Part shown: positions 1 to 43,954 of the stretch, one piece after another
How positions within the stretch are numbered: the first letter of the stretch is position 1
Layout: every line of letters begins with the position of its first letter
IMG/VR virus record: IMGVR_UViG_3300036832_000867
Location: 1 to 43,954 of that record
Strand: one strand, 5' to 3'
DNA from: a virus
DNA length: 43,954 nucleotides
Translations under genes and position numbers: made by a program
The notes under the pieces: model-generated
What the model was told of the DNA's origin: nothing
Database searches by the model: none
The model's input: the letters and a program-made list of their open reading frames with translations, nothing else

Positions 1-10
1 ATCTGCACTG

Positions 11-42
11 CATTGGCGGGCACTTTTGCATATCATTGGCGG
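11..42. repeat. 9-bp direct repeat at left end
   Basis: The 9-mer CATTGGCGG occurs at 11-19 and again at 34-42, 23 bp apart (about two helical turns). A small palindrome, GCAG-TTT-CTGC, follows at 45-55. The spacing suits two protein sites on one face of the DNA, but function is inference. Nothing else is recognisable in 1-109. Confidence 0.35.
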
Positions 43-109
43 TTGCAGTTTCTGCGGGCTTCCGATTGGCTCTTGCATGACATCCGCGCGGCATCCGCCA
101 TCCTAGTTG

Positions 110-126
110 TTGGGACCAGTCCCCAA
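110..126. repeat. Imperfect palindrome, left-end copy
   Basis: TTGGGAC-CA-GTCCCCAA forms an inverted repeat with one unpaired C. The same core (GGGGAC/GTCCCC) reappears at 43925-43937 at the other end of the window. Such palindromes are common in GC-rich bacterial genomes, so a role at the genome ends is only a possibility. Confidence 0.4.
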
Positions 127-134
127 ACGTGCGC

Positions 135-164
135 TTGACACGTTCCGGCATCTTGCCCTAATCT
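135..164 (+). promoter_or_regulatory. Early promoter/operator, copy 0
   Basis: A perfect TTGACA (135-140) is followed 18 bp later by a weak -10, TAATCT (159-164). Between them lies CGGCA-TCT-TGCC (146-157), which matches the core of the palindrome at 2890-2910. This should be the promoter of the unit 229-1067. It is the only early copy with a good -35 and has the weakest -10. Confidence 0.5.
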
Positions 165-197
165 GCACCTAATCCTCGCTTCACTCGCGCGGGAATC

Positions 198-218
198 GCG
201 GCGGTTGCCGCTCAGGAG
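198..218 (+). promoter_or_regulatory. Leader mini-hairpin plus SD, copy 0
   Basis: GCGGC-GGTT-GCCGC (198-211) is a perfect 5-bp stem with a tetraloop, ending 2 nt before the Shine-Dalgarno AGGAG (214-218). The 16-mer from 198 to 213 is repeated exactly at 2930-2945. It probably stabilises or regulates the early mRNA 5' end. Confidence 0.55.
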
Positions 219-228
219 AAGAAAGACA

Positions 229-432
229 ATGACAACACGATACACAGTCAACATTCGGCCATGCATGTTTCGCCTTGGCAGTGGCGAACGTGCTAACGAA
301 CCTCAAGGGTATGAAGTTGAGTTTTTCGCTGCTGGAGAATTTTTTACGAGTCGCTGTTACAGCTTTAGCGAAGCCGACGAACGAACAATGATGCGTCGCC
401 TTAACTCATGGCTTGTATGGGGTGCACTCTAA
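229..432 (+). CDS. Hypothetical early protein (67 aa)
   Basis: First gene of the left early unit. The ATG at 229 is chosen over an upstream in-frame ATG at 205 because AGGAG at 214-218 sits 10 nt before it and the upstream ATG lies inside the leader hairpin. The product is a small protein with several aromatic residues (YTVNIRP near the N-terminus) and no recognised motif, signal peptide or membrane segment. Its stop overlaps the next start by one base (TAATG), so it is translationally coupled to the clamp-loader-like ATPase. Function is unknown. Confidence 0.65.
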   Translation: MTTRYTVNIRPCMFRLGSGERANEPQGYEVEFFAAGEFFTSRCYSFSEADERTMMRRLNSWLVWGAL

Positions 433-1067
433 TGCTGCTAGTTGAAAAGTACCGCCCACTCACAGTTGATTCATTCATTGGCATAGATGACGCGCGCGCG
501 GATGCTCGCGCGTTGATCGCAAACCCGTATGAGTCCGCATGGTTGTTTGTCGGCGCATCTGGTACCGGTAAAACAACACTTGCGCAAGCAATCGGCGCGG
601 AACTTAACGCGGAGATTCACCATATTCATTCGCAGTCATGCACGGTTGAGACCGTCAAGGCTCTCCGCGCAAAGCTGGCATACGCTCCGATGTTCGGCTC
701 TCAGTGGCATCTGGTGATTGTGGATGAGGCCGATGAAATGTCACCGCAAGCAGAGAATGCATGGCTCTCCATCTGCGATTCCGCGAACCGCCCGGATAGG
801 ACGATCATTATTTTTACGTCGAATGGTGTTGAGGGATTCAAAAACTCGAAACGGTTTTGCTCTCGCTGTGACGTAGTCGAGTTTTCTACCTACGGCATCG
901 CCAAGCAGACTACCGATTTACTCGCGGAGGTTTGGGGCAATGAAACTGCAACGGTCGCACTGGCACAGCCGCCGAACTTTGCGCGCATCGTCAAAGAAGC
1001 AAATAACAATGTTCGCGAGTCTTTACAGGTGTTGCAGCGTTACATTCGACGCGCGGTAACGGTTTAG
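432..1067 (+). CDS. AAA+ clamp-loader small-subunit-like ATPase
   Basis: A 211-aa AAA+ protein of the RFC-small/T4 gp44/DnaX clade. Visible motifs: VEKYRP at the N-terminus, Walker A GASGTGKT (residues 41-48), Walker B LVIVDEAD (94-101), sensor 1 IFTSN (127-131) and the RFC-type arginine-finger box CSRC (143-146). Family members are usually 300 aa or more and end in a collar domain that assembles the pentamer. Here the protein stops soon after the lid domain, so the collar is missing. No sliding clamp, large clamp-loader subunit or polymerase is recognisable in the window, so it may act with host proteins or have another job. The start at 432 gives the canonical N-terminus and TAATG coupling. 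Confidence 0.8.
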   Translation: MLLVEKYRPLTVDSFIGIDDARADARALIANPYESAWLFVGASGTGKTTLAQAIGAELNAEIHHIHSQSCTVETVKALRAKLAYAPMFGSQWHLVIVDEADEMSPQAENAWLSICDSANRPDRTIIIFTSNGVEGFKNSKRFCSRCDVVEFSTYGIAKQTTDLLAEVWGNETATVALAQPPNFARIVKEANNNVRESLQVLQRYIRRAVTV

Positions 1068-1080
1068 ATACTTCCGTACC

Positions 1081-1116
1081 ATAGCGGCATCTTGCATCTA
1101 TAGGTGCCGCTATGAT
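1081..1116 (+). promoter_or_regulatory. Early promoter/operator, copy 1
   Basis: The 9-bp arms ATAGCGGCA (1081-1089) and TGCCGCTAT (1105-1113) are exact inverted copies with a 15-nt spacer. The right arm runs into a -10 hexamer TATGAT (1111-1116). No good -35 is visible. Arm centres are 24 bp apart, against 12 bp in the copy at 2890. This should drive ardC and the genes behind it. Confidence 0.6.
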
Positions 1117-1135
1117 ATTTTAACTAATCATCATC

Positions 1136-1156
1136 GCGGTGACTACCGCACTGGAG
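1136..1156 (+). promoter_or_regulatory. Leader mini-hairpin plus SD, copy 1
   Basis: GCGGT-GACT-ACCGC (1136-1149) is a perfect 5-bp stem with a tetraloop, followed by GGAG (1153-1156) and the ardC ATG at 1165. Stem and loop lengths match copies 0 and 2 although the sequence differs, which points to conserved structure. Confidence 0.5.
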
Positions 1157-1164
1157 TTCCAATC

Positions 1165-2055
1165 ATGGCATCATCCGTTTACGAAACAATCACGAATCGC
1201 ATCATTGACTCACTCGAAGCTGGGGTAATCCCTTGGCGTAAAGAGTGGAAGACAGCGGGCAAATCGTCCGGCCTTCCCTACAATCTGGTCACTAAAGCCG
1301 CATATCGCGGAGTTAACGTTCTCACTCTGTTGTGCTCGCCTTATGCCTCAACTGGATGGTGTACCTACAAGCAAGCGCAAACCTTGGGGTATCAGGTGCG
1401 CAAAGGTGAAAAGAGTTCCCCTGTTGTATTTTGGAAGTTCCCCAGCAAAGCCGAATTGCTAGCTGACCCAGAAGCAAAGCCGTGGGCGCGATGCTATAGC
1501 GTTTTCAATGTCGAACAATTGGACGGTGTACCGGTTGCGGCTCCTGCGGATGATGCGCTTCCGTTCGATTCAATCGCAGAGTGCGAAACCGTAGTCGGCG
1601 CATTCATGGCGGCGGCGTCGCATCCTACGCTCGCGCATGGCGGAGACCGCGCGTGCTACCGGCAAATCACGGACCATGTACAGATGCCGGTGCGCGAGTC
1701 TTTCAGTTCCCCCGCTGCATACTATGCAACTTTGTTCCACGAATTTGCTCACAGTACCGGCATCAAAGTGCGCTTGAATCGTTCCGAATTTGAGGGAATG
1801 GGCGCGTTCGGTGACGTGCCTTATTCGCGCGAGGAATTGACAGCAGAGTTCGCTTCCGCGTTTCTGTGCGGGGAAACGGGTACGGCTAACGATGAGCGGA
1901 TAGCCAATTCGGTTGCGTACATTCAACACTGGATTAAGGTGCTGAAGAATGACAAGGCACTCGCGATACAGGCAGCGCAAAAGGCGCAAAAGGCGGCGGA
2001 TTACATCCTAGGTCGCACGTTCGCCGCGCGCGAAGATGAGGAGGTTGCACAGTAA
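1165..2055 (+). CDS. ardC: ArdC-family antirestriction protein / zincin
   Basis: A 296-aa protein with the ArdC layout. The N-terminal domain (about 1-125) has the hallmark IPWRKEW and Y(R)GVN patterns of the ssDNA-binding ArdC_N domain. The C-terminal zincin-like metallopeptidase domain carries HEFAH (192-196), and an EELTAE motif (about 223-228) could supply the third zinc ligand. In plasmids and phages ArdC protects incoming DNA from host restriction, which fits early expression here. GGAG at 1153-1156 precedes the ATG by 8 nt. A hairpin with a UUCG loop follows the gene. I see no truncation. Family assignment is confident; antirestriction activity is inferred from the family. Confidence 0.88.
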   Translation: MASSVYETITNRIIDSLEAGVIPWRKEWKTAGKSSGLPYNLVTKAAYRGVNVLTLLCSPYASTGWCTYKQAQTLGYQVRKGEKSSPVVFWKFPSKAELLADPEAKPWARCYSVFNVEQLDGVPVAAPADDALPFDSIAECETVVGAFMAAASHPTLAHGGDRACYRQITDHVQMPVRESFSSPAAYYATLFHEFAHSTGIKVRLNRSEFEGMGAFGDVPYSREELTAEFASAFLCGETGTANDERIANSVAYIQHWIKVLKNDKALAIQAAQKAQKAADYILGRTFAAREDEEVAQ

Positions 2056-2064
2056 TGGCAAACC

Positions 2065-2091
2065 GGGCTGGGGTTCGCCCTGGCCCTTCTT
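2065..2091 (+). terminator. UUCG-loop hairpin after ardC
   Basis: GGGCTGGGG-TTCG-CCCTGGCCC (2065-2086) forms a 9-bp stem with two G-U wobbles and a UUCG tetraloop, then TTCTT. The short U-tract suggests partial termination or transcript stabilisation between ardC and the following small genes. Confidence 0.5.
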
Positions 2092-2149
2092 AATGCGACC
2101 AACGGCGGTCCCAAGTCCGCGCCATAACGCAGAGGGAGAAAGAGAACAA

Positions 2150-2503
2150 ATGACGATCAAGGAACTGCGGTCCAATTTCTACAAAGGGCGATGCAATGCG
2201 CACGCATGGCCGGGTGGCTATCCCGTCTTTGCTGTTATGTCGGACGGTGAGGCGCTTTGCCCTGACTGCGTCACACAAGAGCGCGCGCAACTTTTCAGGT
2301 CAACACATCAGGCGTCGCGCGATGGTTGGGCGGTGGCAGGATTCGATATCAACTGGGAAGATGCTTCCCTCTACTGCTCTCACTGCAACAAGCGTATTGA
2401 GTCCGCGTATGCGGAAGATGAGGCGGCGGGCGGCGACGATTCCGGCGACGATTCCGGCGATGGTATGCGGCTGTACGGTACCGGCATCAAGGCGGTGCGC
2501 TAG
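2150..2503 (+). CDS. Conserved small zinc-ribbon-like protein
   Basis: 117 aa, beginning MTIKELRSNF, with an A/G-rich SD (GAGGGAGAAAGAG region) upstream; the longer open frame from 2036 has no such site. The HAWPGGYPVF stretch, CPDC and CSHC pairs and an ESAYAE segment match a family of small uncharacterised proteins I know from phages and plasmids. The four cysteines probably bind one zinc ion. A short acidic repeat (DDSGDDSGD) near the C-terminus comes from a duplicated 12-bp DNA unit. The stop overlaps the next GTG start (TAGTG). Role unknown. Confidence 0.7.
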   Translation: MTIKELRSNFYKGRCNAHAWPGGYPVFAVMSDGEALCPDCVTQERAQLFRSTHQASRDGWAVAGFDINWEDASLYCSHCNKRIESAYAEDEAAGGDDSGDDSGDGMRLYGTGIKAVR

Positions 2504-2694
2504 TGACCTATACGCAAGCAATCGCCAAGGCTGACAGGCTCGCAAAGGCGCGCGGTCGCGAGTATTTCGTCGTTGATTCCTATGAGGAATACAACGGCTC
2601 GCGCTATCAGGTCGCAGATACCTACGATTTGGACGGGTTTTTCTGCGGCGCTCCGGTGTTGTATTCAACCGTGGAAGGATGGGACAATGACTAA
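2503..2694 (+). CDS. Hypothetical protein (63 aa), GTG start
   Basis: Begins at a GTG that shares its G with the TAG stop of the preceding gene, a typical re-initiation junction. The 63-aa product starts MTYTQAIAKADRLAK, is helical at first and rich in Tyr/Asp afterwards. I see no cysteine pair, membrane segment or catalytic motif. It overlaps the next gene by 8 bp. The family is not recognised; it is accepted for its tight coupling and normal composition. Confidence 0.65.
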   Translation: MTYTQAIAKADRLAKARGREYFVVDSYEEYNGSRYQVADTYDLDGFFCGAPVLYSTVEGWDND

Positions 2695-2893
2695 ATTCTG
2701 GCTGGTGCGAGTTCGTTTGAACAATGGCGGGTACGATCGGCGCGGGCAATACTACGGCGTCGGGCGGCGGGTTTATCTGGCTCAGTGCGATGACGTCAAC
2801 GAAGGGGATGCCTGGGAATTTCGGGCTGACTCGCGCGAAGATGCAAAGGCTGTCGTGTTGCGGCGTTACCCTGCTGCGACGTTTTACCGATAG
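2687..2893 (+). CDS. Hypothetical protein (68 aa)
   Basis: The ATG at 2687 lies inside the end of the previous gene (8-bp overlap). The 68-aa basic product starts MTKFWLVRVRL and ends with RRYPAATFYR. The DAKAVVLRRYP region resembles small phage proteins of unknown function. It is the last gene of the ardC unit: its TAG stop (2891-2893) lies inside the operator palindrome of the next unit, so regulator binding there could also affect read-through transcription. Confidence 0.6.
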   Translation: MTKFWLVRVRLNNGGYDRRGQYYGVGRRVYLAQCDDVNEGDAWEFRADSREDAKAVVLRRYPAATFYR

Positions 2894-2913
2894 CGGCATT
2901 TTGCCGCTATGAT
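2890..2913 (+). promoter_or_regulatory. Early promoter/operator, copy 2 (perfect palindrome)
   Basis: ATAGCGGCA (2890-2898), TTT, then TGCCGCTAT (2902-2910) is a perfect 9-bp inverted repeat with a 3-nt centre. The -10 TATGAT (2908-2913) overlaps the right arm. A repressor or activator bound here would overlap RNA polymerase. No convincing -35 exists. It drives 2956-4574. Confidence 0.65.
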
Positions 2914-2929
2914 ACAATTCAACTCAACT

Positions 2930-2951
2930 GCGGCGGTTGCCGCTCGGGAGG
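2930..2951 (+). promoter_or_regulatory. Leader mini-hairpin plus SD, copy 2
   Basis: GCGGC-GGTT-GCCGC (2930-2943), identical to copy 0 over 16 nt, stands just before GGGAGG (2946-2951) and the ATG at 2956. With a start site near 2920 the hairpin would be almost at the mRNA 5' end. Confidence 0.55.
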
Positions 2952-2955
2952 TTTC

Positions 2956-3246
2956 ATGGTTATCAGTTCCAAGGTCCAAGCAATTGCAACACTGTTGAAC
3001 GCGCGGCGGTTCGCGCGGGCGGGCTGGTCGCGCTTCGAGGATTGGGGCGCGGCGGTCGCAATCGAGCGCATCTTCGGCGATGCAATTTTCTCCATCCTTA
3101 ACACGCTGACTCTCGAGGAGTACAAGCAAGCGGATTTCCTTTATTCGCTGGCGTGCTATCAGTCGGCGGGCGGAACTTATGCGGCGGATTATCTGGAAGC
3201 CGTACACCGTGCGCGCAACTCTAACCCTGCGGCGGATGCCGCTTAG
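2956..3246 (+). CDS. Hypothetical early protein (96 aa)
   Basis: First gene of the third early unit, with a strong SD (GGGAGG) only 4 nt upstream. The 96-aa product is mostly helical: an Ala/Arg-rich start (KVQAIATLLNARRFARAGW) and a hydrophobic core around FSILNTLTLEEY. No recognised domain, signal or membrane span. It is followed by a chain of overlapping small genes, so the whole run (2956-4574) is probably one polycistron. Function unknown. Confidence 0.65.
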   Translation: MVISSKVQAIATLLNARRFARAGWSRFEDWGAAVAIERIFGDAIFSILNTLTLEEYKQADFLYSLACYQSAGGTYAADYLEAVHRARNSNPAADAA

Positions 3247-3259
3247 AAAAGGTGCACCG

Positions 3260-3514
3260 TTGAACACGATCGTCACTCCCAACATTAAAGCCGTCGCTAT
3301 TCTCACCCATGCTGTGCGGATGGTCATGGTTCCTTATGCCTCCAGAACATTAGAGGAGTGCATTGCTCGCAATCAGGCGGCGGATGTTTTGCTCAATGCT
3401 GCGCTCAACATCTTTGACAGTGCGCAAGGGGACGAGTCCGACGTTATCGGATTGCTGCTCCGTCTCTATACCGCGCGGACCATTGATTCAATCCGGGAGG
3501 TTAAGAGTGTCTGA
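3260..3514 (+). CDS. Hypothetical protein (84 aa), TTG start
   Basis: The best start is TTG at 3260, preceded by AAAAGGTG, rather than upstream in-frame codons inside the previous gene. The predicted product is helical with a hydrophobic centre (VAILTHAVRMVMV) and an Ala/Leu-rich second half. Its size and helical character recall the preceding gene, but I see no alignable identity. It overlaps the next GTG start by 8 bp. Family not recognised. Confidence 0.55.
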   Translation: MNTIVTPNIKAVAILTHAVRMVMVPYASRTLEECIARNQAADVLLNAALNIFDSAQGDESDVIGLLLRLYTARTIDSIREVKSV

Positions 3515-3839
3515 CCATATTGCACACAGGCGCGCGATGGAAACACTTGCGCGCTCGCAGGTCTTTTATCCCGCTGTCGTGCCTGATCTGGGCGGCGGCG
3601 GGTTTCTGGTGTTTAGTGCGCTCAAGCTGCTGGGGCGTGGATCGCGAATTGAGGCGGCGATTGAAGACGCGCGGTTGCGTGACAATCTGCCTCGCCTGGG
3701 TCCATTCCCTCGCTTCGAGGGGCGAGGTACTGAAGTGGTCCGGCGTGATGACGTTGTGGCTTACGCGGTGTCGGCAACCATGGCGAAGCGCATCGCCAAC
3801 GCGCTCAACCATTACTTTCCAAACGAAAGGGGAATCTAG
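3507..3839 (+). CDS. Hypothetical protein (110 aa), GTG start
   Basis: GTG at 3507 with GGGAGG about 6 nt upstream, inside the end of the preceding gene. The 110-aa product starts MSDHIAHRRAMETL and has a Gly-rich stretch (DLGGGGFLVFSALKLLGRG) with no P-loop lysine, so I do not call it an ATPase. The basic C-terminal helix contains KRIANALNHY. Its stop shares a base with the next GTG (TAGTG). Unknown function. Confidence 0.6.
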   Translation: MSDHIAHRRAMETLARSQVFYPAVVPDLGGGGFLVFSALKLLGRGSRIEAAIEDARLRDNLPRLGPFPRFEGRGTEVVRRDDVVAYAVSATMAKRIANALNHYFPNERGI

Positions 3840-4018
3840 TGCACACGTTCCGTCTCATGCTGGCGAATAGCTTCGCCTTTCGCTTCATGGTCATCTGCTA
3901 CGGCTTCGGGCTGCTGTTCGGCTGTATTGAACTGATTGAAGTCGTGGGGCTCTGGATCGTCCGGCGCTGGCTCTTTCCTGAAACTCTCAACCGTAAAAAG
4001 AACGAAGGTGCGCGGTGA
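3839..4018 (+). CDS. Small inner-membrane protein (59 aa)
   Basis: A short GTG-initiated gene, easily missed for its size, locked to both neighbours by 1-base (TAGTG) and 4-base (GTGA) overlaps, which argues that it is real. The product has one long hydrophobic stretch (about residues 14-43, including FMVICYGFGLLFG and VVGLWIV) followed by a basic tail (RRWLFPETLNRKK). It should be a single-span membrane protein with a cytoplasmic tail. Early expression suggests takeover or superinfection exclusion rather than lysis, but that is inference. Confidence 0.65.
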   Translation: MHTFRLMLANSFAFRFMVICYGFGLLFGCIELIEVVGLWIVRRWLFPETLNRKKNEGAR

Positions 4019-4284
4019 TCGATTCAACTCTTTACCCTTTCCATGAGGCATATTCGGATGCTTATGTCACTTCTGATCGGCATCTACCGCAAACGATCGA
4101 TGATGCTTATGCGGCTGCGCGGGCTGTGTTGGTCGCTGCTGGCTATCCGGTGAGTAACGGTGATCCGGCTGAAGATGTCATAGGGGCTCTCGTGCGGTAT
4201 ATTGTCCAATCGCTTCGCGGTGGTTACATCTGCACTGAAGAGGCTAAGCAAAGAATTATTGCTCTGAAAGTGGGTGCGCGGTGA
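4015..4284 (+). CDS. Hypothetical protein (89 aa), GTG start
   Basis: Starts at a GTG overlapping the previous stop by four bases (GTGA) and ends in the same kind of overlap with the next gene. The 89-aa product has an aromatic N-terminus (YPFHEAYSDAYV) and an Ala/Val helix (DDAYAAARAVLVAAGY). Nothing is recognised, and there is no membrane span. It belongs to the early polycistron 2956-4574. Confidence 0.6.
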   Translation: MIDSTLYPFHEAYSDAYVTSDRHLPQTIDDAYAAARAVLVAAGYPVSNGDPAEDVIGALVRYIVQSLRGGYICTEEAKQRIIALKVGAR

Positions 4285-4574
4285 CCTATAGCGTCGTGGT
4301 GAGAAATCCTAATTCTTGGTACGTGCGGGATGACGGTCGGCGCGTTTATGACCAGACAGCACACTGCGGGCATCAGCACAAAACGATTGCGGGAGCAACC
4401 GCGTGTCTGCATAAGCTAACGCGGTGGTATTGCATTTGCGGGCAACCTTCCAACTCGCAATTGCGTTGTTCCAACAATCGGGGCGGTCACTACTTTCACA
4501 ACAAAGACCATACCTCCGCTCGGTGGTATCACGCTTCGATAGAGAACAGCGAGGGCGAAGCAATTCCTTCCTGA
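4281..4574 (+). CDS. Cys/His-rich small protein (97 aa)
   Basis: Last gene of the rightward early polycistron, GTG start with GTGA coupling. The product has CGHQH, CICG and LRCSNN segments with surrounding histidines, a plausible zinc-binding set, though the spacing matches no family I can name. The WYHASIENSEG tail is followed by a terminator 18 bp downstream. Probably a small regulatory or nucleic-acid-binding protein, but unproven. Confidence 0.6.
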   Translation: MTYSVVVRNPNSWYVRDDGRRVYDQTAHCGHQHKTIAGATACLHKLTRWYCICGQPSNSQLRCSNNRGGHYFHNKDHTSARWYHASIENSEGEAIPS

Positions 4575-4591
4575 ATCCCCCTAAAAACCAC

Positions 4592-4622
4592 AAGGCCCGC
4601 CGGATCGCCTCCAGCGGGCCTT
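4592..4622. terminator. Bidirectional terminator between convergent early units
   Basis: AAGGCCCGC (4592-4600) pairs perfectly with GCGGGCCTT (4614-4622) around a 13-nt loop. On the minus strand the stem is followed by GTGGTTTTTAG, a usable U-tract; on the plus strand the tail is poorer. It lies exactly between the rightward genes ending at 4574 and the leftward genes ending at 4646. Confidence 0.75.
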
Positions 4623-4645
4623 GCTGCGTCCGGCGCTCTCTGGCC

Positions 4646-4840
4646 CTACTTGGGTCTCGCCGGATGCTTCGCGGGCGGCTGTGGGGCCGTCCTGGGTCTT
4701 ACGATGCCCATCTGCTTGCGGCGGGTGGCGGCTCGATCGTCTTCCTCGCGACAGGGGCAGCGGCGATTGTCCTTACCCCATCCGGTACCGTCGCACTGAT
4801 CGCAAATATAAATCGGCTGCTCTTTGGTGGTGCTGCTCAT
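4646..4840 (-). CDS. Small zinc-finger protein (64 aa, DnaJ-type CxxCxGxG)
   Basis: Start chosen at 4840, where GGAG lies 6 nt upstream; a longer in-frame start at 4939 has no SD. The product begins MSSTTKEQ and contains CDQCDGTGWG followed by RRCPCRE, very like one half of the DnaJ cysteine-rich zinc finger (CxxCxGxG). The rest is basic and Pro-rich. Last gene of the leftward early operon. A stand-alone finger of this type probably binds a protein or nucleic acid; the partner is unknown. Confidence 0.65.
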   Translation of the reverse strand: MSSTTKEQPIYICDQCDGTGWGKDNRRCPCREEDDRAATRRKQMGIVRPRTAPQPPAKHPARPK

Positions 4841-4969
4841 TTGCTTCTCCAGTGCACAGTCATTTGGTGAAAGGCCATCCAGCGCCAACGGGCGTGTGGT
4901 GGAATCTCCTGCGGCGGGCGGACTTCGCAACTTGGACATTGGATCGGAATGCCCAAGTGACGGCCATAT

Positions 4970-5422
4970 TTACGGGTGCGATTTTGAAATAAAAACTGCG
5001 AGTTGTCGGGCAAAACTGACCGGAGGTAGGTCAAATTCACGCGCAATGCTCGCGCATAGTTCGGTGTACCGGCCAAAGGCATAGGCGACGGCGGTTTCAA
5101 AGGCTTCGTGACTAGATGAATGGTGCCCGTTTTGGTGGGCTTTGCTGAGGGCTTTGGTGCCGTTTTGGGTTGCCGGGATGGGCGCAAGTTGACTCCTTTT
5201 GGTGTAGGTGCGTTTGGTGGGTTGGGTGGATGGATCGGCGGGCGCGTCCTGGGTTTTCTCGCGCTCGGCGGCGGCAGCTTCGGCTTTGCGTTTTTGGGCG
5301 TACACCGCTGCCGGTGAAGTTCCGGCTATACCGTGGCTTTTCTTGCGGTGTGCTCCTAAGAGGTGGGGCTTGTCGAATGTCTTTCCGCACTCAGGGCATT
5401 TCGTTTCCGGGTAGTTCTTCAA
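4970..5422 (-). CDS. C2H2 zinc-finger protein (150 aa)
   Basis: TTG start at 5422 with GAGGAGA upstream, overlapping the previous gene. Residues 9-30 form a classical C2H2 finger: CPEC, a 12-residue linker with Phe and Leu in the usual core positions, then H-x4-H (HRKKSH). An Ala/Glu/Lys-rich and Thr/Lys-rich linker follows (about 40-95), and then a helical C-terminal domain (EAFETAVAYAFGRY onward). One C2H2 finger at the N-terminus fits a DNA-binding early regulator. The C-terminal part is not recognised. Confidence 0.7.
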   Translation of the reverse strand: MKNYPETKCPECGKTFDKPHLLGAHRKKSHGIAGTSPAAVYAQKRKAEAAAAEREKTQDAPADPSTQPTKRTYTKRSQLAPIPATQNGTKALSKAHQNGHHSSSHEAFETAVAYAFGRYTELCASIAREFDLPPVSFARQLAVFISKSHP

Positions 5423-5663
5423 TCGGCGTCTCCTCGGGTTTGGGTAGGTTGAAAAGCTCTATCAGTTGATCGTGCAATTTGGGTGTGCTGCGCTCGCTTA
5501 TGCGCAACAGAGAACGAATTAATAAGGCTCTGGCTCCTTGCTCGGTTATCTTTAGCTCGGTGGCGTACTCTCTAACCTCGTGCTCGAAAATTTCATGCGC
5601 AATCTCCGGGGTGTTAATCTTTCCGTCAATGACTTCGCACATAACCTCATGCATTGTTCGCAC
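5391..5663 (-). CDS. Hypothetical helical protein (90 aa)
   Basis: GTG start at 5663 with AAGGA 8 nt upstream; its 3' end overlaps the C2H2 gene by 32 bp. The product is helical and acidic (HEIFEHEVREYATEL), with a Leu/Ile-rich helix ending in LLRISERSTPKLHDQL. No cysteines and no membrane segment. It may bind the adjacent zinc-finger protein, since the genes overlap and are surely cotranslated, but this is inference. Family not recognised. Confidence 0.6.
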   Translation of the reverse strand: MRTMHEVMCEVIDGKINTPEIAHEIFEHEVREYATELKITEQGARALLIRSLLRISERSTPKLHDQLIELFNLPKPEETPIEELPGNEMP

Positions 5664-5668
5664 TGTCT

Positions 5669-6016
5669 TTATCCTTCTGTATCTGGTTCTCCTAGTCCTG
5701 GGAGGGTGGCTGGTGTGGCTGACGACGGCGGGGATTCCTGATCATGTCCGCTGGGTGTTTGTGGGGGCGTTTGCTTTGGGCTTTTTGCAGTCGGAGGCGC
5801 ATCGGCGGGTCGCGCGCGCCGAAAGGACGAAGCCAGCGGACAGGTCGCAAAGTGGCTTTTAGCCTCGCTCTGATCGTCCGACATGGGGTCCATGGGCATA
5901 GCGGCTCCATTGGGTGTGCGCCATAACTCCATCCTGGCTCCACAGGGGCACGTCTTCTCTTCTATGTAGTCGTACCCTGCGGCCTTCATGCTGGCTCGGG
6001 TGTCGGGGAATCCCAT
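5669..6016 (-). CDS. Conserved phage zinc-binding protein (115 aa)
   Basis: Excellent SD (AAGGAGGT) before ATG 6016. The first half contains KTCPCGARMELWRTPNG, then a PMDP loop and SHFATCP. This layout (CxCG, hydrophobic strand, then H-x3-C) matches a small phage protein family I recognise as conserved but uncharacterised. The second half is Pro/Ser/Thr-rich and probably disordered. It follows the SMC-like ATPase after a 145-bp gap holding a strong hairpin, so its level may be set by partial termination. Confidence 0.7.
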   Translation of the reverse strand: MGFPDTRASMKAAGYDYIEEKTCPCGARMELWRTPNGAAMPMDPMSDDQSEAKSHFATCPLASSFRRARPADAPPTAKSPKQTPPQTPSGHDQESPPSSATPATLPGLGEPDTEG

Positions 6017-6042
6017 CAGGTACCTCCTTCAAAATTTGGGTG

Positions 6043-6065
6043 GGGGACGGCGCGCGTCCGTCCCC
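6043..6065 (-). terminator. Hairpin between ATPase gene and downstream genes
   Basis: GGGGACGG and CCGTCCCC pair perfectly (8 bp) around a 7-nt loop. Read on the minus strand, an AAATTTTG stretch follows. It probably attenuates transcription from the ATPase gene into the small zinc-protein genes. The surrounding gap (6017-6161) shows no gene. Confidence 0.5.
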
Positions 6066-6161
6066 TATACCGGCGTAGCTACGGCGCATCGGTTGCCCGC
6101 TGCTCCTCCAAACATTCCGCCACGCCTCGCGGCTCCGGGTTAGTCCATCGCCGCGAATCTT

Positions 6162-7589
6162 TCACTTGATAAGCTCCCTCTGGTTGCTGGTTTTTTTTAC
6201 GGCCGATTTTTTGGCGGGTTTGGCGGCTGGCTCCGGCTCCGCGTTGACGGCTTTAATTTCGCCCTGCTCCATGTAGATTCCAACTTTGCCGCTGGTATCA
6301 ACGCATTCGACGAGTATCTGAAAGTCGTGCTCATGGGCCATCTCTTCGAGCGTCGCCATGCCCGCATCATCCAACAGACTCCCTTCGCGGATGAGAAGAA
6401 AACGAAGGTCCGGCTTTCCGGCCATGCCGATGCTGGTTGATACCCTGATCTGCTCGGCGGTGGATGCGTCGGCTAGGGGTATGCCGTTGTACGTGACAAT
6501 CTTCTTCGGGTTCTTGCGCTCGCGTCCGCTGGAACCTTCCTCCAGCGTTTCGAAGCTCAAACCGTTTACGGGGAATTTGGCGGTTTCGAGAGTGCGGGCG
6601 ATGGTCAGTTTGCGCTCGCGCACGGCGGTCTCAAGTTTTTTGAGTTCGTCCTTGATGTTGTCCACCTGGGCGTCAAAGTCGGCGCGCTGGGCGCGGTTGG
6701 CGTTGTTGCGGTCGATGCGTGCGTTTTTGCTTACCTCCACGCTGATTTTGTCGTCAAGCTCCTGCCGGTCCTTGAGCCGTGGCAGCGGTTCACGCGCGTC
6801 AATCTGCATTTGATTCTTAGCCTGAAATCCGCGAGCCTCGTCGATCTTGCGGGATAGCTTTAGCAACTCTTCGCTCAACTCGTTGTGTTTGCGCTGCATA
6901 GTTTCGATGGCGGCGGCTTGCTCGGCGTGCACCCGGTCCTCGCGCTCGCGCTCGCGCTGCTGGTCTTCGATCGCGCGGTTATAGCTGCTAACTTCGCGGG
7001 CCTCGGCTAACAGGGCGTCAATGTCGGTTGGATCGTCGGGCAATGTGGTGTCGATGTGAATATGATCGCGGGCGGCTTCGAGTCGCTTGGCCTCCGCTTT
7101 GCGGCGGGTGATGGTCTCGCTGTCGTTCTCGTTGCGGGTATCGAGGTCGTCAATGTTGTGTTCCATTGGTACCAGTTGTTTGAGTACGTCGAACTGATCC
7201 TCGGGCTTTAATCTCATGAAGCGAAGCGGGTCAAATCCCAGGTCGCCCGCGATGCCTTCAAGCCAAGTATCCGGCGCTTTCTCCAGCGTGTTCGTACCCT
7301 TGGCTTCAATCTCCAAGGTGCCGCCCTTCTCATCTAACCGGCGCGTGATGATATGGGTGTTGGTCTCGATCCGCAGAAATCCTTTTTTCTGGCCCTGGCG
7401 GATGAATGTCGGTGAGAGTGTCTTGCGCGGTGCGAGTGCCTGAAAGATAGCGTCGAGCGCGGATGTCTTCCCTGCTCCGTTGGGTCCGCTGATACGGGTG
7501 AGAAAACGGTTGGGTACGAAGTCCAGAACTTTGACGTTTTTGAATTGCTCGGCGGTCACGCGGATTAGATATTGTTTCGCTTCGTTCAT
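6162..7589 (-). CDS. SMC/RecF/Rad50-like AAA ATPase (475 aa)
   Basis: Walker A GPNGAGKT (residues 35-42) in the typical SMC/RecF setting; Q-loop region near FIRQGQ. A central coiled coil rich in Arg/Glu/Lys/Gln runs from about 165 to 325. A C-terminal ABC half follows with ADASTAEQIRVS (signature-like) and LLIREGSLLDD (Walker B). A Lys/Ala-rich tail follows. Phages often encode such ATPases near recombination nucleases of the SbcD type, but no nuclease is recognised here, so it may use a host partner or load recombination proteins. It overlaps the membrane-protein gene by ATGA. The coiled coil is short next to true SMC proteins. Confidence 0.8.
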   Translation of the reverse strand: MNEAKQYLIRVTAEQFKNVKVLDFVPNRFLTRISGPNGAGKTSALDAIFQALAPRKTLSPTFIRQGQKKGFLRIETNTHIITRRLDEKGGTLEIEAKGTNTLEKAPDTWLEGIAGDLGFDPLRFMRLKPEDQFDVLKQLVPMEHNIDDLDTRNENDSETITRRKAEAKRLEAARDHIHIDTTLPDDPTDIDALLAEAREVSSYNRAIEDQQREREREDRVHAEQAAAIETMQRKHNELSEELLKLSRKIDEARGFQAKNQMQIDAREPLPRLKDRQELDDKISVEVSKNARIDRNNANRAQRADFDAQVDNIKDELKKLETAVRERKLTIARTLETAKFPVNGLSFETLEEGSSGRERKNPKKIVTYNGIPLADASTAEQIRVSTSIGMAGKPDLRFLLIREGSLLDDAGMATLEEMAHEHDFQILVECVDTSGKVGIYMEQGEIKAVNAEPEPAAKPAKKSAVKKTSNQRELIK

Positions 7590-7795
7590 GCGGCCACTTC
7601 CTTTGTGATTCCGAGTTTGGTTTCGATAACGGCGATGCGCGTGTTGATCGCGCCTAGCTCTTTCGCCATTTCGATGCGAAAGTTTTTAAGCTCTGTCGCC
7701 ACTTCCTTAACCTCGCTGCGGTTAAGAATGATGCCGACGAGAGAGATTAACGCGGGAATGGATACCGCTAAAAACAACTGTCCGAATGTAATCAA
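7586..7795 (-). CDS. Membrane-anchored coiled-coil protein (69 aa)
   Basis: TTG start at 7795 coupled to the end of the RHH gene (TTGA overlap) and ATGA overlap with the ATPase gene. An N-terminal membrane helix (FLAVSIPALISLVGIIL, about 7-24) is followed by an amphipathic coiled coil (KEVATELKNFRIEMAKELGAI). The form resembles small phage membrane proteins with a cytoplasmic coil. Its position next to the SMC-like ATPase suggests tethering that complex to the membrane, but this is inference. Confidence 0.65.
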   Translation of the reverse strand: MITFGQLFLAVSIPALISLVGIILNRSEVKEVATELKNFRIEMAKELGAINTRIAVIETKLGITKEVAA

Positions 7796-7971
7796 CGCGT
7801 GCTCGCTTTCTTTTTCGGCGTCGGCTGGTGGCCGTTCTGATTCTCGTAATGCTTCTCAACAATCTCCACAAGGATGCTGGCTTTGGATCGGCGTTTTTCT
7901 TTCGCGTCGCCGTCGATCCTCTCGTAGAGGTCTAAAGGAAATCGCACTGGTAGCGGTTTAGATTTAGCCAT
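7792..7971 (-). CDS. Ribbon-helix-helix regulator (59 aa)
   Basis: A short gene at the head of the leftward early operon. The product reads as a textbook RHH (Arc/MetJ-type) domain: a strand KPLPVRFPLD, helix 1 LYERIDGDAKEKR, a turn at RSKAS and helix 2 ILVEIVEKHYE, then a basic tail. Such proteins dimerise and bind inverted repeats. Its own promoter region (7984-8021) carries ATCAC...GTGAT arms, so autoregulation is likely. No SD is visible before ATG 7971. Confidence 0.75.
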   Translation of the reverse strand: MAKSKPLPVRFPLDLYERIDGDAKEKRRSKASILVEIVEKHYENQNGHQPTPKKKASTR

Positions 7972-7983
7972 GCGCGCGACTGT

Positions 7984-8021
7984 ATCACACCGACTACAAA
8001 GTTAGCCAGTGGTGATCGCAA
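7984..8021 (-). promoter_or_regulatory. Promoter/operator of leftward early operon
   Basis: On the minus strand TTGCGA (8016-8021), a 17-bp spacer, then TGTAGT (7993-7998); each matches its consensus at 4 of 6 positions. Inverted arms ATCAC (7984-7988) and GTGAT (8012-8016) flank the -10, a plausible site for the RHH protein encoded just downstream. It also separates this operon from the virion operon ending at 8044. Confidence 0.5.
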
Positions 8022-8043
8022 ATCGTGGGAATATTTCAGACTT

Positions 8044-8364
8044 TTAAGGCTTGGGCGGCTTCGCTGGCGGCGCTGCCGTCGTCGGCGGGGCCGCTGCGGG
8101 CTGGCCTTTCATGGTCGCAAGCTGCTGTTCCAACTGCTGCATCTCCGTTTCCAGTTGCTTAAGCTGGCGATACTCCGTGAGTCGCAACAGCGTGTCTTCA
8201 AGAGAGTGGGCCGCTACCTGATCGCGCTGCAACTGCATCTCTAAATACTTCTGCTGTTGCTCATTGCTGGGCTGCGGGCTGGTGGGTGCGGGCGGCTTGT
8301 CTGTCTGCGGCTGCTGCGCGAGCGCGGCGGTCGCGAGGATAAGTGCGAGTGCGATGGTCTTCAT
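8044..8364 (-). CDS. Exported coiled-coil protein (106 aa)
   Basis: Last gene of the virion operon; ATG overlaps the fibre stop (ATGA) with GGGAGG upstream. A cleavable signal peptide (MKTIALALILATAALAQ) of the acidobacterial A-x-A-Q style is followed by a Pro/Gln-rich stretch, a long Gln/Leu/Glu coiled coil (about 38-88) and a Pro/Ala-rich tail. Location after fibre genes and a periplasmic coiled coil would suit a spanin or fibre-assembly factor, but there is no lipobox Cys or membrane anchor to prove a spanin. Confidence 0.6.
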   Translation of the reverse strand: MKTIALALILATAALAQQPQTDKPPAPTSPQPSNEQQQKYLEMQLQRDQVAAHSLEDTLLRLTEYRQLKQLETEMQQLEQQLATMKGQPAAAPPTTAAPPAKPPKP

Positions 8365-11300
8365 TGGTTCCTCCCTTGATTACCGCGCAAGTTGGCGAGC
8401 GTGGCCCTTCCATACCCTGTGCCGTCCGCTCGGCAGTGATAGATGTTCTCGTTGTCCGCCCATATCTCCCCTGGTCCATGCCCTTTGCAATTGCGGCGGG
8501 CGGTCAATATGTCGGCGCTCAAGCTGGTGGGCGCGGCGGGCTTGGTGGCGGCGGCTCCGCTGCCGCAGGGTGTACCTGTGCAGCTAAGTGAGGTCACGGT
8601 GACGTTGCCGCTGGTGTCTACCTTGAACAAGGCGGGGGTGCGGGTGGTGCCTCCCACGCAGAACAACACGCCTGTATTGCACTCCACACCTGTGCTGGCA
8701 ACGGCGAGTGAGGTGTCTACGATCGCGCTGTGATTAAATTCCACGGTGCCCGTACCGTGCCGCGCCATCATTACCTGCCCTGCGCCTCCACTGCCGCTGA
8801 TTCCTTCGTCGTACACGTACCAGTTGCTTGCCACGCCTCCCGTGGCTGAACCTCCCACAGCAAACTGCCATTTCTCACTAACATCATTGCCAAATCGCAG
8901 CACGGCATAAGTGCCTGAATTGGTAGTCCCGATAAAGGCTTGGGATGAGCCAGAATCCGTTACGTTGAGGTCATAACCACTGCCGACGGGCGGGCCGCTG
9001 AGTGCAAGCGTCTGCGCGGTGATGTTGGCCGGGACTGATCCGCCTCCGGTGCCCGAACCGCATGGTGTGCCGGTGCATGTGAGACTCGTGAGCGTGAGGT
9101 TGCCCGCTTTATCCATGGTTGCGGTATTCGTGCCCGTCGCATTGAAAACTTGGAAAGCGTTGGTGGTACCACCCAAATACATCAGGAGTTGCTCGTTTTC
9201 GCGAAAGGCATAGCCCCCCGCTGCGGGCGTATCAAAATAGAGGGTGTCGTCTGAAGTGCCATCGCCTATTGCTTGGAAGCCAATATGTGTTGCTGCGGTG
9301 TAGCGATTGTTGAGCGCAACCATGGTGTAGGTGGGGCCAGAGGGCGAGGGGAGCACGGCAAAGCCGGGGTCTATATGGGTTGATGCCGTCACGAAGCTGA
9401 AATAGGGTGATGCCACGGTGGGACTGTAATCGGGCGGGGCTTGAATTCTCATTACATAACTGCTGCCGTTCCATGATCCCAAGGTGGCTATAGTTGGAGA
9501 ATTAATTCTGTTCCCATGCTCAAAGCTGAATTGTGCCGCTATCTTATTGACATCCCCGGAACTGCTTAATATTTGCGTGTCGCCCTGTATCGTCCATCCG
9601 TATCCCAGTGTGGCACCGTCCGGTCCGCCCATGGTGCCGGGGCACTTTTCATTGATCCCCGCATTATTAGTTCGCGCGAAAATCCATCCGCAGTAGAAGT
9701 CTGTAAACATGGCTCCGTGCATCTGGTTATCGAGGACGATTACGTTGCCGACGGCTCCATTCCAATGAATGATGTCACCGATGCTGAATTGTCCTCCTCC
9801 CCACGTGTACGCGCTGTCCGGGGCGAGGTTCTGCACCCACATAAAATCGCGCGCAATGTAGCCGCCCATTTGCGCATCGGCGACCACAAATTTGTAAGTT
9901 GCGCCGCTTGTCATCGGGTTGTCGTCGGTGAGGGCGTAGTAAATATTGTCGGCTTGCGACTGCGCTATCATGCCGCTAAGCACGAAGTCGTTGGTATTCC
10001 ACGGTGCGCCGGTGTCCTCAACCCTGACTTCTTGACTATCTTGGCCGGGAATCGCTCCATTCCCACATGTTGCACTGCACCGCACGTCCAGCACCCGCGC
10101 GCCTTGGTAGATGTGGACTGGTCCGGGTGTTCCGTTAATGTATGGAACTAATCCCCCTTGCGCCTTATTTGCCACGATTAATTTATTGTTGGCGGTCGAA
10201 CCCAGCACGTAATAGGTGGTGTGCGCGTTGTGTGTGATCGCTTGCACACTGTTATCCGTCACCATGAATCGACACGCCATGCCGCCTACATATAACTTGT
10301 CGCCCGGATAGTGGTGCTCACTCAGCATCATCGTGACTTGCTGTATGCCCCCGCTGAGAGTTCCTGCGGATTGAATCTTTCCGCACTCTTGGCTATCGTT
10401 GCCCGCAAACTGCGCTTGCTGTCCTACATGGCTGGATAAACTGGTAAGAGTATTGACCGTGAACGTCATCGAAAATTTGGTTTGCTCTGTGGACAGCGGC
10501 GGCGCTATGTCTACTGTCGTGGTGGTCACGATTGAGACGGGATAGCTACTGTTCGTCATGGTGAGGGTGGATGTTTGATCGCTGTTTATCGTTCCTGCGG
10601 TGACTGTATCGGTGAGGATGCCGGTGGTGTTATTGAGCAAATGGCGAAGCACACCCAAGCCGCCGTTTTGATTGGCAAGGTACAGCTTTTTATATCCCTG
10701 CGTGCCGTGGTCTTCCCCTGCTTTCCAAAGCTGCCCTGTAAACTCGTGCGCGCCAATGTTGGAGACGATTCTAAAAATATGATTGCCTTCATCGGCGCTT
10801 GCATCCATACCGCCGTACTCGTTGTCCAGCGTTAGGTCTATGGTCTGCGTGTCGCCTCTTCCCATCGTGTACAGTGCCGCCGTGATGAGAGAGTGATTCA
10901 TAGCAGCGCTGGAGTATTCCGCATAGACATCCCAGATAGTTTCCCCAAACCATCCTGAAGGATTCCCCGCTAGAGCGCCATGGTAGAAGCCCGGAACATC
11001 ATCTCTTAGGACGGTTGAGATACAGGTCTGCTTGCTCGGCGGCGCTCCGGTGTAATCGGTGGAGCCAAGGTTTTTACTGACCAGACAATCAAATTGCAAA
11101 TTGGCGTTCCCGCCCCCGGTGAGGCCGGGATTCTGGCTCTTGATATGAAACCGGCCTTGGCGCTCGTCTATCCACAACATGCGGTCATTGGTGGCAGTGT
11201 CGATAATGGACTGCTCCCACGTGGAATAGTTCGGCTCGATATGGACCGCTCCGGGGCCGTTGGCTCCGATTAAATTCTGTGCGGTTTGAATACCATTGCT

Positions 11301-12020
11301 GCCATTGTTGCCGGGGGCTGGTGGCACGCTGCTGGTGCCGGTGGCGCTGTATTCATTGAGGCCGAATTGCTGGCTCCATGTTTGCCCTGGGACGGTGAGG
11401 TCATTGGCGGTTGCGCCCTGTCCCCAATTGGCGTGTCCCTGCGCGTAGCTGCCGCCCGTGCCGGTGCCGTTGTAGACCGCCGCTTTGTTCTGCGGGCCCG
11501 TGCCTCCAGCGCCTCCCCCACTGCCTGGGGTTGAGCATGAGCCGTCGCTGTTGAGGGTGCCGGTACATCCCCACATCGCCGCGATGTCGTGATAGGTGGC
11601 CGGTCGCGCGGTGTTGGGCGTCATGCCGTACACCACTGAATTGTTGGGGAAGGTTCCTGAAGATGAGACTGGTGTATAGGCCGCCCCATTCCAGATGTAG
11701 TACAGGAATGGGACAACACGTAGGTCCGCAATATAGCTGCCGGTACATCCTCCGGTGATGTTGGCGGGGTTATCGGGGGGAGTCATGCCGGGAAGGATCG
11801 TCACCGCATAACTGCGCGTGCCGGTGCTGCACGCAAAATTCACCGTGGCTTGTATGGTTGAAAATCCCGACTGTCCCACGTACACCGTTTGATTAACCTG
11901 CGGGGTTCTGATTGCGCCCATGTTGGTCTGTGCCTTGGCGGTGGACACATACCAGACAACCAGCAACAGAATCGCCAGAATCACAGCGAGGTTAAAGAGT
12001 TTTTGCTGTCTCTCTTCCAT
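8361..12020 (-). CDS. Giant tail fibre / receptor-binding protein (1219 aa)
   Basis: Start set at 12020 (GAGGAG about 8 nt upstream). The protein has a hydrophobic N-terminal segment (about 8-25, ending VSTAKAQ) that looks like a signal anchor, unusual for a virion protein. Then comes a very long Gly/Thr/Ser/Asn-rich beta region typical of fibres. Two copies of a SLxCTGTPCGSG motif, each after a GNxTxTSL strand, lie near the C-terminus (about 985-1000 and 1150-1165), the kind of repeat found in beta-helical tail proteins. A short basic Cys-containing end follows (GEIWADNENIYHC). No enzymatic motif is seen. Probably the host-binding fibre; it could instead be an exported adhesin. Confidence 0.65.
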   Translation of the reverse strand: MEERQQKLFNLAVILAILLLVVWYVSTAKAQTNMGAIRTPQVNQTVYVGQSGFSTIQATVNFACSTGTRSYAVTILPGMTPPDNPANITGGCTGSYIADLRVVPFLYYIWNGAAYTPVSSSGTFPNNSVVYGMTPNTARPATYHDIAAMWGCTGTLNSDGSCSTPGSGGGAGGTGPQNKAAVYNGTGTGGSYAQGHANWGQGATANDLTVPGQTWSQQFGLNEYSATGTSSVPPAPGNNGSNGIQTAQNLIGANGPGAVHIEPNYSTWEQSIIDTATNDRMLWIDERQGRFHIKSQNPGLTGGGNANLQFDCLVSKNLGSTDYTGAPPSKQTCISTVLRDDVPGFYHGALAGNPSGWFGETIWDVYAEYSSAAMNHSLITAALYTMGRGDTQTIDLTLDNEYGGMDASADEGNHIFRIVSNIGAHEFTGQLWKAGEDHGTQGYKKLYLANQNGGLGVLRHLLNNTTGILTDTVTAGTINSDQTSTLTMTNSSYPVSIVTTTTVDIAPPLSTEQTKFSMTFTVNTLTSLSSHVGQQAQFAGNDSQECGKIQSAGTLSGGIQQVTMMLSEHHYPGDKLYVGGMACRFMVTDNSVQAITHNAHTTYYVLGSTANNKLIVANKAQGGLVPYINGTPGPVHIYQGARVLDVRCSATCGNGAIPGQDSQEVRVEDTGAPWNTNDFVLSGMIAQSQADNIYYALTDDNPMTSGATYKFVVADAQMGGYIARDFMWVQNLAPDSAYTWGGGQFSIGDIIHWNGAVGNVIVLDNQMHGAMFTDFYCGWIFARTNNAGINEKCPGTMGGPDGATLGYGWTIQGDTQILSSSGDVNKIAAQFSFEHGNRINSPTIATLGSWNGSSYVMRIQAPPDYSPTVASPYFSFVTASTHIDPGFAVLPSPSGPTYTMVALNNRYTAATHIGFQAIGDGTSDDTLYFDTPAAGGYAFRENEQLLMYLGGTTNAFQVFNATGTNTATMDKAGNLTLTSLTCTGTPCGSGTGGGSVPANITAQTLALSGPPVGSGYDLNVTDSGSSQAFIGTTNSGTYAVLRFGNDVSEKWQFAVGGSATGGVASNWYVYDEGISGSGGAGQVMMARHGTGTVEFNHSAIVDTSLAVASTGVECNTGVLFCVGGTTRTPALFKVDTSGNVTVTSLSCTGTPCGSGAAATKPAAPTSLSADILTARRNCKGHGPGEIWADNENIYHCRADGTGYGRATLANLRGNQGRNQ

Positions 12021-12034
12021 GACGCGCCTCCTCT

Positions 12035-12343
12035 TTACGACCAAACCCCCGGCGTATTTGCCCGCAGGATTCCTTCATGGGTTCCGATGAAGCATTGCAC
12101 CGTGACTCCGTTAGGGGCCGGATTGATCAATGTTCCGTTCAAGGCGGTCGCTCCCCAATTCAACCGGTGCTCTCCTTTTGAGTCTTGCTGCAACACGAAT
12201 ACATACAGCCGCCCTGGTGAGACCTTCTGCACGAGCAGCGATTGCACAGAGGTGCGAAAGCGCAGAATGAATGTCTCTTGTGCGCTCGCGTCGAGGAGCA
12301 TCGTCTGTGTTACCGACTGGCGAAGTGTGCGGCGTTGGATCAT
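12035..12343 (-). CDS. Small tail protein, QD-x-x-G-x-x-x-NW domain (102 aa)
   Basis: ATGA-coupled to the preceding 225-aa gene and homologous to its C-terminal half: both share a strand-rich core with LQQD or IMQD, G-H-x-x-NW, then INPxPNGVT or VNPDPNGIT, QCFI or QTFV, and a final G-x-W or G-x-Y-Y-P. This domain occurs in phage fibre and baseplate proteins I recognise from other tailed phages (QDxxGxxxxxW). Likely a fibre-trimer tip or connector; no enzymatic residues. Confidence 0.65.
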   Translation of the reverse strand: MIQRRTLRQSVTQTMLLDASAQETFILRFRTSVQSLLVQKVSPGRLYVFVLQQDSKGEHRLNWGATALNGTLINPAPNGVTVQCFIGTHEGILRANTPGVWS

Positions 12344-13017
12344 GGGTAATAGGTTCCCGCTCCGATGGCATAAAGTGTTGTCTCATTGACAGCGACAAAG
12401 GTCTGTATGGTGATTCCGTTCGGATCGGGATTCACCCAGGTTGCGTTAATGACGTTGGGGGGCCAGTTGAACAAGTGCCCGCCTACGCCGTCCTGCATGA
12501 TGATGATGGTGTAGAGATTGCCTTCGACGAGATTGGTGAAGGTGGGCGTGCAGTCGGCGGTGAGAGTGATTTCCCATGAGGTTTTCTGATCGCCGAAAAA
12601 GATAGCTGCCGGATCGAACGCCACGGTTTCAAGCAGGTCGAGCACCATATAAGGCAACTGTGCGGGCGGTGTCTGCGATGGATCGAATGGCTCGGTTGCA
12701 TTGAGGTTGTAGTTGTCTCCATCGAAAAACTGATACGCGTTGACTTGCACGATGTCGCCGTTGCTGTCTCTGATCGTGACGGTGTAGTAGGTTCCGCTGG
12801 GCTGGATGAGGTCGTTGGCGGTGCAGTCGAACGCGAACGTGCCATCGCTGGCAGAGATGGCGATGGAATCCATGCCATCGGTAACGCGCGCTCCGAGAGT
12901 GGCCGCATTCATGCGGGGCACTTGTGATCCGTAGCCGCAGAGGGCTACTTCGACGCTGCCCGCTTCCGGGTGGCCTTCGAGTATGGTTTGCAGAGTTCCG
13001 GTCACGTGTACTGGCAT
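12340..13017 (-). CDS. Two-domain tail protein (225 aa)
   Basis: The N-terminal half (about 1-125) looks like an all-beta carbohydrate-binding or Ig-like domain (GSVEVALCGYG, FDCTAND, YYTVTIRDSNGD). The C-terminal half (about 135-225) is the QD/NW domain duplicated in the next gene. Its place between the hydrolase and the giant fibre argues for a fibre adaptor. It overlaps the following gene by ATGA. No signal peptide. Confidence 0.65.
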   Translation of the reverse strand: MPVHVTGTLQTILEGHPEAGSVEVALCGYGSQVPRMNAATLGARVTDGMDSIAISASDGTFAFDCTANDLIQPSGTYYTVTIRDSNGDIVQVNAYQFFDGDNYNLNATEPFDPSQTPPAQLPYMVLDLLETVAFDPAAIFFGDQKTSWEITLTADCTPTFTNLVEGNLYTIIIMQDGVGGHLFNWPPNVINATWVNPDPNGITIQTFVAVNETTLYAIGAGTYYP

Positions 13018-13021
13018 AGCT

Positions 13022-13444
13022 TCACCCGAAAAACGTTAACTGTCCTACTGACGCCAAGCGGGGATGACTTTCGAGGTCATCTAGGATGTGGTCTTGGAAC
13101 CATGGGCGGTTGAGGTTGTGCAGTTCGGCGTAATACATTGCTTTGCCGCTGCCGTTGTTGACGTTGGAATCGTCGGCGGTGCCGTAATACACATCGTCAA
13201 TCCTGCTCATCAGAGCGCGGAAGTTTGGATCGTGCGGGTCGATGTGGCCGAACGGCGGCTCAGTGCCGCGCTTCTGCGGTGCGTCGTCAAGCACGCGCAA
13301 CCAGTCGCCTCCGTTCCATCCGGCGTCCACGCGGTTTTTGAGTACCTGGGCGACCGCTAACATCGGCTCGGTTCCTCCGCTGGCGAACGCTTCAAGAAAG
13401 ACGTAGTTGAGCAAGCGCGCCTTTATGTAGCTCTCGAAGGTCAT
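13022..13444 (-). CDS. SleB-like cell-wall hydrolase (140 aa)
   Basis: The core, with LEAF then MLAVAQVLKNRVDAGW, followed by SRIDDVYYG and GKAMYYAELHNLNRPWF, closely follows the SleB/Hydrolase_2 layout (EAR, AVAxVxxNRV, then an ALYF/Y strand with a closing W). In that family a Glu near the start of the first helix is catalytic; Glu18 in VFLEAFASGG is the candidate. It probably cuts peptidoglycan, either as a virion-borne enzyme during entry or as the endolysin. Encoded among tail genes with ATGA coupling, which favours a tail-associated role. No signal peptide. Confidence 0.65.
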   Translation of the reverse strand: MTFESYIKARLLNYVFLEAFASGGTEPMLAVAQVLKNRVDAGWNGGDWLRVLDDAPQKRGTEPPFGHIDPHDPNFRALMSRIDDVYYGTADDSNVNNGSGKAMYYAELHNLNRPWFQDHILDDLESHPRLASVGQLTFFG

Positions 13445-14172
13445 AGCTGCATCGCCTTTCTCTGGCGGTATCCCTGCAAGGTTTCGCGATAGAGTTCGCT
13501 GGCGCTGTTCTCTGGCACAGGTCCGAACGCGCGCTCCGCTTCGTCTTCAGTGAGAACGTCATGCGTGATGAGTGCGAGCAATGCGGTGCGCCATCCGCGA
13601 TACCGCTCGCGAATCGGCACATCAAACTCGCCGAAGTACATCAATGACCACTCGGGTCCGCAGTCCCATTGCAGACTCGTGATACAGCGCGGGACACGCC
13701 GGCAATTTTCGGTAATCCATGCGCTGATACCGATGAGTCCGGCGCTGGTCTCGCTGGTGCCCTTGCGATAAACAACTTCATCGTGTAGCCACAGGCGGGC
13801 ATTGGATCGCGCTTTGGGCGTTGGCACTGTGAGTCCGGTTTTGTCATCCACTGCCCAAACGAATTTAACGGCCGGTTCGATGGACGCCTCCACTCCTGCC
13901 GCCTGGAGTTTCCGTATAAATTCGTGCGGGTGCAGGATGTTGACAAGGCGGGCCTCTTTGTTCTCGCGTCCCATCCATCGCTCTTGCCCCTTCCATCGTC
14001 GGTCATGGGCCGCGCGATAGTTCTCCTCGTACATCTCCTGCTCGGCTTCAATGGTCTGCCGGTTGTCGGCGCTGTCGTCGTACACCATTTCGATATCAGG
14101 CGTCGGCAACTCTTCATCGAAGCTGGTCGTAACCGGCTTGAGGTTCGATTTGATAATTCCGGCTTCCGGCAT
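13441..14172 (-). CDS. Putative virion protein (243 aa)
   Basis: Coupled to both neighbours (TAATG and ATGA junctions). The product is soluble, mixed alpha/beta, with an acidic N-terminus (SFDEELPTPDIEM), a charged helix (AEQEMYEENYRAAHDRRWKG), a middle beta region (KFVWAVDDKTGLTVPTP) and a helical end. I do not recognise the fold. Its place between the large putative ejection proteins and the hydrolase suggests a minor tail or internal virion role. Confidence 0.6.
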   Translation of the reverse strand: MPEAGIIKSNLKPVTTSFDEELPTPDIEMVYDDSADNRQTIEAEQEMYEENYRAAHDRRWKGQERWMGRENKEARLVNILHPHEFIRKLQAAGVEASIEPAVKFVWAVDDKTGLTVPTPKARSNARLWLHDEVVYRKGTSETSAGLIGISAWITENCRRVPRCITSLQWDCGPEWSLMYFGEFDVPIRERYRGWRTALLALITHDVLTEDEAERAFGPVPENSASELYRETLQGYRQRKAMQL

Positions 14173-16304
14173 TACCTTCCCCCTAAAATTCCCGCTGCCC
14201 TTTGCTGACTCTCTTCTTCATTGCCTCCCCGCACTTCCCTCGCCGCGAGGTATGCTTTGGCTTTCAAACGGTTCTTCAGGGGCGGCGTGGTGCTTTGATC
14301 GTGCACCCGGTTTTCGAGGTCGGAAGACAGGGGCCGGGTCATTACGTCGGCGGGGAGATTCAACTTGTGTTCGTGCATCATCGGAACATTCTTTAGTGTT
14401 CGCTCGGCGGGCGTGCCCGCGCCCGCGCTTGTATCACTTAGCTCCTGCTGCTCTCCGGTGGGTGCGTCGCTGAGTCCGAGTAAAGAATTTAATAGCGGTC
14501 GATAGATCGCGGGCGGAATCTTGTTTTCAAAGATGTAATTGAAGCGGCTGGCGGCGGCGGGGCTGGTGGCGATGCGATGCAATAGAAGATTGCGCGCCCA
14601 ATTTAATGTCGCGGGCATCTTCGCCTTGCGCGCTCCTTGTGCAACCGCGTCGGCGGCTTCGTTAACCTTCTCGCCGTAGAGCGCCGCTCGCTGCGGGCTT
14701 TGCGTGAGCGAGGCAATTTTAGCGAGTCCGGTTAATCCATCTTTGCCGATGACATCTTCGAGCTCGCCGCGCGTGTAGTCCTTCGTCAGTCGATTAATGC
14801 CGGTCATTAATCTGCCGCCGTTGATCCCACGCCATACATCCGCATCAGTAGCTATAGATTCGTCAGAGAGATTGAATGATTTCGATACGGCGTCATGAAC
14901 TGCGTCGAGCATCTTCGACGTTTTCCATGCAGATTTGGCACTCTGATAATCAAGCCGGTCGATCTGGCCTCTGACGTTGTGCCAATCAAACAGGCTGTCG
15001 ATTCCCTTCTCTGCTGTTCTCACTCCGGCATAGTCATCATTCGCATACGCCTCATCGCGAAGCGCGCGGAGATTGGTGTATTCGCCATTGGTGACTTTGT
15101 CGAAACGGTCAAACACTGGCCCTGCGTGTTCGCGTATCTTGTCGGCTGCATCCCCGAAGCTCTGCACTCCTGCGGCTTCCTGGGCGCTGTCGATCGGCGC
15201 GAAGTTGGCGGGCCGTTCTTCGACATAACTCACTCGCTGCGGTGGCCGCTGCGGGGCTGGTCCTGCTTGTCCTGGCGCTGCCTGTCCATTGGTCGACGGT
15301 TCTTCAAACGCGCCTTCATACGGTCCCACTTCGCCAGTGCGCGCTATGCCTGTGGGCTGCGCTCCTGCTTCGATCTGCGGTGCTCCGCTCGGGGTGGTGG
15401 TTGCTGGTAGCGCCGGTTGGCCGGATGGTAATTGCCGCTCCGCTGGTAACGGCTCGGCCTCGGGTGCGAGGTTCATCTCTCCTTCGCCTGGCATCCATCG
15501 CGTTCGCCGGGCCGCATTCAGTTTGTCGAGTTCTCGGGCGGCTACTTGCTGGGCGCGGGTCTTGATGGCGCTGGCGGCTACTTGCTGCTGTTCTCTCGCC
15601 ACTCTGGTACTGCTGCCGATGTCGGCTACATCGCTGCTGATTTGTGCCGCACCCGGAGTCTGCGAGGCTAACCGGGTCATGGGTTGACCCATGACATCGA
15701 TGGTGCTGGGGCGGATGAGGTTAAGGAATCGCGATGCGCCCGCTAGTGTGCCTTCGAGCGCTGCGCCTCCCACGGCTGCGCCGGTTCCCTGCAATACCGC
15801 TTGGCCTCCGCTGGCTCCGTGCATGGCGGCTTGCGCGGTGCCAACGGTCTGCGCGCGCACTGCATTTCCCAGCATCCGCGTGAGGACGGGTGACTTCTTT
15901 AACGCTTGTTCCACTCTTGAGAGTTCGCTGATTTTTGCAGCGCTGCTTAATCCCTTGAGCGCTTCGTCGCCCGCAATAAATTCCAGAATGTTTTCGCCCA
16001 CGTAGCCTAGGGCTTTGCCGCCTGTGTCGATCGGGGCATTGGCTATCTCATGGGTCTGCTGCTGCGACCGCTGCCATCCTGGGGCCATGTGCAAGAGGTC
16101 TCCCACGCCGGGGGTGGCTCCGAGGATTCGCATGGCGGTCTCGCCGGTCTGATTGAGTCCGGTCTTAACTCCACTGGCGACATCGCTCACAAAGCCTTGC
16201 TGCGGTGCCGCAGGGGTTGCGTCGTATCCGCTCGCCGGTGCCGGGGTTGTATCGTATCCGCTCGCCGGTGCCGGGGTTGTGTCGTATCCGTTAGAAGGTG
16301 ACAT
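14172..16304 (-). CDS. Large putative internal (ejection) virion protein, 710 aa
   Basis: Start set at 16304 (MSPSNGYD), with AAGGGA upstream; an in-frame ATG at 16340 lacks an SD. The N-terminus carries a tandem repeat (GYDTTPAPAS twice, then GYDATPA). Beyond it is an Ala/Gly-rich, partly hydrophobic helical region (about 60-190: VGDLLHM, LEFIAGDEALKG, GTGAAVGGAALEG), then charged helices to the end. Size, Ala/Gln richness and order after two other such proteins recall podovirus ejection proteins (T7 gp14/15/16). That is inference from layout; no transglycosylase motif is seen. Confidence 0.55.
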   Translation of the reverse strand: MSPSNGYDTTPAPASGYDTTPAPASGYDATPAAPQQGFVSDVASGVKTGLNQTGETAMRILGATPGVGDLLHMAPGWQRSQQQTHEIANAPIDTGGKALGYVGENILEFIAGDEALKGLSSAAKISELSRVEQALKKSPVLTRMLGNAVRAQTVGTAQAAMHGASGGQAVLQGTGAAVGGAALEGTLAGASRFLNLIRPSTIDVMGQPMTRLASQTPGAAQISSDVADIGSSTRVAREQQQVAASAIKTRAQQVAARELDKLNAARRTRWMPGEGEMNLAPEAEPLPAERQLPSGQPALPATTTPSGAPQIEAGAQPTGIARTGEVGPYEGAFEEPSTNGQAAPGQAGPAPQRPPQRVSYVEERPANFAPIDSAQEAAGVQSFGDAADKIREHAGPVFDRFDKVTNGEYTNLRALRDEAYANDDYAGVRTAEKGIDSLFDWHNVRGQIDRLDYQSAKSAWKTSKMLDAVHDAVSKSFNLSDESIATDADVWRGINGGRLMTGINRLTKDYTRGELEDVIGKDGLTGLAKIASLTQSPQRAALYGEKVNEAADAVAQGARKAKMPATLNWARNLLLHRIATSPAAASRFNYIFENKIPPAIYRPLLNSLLGLSDAPTGEQQELSDTSAGAGTPAERTLKNVPMMHEHKLNLPADVMTRPLSSDLENRVHDQSTTPPLKNRLKAKAYLAAREVRGGNEEESQQRAAGILGGR
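16191..16290. repeat. 30-bp tandem repeat in 710-aa gene
   Basis: Two complete 30-bp units (16221-16250, 16251-16280) differ at one position; a partial third (16281-16290) and a degenerate copy upstream flank them. They encode the GYDTTPAPAS repeats at the protein N-terminus. The near identity implies recent expansion or ongoing length variation. Confidence 0.8.
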
Positions 16305-18240
16305 GGTTCGTTCCCTTCTGATCGTCGGCGTATCCGTCAATCACGCCATTGGCGTCGCGATGAGCAAACTTGCCCGGTGGAACAATTCTCTGTTGTGGCG
16401 GCGGTTGTCCGCCTCCTGGTTGCGGCTGTGGCTGTGGCTGCGGTGCGGCGGCGGGTGTTCCATATCGCCTTTTAAGAAAGCGATTGTTTTCCATTGCGGA
16501 GTTGCGTTCCTGGGCGGTGCTTTGTTTGATGGAAGCGATTTGCGAACGCAGATTACCGAGGGTTGGAACCGCTCCAATGGATGCATCCATCTGCTTCAAC
16601 TTCATATCGGAATCGGAACCGCTCACCAGCGGATTACCGGCTGCGGTGGTGAGGCTGCGCTTGGCTTCGTTGCGCGCCGTTATATATGCGTTGATCGCGT
16701 TGAGTTGTTTCTCCGGTAGCAGGATGGCGGCAACCGGGTTGCTCGCCGCTTTAATGAGCGCTTCGTTTTTGGCTGAGTTCTCGCCGAATCCTGCGGCTTG
16801 TGCCGTGGTCAACAGTTGATCCAACTGGCCTGTCGGAACGTCGGGGCTACCGCCTAGCAGGTTGCGGGTTGCGCCCATATACGCCTGAGTTTTGGCTTGA
16901 TTGGCGAAGGTGTTCTCCTGCGCGATAACTGCTGGATCATAGGGTTTGCCGTAGCGTTGCTGCGAGAGCGCTTCGGCACGCGCAAAGAGTTGCAATTTTT
17001 GGGCGGCGGGCATCCGCGTAAAGATGCCCTTTTCCAGTTCCGTTCCGTCCGCGAGCTTTGCGGCCATGACATCGTTGGCATCGTTCGGGTTGTAGGGGCC
17101 TTGATTGCCGGGTTGTCCTCCCACTGCGGCGGCGGCGCGGTCCTTTTGGGCGGCGGCATAGGCTTGGGCGGTCTCGGCGTGGATGTGAGCAACTTCGGCG
17201 GGGGTCTTGGCTTTGATGGCGGCGGTGGTGGCTCCGCGCTCGCCCGTCTCGGCGATGCTCGCCTGGGTCTGCGCCTCTTTCGCGCGCGCGTCGGTGATTT
17301 GCTTGGTGTATCCCTCCAGCGCGGCGGATACCTGCCCGTTGCGCATTGATCCTGCCGGAATGACATCGTCCTTCAAGCTCATGTTGCCCTTGTCGTCGTA
17401 GTCGGGCCGCTTGAAATGAATGTCCTTGTCGTTCATCTGGTTTGCCCATGCCGGGTCGATCTGGTAGGCGCGCACCTTGCCGTCCGGGGTGGTCTCTACA
17501 TGCAAGCTGCCGTTGGCGTGAGCCTGAAGCAGCGGGCCTCTGCCTTCGTGGTCGATGAGGTCTTGCATGTTGCTGAAAGTTCCCAGAACTTTATTGTTGG
17601 GATTGCTCATTAAGTAGTCTTCGTTCTGGTTGAAACGATCGGCCTCCTCCTGGCTCAACTTCACCTTGGCGGCGTTCATATTGAAGCTGTTCTGTGCAAT
17701 CTGCTGTTGCAGCAAAGCCTTCTGCGCGTTACGCACCTGCATCTGTTGCTCTTGGGTGGCCTGTTGTTCTACCTGCTGGCGCTGCTGCTGGGGTTGCGCC
17801 ATGCCGGTCTGGAATCCTGCGGCGGCGGCGCGGGCGGGGGCGTTGACTCCGGTGGAATTGGCGAGTCCTGCGGCGGCTCCTCCCAGCGCGGCGGCGGCTA
17901 CTCTGCCCCATTTCTCCCCCCGTGTGGAAGGGTCTTCGGCGACCGTGATATTGCCGTCCGCATCCTTGTGGACGCGCACCGTTGTATCCCCTCCAAGGAT
18001 GCCTCCGACGCGGTCTAATACGTGGCCTATCCATCCCATGTGTTGCTGCCGGTCCTGCTCCGCTTGAAAGGCTTGCTGGTCCACGCTGGGAACCATGGAC
18101 TGCGAGGGGTCGGAAGGGTTGACGGCCATGGGCGGCTGGCCCTGTGGCGGCATTCCTCCCAGCATGGCGGCGGCGGTATTGGTGAAGGGTACCGGGGCGC
18201 TGTTATCGGCTGCTGCGGGGGCCATGTTGTCGTCCGGCAT
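16291..18240 (-). CDS. Large Q/A-rich putative internal virion protein (649 aa)
   Basis: ATG 18240 with GGAGG upstream. Domains in order: disordered Pro/Ala/Met start, a small Gly/Ala hydrophobic segment (GRVAAAALGGAAAGLANSTG, about 112-131), a long Gln-rich coiled coil (QQQRQQVEQQATQEQQMQ, about 150-200), a mixed central domain, an Ala-rich coil (EVAHIHAETAQAYAAAQ), helical C-terminal third, then a QPQPQPQP linker and a short tail. It looks like a DNA-ejection or core protein and lies between two other such genes. No enzymatic motif. It overlaps the next gene by 14 bp. Confidence 0.6.
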   Translation of the reverse strand: MPDDNMAPAAADNSAPVPFTNTAAAMLGGMPPQGQPPMAVNPSDPSQSMVPSVDQQAFQAEQDRQQHMGWIGHVLDRVGGILGGDTTVRVHKDADGNITVAEDPSTRGEKWGRVAAAALGGAAAGLANSTGVNAPARAAAAGFQTGMAQPQQQRQQVEQQATQEQQMQVRNAQKALLQQQIAQNSFNMNAAKVKLSQEEADRFNQNEDYLMSNPNNKVLGTFSNMQDLIDHEGRGPLLQAHANGSLHVETTPDGKVRAYQIDPAWANQMNDKDIHFKRPDYDDKGNMSLKDDVIPAGSMRNGQVSAALEGYTKQITDARAKEAQTQASIAETGERGATTAAIKAKTPAEVAHIHAETAQAYAAAQKDRAAAAVGGQPGNQGPYNPNDANDVMAAKLADGTELEKGIFTRMPAAQKLQLFARAEALSQQRYGKPYDPAVIAQENTFANQAKTQAYMGATRNLLGGSPDVPTGQLDQLLTTAQAAGFGENSAKNEALIKAASNPVAAILLPEKQLNAINAYITARNEAKRSLTTAAGNPLVSGSDSDMKLKQMDASIGAVPTLGNLRSQIASIKQSTAQERNSAMENNRFLKRRYGTPAAAPQPQPQPQPGGGQPPPQQRIVPPGKFAHRDANGVIDGYADDQKGTNHVTF

Positions 18241-18249
18241 AATCCCTCC

Positions 18250-18864
18250 TTAATGGTGCGCCAAGTAGCCACCTGCGGCGGCTCCCGCGACACTGCCGAG
18301 AGCACCGAACGCGGCTCCCCAAGGGGCAAAGGCTTGGTTCGCCATCTCGCTCGCGGAACCGAACGCCTGTCCGCCCGCCGAGGTGGTCTGTCCGGCGTAG
18401 GTGGTGGGGTTTAGCATCGACGCCGTATTGCCCAAAACATTGCTGGCGGTTTGCCAGTTCTCGCGGCCTTGGTTGTAGTTGGCCTGGGTGATTTGGTTTT
18501 GCAGGGTGGCGCGGGTGGCGGCGGCTTGGTTGGTGTTCTGGGCGAGGATGTTGGCGGTGACGCTGGAAGGGAGAAAGGTATTGCCTCCCCCGCGCGCGGC
18601 TAACTGCTGGGCGGTGGCGCGCTGGGCCTGGGCGTAGTCGGTGGCTACATGCTCGGTGGCCTGAGTCCTTAATGCCTGTTCTTCCGAGGGGGCAAAGCCT
18701 GTCTGCGAGGGTCCGGCCTGAAGGATGGGGAGGAAAGATTTGGTGAGCGCACCCGCAATCTGCTGATTCTGCCCAAACACAGTGTTGTACTGGTCTGCCA
18801 GTTCCTTGAAGAACTGCTGTTGTTCGTCGGTAATCTGGGTCTCTTGTGCGGAAGGTCCACACAT
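18250..18864 (-). CDS. Putative internal virion protein, gp14-like (204 aa)
   Basis: Starts MCGPSAQETQ; a short MC-G/D start followed by a helical Gln/Ala-rich body is familiar from T7 gp14-type internal virion proteins of podoviruses. The body has coiled-coil stretches and many Gln/Asn/Ala residues, and it ends in a glycine-rich hydrophobic segment (FGALGSVAGAAAGGYLAHH) that could insert into a membrane. With the 649-aa and 710-aa proteins it makes a trio of rising size, as in podovirus ejectosomes. Assignment by pattern only. Confidence 0.55.
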   Translation of the reverse strand: MCGPSAQETQITDEQQQFFKELADQYNTVFGQNQQIAGALTKSFLPILQAGPSQTGFAPSEEQALRTQATEHVATDYAQAQRATAQQLAARGGGNTFLPSSVTANILAQNTNQAAATRATLQNQITQANYNQGRENWQTASNVLGNTASMLNPTTYAGQTTSAGGQAFGSASEMANQAFAPWGAAFGALGSVAGAAAGGYLAHH

Positions 18865-18870
18865 GGCAGT

Positions 18871-19383
18871 TCACCCAACCCTTTCCCCCTCTGTGGGTGC
18901 TGTCCCCACGGCCTCGGGTGGCATCCGTGGGGGTTGCGTCGTGGTATTTAGCATCTTGGTCATCACCGACGCCTCTTTGAAGCCAAGGTGATTTTCGGAG
19001 AACTGCCGCAAATCGCGTCCCTCGCTGTCGAACAGAATCTCGCGGTAGAAGTGCGCCCGCAGAATCCCTTCAATCCAGCGCAACCCTTTCAGCAGGGCGA
19101 CGCGGTTGGCGCGTCGATCGCGGGTGGTGACGCCGGGGCCGAACTGGATCGAGAGCCGGACGGCGGTAGCGGTTTTGAAATACAGGGCCACTTGCCCGCT
19201 GGGTTCCTCCAGCGCATAGCTCTCCTCCCCCGGTGCCAGTTTCAGGAAGTAGTCGGCGGTGAGCCGGTCGCGGTGGTAGGGGTCGGCGTCAATCCACTGC
19301 TCCAGATAAGGGCGGTCCTGCTCGGTGGCCGCGCGGACGGTGTAGCCGTCGAAGCTGAATGCGTTCTGGGGAGCCGTGCTCAT
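18871..19383 (-). CDS. GNAT-like acetyltransferase-fold protein (170 aa)
   Basis: Start at 19383 (MSTAPQNAFSF) with CAGGAG upstream. YTVRAATEQDRPYLEQWI is a typical first strand and helix of the GNAT fold. SGQVALYFKTATAVRLSIQF fits the central strands and HFYREILFDSEG then FSENHLGFKE the last strand and helix. The acetyl-CoA pyrophosphate loop (R/QxxGxG/A) is not obvious (DRRANRVALLKG at best), so it may not be catalytic. GNAT-like proteins do occur in phage virion operons. The same frame stays open about 380 nt upstream, through the previous gene (see the C10 finding). Confidence 0.6.
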   Translation of the reverse strand: MSTAPQNAFSFDGYTVRAATEQDRPYLEQWIDADPYHRDRLTADYFLKLAPGEESYALEEPSGQVALYFKTATAVRLSIQFGPGVTTRDRRANRVALLKGLRWIEGILRAHFYREILFDSEGRDLRQFSENHLGFKEASVMTKMLNTTTQPPRMPPEAVGTAPTEGERVG

Positions 19384-19442
19384 CGTTCTTACTCCTGGGC
19401 GGGCCGGGGAAGGTATCCGCTCCCCCGGCGCGGGGCGGGCCG

Positions 19443-19691
19443 TTAGGTCTGTCCTCCCTTGCGGGTGGGGAGGATGCGGGTTTGGGGAAGGTTCCCCTGG
19501 CTGTAGAACTGCCGCGCAAAGGCGTCGGCGGTGGATGCCATCAGGGGCATTGAGGCGTGCATGAACGGGCTGCGCGCGAGGGGGGGGGGCGGCGGGGGAA
19601 CGGTTCCCCGTTGTTCCCCCGCTGGCGAGCCGGGAGCGAGGCTCTGCCATCCCCTCATATCGGGCGCTAATGAGGCTCGAATGGGCGGCAT
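19443..19691 (-). CDS. Pro-rich small protein with poly-C tract (82 aa)
   Basis: ATG 19691 overlaps the stop of the 39-aa membrane gene (TAATG), with GGGAGG upstream. The product has a Pro run (TVPPPPPPLA) encoded across a C10 homopolymer on the coding strand (19580-19589 as G10), then a helical stretch (ASTADAFARQFYSQGNL). Nothing recognised. The homopolymer makes the gene prone to slippage, and a -1 shift would join it to the GNAT frame. Confidence 0.55.
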   Translation of the reverse strand: MPPIRASLAPDMRGWQSLAPGSPAGEQRGTVPPPPPPLARSPFMHASMPLMASTADAFARQFYSQGNLPQTRILPTRKGGQT

Positions 19692-19810
19692 TACCGGCCT
19701 CCCTTGAGGATGTCTTTGGCGACCTTCGACGTAGCCTTGACAAAAGCCACATAAGACACACAAAAACCCCCGATGAGTCCCAGCACGATACCCGCTAAAA
19801 AGTCCAGCAT
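19691..19810 (-). CDS. Tiny membrane protein (39 aa), holin candidate
   Basis: Very small gene with GAGGT upstream of ATG 19810 and a TAATG overlap with the next gene. An N-terminal membrane helix (FLAGIVLGLIGGFCVSYVAFV) is followed by a basic cytoplasmic tail (KATSKVAKDILKGGR). Single-span proteins of this size in late operons include pinholin-like and antiholin proteins; nothing here proves that role. The tight junctions on both sides support it as a real gene. Confidence 0.6.
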   Translation of the reverse strand: MLDFLAGIVLGLIGGFCVSYVAFVKATSKVAKDILKGGR

Positions 19811-19818
19811 GGACTACC

Positions 19819-22800
19819 TCACTGTGCTCTCATTTCCTGCCATGTTTGGCCGAAAATCGTATAGGTGAAAAGCTCGCTGGCGACATCTTCAGCGGGCCAC
19901 GAAAACTCCATTTGAAAGTGCCGACACCATGCCGGTTTCTGGCTCTGTCCGAAGTGGTACCGGTCGCTGTAAAGGGTCTTGGCTGGGGGTAGATTGGGGG
20001 GGTCTTGGCGGGTCCGGCGCAACGGCTCGAAGGTGCCGGTGGCCTCTCCCAAGAGCACCGAGATACCTATCCGCGAACCTACTTTTGCGGTCTCCGTGGC
20101 GATGAAAAACAGGGCTGCAAGCTGGCCCGGATGGGCGAGCACGATGGCCCCTATCCGGGTCATGGTCTGGTAGGGCACGGTGTTGTCTTTGTGCACCAGT
20201 CCGGTCGTGTCGCGTTGCAGGATGGGTCCGGGGCTGGTGCCGCTCATCAGCAAACGGCGCTGGCCGGGGGTGACTTCCACGCTCTGCACGCACCCGATTC
20301 CTCCCACGATGAGCGCGGCGGGACTCCATGCGGAACTGCTCTCCGGGGCGGTGACGACTGCCATCCGGTACCAGCGGTCGATGCCGTTGGCGACATACAG
20401 GGCGGCGTCGAGCGAGGATTGCTGGTGGTAGGTGACGAAACTGGTCGCGGAATCGAACTGATTCAACAGTCGATCGCCGATGGGGAAGCCAATCTCCGTG
20501 ATGCCCGCGCTGGGGTCCAGGGCCACCAGCATGTTGTTGCCGAGAAGCATGTAGGGTGTGGTCTTGTTGACCGTAAAACAGTCATAGCTCCGCAAGGGAA
20601 GGTCTTCGACGAATAGCACCATGTACAGCGGGTCGCTGTCGGTGGCGGTGCCGAGAATGATGTAGGCATCGCGCACCGTGAACACCACCAGTCCCAAAGC
20701 GCAGGGCCAAAAACGGGTGATTTTGGATTGCGCGGTAAAGGTGGTGTCAAACCCGGCGTTGCCGCTTGACCCTCCCACGATCGCATCCGGTCCTGAAGAA
20801 ATCCAAACCACATTGCCGACTGCCGCGAAAATGCGTTGCAGATGGTACGCGAGACAGGTCGCGCCGATGGGTAGCGGGGTGCCTTCTCCGTTCACCTGCG
20901 CTTGCCATTCGCTATTCAAATCGTCGTCGCTGCTGTCGTCCACGTAGGTCCACGTCTGCCCTGCGCCGGGGTTGGGAATGATGGCGAATTGGAGGAAGGT
21001 TGAGCCTCCCTGCGCGGTGCGGAAAAGCACGATTTGTCCGGCTTGAGGATCGCCGCTGCCGACGCCTTGGATGACCGCGTGATTGCCTTCCATCACCGTG
21101 ATGGGAAGGGAGGGCGGACTCATCTCGGAAAGGTCTTTGGTGGCCGGGTTGTAATACTCGTATCCGTACTGTCTGGGGGCGGTGTCGGCGACCGCGAAAG
21201 GACCGCCATTCTGCCAGATGATTGTGTTGTCAGTGGTGAGTGCTCCAAGCTCGGTAGAGAACGCGGGAGGGTCGGGTCCGGGGCCGCTCACTCCGGGGCT
21301 GTACACATTTTGTAAATAACCATTCTGGTCCACAATGGTTGACGCTGCGGTGATGGGTGTATTCGGTCCTAAATCGCTCCACTGGAGAGCGCGCCCGATG
21401 CAGGTCCAGACCACAGTGTTGTCACTCTGCTGCAATCCAACTCCGGCCTTCCATACCGGCTCCGAAGCTCCGCTGGTGCCGGGGGTTGAGCACACATAGA
21501 GTTGGTTGGGTGTTCCGCGCGGGCTGAGTATCACACCCATGCGGACATCGCCGAGGTTGTAGTTATGGCCGGGTTGCCATGCGGACGGTCCGAGGTTTTT
21601 CCAACTGATTGTGTTGTCGGCGGTGACGCTGCCGGTGCCGCCTGGGTTCCACGCTGGCTCCGCGCTGCCGGTGGTGCCGGTGCCGTTGGAAAATTGCACG
21701 TTGCCGCCGCTGGCGGTCGCCACTGCTGCAACCGCAAAGATGTTGCCGGTGGCGAACCATTGATTGCCTACCGAGTCCATCACGTAGCCGACGAAGTTCT
21801 GTCCGCTGGTGATGCAGTTCCATCCGTGCGCGCGATTGCTGCCGCCCGAAACATGCGCGGCCATCGCGCACGTGACCGCCGTCTGTTCCAAGGTGAAGCC
21901 GGGTGGAATACCGAACTGTCCTCCCCACGGCACGGTGCAGAAAATCAGCGCCATGTTATTGGTGCCGCCGATGGAGAACACCAGGGCGTTGCCGTTGGTG
22001 ACGGGAGTTAATGCAGCGGTTCCCACGCTGCTATTCCAGAACACCGTGAAGACATCCGCGTTGCCGCTCCAAGTGTTTCCACTGCCGTCGTCGTAGTTGT
22101 TGAGGATTAAGGGATTACTGAAGATGCAGCGCTGAACGCCTTGCATGGAATGATTGACGTTGTCGCAGCTAATCATCCCCAGCATCGAAAGCGAATTGGC
22201 AAAGCTGAATCCTGCGGGGAGATTGACAGCGGTGGTGTCGTGACCACTGCCCATCTGAAAGCACATTTGATCCCCTGCGGATGTCGTAAACGTGATGCCT
22301 GAATAATTGCCGGTGGTGTAGGGCGCTATGGTTCCGGTGCTGGTCCACGCGATTGCAATCCAGTTGCTCGTTGCGTCGAACGCAAATCCTCCACTGCGGT
22401 CTTGAAACGAACTGTTGAGCACACCTCCAGTGCCATAGCTTTTGTAGACTCCTGCCGGTAGCGCGCTGGCGTTATAGCCGTAACATGGCGTCGTCCACAC
22501 CATGAGCCGCGTATTGCTGAAGTCGCCGGGAGGCAAAGCAATGGCCGCACCGTTGGCATAGTTCTGCCCGCACATCACCGCAACCGTTCCGCCCGCTGCG
22601 GTGGGAATCAGTTTGACGTTGCTGGGAATGTTGGTGAGGTCGTCAAGGATGAAGATGCCCGAGACCGTAGGGGAGTTCACTTCATAGGCGGTGCTTGGTT
22701 GCCATCCGGGGTAGTTATTGGGGCGCGGCGTTTGGCTTACCAGGGGTGCATTGACGGGGGCTTGGATGCCCCAATCCCACACATCGCCGCTGTCATAGTT

Positions 22801-23262
22801 CCACTGTTTATTCTCCACGCCATCGGTCATGTACAGGATGTTGCCGATGCCCAAAAAATAGGTGCTGCCCGCGCCGCTTGACTTGTGCCATATCGACGTC
22901 TTAGCGCCTCCGGTGATGTCGTACACGTCCGTGGCGGTGTCCGCGAGCACGCGGATAACTTCATCGGTGAGGTTGAACGTGTTGAAGCTATAGAAGCGGT
23001 TGACGGGTGGAACGATGCTGGCGTTGTAGACCGTCGATCCGGGTCGCCGCGCCAAGGTGAGGCGCGGGGTAATCTCGGTGTTGTAGCCGTCCATGATGGA
23101 GTCTTGCCGTCCTGCGCCATAGCGTTCCTGATAGTCGCTGGTGGCGGCATCGCGGAGAAAACTGCGGTTGCTCCATAAGCCGGTAAAGATGCGATTGGTG
23201 TGGAGGGGAGCGAAGCTGGTCGGTTCCGCTCCCGCTCCGGCTTGTTGCAGGGCGTTGGGCAT
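19819..23262 (-). CDS. Tail nozzle/stabilisation-like protein with fibre repeats (1147 aa)
   Basis: N-terminal RQDSIMDGYNTEITPRLTL (about 52-70) and the beta-rich C-terminal part (AYHLQRIFAAVGNVVWISSG, then RDAYIILG and LVALDPSAG) recall the beta-propeller tail nozzle proteins of podoviruses (T7 gp12, P22 gp10). The centre carries three related modules of about 30 residues (about 528-558, 593-624, 657-688), each G-x-S/T-G, P-x-W/F, then DNT-x-x-W and a final G, of a kind seen in fibre proteins. It seems to be a nozzle with a fibre-like insertion. Family call moderate, repeat call firm. ATG 23262 follows the preceding stop by one base. Confidence 0.65.
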   Translation of the reverse strand: MPNALQQAGAGAEPTSFAPLHTNRIFTGLWSNRSFLRDAATSDYQERYGAGRQDSIMDGYNTEITPRLTLARRPGSTVYNASIVPPVNRFYSFNTFNLTDEVIRVLADTATDVYDITGGAKTSIWHKSSGAGSTYFLGIGNILYMTDGVENKQWNYDSGDVWDWGIQAPVNAPLVSQTPRPNNYPGWQPSTAYEVNSPTVSGIFILDDLTNIPSNVKLIPTAAGGTVAVMCGQNYANGAAIALPPGDFSNTRLMVWTTPCYGYNASALPAGVYKSYGTGGVLNSSFQDRSGGFAFDATSNWIAIAWTSTGTIAPYTTGNYSGITFTTSAGDQMCFQMGSGHDTTAVNLPAGFSFANSLSMLGMISCDNVNHSMQGVQRCIFSNPLILNNYDDGSGNTWSGNADVFTVFWNSSVGTAALTPVTNGNALVFSIGGTNNMALIFCTVPWGGQFGIPPGFTLEQTAVTCAMAAHVSGGSNRAHGWNCITSGQNFVGYVMDSVGNQWFATGNIFAVAAVATASGGNVQFSNGTGTTGSAEPAWNPGGTGSVTADNTISWKNLGPSAWQPGHNYNLGDVRMGVILSPRGTPNQLYVCSTPGTSGASEPVWKAGVGLQQSDNTVVWTCIGRALQWSDLGPNTPITAASTIVDQNGYLQNVYSPGVSGPGPDPPAFSTELGALTTDNTIIWQNGGPFAVADTAPRQYGYEYYNPATKDLSEMSPPSLPITVMEGNHAVIQGVGSGDPQAGQIVLFRTAQGGSTFLQFAIIPNPGAGQTWTYVDDSSDDDLNSEWQAQVNGEGTPLPIGATCLAYHLQRIFAAVGNVVWISSGPDAIVGGSSGNAGFDTTFTAQSKITRFWPCALGLVVFTVRDAYIILGTATDSDPLYMVLFVEDLPLRSYDCFTVNKTTPYMLLGNNMLVALDPSAGITEIGFPIGDRLLNQFDSATSFVTYHQQSSLDAALYVANGIDRWYRMAVVTAPESSSAWSPAALIVGGIGCVQSVEVTPGQRRLLMSGTSPGPILQRDTTGLVHKDNTVPYQTMTRIGAIVLAHPGQLAALFFIATETAKVGSRIGISVLLGEATGTFEPLRRTRQDPPNLPPAKTLYSDRYHFGQSQKPAWCRHFQMEFSWPAEDVASELFTYTIFGQTWQEMRAQ

Positions 23263-23263
23263 C

Positions 23264-23983
23264 TCAAGAGTTCCCCCGCGCCTGTGCGCCCTGCTGAGTT
23301 GCCATCTGTTCGCGCGCCGGGGCGCTCATCACTTCCAGAAAATTTCCAAGGAAGATGTTGCGCTGGGTGCTGCTGAGTCCGTCCTGTGCGCCTAAGAGAT
23401 GACTGGCGAACTTACCCAAAAAAATCGGCGCGCGCGCATCTTTGGTGAGCAGCGAAACGAATCCGAGGAATCCCCAGTCGTAGATGTAGCTGAGGTGATC
23501 CGGTACCGGACTCCATGAATTTGCCAGCGAGGTCATCAGTACCGGCGCGCGCTGGTAGAAGCCGTCAATCATGTACGCCACGTCCGGCTGCGTGTTGAGC
23601 CTTAGCGTCACATTGCCGCTATCGTCCATCAGGTGCATGGCCGCGCTGGATGGCCGTTTGGTGGTTGACTCTGAAGCCAGCGCTTGTACGATGTTGGCAA
23701 TTTCGATGATCTTGCCATCCGCGCCCGTGAGCCAGATTTTCTCCGCAAAGTGATAGTCGGGCAGCGCCAACAGGTAGTCCTGTCCCCAGGTGCTCTCGCT
23801 GACGTCCAGTTCGATGTGAAAACTGCCGCGATTCCACGGCCATTTGAACGGCGGGCCTAGCATGGCTTGCTTGGTGAGGTTGGCCGCAGTCAAAGCCGGT
23901 TCGTTGTTGGACACGTTCACCGGCTGATAGCCGATGAATGGCATCGCAAACAACGCACTCGACATGATGTTGCGGGTTGCCAT
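23264..23983 (-). CDS. Tail adaptor-like protein A (239 aa)
   Basis: Paralogue of the next upstream gene: both have ALT-x-x-N, then F-x-W-x-WNR, and W-x-QDY about 20 residues later, and later DxSGN. The family is not named with confidence; position between capsid-region genes and the nozzle suggests head-tail adaptor or tail-tube subunits (P22 gp4/T7 gp11 position). No membrane or catalytic motif. Confidence 0.6.
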   Translation of the reverse strand: MATRNIMSSALFAMPFIGYQPVNVSNNEPALTAANLTKQAMLGPPFKWPWNRGSFHIELDVSESTWGQDYLLALPDYHFAEKIWLTGADGKIIEIANIVQALASESTTKRPSSAAMHLMDDSGNVTLRLNTQPDVAYMIDGFYQRAPVLMTSLANSWSPVPDHLSYIYDWGFLGFVSLLTKDARAPIFLGKFASHLLGAQDGLSSTQRNIFLGNFLEVMSAPAREQMATQQGAQARGNS

Positions 23984-24958
23984 TTATCGCCATCCATAGC
24001 GGTACGGGTACGGTCCTGGGTCCGTGGTGTAGCTGGGACTCATCACACTGCGGTCTGGGAAAAATCCCTTGGCTTCGTCCTCGCGGTCGTTCTTCCTGGT
24101 TTCCAACTCCATCGCTGCAATCCACTCCGCTTTCATCGCGGAGTAGCGGGCCTTGACTGCGGGGTTGGCGCTATAGCGGTGCGCATAGGCCACGCATCCA
24201 TCGCGAAACCATTTCTCTTCATCATCGGGAATTGGATCAATCTTCTGTTGCAGGGTCGTGAAGGTTGGCGCTTTCTTCTGTCCGAACAAGCGGACTAGCC
24301 ACACCTGTCCTCCGCTGGGAGGACAGGGATTGAATCGGAATCCCTGTGCGCCGGGGTCGGCGACTGTCCATTGACAAGTGCCGTCGTTGATTACGTCACC
24401 GACGTTGGTCCCTTGCGGTGCGGTGTCTCCGGTGATGCCATATTTGGTGAGCACCAGAATGTTGCCGCTGGCGTCGATGATGTTGGTGGCTTTGTTTTGT
24501 GGCGGGGTGGTAGCTCCGATGGGGTCGAGATAGGTTGTCAGTGGACCGGGCCATTTGCCCGCTTCCAAGTCCTCGTTGTAGAACCAATTCACCTGATACG
24601 GAAATCCGCCCTGGTCGCTGGTCATCGCTATATCGCGCACGGCATAGATGGGCCATGTGGGAGGTGGATAGGTGGAGTTGTTGACGTCGATGCGCAAACC
24701 ACTTTCGATCCATCCCAGATTTTTGAGGGTGAGGCTGGCATAGTCCTGTTGCCACGAATTGAGGGGGAACGGTGGAATCTTCATGCGGTTCCACTTCCAC
24801 GGAAAGCGAATGGAAAGTAACTCTTTCATCACATCGTTGCCGATGGTCAAGGCGGGTTGGTCTGCCCATCCTGCGGTGTGATCGAAAACGGTCTGGATGT
24901 CGCCGATTGCAGCGATAGAATCCATCACGTCTTGCAGTGAAATCGTCGAGTTTCCCAC
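23984..24958 (-). CDS. Tail adaptor-like protein B (324 aa)
   Basis: GTG start with GAGGGGGAG upstream. N-terminal part resembles the 239-aa neighbour (ALTIGN, FPWKWNR, SWQQDY, DASGN). The middle has an extra segment (GDTAPQGTNVGDVINDGTCQW) resembling the D-x-T-x-x-W fibre modules in the nozzle gene, and the charged helical C-terminus ends PYPYRYGWR. Likely the larger of a duplicated adaptor pair. Stop and next start are adjacent. Confidence 0.6.
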   Translation of the reverse strand: MGNSTISLQDVMDSIAAIGDIQTVFDHTAGWADQPALTIGNDVMKELLSIRFPWKWNRMKIPPFPLNSWQQDYASLTLKNLGWIESGLRIDVNNSTYPPPTWPIYAVRDIAMTSDQGGFPYQVNWFYNEDLEAGKWPGPLTTYLDPIGATTPPQNKATNIIDASGNILVLTKYGITGDTAPQGTNVGDVINDGTCQWTVADPGAQGFRFNPCPPSGGQVWLVRLFGQKKAPTFTTLQQKIDPIPDDEEKWFRDGCVAYAHRYSANPAVKARYSAMKAEWIAAMELETRKNDREDEAKGFFPDRSVMSPSYTTDPGPYPYRYGWR

Positions 24959-24976
24959 GGCTCCCCCTCAATCGCT

Positions 24977-25654
24977 TCACTTCTTTTCGTTTTTGTCCTT
25001 GCCCGCTACTGGCTGGCCCATGTCTTCGGCCTGTTTCCGGTCGCGTGCAGCGCGCGCGTCCATCTCGCCTTTGATCCGTTCATCTTTGGCGTCGGTGTTG
25101 TGCATCTCCAGCGCGGCAACGGCGGTCTCCATGGATTTATCGCGTTGATAGTCGGGGTCATTGACAAGATTGCTCGCCATCTGCACCCGCTTGTTCTGTT
25201 CCACCTGGATCGCGTTAAGCTCATCGTTGGCCGCTTGGTTTTTCTCGGCTTGGTCGAGCAGATACGCGCGCCGGTCGCGCTGGGCGATGTACAGGTTGGG
25301 GTCGGCGGCAACCGTGCTGTAGTCGAGTTTTCCCTTGGCGGCTTCGCCTTCGGGATACTCCGGCCCTTCCTCATAGGCTTCCGGTTTGTAGTCGGCTGCG
25401 CTGGTGCCTTCGGCGAAGTCCAGATGCTCCTCTGGAGACTCGTCGTAGTTGCGCCCGCGCGTGGCGTTGGCTTTCTCTCCGCTGCCCGCGCCGCGCGGCT
25501 CAGGCGGTGGATTGTGGCGTTGCTGCTGGGCTTGGTTCTCGTGTTCTTCGGGCATGGCGTGACTCCTTCGCTGGATAGCCTTGTGGGGCGTGTTTTTCCT
25601 GGCCGTCACTCGGGCGGCGGCTTTCTTCTTGGGCGATGGCTTGTGTTTCGGCAT
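24977..25654 (-). CDS. Highly charged putative virion protein (225 aa)
   Basis: N-terminal Lys/Arg-rich tail (PKHKPSPKKKAAARVTARK), then a Gln/Pro-rich disordered segment, an acidic stretch (EEGPEYPEGEAAKG) and a long charged coiled coil (about 125-225). No recognised domain. The basic start could contact DNA or the capsid lumen. Located between the Zn-ribbon gene and the adaptor pair in the capsid part of the operon. Confidence 0.6.
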   Translation of the reverse strand: MPKHKPSPKKKAAARVTARKNTPHKAIQRRSHAMPEEHENQAQQQRHNPPPEPRGAGSGEKANATRGRNYDESPEEHLDFAEGTSAADYKPEAYEEGPEYPEGEAAKGKLDYSTVAADPNLYIAQRDRRAYLLDQAEKNQAANDELNAIQVEQNKRVQMASNLVNDPDYQRDKSMETAVAALEMHNTDAKDERIKGEMDARAARDRKQAEDMGQPVAGKDKNEKK

Positions 25655-25656
25655 AA

Positions 25657-26121
25657 TCAGGCCGCATCTTCCTCGGGTTGTGAGAACGCGAACAGGGTGG
25701 TCCCGCTCGGTTCGTTGTCGGTGGGCAGATTGAGCACGCGGCGGTACTCGGCAAGGTCCGCGCGATATTGCACTCTCTGTTCGGGCTTGGCGTTTTTAGG
25801 CAGCGCTGCGGATGGCTCCCACAGCTTTCCGCAACGCTGGCAAACAATGATGGTGACGCCATGCGAAAGGGTGTGGGTTATCAGCGCATAGTTGGCATCG
25901 TTGCCCTGGTAGAGTTGCTGCACGCCTTTGCCTCCCTTGCGGTGAACGCAAGCGGCCTGTATACGTTCCTGGTTGGCCTTGTCGCGCTTAAGACTGAGTT
26001 CGATCGCACGGCTGCGGTTGGCCTTTTGCGCGCGCGCCATGCGCCGGTCTTCGGCGATTTGTCGCGATTCCTCCAGTTGCAACGCTTCGAGTTCTTCTCT
26101 GATTGTGGTTTTGTCCGGCAT
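25657..26121 (-). CDS. Zn-ribbon-like protein downstream of capsid (154 aa)
   Basis: N-terminal charged helix (EELEALQLEESRQIAEDRRMARAQ) followed by a zinc-ribbon-like core: AACVHRKGGKG, then VCQRCGKLWEP with one CxxC, and an upstream C-x-H that could complete the site. The order (MCP, hairpin, Zn protein) and the VCQRCG box are familiar from podovirus-like phages, but the function is unknown. SD AAGGGAG precedes ATG 26121. Confidence 0.65.
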   Translation of the reverse strand: MPDKTTIREELEALQLEESRQIAEDRRMARAQKANRSRAIELSLKRDKANQERIQAACVHRKGGKGVQQLYQGNDANYALITHTLSHGVTIIVCQRCGKLWEPSAALPKNAKPEQRVQYRADLAEYRRVLNLPTDNEPSGTTLFAFSQPEEDAA

Positions 26122-26139
26122 GGTGCTTCTCCCTTGGGT

Positions 26140-26186
26140 CTTGAGGCGGGAGGGGCGAACGCCAATCCTCCTCTCCCAGCCTCAAG
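26140..26186 (-). terminator. Large hairpin after the major capsid gene
   Basis: CTTGAGGC (26140-26147) pairs with GCCTCAAG (26179-26186), and inner GGGAGG with CCTCTCCC extends the stem. No U-tract follows on the minus strand, so it is more likely a partial terminator or mRNA stabiliser that sets capsid expression above its downstream genes. Confidence 0.5.
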
Positions 26187-26192
26187 CTCGAG

Positions 26193-27353
26193 TTAACTGA
26201 TCGTGCTGACTGCGTCGATGTAGCGAATGCGCTGCACTGGATCGGGCGGCAATGTGGCTGTGTACATGGTGTTGTACGAAGCGAAGCCGCCAATCATCCG
26301 CGAAGGATCGTAGCCGCTTGGCTCGGTTAACCGGCGCACAAAAACGTTCATGTTGCGCCAGTTTCCATCGCCAATCTGGGTGTTTTCTTTCGCGCCGAAA
26401 GAGATGCCAATGACGCCATCTCTGCCGACGAGGTAGGTGCGCAGTCCGGTTTGTGTGGTGCCGCTGTAATTGGCGGTCTGCTTGACGAGTGTGGATTGAA
26501 AGAACGTCGCACCCGCCCAATCCAAAACGGTCACTTGATCGCCATCCGGTGCGGGCAACTCCTTCAAGCGCTCGTTGCCCTGGGCGGTGCGCTTCAACAC
26601 ATCTACGAGTGAATTGTTGGTGGTGTCTACCAGCACATCGCCCACGGTGAAAGGATGAGTGATGCCGAAGTATCTGCCATCCTCGAAGGGCAGGGCATTG
26701 ACGCCTTGGAGACTCTGCACGGCGGTGGTGATGTCGTTGGTCTTGACGGTGGCGGCTCCCACTTTGGAGAGGTGGCCTACCAGCGCATCAATCGCGTTGG
26801 CTCCGTCGGCGGTGTTCTGCACGATGAGGTTGATTACCTGACCCAAGCGGTAGGCCATCTGCACTCCCAGCGCTTCTAACGCCGGGTCAATCGCAGTCTG
26901 GATCGCGTAGGTCGAGATGTTGGCATAGTCCGCGTAGTTGCCGATGGTGCTTGTGTTCTGCACGACCGTAACGGTCAAGCCAGTTTGGATCGTGCCTTCC
27001 GGTGCCTGGGTCAAAGGCGGGGCCGGAAGATTTTGGTACATATAGAGCACTAATTTATTGCCGCTGTTCTCGTCGATCGACCGGCGCGAGGTCAGTCGCA
27101 CCCACGCCAGATTTGCTTTTAAGTTTTCAATGAACACTTTGTCGAACGAAGTGACAACGGACTGCGGCAGGTTGGCGGTAAGGTTCGATGCGGGCGATAC
27201 GCCAGCACCCAACACGAAGGAATGGACCTTGCCGAACATTCCCAGGTACGCAATCGCGCTCGCGCCCATCGCACACAGAAACTCGATGAACGGGATAACG
27301 ATGCGATTAAAGAATTGCTGTCCGCGTGTAGCGGCTAACGAATTGGATCGCAT
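26193..27353 (-). CDS. Major capsid protein, N4-gp56-like (386 aa)
   Basis: The series NLPAPPLTQAPEG, then VTVVQNTSTIGNYADYANIS, then IDPALEALGVQMAYRLGQ and later YFGITHPFTVGDV matches the N4-gp56-type HK97-fold capsid family (ligand-facing TEG, YGDYxxLTD, DPxLxExxxxLGxQ, ihP). The N-terminus has an unusual hydrophobic segment (FIEFLCAMGASAIAYLGMF, about 23-41). SD AGGGGG lies upstream of ATG 27353. It follows the putative scaffold, as usual for phage head genes. Confidence 0.8.
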   Translation of the reverse strand: MRSNSLAATRGQQFFNRIVIPFIEFLCAMGASAIAYLGMFGKVHSFVLGAGVSPASNLTANLPQSVVTSFDKVFIENLKANLAWVRLTSRRSIDENSGNKLVLYMYQNLPAPPLTQAPEGTIQTGLTVTVVQNTSTIGNYADYANISTYAIQTAIDPALEALGVQMAYRLGQVINLIVQNTADGANAIDALVGHLSKVGAATVKTNDITTAVQSLQGVNALPFEDGRYFGITHPFTVGDVLVDTTNNSLVDVLKRTAQGNERLKELPAPDGDQVTVLDWAGATFFQSTLVKQTANYSGTTQTGLRTYLVGRDGVIGISFGAKENTQIGDGNWRNMNVFVRRLTEPSGYDPSRMIGGFASYNTMYTATLPPDPVQRIRYIDAVSTIS

Positions 27354-27377
27354 GACTTCCCCCTAAACGGGTGAAAT

Positions 27378-28199
27378 TCACGCGCCCATCGCATCCACCT
27401 GTCGCCGGAAATCAGGGTCACTCTGCAACTTTTCGTTGTACTCTGATCGGCTCATGCGTTCGATGTCAGCGCGTGTGTACTGCTGCTTTCTCCGGGGCGA
27501 CGGCGGCGGCGGTGTGCCAGATACATCGGCGTTGCGCAGTCCGGTGGTCGCGATGGTGCGGGGTCTGGGAGAGTAAGCGGTTGGCGCTGACTGACCGTTA
27601 GGGGGTGTTTCGTGTTGCGGTTCGGAAGCTCGCGTGTCGTTGGGCCACTCAATGAGGTTTCCGCGCTCCTTGAGTGTGCTTAACGCTATCGCCAGATTGT
27701 TCCGAGTTAGATCCCATCCGTTCGCCCGCAATTCCTCGAACAATGCGTCGCGGTTCTGGGGCACAGGATAGAAGTCGGGGTTTTCGTCGCGAAAGGCTTG
27801 CGCCTCGCTCGCATAAAAATCGTCCTGCTCCTGCTGGTTCTTGCGGGCAAATTCGGCACCGAGTTTATCGGGGGCGATACCCTGGCGCGCGGTCACAATT
27901 TCTTCAACGGCTTCGACTACGCGGGTTGGATCGGTAATCTCCGTGCTCAGTCTTAGCCGGTCGGCTGGGCTGAGTTCCTTGGGTTGCACCCGGAGCGGTG
28001 TGCGGGCCGCTGTATCCGGCTTGCGCATTCTCGCGATTTCACGGTTGGCGTGAACCTGCGAGGTTAAGACTTGCTCCAACAGTTCGCGCTCGGTCTTCGC
28101 TTTAAACGTAGAGATGCGCTTGCCGTCTGAGGTTTCAATGACTGCCTCAATCAATCCGTCGTCGTTGGGTTGGCCGTCGTTCAAGAATTTGTAATCCAT
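27378..28199 (-). CDS. Putative scaffolding protein (273 aa)
   Basis: Start at 28199 (MDYKFLNDGQPN) with AGGAG upstream rather than the in-frame ATG at 28235. The protein is acidic and helical, with charged coils and an Arg/Lys-rich C-terminus (TRADIERMSRSEYNEKL) of the sort scaffolds use to bind capsid. A Pro-rich linker (TPPPPSPRRK) precedes it. Position between portal and capsid genes supports scaffold or capsid-assembly protease accessory; no protease motif is seen. Confidence 0.7.
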   Translation of the reverse strand: MDYKFLNDGQPNDDGLIEAVIETSDGKRISTFKAKTERELLEQVLTSQVHANREIARMRKPDTAARTPLRVQPKELSPADRLRLSTEITDPTRVVEAVEEIVTARQGIAPDKLGAEFARKNQQEQDDFYASEAQAFRDENPDFYPVPQNRDALFEELRANGWDLTRNNLAIALSTLKERGNLIEWPNDTRASEPQHETPPNGQSAPTAYSPRPRTIATTGLRNADVSGTPPPPSPRRKQQYTRADIERMSRSEYNEKLQSDPDFRRQVDAMGA

Positions 28200-28213
28200 G
28201 GGCCTTGCTCCTG

Positions 28214-28618
28214 TCAGTTGCTCCGCATGGGCCACTCTTCCTCCTCCTCGGGTGGGGGACGGGTGGGGTCAAGGATATTTTCAATAAGCCGCTCGCGCGG
28301 GGTTAGTTCCGGTACGGGCGGCTGTTTGTCGATGCTTCTGAGGTAGAGGTTGGCTTCGCTCGCAATCTTTTCCTGCATATGAGTGAAAAGTTGCCATGCT
28401 GCTTTCGCCATTTTGTGATTGGCTAGCACGGCGGCTTCGTCGGCGGGGGCGGTGTTAATGAGATTGGTTTCGGTTTCAATGCAAACCATCTCCATCACAT
28501 CAAGCAAGTCGGGATAGACTTCGGAATTCATCAGCGCGAGGAGATTGCGCCGCTGCGTCGGCTTCAAGGTGCCGGTTACGCCAAAACTGCGCTCGGTGCG
28601 GATAGCTTCTTCCATCAC
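28214..28618 (-). CDS. Hypothetical head-region protein (134 aa)
   Basis: ATG 28618 overlaps the portal stop by ATGA. A helical protein (RRNLLALMNSEVYPDLLDVMEM, AKAAWQLFTHMQEKIA) with a Pro/Glu-rich acidic tail (PTRPPPEEEEEW). Genes like this between portal and scaffold are common in podovirus-like phages and lack known function. No cysteine cluster or membrane helix. Confidence 0.65.
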   Translation of the reverse strand: MMEEAIRTERSFGVTGTLKPTQRRNLLALMNSEVYPDLLDVMEMVCIETETNLINTAPADEAAVLANHKMAKAAWQLFTHMQEKIASEANLYLRSIDKQPPVPELTPRERLIENILDPTRPPPEEEEEWPMRSN

Positions 28619-30738
28619 TGGCCTCCTACGGCGGTGCCCGCAAAGAACGGCGTCGATTGCATGGTGCGCTCATCAGCGGTGCGCTCGGCGAAGCTGGCCG
28701 CGCGGTCCAGCGGCGATTCGACGGCGGCTCCGTGCGCGGTCTTTACCGCGTTGGTGGCGATGCGTCCTGCAATTTTGCGGTCCTCCAGTTGCATATCGCC
28801 CTGTTGCTTCTGCTGCAAAAGTGTCTGTTTGGAGTTGGCTTGCATGGCGGCCTGTTGCTGCTGCTGGCGCTCCTGCTTCTCCTGGTCGGTCATCTGCACC
28901 ACCAAGTCGCGCCGGTTCTTCCATTCGCTCATATCAAGGATCATGTTGACGAGTTCGGGCACATTCACCTTCCATCCGGTCTCGCTCAACTGCTGCACGA
29001 TGGCCTGATTGGAGAAAACTTCCAACAGGAAGGGAAGCGCCTGGGCCATCTTATTTTTGGCTGCGAGCCGGGTACCGGCTAAGGTGTCGAACTTAACTAC
29101 GCAGTCCAGGAAGTCTTGAAAATCCACTTCGATGTCTGCGGTTCGATCGGCGAGCACATCGCGGATTTCCGAGATGGGCATCCGCTCTTTGACCATGCGG
29201 TAGACGAACTGAAGGAAGGGAAGAAAGACGCCGTCGATGAAACGTTCAACCGGAGACTGTAGGCGCGTCGATGACGCCGCGCCTACAATCCCCGCACCGG
29301 TACCGCTCCGCACAATGCTTGAACCCCTACCCGGAATGGAGCCTTGCACTGTAGCCTGATCTGCACCGGTTGCCGCCTCTGACGTGCTCACGACCGCTTG
29401 GATCGCGCGCCATGCGTCAGGGGGGACTTGAGGTTGTTCGACGAGAGCGATGGCGCGGGTTGCATCGTTGCCGTCCACCATGCGGATGCCGCCCAAACGT
29501 CGGCGCTGGTCCTGGGTGGGTACATTGGCACCGCGCGCCACAGCATATTCGGGCTGCACGGCAAAGGCGACGATATCGAGAAGCGCATTCAGCAAACCTT
29601 GCTCAACCCTTTGGTCTGCTCCCGCGATGCGTCCCACTCCTAGACCATAGCCAGCGTTATCGATGTCCCAATAGTTCGCGCTCCAAAACGGTTTTTCGCC
29701 TAGCTTGTGCGCTCCGTTGCGCAGGACCACCTTCTGTTGCAGCACCACGCGCACGGTGTCTTTACTCCACCACTCCAACACCTGCATGTTCTTTTCCAGC
29801 GGGTCTTCGGACCATTCAAAATCTTCGCGCTCGGCGTGATGGATGCTGGTGTTGGCGCTCATTGCCTGGGCGGTGGACGATATGCCCTTGGCTATCTCTA
29901 CATCTTCGACGAAGATGGCGCGCAACTGCTCATCGGAGGGAATGTCATAGTCCGGGTTGTCGCGGAGCTTGGTGAGGTCATCGTGCGTGAGATAGCGTTC
30001 GTGGACGATCCATTTGGCTTTCCAGAGTTGATTCGGGGAGTGCCATGTTGGATCGATGAAAACGGTTCCGAGTTCGCATTTTTCAAACACTGGCAGGTTA
30101 TGTGTCACCTCCACGTCGATCGCCTCAAATTCATCGCTCTCTTTGGTAAAGAGGGTTATCGGCGGACCGATGGGCATCTGTACCTGGGGCGGCGCTTTCT
30201 TGCGCCGGTAGTGGCTCTCTACCTCTGTAATCGTTTCCCATCCGCCTTTGAAGATCACGGTGCCTTGGTTGACCATGCCTTGAACGCCATACGTGCATTC
30301 GGCCTTGAAGTGGATGCGGTCGATTAGTTCGGCGATGAGTTCTTTCCATGCGCGCCCGCTGGATTGGTGGGTGTTGGGGCGGGGGCGAAGTTCAAACGGG
30401 GTGGTGTCCGAAAAAATAGCTCCGGTGATTGCCGGAGCCAGAGAGTTCACCTGTTTGGCAACGGTGAATCGTGAGACGTTGGAGCGGGTGACGGTCGATC
30501 CTTCAAAGACGGCCAAACTGCGCGGCGACTGATACAGCAAGTCGCTCTCCGTCCAATTGAGGGGCCAGCGTCGATCTTCGAGCCATGCGCTTGCGGCCTC
30601 GTAATCCTGTACCACGATGGAAAGCACGGCCTCATCGGTGTATCTGGGGGGAATGGCTGGGTTTTTGGGGGTTTGTACGTCCTTCGGATAGACCGGCTGT
30701 GACCACTGAGACTCTGCTACTAGGGTAGCGACGGCCAT
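28615..30738 (-). CDS. Portal protein (707 aa)
   Basis: Length matches P22-like portals (about 725 aa). Features: an N-terminal helical region (about 25-75), a wing with mixed strands (ECTYGVQGMVNQGTVIFKGGW), a stem region near SSTRLQSPVERFIDGVFLPFLQFVYRM (about 500-526), then a long Gln/Lys-rich coiled C-terminal barrel (EKQERQQQQQAAMQ, about 625-650). Position upstream of the scaffold and capsid genes supports the call. GAGGA lies before ATG 30738. First gene of the virion operon; its promoter must be in 30739-31012. Confidence 0.8.
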   Translation of the reverse strand: MAVATLVAESQWSQPVYPKDVQTPKNPAIPPRYTDEAVLSIVVQDYEAASAWLEDRRWPLNWTESDLLYQSPRSLAVFEGSTVTRSNVSRFTVAKQVNSLAPAITGAIFSDTTPFELRPRPNTHQSSGRAWKELIAELIDRIHFKAECTYGVQGMVNQGTVIFKGGWETITEVESHYRRKKAPPQVQMPIGPPITLFTKESDEFEAIDVEVTHNLPVFEKCELGTVFIDPTWHSPNQLWKAKWIVHERYLTHDDLTKLRDNPDYDIPSDEQLRAIFVEDVEIAKGISSTAQAMSANTSIHHAEREDFEWSEDPLEKNMQVLEWWSKDTVRVVLQQKVVLRNGAHKLGEKPFWSANYWDIDNAGYGLGVGRIAGADQRVEQGLLNALLDIVAFAVQPEYAVARGANVPTQDQRRRLGGIRMVDGNDATRAIALVEQPQVPPDAWRAIQAVVSTSEAATGADQATVQGSIPGRGSSIVRSGTGAGIVGAASSTRLQSPVERFIDGVFLPFLQFVYRMVKERMPISEIRDVLADRTADIEVDFQDFLDCVVKFDTLAGTRLAAKNKMAQALPFLLEVFSNQAIVQQLSETGWKVNVPELVNMILDMSEWKNRRDLVVQMTDQEKQERQQQQQAAMQANSKQTLLQQKQQGDMQLEDRKIAGRIATNAVKTAHGAAVESPLDRAASFAERTADERTMQSTPFFAGTAVGGQ

Positions 30739-30861
30739 CGCTCGTCCTCATCCACCAAAGGGATTTCAGCGGGTTCGGGTCAAGGCTGACCTTCCGCACC
30801 TTCGTGGGCTGCACCTCCCATCCTTTCAAGGGGGGTGTGCCGTTCGGGTAAAGTGTCTCGG

Positions 30862-30891
30862 ATATTACCCCCGTAACCGGCAGTTAGCCAA
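30862..30891 (-). promoter_or_regulatory. Candidate late promoter for virion operon
   Basis: On the minus strand TTGGCT (30886-30891), 18 bp, TAATAT (30862-30867); each matches consensus at 4 of 6. It is the best candidate to start the 22-kb virion operon, since upstream the plus-strand lyase gene intervenes. The -35 lies in the inverted repeat at 30883-30903. Confidence 0.45.
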
Positions 30892-30903
30892 TCTTTCGCT
30901 AAC
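30883..30903. promoter_or_regulatory. Inverted repeat GTTAGC/GCTAAC in divergent region
   Basis: GTTAGC (30883-30888) and GCTAAC (30898-30903) are perfect 6-bp arms 15 bp centre to centre. The site overlaps the -35 of the minus-strand late promoter candidate and lies upstream of the plus-strand lyase gene, a good place for a switch operator. The remaining divergent region (30739-31012) shows no gene; the plus-strand promoter is unclear (AT-rich 30911-30930). Confidence 0.5.
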
Positions 30904-31012
30904 GATTCGCTTGGTATTTTTTCAGTCTTATTGCGTCGGCACGGTTGCGCGGGCAGGGAACATAGGGCCATGCTGGGAACACCCGGCATCCTGCAACGCG
31001 GAGCGAACTGCT

Positions 31013-34000
31013 ATGCGATGCCTCGCCCTTCTGTTCCTATTTGCTCTCAGTAGTGCCGCGCAAACTCCCACCATCACCCTCAGCGCACCCACTACCAGCG
31101 GAGCGCCCTTCCTGGTCCACGCGGGGACGTATCTGCCGGTCACGGCGATTGTGAACGGGGCGAACAATAAGGGTGTGTTGTTCACCTCTTCCGGGGGCAC
31201 ACTTCTGCACGCCAGTTGCAGCGCCAATGGACCCTGTACGGCTGCCATCTACAGCGCGACCGCAACCGGCTCCACGCCGATTTCGGTCACGGCGACGGCG
31301 GCGGCTAACTCTTCGGTGAGCGCGACTATGTACGTCAAGTTTACCGCGAGTCCAGTGGTGCCGGATGCGGCGCACACACCGCAATTCCTGGTCAACAGCA
31401 CCACGCTTGCCACGCTGCAAGCGCGCGCCACGTCGAGCAATGTCGCGTTTACGTCGATGAAGAATCTGGCGAACAGCTATTACAACAAGTTGATTGCAAC
31501 TCCAGACTTGGGCGGAATTGCATGGGTATTCACCTGTCCAGCGGGCACCGGCGCCCCTACTGCGGGAGCAATTGGATACCCCGACGATCAATCCGTGTAC
31601 TACTTCGCGTGGATGAAACTCATGGGCGACACCTCCCGAGATTGGGGATGCTTTGTGCGCGCCATTCTCATGCACGAGCTTCCAATGATTCAATCTGGCG
31701 CGATAAGATTCTCTCGACCTTACGACCGGAATCATCTGCTCCTCGCGCAAGACACGCCGGAACATCTGCTCTATCTGAAAAACTTTGCGCCCAAGCTGCC
31801 AGAGGGGAAAACTATTCCTTTCTCCGGCAACGTATGGTCTGACGAATCGCAATATTTCGTTGTCGGTATGGGGTGGGCAATTCAGAGCGGGGCCATCACT
31901 GCGACCGCAGACCTCAATGTGATTCGTTCCTTCTATGCCTGGGCTGCGCGCAACACAAACAGCTACGGTTATGGTTCGGTTGTCTCTACTACCGGATTTA
32001 ATACCTCCATGCAATTCACCACCGGAGACCAATGGGAGTTGTCCTCGGGGCAGCGTGGCATGGGTAACAACTACATCATGAGCAAAATTCTGTGGAACTT
32101 TGGAGCGGCCTTTACCTTCCACGATGATGCAACGAATGATCCGCTATTGACCGGCGCAAACAATACGTGCGGCGCGACACGCTATCAAGTGTGTCCAGAC
32201 TTTACGGCTGGATCACTGCACGCCTATTGGACGCTGACGGACGGTTCGTATCTGCTCAAGGAATGGGCGCACCTGGAAGACCCTGCCATTACCTACCCCA
32301 CTCTCAATGCTTTCTATCCCTCGGGTGGATTCGGGAGTCCCATCAAATTGCATTGGGCCTTCGGTGGCGTTGACACCTATGAGGCTTTCGGCGACGGCTG
32401 GGGCGGCGAAGCGGCAGAGGGTAGCTGGTATTCCTATTCGTTCTATCGTCTGCGGCTCGCGCTCAACATTCTCCACGATGCGGGCTATGACGATCCCTTG
32501 CTATACGGTCCGCAAGCGGCTCTCGGCGATGGAACCTTTTGGGATTTGAAGCCTATCGCGGACCGGCTTTTTATGACCGGCACCTACACCCAGAGCACAC
32601 CGACGGCGGCGGCTTACGGTTTCCTTTCGACCGGCGATACCAATACAAGCGTCACGCAAAGAACACCCTATGACTTCGTGACCGAGACCGAAACGCTCAC
32701 CGCAGATTTGCACGACACCGGGCGCACGGACCGCAACAATGCAAACCTGTGGATGACCATGGACACCGCGTTTGGCGGCAAGCTGGGGACGCTCAACGGG
32801 TGTACGGCTTACTGCGGATTCAATCAGGAATTAAATAACTTCTATGGAAGCAACAGTGCGCTTGATATTTTCTTGACGCAGAGTGTCAACGATCCCACCA
32901 CCATCACCACCTCTGATCCTGCGCCGAACTATCCGAAAGACTGGTGGAATCCTTCCAACAATCAGCACCAGGAAGTGCGTTCCGGCTTCGCCAACAGCGA
33001 CACCATTTTCAGCGTCTACGGCTCGAATACTCTCATCAACCATGAAGCTCAGACGCAGGGCCGCTTTGACATCTATTTCAACGGCGGCATCGTCACGCGC
33101 GGCAGTTTTGTTTTCACGGATTATTTGTACGGTTTCTATTCGACCGGGCGGCAAAACATGGTGCAGATTTACGATGCACCGGGCGTTGGCGCGGGCAGTC
33201 TTAGCACCTGCGTCGCACACTATACCGGCTATTACGGTGGACAACTTCTACAGGCTTACCAGCGCGGCATGACTCAAGCGGTGCACTCCGAGATGCCTAC
33301 TTACGCGGCATTCGGAATCGATGCAAGCGTGGGTCAGAACGGATGTTTCAGGAGTACAAGTTATCAATTCAGCGACACCACGCAAGCCTATCGCGATGTG
33401 ATTTATTTGCGCGGCTCGAATCAAGCGGCATGGTACGACCGTGACACCACCAACACCGGTGGGAACAAGGTTCTTTTTCTCAACACCAGCGCCAAGGGTA
33501 CAGCTTCGAGCAACACTGTCACATGGACCACATCGGGCGGCGGGAACAAAGTTAAATACACTTCGCTGCTGCCTACCGGGGCCACGGTTGCGACTGAGAC
33601 ATTGGTAGACCATCCAACCGTCCACGGTCCGTATTCCTCCCTACAGGTTGGAACTACAGAGCAATTGACGTGCACCGCAACCTTGATGGACGGCACGACT
33701 GCCGATGTGACCGCCACTGCCGCTTGGATGAGCGATACGCCGAGTGTACAGACGGTCTCCTCTACCGGGCTGGTGACGGCGCACGCCTTGGGTGCGGGAA
33801 CCGTCTATTGCGGACTGCCGCCTGTGAGCAACATGGTTGCTGTATGGGACCCTGTGCAACCGCCTCCCTACTATTCCGGGGCATACATATCGGTCGTTAG
33901 CGGAGCCTCCAGCACGGCGGTGACAGGCAGCACCATCCAGAATCAAAAAGCCGATTGGGAGACGGTTGGCAACCTCAGCGTGAAGCCTTCCGGTTCGCCT

Positions 34001-34651
34001 ACGGATGTCCGCTTTCTCTCCACGCTCGCGTGGACAAACTCCAGCGGCACACCGGCGAGCGCAACCCTCGTGCAATCGACGGCGGGCGATGCCTTCGACT
34101 GTGGACACATCAGCAATTCGCTGGCGTGTTTCAAACACAACTTGGGCAGCGTTACCGGCACCACGATCCCGCTGAATGGTGCCACGGCTGTGTACATTGA
34201 CAACCTCGCGGCCAACACCAGCTATCCCATCGCGGCAACCGGCGCACCCACCAGCGGTGTCAGCGATAACGCCGGGGTCCTGACCTTCGCGGCGGCTGGC
34301 AGCGGCAGCGCTGTGATTGGGACCGGCACCGCTGCCAGCAGTCACGTGCATCTCTCGTGGACGGCTTCCACTACGGCGGGGGTGGATTATCAGGTATACC
34401 GCACGGCGGCGACCGGGACCTGTCCCACGAGTATCACATCGTATGGGACGGCCATCGCGACGGCCATCACCACTACCAGCTATGACGACACCTCAACGCT
34501 GGATACGGGCGGGCACTGTTACGTCGTGCTGTCAGAGCTCGACGGCGTACTCTCTGATCCTTCGAACGCGGCGAGTGTGACCATCGCGGTTGTGAAGCCT
34601 GCGCCTCCATCGGGCCTTACCGTGACTCCCCCGGCGCGGCAGAAACACTAG
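31013..34651 (+). CDS. Secreted heparinase II/III-like polysaccharide lyase (1212 aa)
   Basis: Start at 31013 (MRCLALLFLF) gives a clean signal peptide ending SSAAQ; the upstream in-frame start at 30911 does not. Domains: an Ig-like region (about 18-120); a lyase-like start TPQFLVNSTTLATLQARA (about 122-140), which resembles the N-terminus of alginate/heparin lyases; a long (alpha/alpha)-toroid-like helical region to about 640; then a beta-sandwich start with NHEAQTQGRFDIYFNGG, and later RQNMVQIYDA, like the heparinase II/III C-terminal sheet; a Big2-type Ig domain (about 876-942) and an FN3 domain (about 1103-1196). It should cut an acidic polysaccharide outside the cell. The usual catalytic His/Tyr are not assigned. 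It is the only plus-strand gene in the late block. Confidence 0.6.
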   Translation: MRCLALLFLFALSSAAQTPTITLSAPTTSGAPFLVHAGTYLPVTAIVNGANNKGVLFTSSGGTLLHASCSANGPCTAAIYSATATGSTPISVTATAAANSSVSATMYVKFTASPVVPDAAHTPQFLVNSTTLATLQARATSSNVAFTSMKNLANSYYNKLIATPDLGGIAWVFTCPAGTGAPTAGAIGYPDDQSVYYFAWMKLMGDTSRDWGCFVRAILMHELPMIQSGAIRFSRPYDRNHLLLAQDTPEHLLYLKNFAPKLPEGKTIPFSGNVWSDESQYFVVGMGWAIQSGAITATADLNVIRSFYAWAARNTNSYGYGSVVSTTGFNTSMQFTTGDQWELSSGQRGMGNNYIMSKILWNFGAAFTFHDDATNDPLLTGANNTCGATRYQVCPDFTAGSLHAYWTLTDGSYLLKEWAHLEDPAITYPTLNAFYPSGGFGSPIKLHWAFGGVDTYEAFGDGWGGEAAEGSWYSYSFYRLRLALNILHDAGYDDPLLYGPQAALGDGTFWDLKPIADRLFMTGTYTQSTPTAAAYGFLSTGDTNTSVTQRTPYDFVTETETLTADLHDTGRTDRNNANLWMTMDTAFGGKLGTLNGCTAYCGFNQELNNFYGSNSALDIFLTQSVNDPTTITTSDPAPNYPKDWWNPSNNQHQEVRSGFANSDTIFSVYGSNTLINHEAQTQGRFDIYFNGGIVTRGSFVFTDYLYGFYSTGRQNMVQIYDAPGVGAGSLSTCVAHYTGYYGGQLLQAYQRGMTQAVHSEMPTYAAFGIDASVGQNGCFRSTSYQFSDTTQAYRDVIYLRGSNQAAWYDRDTTNTGGNKVLFLNTSAKGTASSNTVTWTTSGGGNKVKYTSLLPTGATVATETLVDHPTVHGPYSSLQVGTTEQLTCTATLMDGTTADVTATAAWMSDTPSVQTVSSTGLVTAHALGAGTVYCGLPPVSNMVAVWDPVQPPPYYSGAYISVVSGASSTAVTGSTIQNQKADWETVGNLSVKPSGSPTDVRFLSTLAWTNSSGTPASATLVQSTAGDAFDCGHISNSLACFKHNLGSVTGTTIPLNGATAVYIDNLAANTSYPIAATGAPTSGVSDNAGVLTFAAAGSGSAVIGTGTAASSHVHLSWTASTTAGVDYQVYRTAATGTCPTSITSYGTAIATAITTTSYDDTSTLDTGGHCYVVLSELDGVLSDPSNAASVTIAVVKPAPPSGLTVTPPARQKH

Positions 34652-34938
34652 CGTTTGCGCCTCCCGCAACCGCACCCTATGCGCTTGCCAACAAACTCGT
34701 CCATCTTAGCGTCATGGCATTTGAAGCGCGCGCATATCGGATGCCCCTGCACCCGGTACGCCTTGAAAATCGAGATGGAGAAGCCGGGGCCGTCGCAATC
34801 CAATCCGCAGTTGCAGCACACATCTCCTGGCTCGATCGGCTTTAGGCGGCTGTACCGGTGCTGCATCGTTTTCAGCGAGTCGTCGGCGTAGAAGATTCCG
34901 CGCGGTGCGGGTAGCGGCTCTGTGACGATTTCAGCCAT
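34648..34938 (-). CDS. Cys-rich zinc-binding protein (96 aa)
   Basis: Start at 34938 (MAEIVTEPLP), TGATG-coupled to the terminase stop. The protein contains CCNCGLDCDGPGF, then ICARFKCHD and IGCGCGRRKR: many cysteines, probably one or two zinc sites. It ends with a basic tail. Its TAG stop and the lyase TAG stop share the palindrome CTAG (34648-34651), so the two converge with a 4-bp overlap and no terminator is visible. Function unknown. Confidence 0.65.
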   Translation of the reverse strand: MAEIVTEPLPAPRGIFYADDSLKTMQHRYSRLKPIEPGDVCCNCGLDCDGPGFSISIFKAYRVQGHPICARFKCHDAKMDEFVGKRIGCGCGRRKR

Positions 34939-36695
34939 CACTCCAACCCTGGAATCCAAACCTCCAAACCTTGCGCGGTCATGGTCTGGTCTTCGATCGC
35001 CGGTTCTTCAGCCGCCTCGTCCTCCGGCTCCGGCTCCGGGGGGGCGTAGGGGCCGCGCCCGTACAGCATGTTGAAATGGTCGCGCTCCTTCATGGCTTCC
35101 CATGCCAGTTCCTCATCTTCGAGACCTTCGGCGGCGATGCTTTGCGGAAGATGATCGGCCACGCGCGCGATAACATCGGGGAGTGCGTTGTCCGGCTGCA
35201 TACCGTACTGTGTCATCTCCCGCATCATGGTCTTTAGCTGCTTCATGCCCGCGAAGAAAAACAGCCGTGAGCCGCTGAGTACGGCTTCGATGTTGCGGAT
35301 GCGCAAATCGCGCTCGCCGGTATCTTCCTCGTGCTCATAGTCGCCGCTCATCCATTGCAGATTCATCGTCCATCCGGTGGTGAGCGCATAGTTGTTGATT
35401 GCCGGGGTCATCAGGCGCGCGCCGGGGCTGTCTTCGATGCTGACCCGGTGCAGGTGGTGTTTGCGCGCGGTGGTGACGACCAGCTTCGCGAGCACGCTAG
35501 GTTTGTAATGGCCTTCGGCGGCATCCACGATGTAACAGCGGTTGCGGTAAAGCTGGCCTACGGCATAGGCGGCGGTGTGCCAACTGCGTTTCGTGCAGGG
35601 GAATCGCCAGTGAATTATCGTCTCGCCTTCAAGTGGGAGCGTGGCTTCCTCCACCATCGCACCCAAAACCTGCTCTTGAGAAAACACCACTTCGTTCGCA
35701 CCATATTCGTCAAGGAGATACTGCGTCGCGAAACTCTCAAAGCCACTCTCGTACTCCGTTTTTAAAAAGTCGTAATTGAGGATCGTGGGAAACAGTAGCT
35801 CTATCTCGTCTTCTTCAGGGAAGCCGTTCTGGTCTATGCGCTCGCCATTCTTCAAGCGCATGGCCGGTTTGATGAGTCGGCGGATGGTGCCGGGGCGCGA
35901 GGTTAGAATTTCATCGGTGGGGAGGTCTCCTGATCCGTACACCGTTCCAATGCGTATTTCGCTGCCAACGGGCAACAGAACTTTTTTCGCCAGTTTATAT
36001 TTTTTGACGATACCGGCGCGGCTCTCGAAGTTGCGCGAGTTGCGGTTGTTGTGGATGTCATCCGCGATGAGAATGTTGGGGTGGTATCCGCTGGTGCCGG
36101 ATTCGATCGACTCTCCCCAGATGGCCGGTTCCAAGATGGCCGGTTCGCTCTGCCGTAGCGCGGTGGTGAATCCGCCCGCGCCGTCCGGTCTCTTATCAAC
36201 TAGGAGTTCCGGCCAAAGCGCTTGAAACAACGTCATCGGCGCGCTGCGCGGACGATAGAAGAAACTTCCAATCTGGTTGACGCAATCAATCGCGAGGTCG
36301 GAGCGCCCGCACATCACCATGATAGAGACCACCATCGGCCAACAGATGAGGAGTTGCACGCAGTTGGCGATGTTGATCGTGGTTTTGTAGACGCCGCGCG
36401 GAAGCAGCAGGGAACCGATGCGCTTGTACACCCGGTTGCTCTCTTCAATCCATTCGTCCAGCGTATCGTTGGGATTTTTGGGCGGGAAAAAATTCAAGGC
36501 TTCATGGTGTACGTGCTCATCTATGAGCGTGTATCCCAGCACCCAACACAGCGCCAGTAGATTGTGCTGGGTGACGCGACGGCCATCCTCGCGAATCTCT
36601 TCGTCCTCCAGCACGGCGCGCGTGAGTTCGGCGCGGTGCTGGCGGTTGTCTCCCTTCTCACAGCGAAGGTCGCGGAGTTTGCGCCAATTGAACAT
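34938..36695 (-). CDS. terL: Terminase large subunit (585 aa)
   Basis: The ATPase domain has a deviant Walker A LPRGVYKTT (about 98-106), like the PRGHxKST loops of many phage terminases, and Walker B NILIADD (207-213). The RNase H-like nuclease domain starts near RCYIVDAAEG; later acidic sites are SIEDSPG and NALPDVIARVAD. The C-terminus is acidic (EPEPEDEAAEEPAIED). Together with portal contacts it would pump DNA into capsids. No small terminase is recognised; the small genes just upstream are candidates. The lyase gene separates terminase from portal. Confidence 0.88.
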   Translation of the reverse strand: MFNWRKLRDLRCEKGDNRQHRAELTRAVLEDEEIREDGRRVTQHNLLALCWVLGYTLIDEHVHHEALNFFPPKNPNDTLDEWIEESNRVYKRIGSLLLPRGVYKTTINIANCVQLLICWPMVVSIMVMCGRSDLAIDCVNQIGSFFYRPRSAPMTLFQALWPELLVDKRPDGAGGFTTALRQSEPAILEPAIWGESIESGTSGYHPNILIADDIHNNRNSRNFESRAGIVKKYKLAKKVLLPVGSEIRIGTVYGSGDLPTDEILTSRPGTIRRLIKPAMRLKNGERIDQNGFPEEDEIELLFPTILNYDFLKTEYESGFESFATQYLLDEYGANEVVFSQEQVLGAMVEEATLPLEGETIIHWRFPCTKRSWHTAAYAVGQLYRNRCYIVDAAEGHYKPSVLAKLVVTTARKHHLHRVSIEDSPGARLMTPAINNYALTTGWTMNLQWMSGDYEHEEDTGERDLRIRNIEAVLSGSRLFFFAGMKQLKTMMREMTQYGMQPDNALPDVIARVADHLPQSIAAEGLEDEELAWEAMKERDHFNMLYGRGPYAPPEPEPEDEAAEEPAIEDQTMTAQGLEVWIPGLE

Positions 36696-36698
36696 CGT

Positions 36699-36923
36699 TC
36701 ATTGCCTGGGTACGAATTTGAAGGGAAACGGTTTCGACGGGTCGAAATGATGCGCATCGTAGGGCATGTATTCCGGGTCGTGTGCCATGAGTTTATTTAT
36801 CAAGATGACGCATTCTGGTCCGACGTCGTTCCCAAAGTGTTCCAGCATAAAGCCGGTTGCGGCTCCCATCATCAGACACAACAGGTCGCGCTCTCTGTCG
36901 GTCAATTGGGCTTCTATCTTCAC
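36699..36923 (-). CDS. Hypothetical protein (74 aa) before terminase
   Basis: GTG start coupled to the preceding stop (GTGA). Helical and Met/Leu-rich (ERDLLCLMMGAATGFMLEHFG), ending with aromatic residues (PFPFKFVPRQ). It lies 3 bp upstream of terL, the position of a small terminase, but 74 aa is short and no HTH is seen. Left unassigned. Confidence 0.6.
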   Translation of the reverse strand: MKIEAQLTDRERDLLCLMMGAATGFMLEHFGNDVGPECVILINKLMAHDPEYMPYDAHHFDPSKPFPFKFVPRQ

Positions 36924-37198
36924 TGCTCGTCGTCCTCGTCTGGTTCGTCGCCCATGTGTTGCTCCATGTGAGCAAGCATTGCGGCTTTGTCCATGAGTGG
37001 ATATTCGGCGTCGGCGCGCTGGCCGTCCATGGGCATGTTGCCGTTTTTGTCTCTGAGGTCATGCTTGGCGATATAGCCTTTGCGGTCGCTCGCGCGGCGC
37101 ACATGAACCTCATGGGTGCGTAGCTGTTTGCCCTTGCCCCCTAGGATTTTGTTCGCTTTCATGGATGCGCCTTCCGATGGTGGTTGAGTCTGTGCCAT
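36920..37198 (-). CDS. Conserved small phage protein (92 aa)
   Basis: Strong SD (GAGGAGGAA) before ATG 37198. THEVHVRRASDRKGYIAKHD, then MDKAAMLAHMEQHM and an acidic end (DEPDEDDEQ) match a small phage family I recognise by its HVRRA and HLEQHM motifs, without known function. A second possible start is ATG 37162. Its first 89 bp overlap the end of the next upstream gene in another frame. Confidence 0.65.
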   Translation of the reverse strand: MAQTQPPSEGASMKANKILGGKGKQLRTHEVHVRRASDRKGYIAKHDLRDKNGNMPMDGQRADAEYPLMDKAAMLAHMEQHMGDEPDEDDEQ

Positions 37199-37382
37199 GT
37201 GGTTCCTCCTCGCTTAATCGAACAAAGACGTGTACCACGCCGTTTTCGCGCACGAATCGCAACCAGCGGCGGGGGTCGGGTTGGATCACGGCGCGGAGAA
37301 GATGCGGCAACACACCGTAATCCACGGTGACGCCGTCGATAATCATCTCTTCCTCGCCAAGCTCGATGTTGATTTTGTCCAC
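37110..37382 (-). CDS. Hypothetical protein (90 aa) with long 3' overlap
   Basis: GTG start with GGAG upstream. The first about 58 residues (MDKINIELGEEEMIIDGV onward, FVRENGVVHVFVRLSEEE) look like a compact beta-rich protein. The last 30 residues are read through the SD and start of the next gene. The 89-bp overlap is unusual for this genome, so the 3' end might be a frameshifted extension. No domain recognised. Confidence 0.5.
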   Translation of the reverse strand: MDKINIELGEEEMIIDGVTVDYGVLPHLLRAVIQPDPRRWLRFVRENGVVHVFVRLSEEEPHGTDSTTIGRRIHESEQNPRGQGQTATHP

Positions 37383-37384
37383 GG

Positions 37385-37600
37385 CTATTGCTCCGTTTCA
37401 CCGCGATTGCGGCTCTTGGATTTCTTCTTCTTCGCCTTCTTCTTTTTGCGCGAGACTCCGGCCTCGCTCATGGCGATGGCGACGGCCTGTTTGTCGGCTT
37501 TCTTTTTGCCGAACTTCGCGCGGGTGCGCTTGTAGGTCTTTCCCTTGTGGACCTCGCGGATGTTCCGGCCTACGTTCTTCGCGCCTTTGAGTCCTGGCAT
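37385..37600 (-). CDS. Very basic DUF6496-like protein (71 aa)
   Basis: Start at 37600 (MPGLKGAKNVG) with GAGGTG upstream. KGKTYKRTRAKFGKKKADKQAVAIAMSEAGVSR followed by a Lys-rich tail (KKKKAKKKKSKSR) fits the small basic DUF6496-type phage and bacterial proteins (here the RKxAxAIAxSEA segment is the clearest mark). Likely DNA-binding by charge. It ends 2 bp before the next GTG. Confidence 0.65.
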   Translation of the reverse strand: MPGLKGAKNVGRNIREVHKGKTYKRTRAKFGKKKADKQAVAIAMSEAGVSRKKKKAKKKKSKSRNRGETEQ

Positions 37601-37626
37601 ACGCGCACCTCGCGTTAAACGTGGAA

Positions 37627-37648
37627 GGGAACCGCCGAGGCGGTTCCC
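37627..37648. terminator. Perfect hairpin between small genes
   Basis: GGGAACCGCC (37627-37636), two bases, then GGCGGTTCCC (37639-37648): a perfect 10-bp stem. The plus side is followed by CACATCTTTT, the minus side by TTCCACGTTT. It could terminate or attenuate the RusA unit before 37600; efficiency uncertain. Confidence 0.5.
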
Positions 37649-37664
37649 CACATCTTTTGTATCA

Positions 37665-37859
37665 CTACTTGCGCCGGATCGCCATGCGGTTGATTATGCA
37701 TCGGTGGCCGTCCTCGAACTCCAGTGTAACGAGTAGCGTTCCTGGCTTGATGACTTTGCATTGCTGGCCTTTGCGCCCGTCGCGGTCCCATGCGAGGACA
37801 TACGGGTAGGCGGCAACCTGCGGGGTCTCGGTCGAAGATTGCGCGCCCAAACGCATCAT
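37665..37859 (-). CDS. Small conserved phage protein, KOW/SH3-like (64 aa)
   Basis: ATGA-coupled to the preceding gene. RKGQQCKVIKPGTLLVTLEFEDGHRCIINRMAIRR is a familiar small-phage-protein pattern (RKGQ-x-C-x-V, EFEDG, RxAxRR) found beside RusA and other early genes in many phages; its fold is probably a small beta barrel. Function unknown. Confidence 0.65.
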   Translation of the reverse strand: MMRLGAQSSTETPQVAAYPYVLAWDRDGRKGQQCKVIKPGTLLVTLEFEDGHRCIINRMAIRRK

Positions 37860-38197
37860 ACATCCCCGCCGAATGCTTCAATCCGTTCGATGGCGCGCGC
37901 AAGTTTTTCGGCGAGCCGCTGATTTTCGCGGAGCAACTTGGCGCTGGATTGTTCCTCGCCGATGCCCGCCTTCTCCCAGCGTCGCCATGCCTGATAACGC
38001 GCGCGCTCCTCGGGTGTCGCCGGTCGGCGGCAATAGCGGCATTCGGTCTGATCTTGATGCGAGCGGGCGAAGTCTTTGCGCGCGCGGCTGCACTCTTTTG
38101 AGCAAGTGATAGCGGACCACTGCCGGGTTTCGGGTACGGGCTTTTGGCACACCACGCAAAACATGGTTGTGCCGGTAAATTTGTCAGTTCGTGCCAT
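37856..38197 (-). CDS. Conserved phage zinc-ribbon protein (113 aa)
   Basis: FCVVCQKPVPETRQWSAITC followed by C-x-x-ARK, then TECRYCRRPATPEERARYQAW. Two CxxC pairs and further Cys form one or two zinc ribbons; the C-terminus is a coiled coil (ENQRLAEKLARAIERI). This is a phage family I recognise, found next to RusA, without known role. It overlaps the RusA end by 14 bp. Confidence 0.7.
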   Translation of the reverse strand: MARTDKFTGTTMFCVVCQKPVPETRQWSAITCSKECSRARKDFARSHQDQTECRYCRRPATPEERARYQAWRRWEKAGIGEEQSSAKLLRENQRLAEKLARAIERIEAFGGDV

Positions 38198-38621
38198 TCG
38201 GTTGTTTCTCCAGTCGCGTTACGTGATAGACGGTGCGCGGGTTGCCGCGCTCCTCTTTGTGAACGGTGACAATGCAGGTCTCTACGGCGGCATCGGAATG
38301 AATCACTCCCGCATGGCAGAGTGAGTCAATTCCTGTCTTGTTGAAGTTGTCGGCGTCGCCGCGCTGATTTTTGCCGAGATAGACGTGCATCTCGACCCGG
38401 TACACCGTGCGCTCGCGCTGATAGCTGCCGCGCGGTGCCACGGTCTCGCCGTGAGCAAAAATGCACACTGCGTCGTAATAGGCTCTGGTGGCTTTGGTGA
38501 CTTTGAAGCCGAGATGCCGCGCCCCATCCTTGCCGATGTAGACGCAGGGTTCCTTGTAGTGATTGACCGTGGGTGGAATCAGGTAGGGCACCGTGAACGA
38601 AATGGCTAATAGCTCTTGCAT
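38184..38621 (-). CDS. rusA: RusA-family Holliday junction resolvase (145 aa)
   Basis: GDADNFNKTGIDSL (about 88-101) and IHSDAAV (about 107-113) hold the conserved aspartates (D89, D91, D110) of the RusA active site, and the beta-strand TVYRVEMHVYL fits the fold. RusA cuts branched DNA at replication or packaging. Length (about 120-150 aa) is normal. No SD is visible: a -10 (TATACT) ends 6 nt before the ATG, so the mRNA is probably leaderless. First gene of the terminase operon. Confidence 0.85.
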   Translation of the reverse strand: MQELLAISFTVPYLIPPTVNHYKEPCVYIGKDGARHLGFKVTKATRAYYDAVCIFAHGETVAPRGSYQRERTVYRVEMHVYLGKNQRGDADNFNKTGIDSLCHAGVIHSDAAVETCIVTVHKEERGNPRTVYHVTRLEKQPNGTN

Positions 38622-38653
38622 GGTCGAAGTATATAGCCGTACTATGGCGCTAT
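38616..38653 (+). promoter_or_regulatory. Divergent leaderless promoters with ATAGC palindrome
   Basis: Plus strand: TTGCAT (38616-38621), 18 bp, TACTAT (38640-38645), then six bases to ATG 38652. Minus strand: TATACT (38628-38633), then six bases to ATG 38621. Neither gene has an SD, so both transcripts should start at or next to the ATG. ATAGC (38633-38637) and GCTAT (38649-38653) are inverted arms with the same 21-bp span as the early operator at 2890-2910. Confidence 0.6.
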
Positions 38654-38927
38654 GGCGAAAAAAATTACACCGCGCAAAGGTTCTAAACCTCGACCGGATA
38701 TGGTCTCGAAAAAGCGCTCTGGCTACGTCTCGCAGAGTGTTCGGGTCACGGTCGCGGAAGCGAAGTTGATTCGCAAAGCCGCCAGTGCCAAAGACGAATC
38801 AACAAACTACTGGATGACGAAAATTTTGCTCGCTGCCGCCAAGAAGCAACTGGCGGCGAAAGATAAACCCACCACAACCCGGAAAGTGAGTGAAGACCTT
38901 GGCGAAGCCAACAATCCAACCCTCTAA
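38652..38927 (+). CDS. RHH/Arc-like small regulator (91 aa)
   Basis: Basic N-terminal tail (AKKITPRKGSKPRPD), then an RHH-like core: strand GYVSQSVRVTV, helix AEAKLIRKAASAKD and helix STNYWMTKILLAAAKK. It resembles DUF1778/MobC-like and other RHH regulators. It begins a rightward unit and probably binds its own divergent promoter region; this is inference. The mRNA looks leaderless. Confidence 0.65.
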   Translation: MAKKITPRKGSKPRPDMVSKKRSGYVSQSVRVTVAEAKLIRKAASAKDESTNYWMTKILLAAAKKQLAAKDKPTTTRKVSEDLGEANNPTL

Positions 38928-39102
38928 ACCATCCGCAACCAAACCCTCCACGAATGGCAACCCCAAGAGCACCGATGCCCGCTCCGAACTTTTCTGGATT
39001 CTCGGACGCATGGAAGGGCAGGGCGTTGAAGGTGCCGTGCGCGCTGCCGATTTGGTCATCGACCTCACCACAACTGAACCCATGGACTCGGTAGGAGAGT
39101 AA
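38890..39102 (+). CDS. Hypothetical protein (70 aa), GTG start
   Basis: GTG at 38890 with GGAAAG upstream; it overlaps the RHH gene by 38 bp, and a TTG at 38899 is another possible start. The first third is Lys/Pro/Thr-rich and disordered; the rest (SELFWILGRMEGQGVEGAVRAADLV) is helical. Not recognised. It ends 2 bp before the next gene. Confidence 0.55.
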   Translation: MKTLAKPTIQPSKPSATKPSTNGNPKSTDARSELFWILGRMEGQGVEGAVRAADLVIDLTTTEPMDSVGE

Positions 39103-39104
39103 AC

Positions 39105-39803
39105 ATGGCGCACAACACGCCGCTAAGCTGGCCGGTCGGCTGGCAGCGCACCGAACACCGGCAAAACTCGAGATTCAAAGCGGCAACGTCCAAAGCGTTG
39201 CCTCTGCTCACTGCGGAAGTTCGGCGGCTGGGCGGAATCAATCTGGTCATCTCCACCAATCTCCCGCTGAAAGGGGACGGCACGTTTCGTCTCGACCGTG
39301 ACCCGGTCGATCCTGGCGCTGCCGTCTACTTCCAGCGCGAGGGCAAGGATATGGCCTTCGCGTGTGACCAGTTCGACGAGGTTCGCGAGAACCTTTACGC
39401 TATCGCGAAGACGATCGAAGCGATGCGCGCGATTGAACGCTATGGCGCTGCGGAGTTGGTCAATCGCGCCTTTAGCGGCTTTCTGGGCCTCCCTGCGGTG
39501 GCCTGCCATGCTCCGGAGGGGACTCCTTGCTCCCGCGCTGGCATGAACGTTGCTCCGTGGGTTGGGGAGATGCATCTTGACCGAGTTCATGCAGCGCGTG
39601 TCGCCGATGAACTGGATGCAGAAAAGGTGGTGGTTGCCGAGTCCGCAATTCGGGAACTGGGGGCCAAAACCGCCCCACCCATGGCCCTCGGAGGAGAGAC
39701 AGTCTGTCGCTGCCCTCCGGATAGGTGTCTATTACATCCGAACTCGAAAACGTGCGGAATGCGTGCATCCACGGCATCCGAGGCGGGCGCGAGCCGTGAG
39801 TAA
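39105..39803 (+). CDS. DnaJ-associated-type protein lacking its J domain (232 aa)
   Basis: GGAG before ATG 39105. The N-terminal about 130 residues (PLSWPVGWQRT, RLGGINLVISTN, DPGAAVYFQREGK, FACDQFDEVRENLYAIAKTIEAMRAIERYG) match a family of phage/plasmid proteins that normally continue into a J domain (W-x-x-V/I-L-G, then HPD). Here the family sequence stops at GFLGLPA (about 130) and an unrelated Cys-containing tail (CRCPPDRC) follows. So the J domain has been lost or replaced. The end overlaps the next GTG by 8 bp. Replacement may be linked to the adjacent transposase fragment. Confidence 0.65.
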   Translation: MAHNTPLSWPVGWQRTEHRQNSRFKAATSKALPLLTAEVRRLGGINLVISTNLPLKGDGTFRLDRDPVDPGAAVYFQREGKDMAFACDQFDEVRENLYAIAKTIEAMRAIERYGAAELVNRAFSGFLGLPAVACHAPEGTPCSRAGMNVAPWVGEMHLDRVHAARVADELDAEKVVVAESAIRELGAKTAPPMALGGETVCRCPPDRCLLHPNSKTCGMRASTASEAGASRE

Positions 39804-40386
39804 GTCCACTATCAGCACCTTCCAGCTTTTCGCTCTCATCCCAGACGCCGAGTCCGCAAGGCTCTATCTTGAGGCTCGACTCTGGCCGGATGGCGTGACC
39901 TGCCCGTCCTGCATTCTTCGTGACCGCATCAGCACCCGCAAGGGAGGCTACTACCGCTGCAACCGCTGCAACCTAGACTTCACCGTCCGCACAGGCACCA
40001 TCTTTGAGCGTTCGCACGTCCCGCTGCACAAGTGGGTCTATGCGATGTATCTGGTTGTCACCTCCCGTAAGGGCATTAGCTCCATGCAGAGTTGGTTTGG
40101 TCTCTCGCTGAAGATTTGCAAACCACATATGAAGACTGGTTTTCTGATCACCCGGAGTTGGAGGATTAATGGCGTCAATGCTGTACAAAACGGATGGCCG
40201 TGCGAGCTATGTCGCGCCCGCTGGCGCAACGTGGTCGCTGGCAGAGTTGCAACGGCTGGTCGGTGGCGATATCGAGATTGTTCGCACGATCGACGATCGC
40301 TACATGGTTATCAACGAGCAAGGAAAGTTTCAGCGTCTTCCGCTCAACATCTATGCCACGCGGCTCTTTGTGCACGGTCGCCGTGA
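39796..40386 (+). pseudogene. Truncated IS1595-type (ISXO2-like) transposase
   Basis: From GTG 39796 the frame reads FQLFALIPDAESARLYLE, then a zinc-ribbon CPSC...YRCNRC with DFTVRTGTIFERSHVPLHKW and VVTSRKGISSMQ, the N-terminal region of IS1595/ISXO2 transposases. After SSMQ (about 40090) similarity ends; the DDE nuclease domain is absent. The frame stays open to 40386 but runs into the DUF3846-like gene in another frame, so the true remnant ends near 40090-40168. No inverted terminal repeats are seen. In the -1 frame a short end (SLAEDLQTTYEDWFSDHPEL) reaches a TAATG junction with the next gene and may be the rest of the disrupted native gene. Confidence 0.6.
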
Positions 40387-40450
40387 TGTGATCATGGGTC
40401 CGGCTGTGGTGGTCGACACCAAGTTGGAGTTGGACGGGCCGGACTGCTGA
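40169..40450 (+). CDS. DUF3846-like small protein (93 aa)
   Basis: GGAGG 7-8 nt before ATG 40169. SLAELQRLVGGDIEIVRTIDDRYMVINEQGKFQRLPLN and the following ATRLF matches the DUF3846 pattern (LxxLQxxVGGxIE, DDRYxVxNExGKxxxLPxN). Small phage protein without known function. Preceding stop and start share TAATG. It closes the rightward unit before the terminator at 40507. Confidence 0.75.
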   Translation: MASMLYKTDGRASYVAPAGATWSLAELQRLVGGDIEIVRTIDDRYMVINEQGKFQRLPLNIYATRLFVHGRRDVIMGPAVVVDTKLELDGPDC

Positions 40451-40464
40451 GGGATAGAGTGCTC

Positions 40465-40474
40465 ATAGCGGCAT
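40465..40474 (+). promoter_or_regulatory. Single early-operator half-site
   Basis: ATAGCGGCAT, identical to the left arms at 1081-1090 and 2890-2899, but without an inverted partner. It may be a lone binding site just upstream of the terminator. Confidence 0.3.
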
Positions 40475-40506
40475 AGACCGAGACGTGCACATGACCAAAT
40501 TGGGGA

Positions 40507-40538
40507 GGCTGAGGGGTGTCGCACCCTTCGGCCTTTTT
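40507..40538 (+). terminator. Strong rho-independent terminator
   Basis: GGCTGAGGGGTG-TCG-CACCCTTCGGCC forms a 12-bp stem with two wobble pairs, followed by TTTTT (40534-40538). It ends the unit 38652-40450. The following stretch to 40987 (about 450 bp) holds no confident gene but a possible origin and structured RNA, described separately. Confidence 0.85.
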
Positions 40539-40562
40539 GTTGCCCTGGTAGGTACCTCGTAA

Positions 40563-40621
40563 ACCGTTGGAAAAATTAATGTTTTAATCCACAAACTTTA
40601 AGGGGTACATTCACAAACGGT
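40563..40621. other. Candidate replication origin
   Basis: AT-rich segment framed by ACCGTT (40563-40568) and AACGGT (40616-40621). Inside are two DnaA-box-like sites: TAATCCACA (40585-40593, one mismatch to TTWTNCACA) and ACATTCACA (40607-40615, two mismatches), 22 bp apart on the same face, each followed by AAC. It is in the longest intergenic region, upstream of the winged-helix replication-type gene. Position and boxes support an origin; not proven. Confidence 0.45.
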
Positions 40622-40636
40622 GGAGCACGCGGCGCG

Positions 40637-40733
40637 GGCGACACTATTAGGCAAAGACTCCGGCTGATCCCCGGAGTTGGTGGGGGGAACCTGAGATTCC
40701 CCCGACCCGCCTTCTCTCAGGGGAGTGTGTGCC
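40637..40733 (+). ncRNA. Riboswitch-like pseudoknotted RNA
   Basis: By eye four helices nest consistently. P1: GGC and ACACT (40637-40645) with AGTGT and GCC (40724-40733). P2: ACTCCGG (40657-40663) with CCGGAGT (40671-40677). P3: GGGGGAA (40683-40689) with TTCCCCC (40697-40703), plus GGT/ACC at its base. Pseudoknot: the whole P3 loop CCTGAGA (40690-40696) with TCTCAGG (40715-40721). The Shine-Dalgarno GGGGAG (40720-40725) for an ORF at 40734 is held between the pseudoknot and P1. No known class is recognised. Confidence 0.6.
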
Positions 40734-40901
40734 ATGTTGCCTCGCTATCAAGTTCGACTGACAAGACAGGGTTTAGCCGCTGATCTGGCGCGAGTGTGCC
40801 GCCGATCGACGGCAGTTTTTTTTGCAGGAGACGTTAACCGACAGGTCCCAGGGGTGCAATCCGGCATAGTTCCGACAAATCCCCTGCGGCTTCTGACTTA
40901 A
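40734..40901 (+). CDS. Possible 55-aa ORF behind structured RNA
   Basis: ATG 40734 lies 8 nt after GGGGAG. The product starts MLPRYQVRLTRQGLAADLA, then a basic middle (RVCRRSTAVFFAGD). The LPRYQVRLTRQ start faintly recalls phage JAB/RadC-like proteins but that is weak. A terminator-like hairpin with T8 (40797-40823) lies inside the ORF (encoding VFF), so either the ORF is real and the hairpin incidental, or the region is non-coding and the RNA ends there. Confidence 0.35.
   Translation: MLPRYQVRLTRQGLAADLARVCRRSTAVFFAGDVNRQVPGVQSGIVPTNPLRLLT
40797..40823 (+). terminator. Intrinsic terminator with T8
   Basis: TGCCG and CGGCA (5-bp perfect stem, 8-nt loop) followed by G and TTTTTTTT (40816-40823). 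It would end a short RNA that carries the pseudoknot element. It overlaps the 55-aa ORF. Confidence 0.65.
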
Positions 40902-40936
40902 ACTGCAAAGCCGAGGGCGGAACCCCCCGGCTTTGC
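40849..40936 (+). promoter_or_regulatory. Second structured leader with alternative pairings
   Basis: CAGGGG (40849-40854) pairs with CCCCTG (40881-40886) around CGG/CCG (40862-40874). Then GCAAAGCCG (40905-40913) can pair either with CGGCTTTGC (40928-40936), a GC-rich hairpin, or through AAGCCG with CGGCTT (40887-40892). The two are mutually exclusive, as in an attenuator, upstream of the 41-kb replication-type gene; no U-tract follows. Confidence 0.4.
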
Positions 40937-40943
40937 CTACATC

Positions 40944-40949
40944 TATACT
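40944..40949 (+). promoter_or_regulatory. Candidate -10 for replication-type gene
   Basis: TATACT (five of six consensus) identical to the rusA -10; no -35 is seen at the expected distance. Transcription from about 40956 would give a 30-nt leader before ATG 40988. Confidence 0.4.
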
Positions 40950-40987
40950 GCCTCGCCCTATCGCCCCGCAAAGGTGAATCGGGCATC

Positions 40988-41695
40988 ATGCGTCAGGACG
41001 CACAAGTTATGAATAAGACTACAGAATGCGCCTATGAGTTGCAAGAATCTTTTCGTCAAACCTGTGCAAATACTGCACCTAGCGCACCCAAGAGACTCCC
41101 AAAAGTAACCTTTCTTGTTGATCCCGTCATCTGGCAAAAGATGAGCGCGGAGCACCGCGAGGCGTGGCGGGCTTTCATGCGCCAGTATCGCGCCTGGAGG
41201 GTCCGCGAGGTCTTCGATCCGAAGTATCGAACGATTGCGGGCTGGTTCGGAAAGAGTATTTCCGCCGCGCGGCGATACATTAAGGACTTTGCGCGGTGGG
41301 GGTTGTTGGTGATCGAGGAGCGCCGCCGCGCGTGGAATCGCAACGATACCAATGTGTATAAAGTTGTGGATTCTACTGTGGATCGTGGGGGGGGGTGCCC
41401 TTCAAAAATGAGCGGGGAAAAGCCTTTTAAAGACTCTTTAAAAACCAATACACCCGCTGATCGCGGGTCACAATCCACGACAAAGGCAAAAGAAACATCC
41501 CTCTTTGAGCGGCTACGGGAAAAGTTTCGGGCCGAACGGCGGGCCTTCGACCTGAAGGTATCCCTGCAAATGCGGGCGGAATACGAAGCGAAGGGCCGAA
41601 TCTTTGCGGAACGGCGGGAAAATCGGCAACTCGAGAGTAGCCGCATGGCGGTAGCTGCCCGCCTGGGCATGTATACCGGTCCCAAGAGTTCATAG
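40988..41695 (+). CDS. Winged-helix replication-type protein (235 aa)
   Basis: Residues about 45-130 hold a winged helix like phage replication/initiator or regulator proteins: helix AEHREAWRAFMRQY, then TIAGWFGKSISAARRYIKDFARWGLLVIEER (recognition helix and wing), ending YKVV. After a Ser/Lys linker, a long basic helix (about 170-225: SLFERLREKFRAERRAF) follows. A G9 run (41387-41395) encodes RGGG just after the wing and could slip. Next to the candidate origin this is the best replication initiator candidate. ATG 40988 or 41009 may be the start; AAAGG is 13 nt upstream of the first. Confidence 0.6.
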   Translation: MRQDAQVMNKTTECAYELQESFRQTCANTAPSAPKRLPKVTFLVDPVIWQKMSAEHREAWRAFMRQYRAWRVREVFDPKYRTIAGWFGKSISAARRYIKDFARWGLLVIEERRRAWNRNDTNVYKVVDSTVDRGGGCPSKMSGEKPFKDSLKTNTPADRGSQSTTKAKETSLFERLREKFRAERRAFDLKVSLQMRAEYEAKGRIFAERRENRQLESSRMAVAARLGMYTGPKSS

Positions 41696-41715
41696 CAGCA
41701 TCCATGGAGGCATGA
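41691..41715 (+). repeat. Repeated initiation leader, copy 1
   Basis: CATAGC (41691-41696) followed by ATGGAGGCATGA (41704-41715). The 12-mer recurs at 41947-41958, also preceded by CATAGC (41935-41940). Each copy supplies the GGAGG and the ATG of the next gene. Confidence 0.5.
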
Positions 41716-41939
41716 CAAAAATGGCGGTTGATCCTGGCGGAAATGTATTGAAAGTTGACGATATGGTAGTGATTATGCAGCAGATAGACTTAAGTTGCCT
41801 TATGCCGGTCATAGGCAAAATTATAGAAATAGATGACGTGGAGCAACGGTTAGTCATCGCGGTTTCCGTGAATGAATATGCGGGCAAATACGCCGTGGCT
41901 AAACTATTTAATCCAGACGAGCATCTAGAAAAAGCATAG
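41712..41939 (+). CDS. Small SH3/KOW-like protein (75 aa)
   Basis: GGAGG about 3 nt before ATG 41712 (the second ATG, 41721, is less well placed). The sequence is strand-rich: LKVDDMVVIMQQ, VIGKIIEIDDVEQRLVIAVSV, a pattern like small beta-barrel (SH3/KOW-type) proteins. No enzymatic motif. It opens a small accessory cassette after the replication gene. Confidence 0.6.
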   Translation: MTKMAVDPGGNVLKVDDMVVIMQQIDLSCLMPVIGKIIEIDDVEQRLVIAVSVNEYAGKYAVAKLFNPDEHLEKA

Positions 41940-41958
41940 CGCTATGATGGAGGCATGA
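41935..41958 (+). repeat. Repeated initiation leader, copy 2
   Basis: The palindrome ATAGCGCTAT (41936-41945) contacts ATGGAGGCATGA (41947-41958). It shares the ATAGC/GCTAT arms with early operators and could be a compact operator over the initiation site. Confidence 0.4.
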
Positions 41959-42212
41959 TGGCGGATGATCGCTATGAAGTGCACAACGCGGACATTGAAG
42001 AGAAATTGCGAGACCTGGGCAAGCGCATCCATGCTGCCATAGCGGAATCCAACACGCCGAAGTTGTGTTTTTTGCTGCTACTGTTCGATTTAGACACTCG
42101 CGCGGATGGGAATGGGACGACGTTCTATATCTCGGACGCACAGCGTCATGGAGCCGTCGAAGCGTTGAAAGAAGCCGTGAGGCGAATCGAAAAACAGGGA
42201 GTGCCGGAATGA
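41955..42212 (+). CDS. Hypothetical protein (85 aa)
   Basis: GGAGG leads ATG 41955 (or 41958). Helical start (NADIEEKLRDLGKRIHAAIAE), a hydrophobic strand (LCFLLLLFDLD) and a C-terminal helix (GAVEALKEAVRRIEKQG). It overlaps the next gene by ATGA. Not recognised; compact alpha/beta fold likely. Confidence 0.6.
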   Translation: MMADDRYEVHNADIEEKLRDLGKRIHAAIAESNTPKLCFLLLLFDLDTRADGNGTTFYISDAQRHGAVEALKEAVRRIEKQGVPE

Positions 42213-42481
42213 AGGATCGCATTGGCAACACAATCGAGCAAGGTGACAAAGTGCTGGTGTCGTTGCCTGAAAAGCAGGTGTTCGGGTTTGTGTCGGACAT
42301 CTCAGAGAGCGCCTTGATAGCGCCATCACGCGGCGGGCGCGGAGCGCTTCAGAAACAGGCAGGGCGGGTGCTGGTCTCATGTGTATTCGCGCTGCCGGTA
42401 GACGAAGAATACGGGCTTGTGGCGCAGGTAGTGAAAGTCTACGACTCAGACAAACACGAACCCGCGACGCCACCGAACTAA
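42209..42481 (+). CDS. Small SH3-like protein (90 aa)
   Basis: Starts MKDRIGNTIEQGDKVLVSL, ATGA-coupled. Strand-rich (VFGFVSDISESALIAP, GRVLVSCVFALPV), another probable SH3-like beta barrel; resembles the 75-aa gene only in type. After its stop comes A9, then the SD of the Tat-exported gene. Function unknown. Confidence 0.6.
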   Translation: MKDRIGNTIEQGDKVLVSLPEKQVFGFVSDISESALIAPSRGGRGALQKQAGRVLVSCVFALPVDEEYGLVAQVVKVYDSDKHEPATPPN

Positions 42482-42501
42482 AAAAAAAGAAAGGAAACAC
42501 T

Positions 42502-43059
42502 ATGCCAACCGATGACCGTAGAGATTTCCTAAAACAAGGATTAGTCGCCGCAGCATTGGCGGCGATTCCTCTAGCAGCAGCAGGGGAGCCAACTCAAAAA
42601 GTTCCTCTCACCAGACCCATCAAAGTCAAGGTGCTCGATACCAAGGAAACGACGGACGGAGACCGCCTGGAAAGCAGCGCTCTCTTTGACTTGCAAGGAG
42701 AGAACGGGGCCGTTCATCACGTAACCGGGTACTCGCTGAAAATCGAGCGCGCGGACTCTTACGACACCACTCTCATCCTCCGCACTGATAAATACGCGGC
42801 GGCGGGCGATTCCAACCCACTCGATAGCGATTTGCGCGTCATCATCGTTACCGGCGAGAAGGGACAGGTAGACGGGGATACGCGCACCGATGAAATACAA
42901 ACGACCGTCTTCGGGCCACAGGGGGTAATGAAGTCTCCCCCGCAGACGATCAAGAAAAGCCTTGTCGATCCTTACGCCGGGATGGATGTGCACGAGAAAG
43001 CGCAAGCCATCATCAACGATCGGGTACGCAATCCGCGCGGCCACGAAGGGAGCAAATAA
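42502..43059 (+). CDS. Tat-exported protein (185 aa)
   Basis: AAGGAAA precedes ATG 42502. DRRDFLKQGLVAAALAAIPL is a textbook twin-arginine signal (RR-x-FLK then hydrophobic region; cleavage near LAAAG). The mature part is beta-rich (VKVLDTKETTDGDR, VTGYSLKIERADSY, LRVIIVTGEKG) with a charged helical end. No cofactor motif is visible, though Tat substrates are often folded in the cytoplasm first. Phage genomes rarely encode Tat substrates. It ends one base before the next gene. Unknown function. Confidence 0.7.
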   Translation: MPTDDRRDFLKQGLVAAALAAIPLAAAGEPTQKVPLTRPIKVKVLDTKETTDGDRLESSALFDLQGENGAVHHVTGYSLKIERADSYDTTLILRTDKYAAAGDSNPLDSDLRVIIVTGEKGQVDGDTRTDEIQTTVFGPQGVMKSPPQTIKKSLVDPYAGMDVHEKAQAIINDRVRNPRGHEGSK

Positions 43060-43060
43060 A

Positions 43061-43231
43061 ATGCCAATCGACGAAGCCTGTTTTTATTGGTGCGCGGGAG
43101 TCTGTACAGCCTTAACCGAAGGTGTTGGCGCGCTCATTTGTGTAGGTGGCTGCGCTTTAGCGTGTGACGAAGCCTATCTCCCAGCGCGGTTTCGTCCGCT
43201 GCGTTTAACCCGCAGAATGACGAGAGTTTAG
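43061..43231 (+). CDS. Cys-rich peptide with twin CX3CX3C (56 aa)
   Basis: AGGGAG before ATG 43061. Cysteines at 7, 11, 15 and 27, 31, 35 form two CX3CX3C motifs separated by 11 residues in hydrophobic helices (FYWCAGVC, ALICVGGCALAC), then a basic tail (RFRPLRLTRRMTRV). The layout resembles twin-CX3C helical hairpins stapled by disulfides (small Tim proteins) and some hydrophobic bacteriocins. It is one base downstream of the Tat gene, so coexpressed. No signal peptide is evident. No known homologue is claimed. Confidence 0.65.
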   Translation: MPIDEACFYWCAGVCTALTEGVGALICVGGCALACDEAYLPARFRPLRLTRRMTRV

Positions 43232-43237
43232 CGCTAA
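43228..43237. repeat. Palindrome TTAGCGCTAA
   Basis: A perfect 10-bp palindrome overlapping the stop of the Cys-rich gene, related in centre to ATAGCGCTAT at 41936-41945. No poly-U follows, so it is more likely a protein site than a terminator. Confidence 0.3.
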
Positions 43238-43260
43238 CATGTAGCTATGAGGTATTTAAC

Positions 43261-43416
43261 TTAGTGACCCAGATGTATACCGCCAAGAAGCACACTTAGC
43301 GCCCAAAACATCAAACCGATGGCGATGAGGTTGATTCTTGGCGGTGCTGGGTTCCAAAATCCAGCCAGGGCGAAGCACACGACCGCGAATGCGATTAGAA
43401 CTAGCGATAGGACCAT
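43261..43416 (-). CDS. Small two-span membrane protein (51 aa)
   Basis: On the minus strand; GGGAGG (43426-43431) lies 9 nt before ATG 43416. Two hydrophobic helices (LSLVLIAFAVVCFALAG; NLIAIGLMFWALSVLLGG) are joined by a short WNPAPPR turn. Small hairpin membrane proteins like this act in phage exclusion or lysis control; no specific family is recognised. It converges on the Cys-rich gene with a 29-bp gap. Confidence 0.65.
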   Translation of the reverse strand: MVLSLVLIAFAVVCFALAGFWNPAPPRINLIAIGLMFWALSVLLGGIHLGH

Positions 43417-43456
43417 GACTGATTACCTCCCGTTGATTGTGGAGCAAGGATGCGTG

Positions 43457-43921
43457 ATGCCGGACGCATCATACAGGCTGATCCGGGTGGGGTCACGTCT
43501 GAACAAGCATGGTCGGCGGATGGCGATTGTCGATACTGACGATTTTCCGGCGCTGGCGTGGCGGCGGTGGACGTTGCGCAAGGCTGGGGCTGGGAATCTC
43601 TACGCGACGACGACGATCGAGGGCCGCGCGGTGGAGATGCACCGGCTCATAACGGGCGTTACGGACCCTGGGGTGTACGTAGACCACCTAGACGGCTTCG
43701 GCCTCAACAACCGGCGCTACAACCTCGCGCCGGGCACTCCAGCGGCGAACGTGGCGACGCGCAAGCGTTGGGCGGTCGAGCGGAACCGCAGGACGGGCAG
43801 ATTTGAGGTCGTGGTGTACACTGCGACGGGTCTCAGGGTAGTTGTTGACGACTTTGGCACCTACGCAGAAGCGCACCACGAGCGGTACGCGAAGAAAGTC
43901 TACTGGAGCGCCTTCGAGTAG
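43457..43921 (+). CDS. HNH homing-type endonuclease (154 aa)
   Basis: Start at 43457 with AAGGA 6 nt upstream; ATG 43415 is in frame but its SD is badly placed. Core: MHRLITGV, then VDHLDGFGLNNRRYNLAPGTP, the HNH fold of free-standing phage homing endonucleases (MHR-x-I, DHxxGxxLxNRRxNL). The C-terminal part (GRFEVVVYTATGLRVVV) may be an AP2-like or strand-rich DNA-binding region. The gene is visibly richer in G+C at third positions than its neighbours (many GCG/CGG), suggesting separate transfer. Nicking/cutting is inferred from family. Confidence 0.75.
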   Translation: MPDASYRLIRVGSRLNKHGRRMAIVDTDDFPALAWRRWTLRKAGAGNLYATTTIEGRAVEMHRLITGVTDPGVYVDHLDGFGLNNRRYNLAPGTPAANVATRKRWAVERNRRTGRFEVVVYTATGLRVVVDDFGTYAEAHHERYAKKVYWSAFE

Positions 43922-43924
43922 TTT

Positions 43925-43937
43925 GGGGACTGTCCCC
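43925..43937. repeat. Palindrome GGGGAC-T-GTCCCC, right-end copy
   Basis: A 6-bp arm perfect inverted repeat 4 bp after the HNH gene, matching the core of the copy at 110-126. If the molecule is circular, the two lie about 140 bp apart in one gap. Confidence 0.45.
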
Positions 43938-43954
43938 ACAGTTAATTTGTAAGA

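Follow-up and report, generated by a model that had tools for sequence, protein, structure and literature searches.

A putative kissing-loop leader RNA enclosing a Shine-Dalgarno sequence precedes replication-initiation genes in phages of soil bacteria

Genomic context of the element

We analysed IMG/VR record IMGVR_UViG_3300036832_000867, a phage sequence of 43,954 nt (hereafter, the window), which carries an RNA element of about 90 nt within positions 40637–40901. The features described here, from the candidate promoter to the initiator gene, are all on the plus strand. The DUF3846 gene upstream is followed by an intrinsic terminator-like hairpin (40511–40540), and the RNA may therefore begin its own transcription unit. 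A candidate promoter (40584–40611), formed by a -35-like TTAATC (40584–40589), a 16-nt spacer and a -10-like TACATT (40606–40611), matches the consensus weakly. The same TACATT occurs in the relative L058, other relatives have TATAGT at the corresponding place, several of them with an extended -10, and promoter-like sequence lies 5' of the element in most members. The window also contains an ORF (39805–40158) with an IS1595-type transposase zinc-ribbon domain (PF12760); the remainder of a transposase seems to be lacking.

The element ends at the start codon (ATG, 40734) of a first ORF of 55 aa (40734–40901), whose start and stop positions are kept in most of the group despite sequence divergence; its counterparts in relatives have 47–105 aa (about 50–60 aa in most, 105 aa in L057 and 81 aa in L083). 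Inside this ORF lies a terminator-like hairpin with a run of eight T (40797–40822), found only in the window and L058. In L065 (3440–3575) and relatives, a long conserved hairpin, AAGCGG...CCGCUU, lies within the small ORF, in its 3' half, where the peptide has the motif QSKSG or RSKSG. A second conserved hairpin with loop CGGAAC (40905–40937) stands between the first ORF, whose stop codon it immediately follows, and the initiator gene; it shows a compensatory change with respect to L058, from GCAAAGCCG/CGGCUUUGC to GUAAAGCCC/GGGCUUUAC, and related hairpins occur in other relatives, with loop variants including GGCCGAACACC. The gene that follows (40988–41695, 235 aa; its start may be 41011) encodes an O-like replication initiation protein (phrog_678, E 7.8e-6; phrog_270, E 9e-5).

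In the predicted fold, a short helix P1 joins GGCA (40650–40653) to UGCC (40730–40733), immediately 5' of the start codon. It encloses hairpin P2 (40656–40678; arms 40656–40663/40671–40678) with loop L2, CUGAUCC (40664–40670), hairpin P3 (40679–40707; arms 40679–40689/40697–40707) with loop CCUGAGA (40690–40696), and hairpin P4 (40711–40725), in which an anti-Shine-Dalgarno strand (anti-SD, 40711–40714) pairs with 40722–40725. The P4 loop, UCUCAGG (40715–40721), is perfectly complementary to all 7 nt of the P3 loop and continues into the Shine-Dalgarno (SD) sequence GGGGAG (40720–40725), which lies within the kissing strand and P4 and has an equivalent position in the relatives. Folding energy is modestly unusual (z -2.2 for 40637–40740; z -2.3 for 40620–40736), which alone is insufficient as proof of an element; the decision comes from homologues.

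Relatives of the element

A search with the terminase gave one relative, L002, on the same contig as L058. The L058 region keeps GGCAAA and GGCUGAUCCCC, and has a new P3 loop (CCACGAGA) together with a new, matching 3' strand (UCUCGUGG). Further relatives came from pattern scans and, independently of the RNA, from the neighbouring protein family: among 18 loci found by the neighbouring protein alone, 13 had the element and five lacked it. A first covariance model, covering P1–P3 and built from 15 sequences, recovered L055 from outside the training set (E about 4e-9), with complementary P3 loop and 3' strand (CUGACAC/GUGUCAG). A second model recovered the cultured phages Tunturi_1 and Tunturi_2 (E 6e-12), again with complementary strands (CUUGAAG/CUUCAAG). 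True members scored 41–88 bits, against up to about 17 bits in unrelated contigs. The element is thus present in 16 IMG/VR phage contigs (the window and 15 others) and in the two isolated phages, which are identical across it and were counted as one; these 17 distinct sequences are a small set that includes near copies (L051/L052/L053; L066/L082; Tunturi_1/2).

A weak match in Tunturi_5 (14.4 bits) lay inside a coding gene and was judged a chance hit, unrelated contigs reaching 16.6 bits; the seven matches of a pattern scan of species genomes were likewise attributed to chance. Comparison of the window sequence with named phages and plasmids (blastn) gave only chance matches, and single-sequence queries with the 55-aa ORF, the window initiator and the window DUF3846 protein found no homologues. 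Rfam 15 had no match at gathering score in the window, and permissive Rfam scans of the window region, six relatives and Tunturi_1/2 gave only chance-level matches on the element, in agreement with the initial statement that its class was not a recognised one. The permissive scan also produced a low-E, sub-threshold match to a microRNA model in L066 (4963–5062, minus strand), probably a simple inverted repeat.

Comparative support for the fold

The sequence-only reading that preceded this work had proposed P2 and P3 and suggested a covariation search over related phages. Both hairpins are present in the region it named, and comparison of the homologues found compensatory changes in both: P2 is paired in 100% of alignment cells, with five of its six pairs changing on both sides, and P3 in 91%, also with five pairs changing on both sides. 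Over P1–P3, 12 of 20 pairs show changes on both sides, although these counts lean towards structure because the alignment was fitted to the covariance models; none of 500 shuffles was as good, and slid controls fell far below the real pair-change counts.

The seven-base pairing of the entire P3 loop with 40715–40721 was also borne out. Across 16 sequences, the P3 loop and 3' strand of the same member form 5–8 contiguous pairs each, adding up to 104, whereas the best of 20,000 re-pairings among members reached 86. This test draws on the alignment fit only to locate the P3 loop. Its permutations ignore kinship, which would improve rather than worsen the fit of foreign strands. Shuffles within single sequences are weaker (p 0.001 to 0.16), so that support for kissing rests on the set as a whole. 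The two strands are fully variable among members yet change in concert, and complementarity is kept in L055 and Tunturi too, the members set aside from model building. Comparison among homologues shows the predicted architecture: a P2/P3 junction, a short closing P1, and a P3 loop pairing with a 3' strand beside the SD.

Some of the initial description required correction. The pairing first called a pseudoknot is real and is better described as loop-loop kissing, the 3' strand being the loop of P4. The SD before ATG 40734 does lie partly in this pairing, as had been noticed, and its remainder belongs to P4 and not to P1. SD/anti-SD pairing is possible in all 16 sequences (permutation p 0.017; 80% of cells paired), and P4 covariation is scant because SD sequences are constrained. 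A closing helix P1 exists, in a register different from the one proposed: the supported form is GGY with RCC just 5' of the start codon (40650–40653 with 40730–40733), as GGC:GCC in eight members including the window and as GGU:ACC in three members from different subgroups. It has only 3–5 bp, with no clear version in about five members, and a generic permutation test of it is hard to interpret since short segments pick unrelated matches. The longer outer helix 40641–40645/40724–40728 has a possible counterpart in L058 only. The first model had P1 pair with the segment that separates P3 from P4, an option that we came to regard as weaker than the register at the start codon. A refined fold is well supported by these comparisons, namely a predicted four-way junction in which P1 ends beside the start codon, the SD forms the 3' side of P4, and the loops of P3 and P4 kiss.

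The conserved unpaired core comprises AAAC in J1/2, L2 and J2/3. L2 occurs as CUGAUCC, UUGAUCC, CUGAUCA, UUCGCUA, AUCGCCA, GUUGCUC or CUAAUUA, and all 17 sequences fit the U-turn type consensus NUNRYYM. Its positions 4–5 are AU or GC in every case. Between the close relatives L067 (3294–3391) and L068 (3215–3309), L2 is swapped as a block (UUCGCUA vs CUGAUCC). A pairing of L2 with a downstream GGATC was unconserved and was discarded.

In all members the SD and start codon directly follow the fold, fixed relative to the kissing helix. Together with the covariation, the promoter-like sequence just upstream and the lack of an Rfam match, this fixed position upholds the original view of an unassigned, pseudoknotted RNA that would occlude an SD and is organised as a translational riboswitch or an autoregulatory leader would be. 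From the comparison of sequences, we regard a folded RNA before phage replication-initiation genes as confirmed, and the first interpretation as a whole as partly supported.

Operon organisation, distribution and host

In all cases, the element lies 5' of a replication-initiation operon. The order in the window's group is element, ORF of ~50–105 aa and O-like/HTH initiator. In L083, there is overlap between the 81-aa ORF and the beginning of an HTH-like gene, which by inspection looks like an initiator. In Tunturi_1 and Tunturi_2 the element follows the ssb gene; an HNH-type endonuclease comes directly after it in Tunturi_1. In Tunturi_2 (PP885685.1; L093) the gene directly after it is initiator-like and lacks annotation in the record; it is a 131-aa ORF (2439 to about 2047, minus strand) resembling replication initiation proteins (phrog_270, E 3e-7) and 69% identical to Tunturi_1 gp54, annotated as a replication initiation protein. 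Since the first ORF varies (small ORF, HNH nuclease, 81-aa ORF or initiator), an effect on the initiator is one that we infer from operon order.

Five phages of the window's terminase group (L060–L064) have at this place a plasmid-type RepA_C initiator (PF04796; profile-confirmed in two of the five, the other three being close relatives by inspection). It stands in for the small ORF and the O-like initiator, as in a module swap, and the element is absent. The members belong to three lineages of phages, namely the window's terminase group, L083 and Tunturi_1/2. No homologue of the window terminase was detectable in L083, and the only match of this terminase among named phages was Tunturi_3 (27%), which indicates that the element travels together with the initiator operon from one phage lineage to another. 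Tunturi_1 and 2 infect Tunturiibacter psychrotolerans, of the Acidobacteriota (PMC11924767). Phages of soil bacteria, among them two cultured ones with an acidobacterial host, share the conserved element; from this host and the Tunturi_3 terminase match, the host of the window phage may also belong to the Acidobacteriota.

Proposed function and alternatives

These features point to a cis-acting leader RNA controlling translation of the first gene in the phage replication-initiation operon, a reading to which we assign a probability of about 0.75. The folded state would be OFF, with the SD and start codon enclosed, kissing stabilising the SD hairpin P4 and ribosomes kept off. A signal on the conserved core would shift the balance and open the SD, so that the first ORF would be made and, via coupling or a relief of polarity, the initiator too; the OFF sense of the folded state is likewise one that we infer. 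An upstream hairpin able to capture the P1 5' strand (permutation p 0.015) is a candidate alternative state, this being suggestive only. In the window and L058, a lack of translation could lead to early termination at the terminator-like hairpin within the first ORF. Such an element would probably decide when the phage starts copying its genome.

What might act on this leader can be read in several ways. Its specific form may be a small-molecule riboswitch, with L2, J1/2 and J2/3 as aptamer and the kissing SD hairpin as expression platform. The element has the conserved structured 5' leader and putative expression platform that characterise riboswitches in general, its rule-bound or invariant unpaired positions (L2 and the AAAC of J1/2) lie amid freely varying helices, it is modular, occurring before different first ORFs, and it resembles the corrinoid kissing-loop switches. 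This identity is plausible, if on balance doubtful, since the target genes are for replication and not metabolism, the quite different L2 versions (such as CUGAUCC, UUCGCUA, AUCGCCA, GUUGCUC and CUAAUUA) are unusual for a ligand pocket, and Rfam offered no riboswitch match. Control by a protein, whether the initiator, another phage replication protein such as SSB, or a host protein that represses or releases translation, has a precedent in the autoregulation of T4 gene 32. The RNA accompanies O-like initiators and is missing where RepA_C replaces them, and in the Tunturi phages it follows ssb. We nevertheless find protein control rather unlikely, given that the diverged initiators are the only conserved protein common to all members and that, in an informal comparison, the distribution of L2 types shows no obvious match to how the neighbouring genes are related.

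The U-turn type of L2 calls to mind a plasmid-like copy control, as in ColIb-P9 repZ, in which an antisense or trans RNA would kiss L2 and set replication rate or superinfection immunity. U-turn loops are the typical RNA-recognition loops of antisense systems, including antisense-controlled rep leaders. The block change of L2 between L067 and L068 and the replication-initiator target would agree with such control, but minus-strand promoters had no consistent placement in a simple consensus scan of 16 loci and no conserved partner complementary to L2 was found nearby, and we consider it improbable. A similarly low probability falls to a fold driven by temperature or the ribosome without a specific ligand, that is, an RNA thermometer or simple strong-structure attenuation: the weak helices P1 and P4 could melt, but the strong conservation of letters in the loop and junctions, along with the tertiary kissing, exceeds what a thermometer needs. 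The sequence-only reading had also offered a free phage sRNA of 200–250 nt ended by the T8 terminator. That hairpin is a good one in the window, yet it recurs only in L058 (2 of 17 members), while an SD and start codon are kept right after the fold in every member, which makes an sRNA very improbable.

Returning to the translational leader, a broader proposal is that it represents a new class of RNA switch through which a host-cell signal (a metabolite, a protein or another phage's RNA) gates replication via the ribosome-binding site (RBS) of the initiator operon. We put this forward tentatively, as a serious possibility; if true, the differing U-turn loops of related phages would correspond to different signal or immunity types. 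To our knowledge, few structured RNAs control phage replication initiation. The open-licence literature yielded no structured RNA controlling replication initiation in Acidobacteriota phages and no description of this element. It is small, has good support from covariation and is shared across unrelated phages, and its presence in two cultured phages with a cultured host makes ligand searches, probing and mutant tests feasible at once.

Comparison with known systems

The placement of the SD in or beside a pseudoknot is shared with the translational riboswitches SAM-II and preQ1-II, from which the element differs by its four arms with loop-loop kissing and by the absence of an Rfam match. Like the T4 gene 32 leader, it is a pseudoknotted leader of a phage DNA-replication gene; the T4 leader is a simple pseudoknot nucleating gp32 binding upstream of the SD, and no relation between the two was found. 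In ColIb-P9, a pseudoknot controlled by antisense RNA activates repZ and acts between the leader ORF and repZ. Our element, in contrast, precedes the leader ORF and overlaps its SD, with no antisense RNA evident. What it has in common with the ColIb-P9 (IncI-alpha) repZ leader pseudoknot (J Biol Chem 1998;273:11815 and EMBO J 1998;17:5201, both cited in PMC10724649) is the pairing of a loop with a downstream strand, the presence of a leader ORF and a target gene for replication initiation. The manA and wcaG motifs of cyanophages are also candidate cis-regulatory RNAs carried by phages (PMC2864571), although they precede metabolic genes and not replication genes, and the element had no Rfam match to them.

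The closest architecture is that of the corrinoid (cobalamin) riboswitch RF00174 and its relatives, where the loop of a receptor hairpin forms a kissing pair with that of an expression-platform hairpin; in the corrinoid riboswitch, the L5–L13 kissing loop promotes an RBS hairpin (PMC10653944). The element likewise has a kissing loop apparently coupled to an RBS hairpin. It is, however, much smaller, its kissing strands are fully variable, it would control replication genes, and Rfam scans gave no cobalamin-family match or conserved B12-binding core, even at permissive E-values. This places it outside the cobalamin family, although it appears to work like a kissing-loop translational switch. 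In M. tuberculosis, uORFs linked to B12 riboswitches modulate the downstream gene (PMC11260477), and these riboswitch-uORF pairs provide a precedent for control of a leader ORF that affects the next gene.
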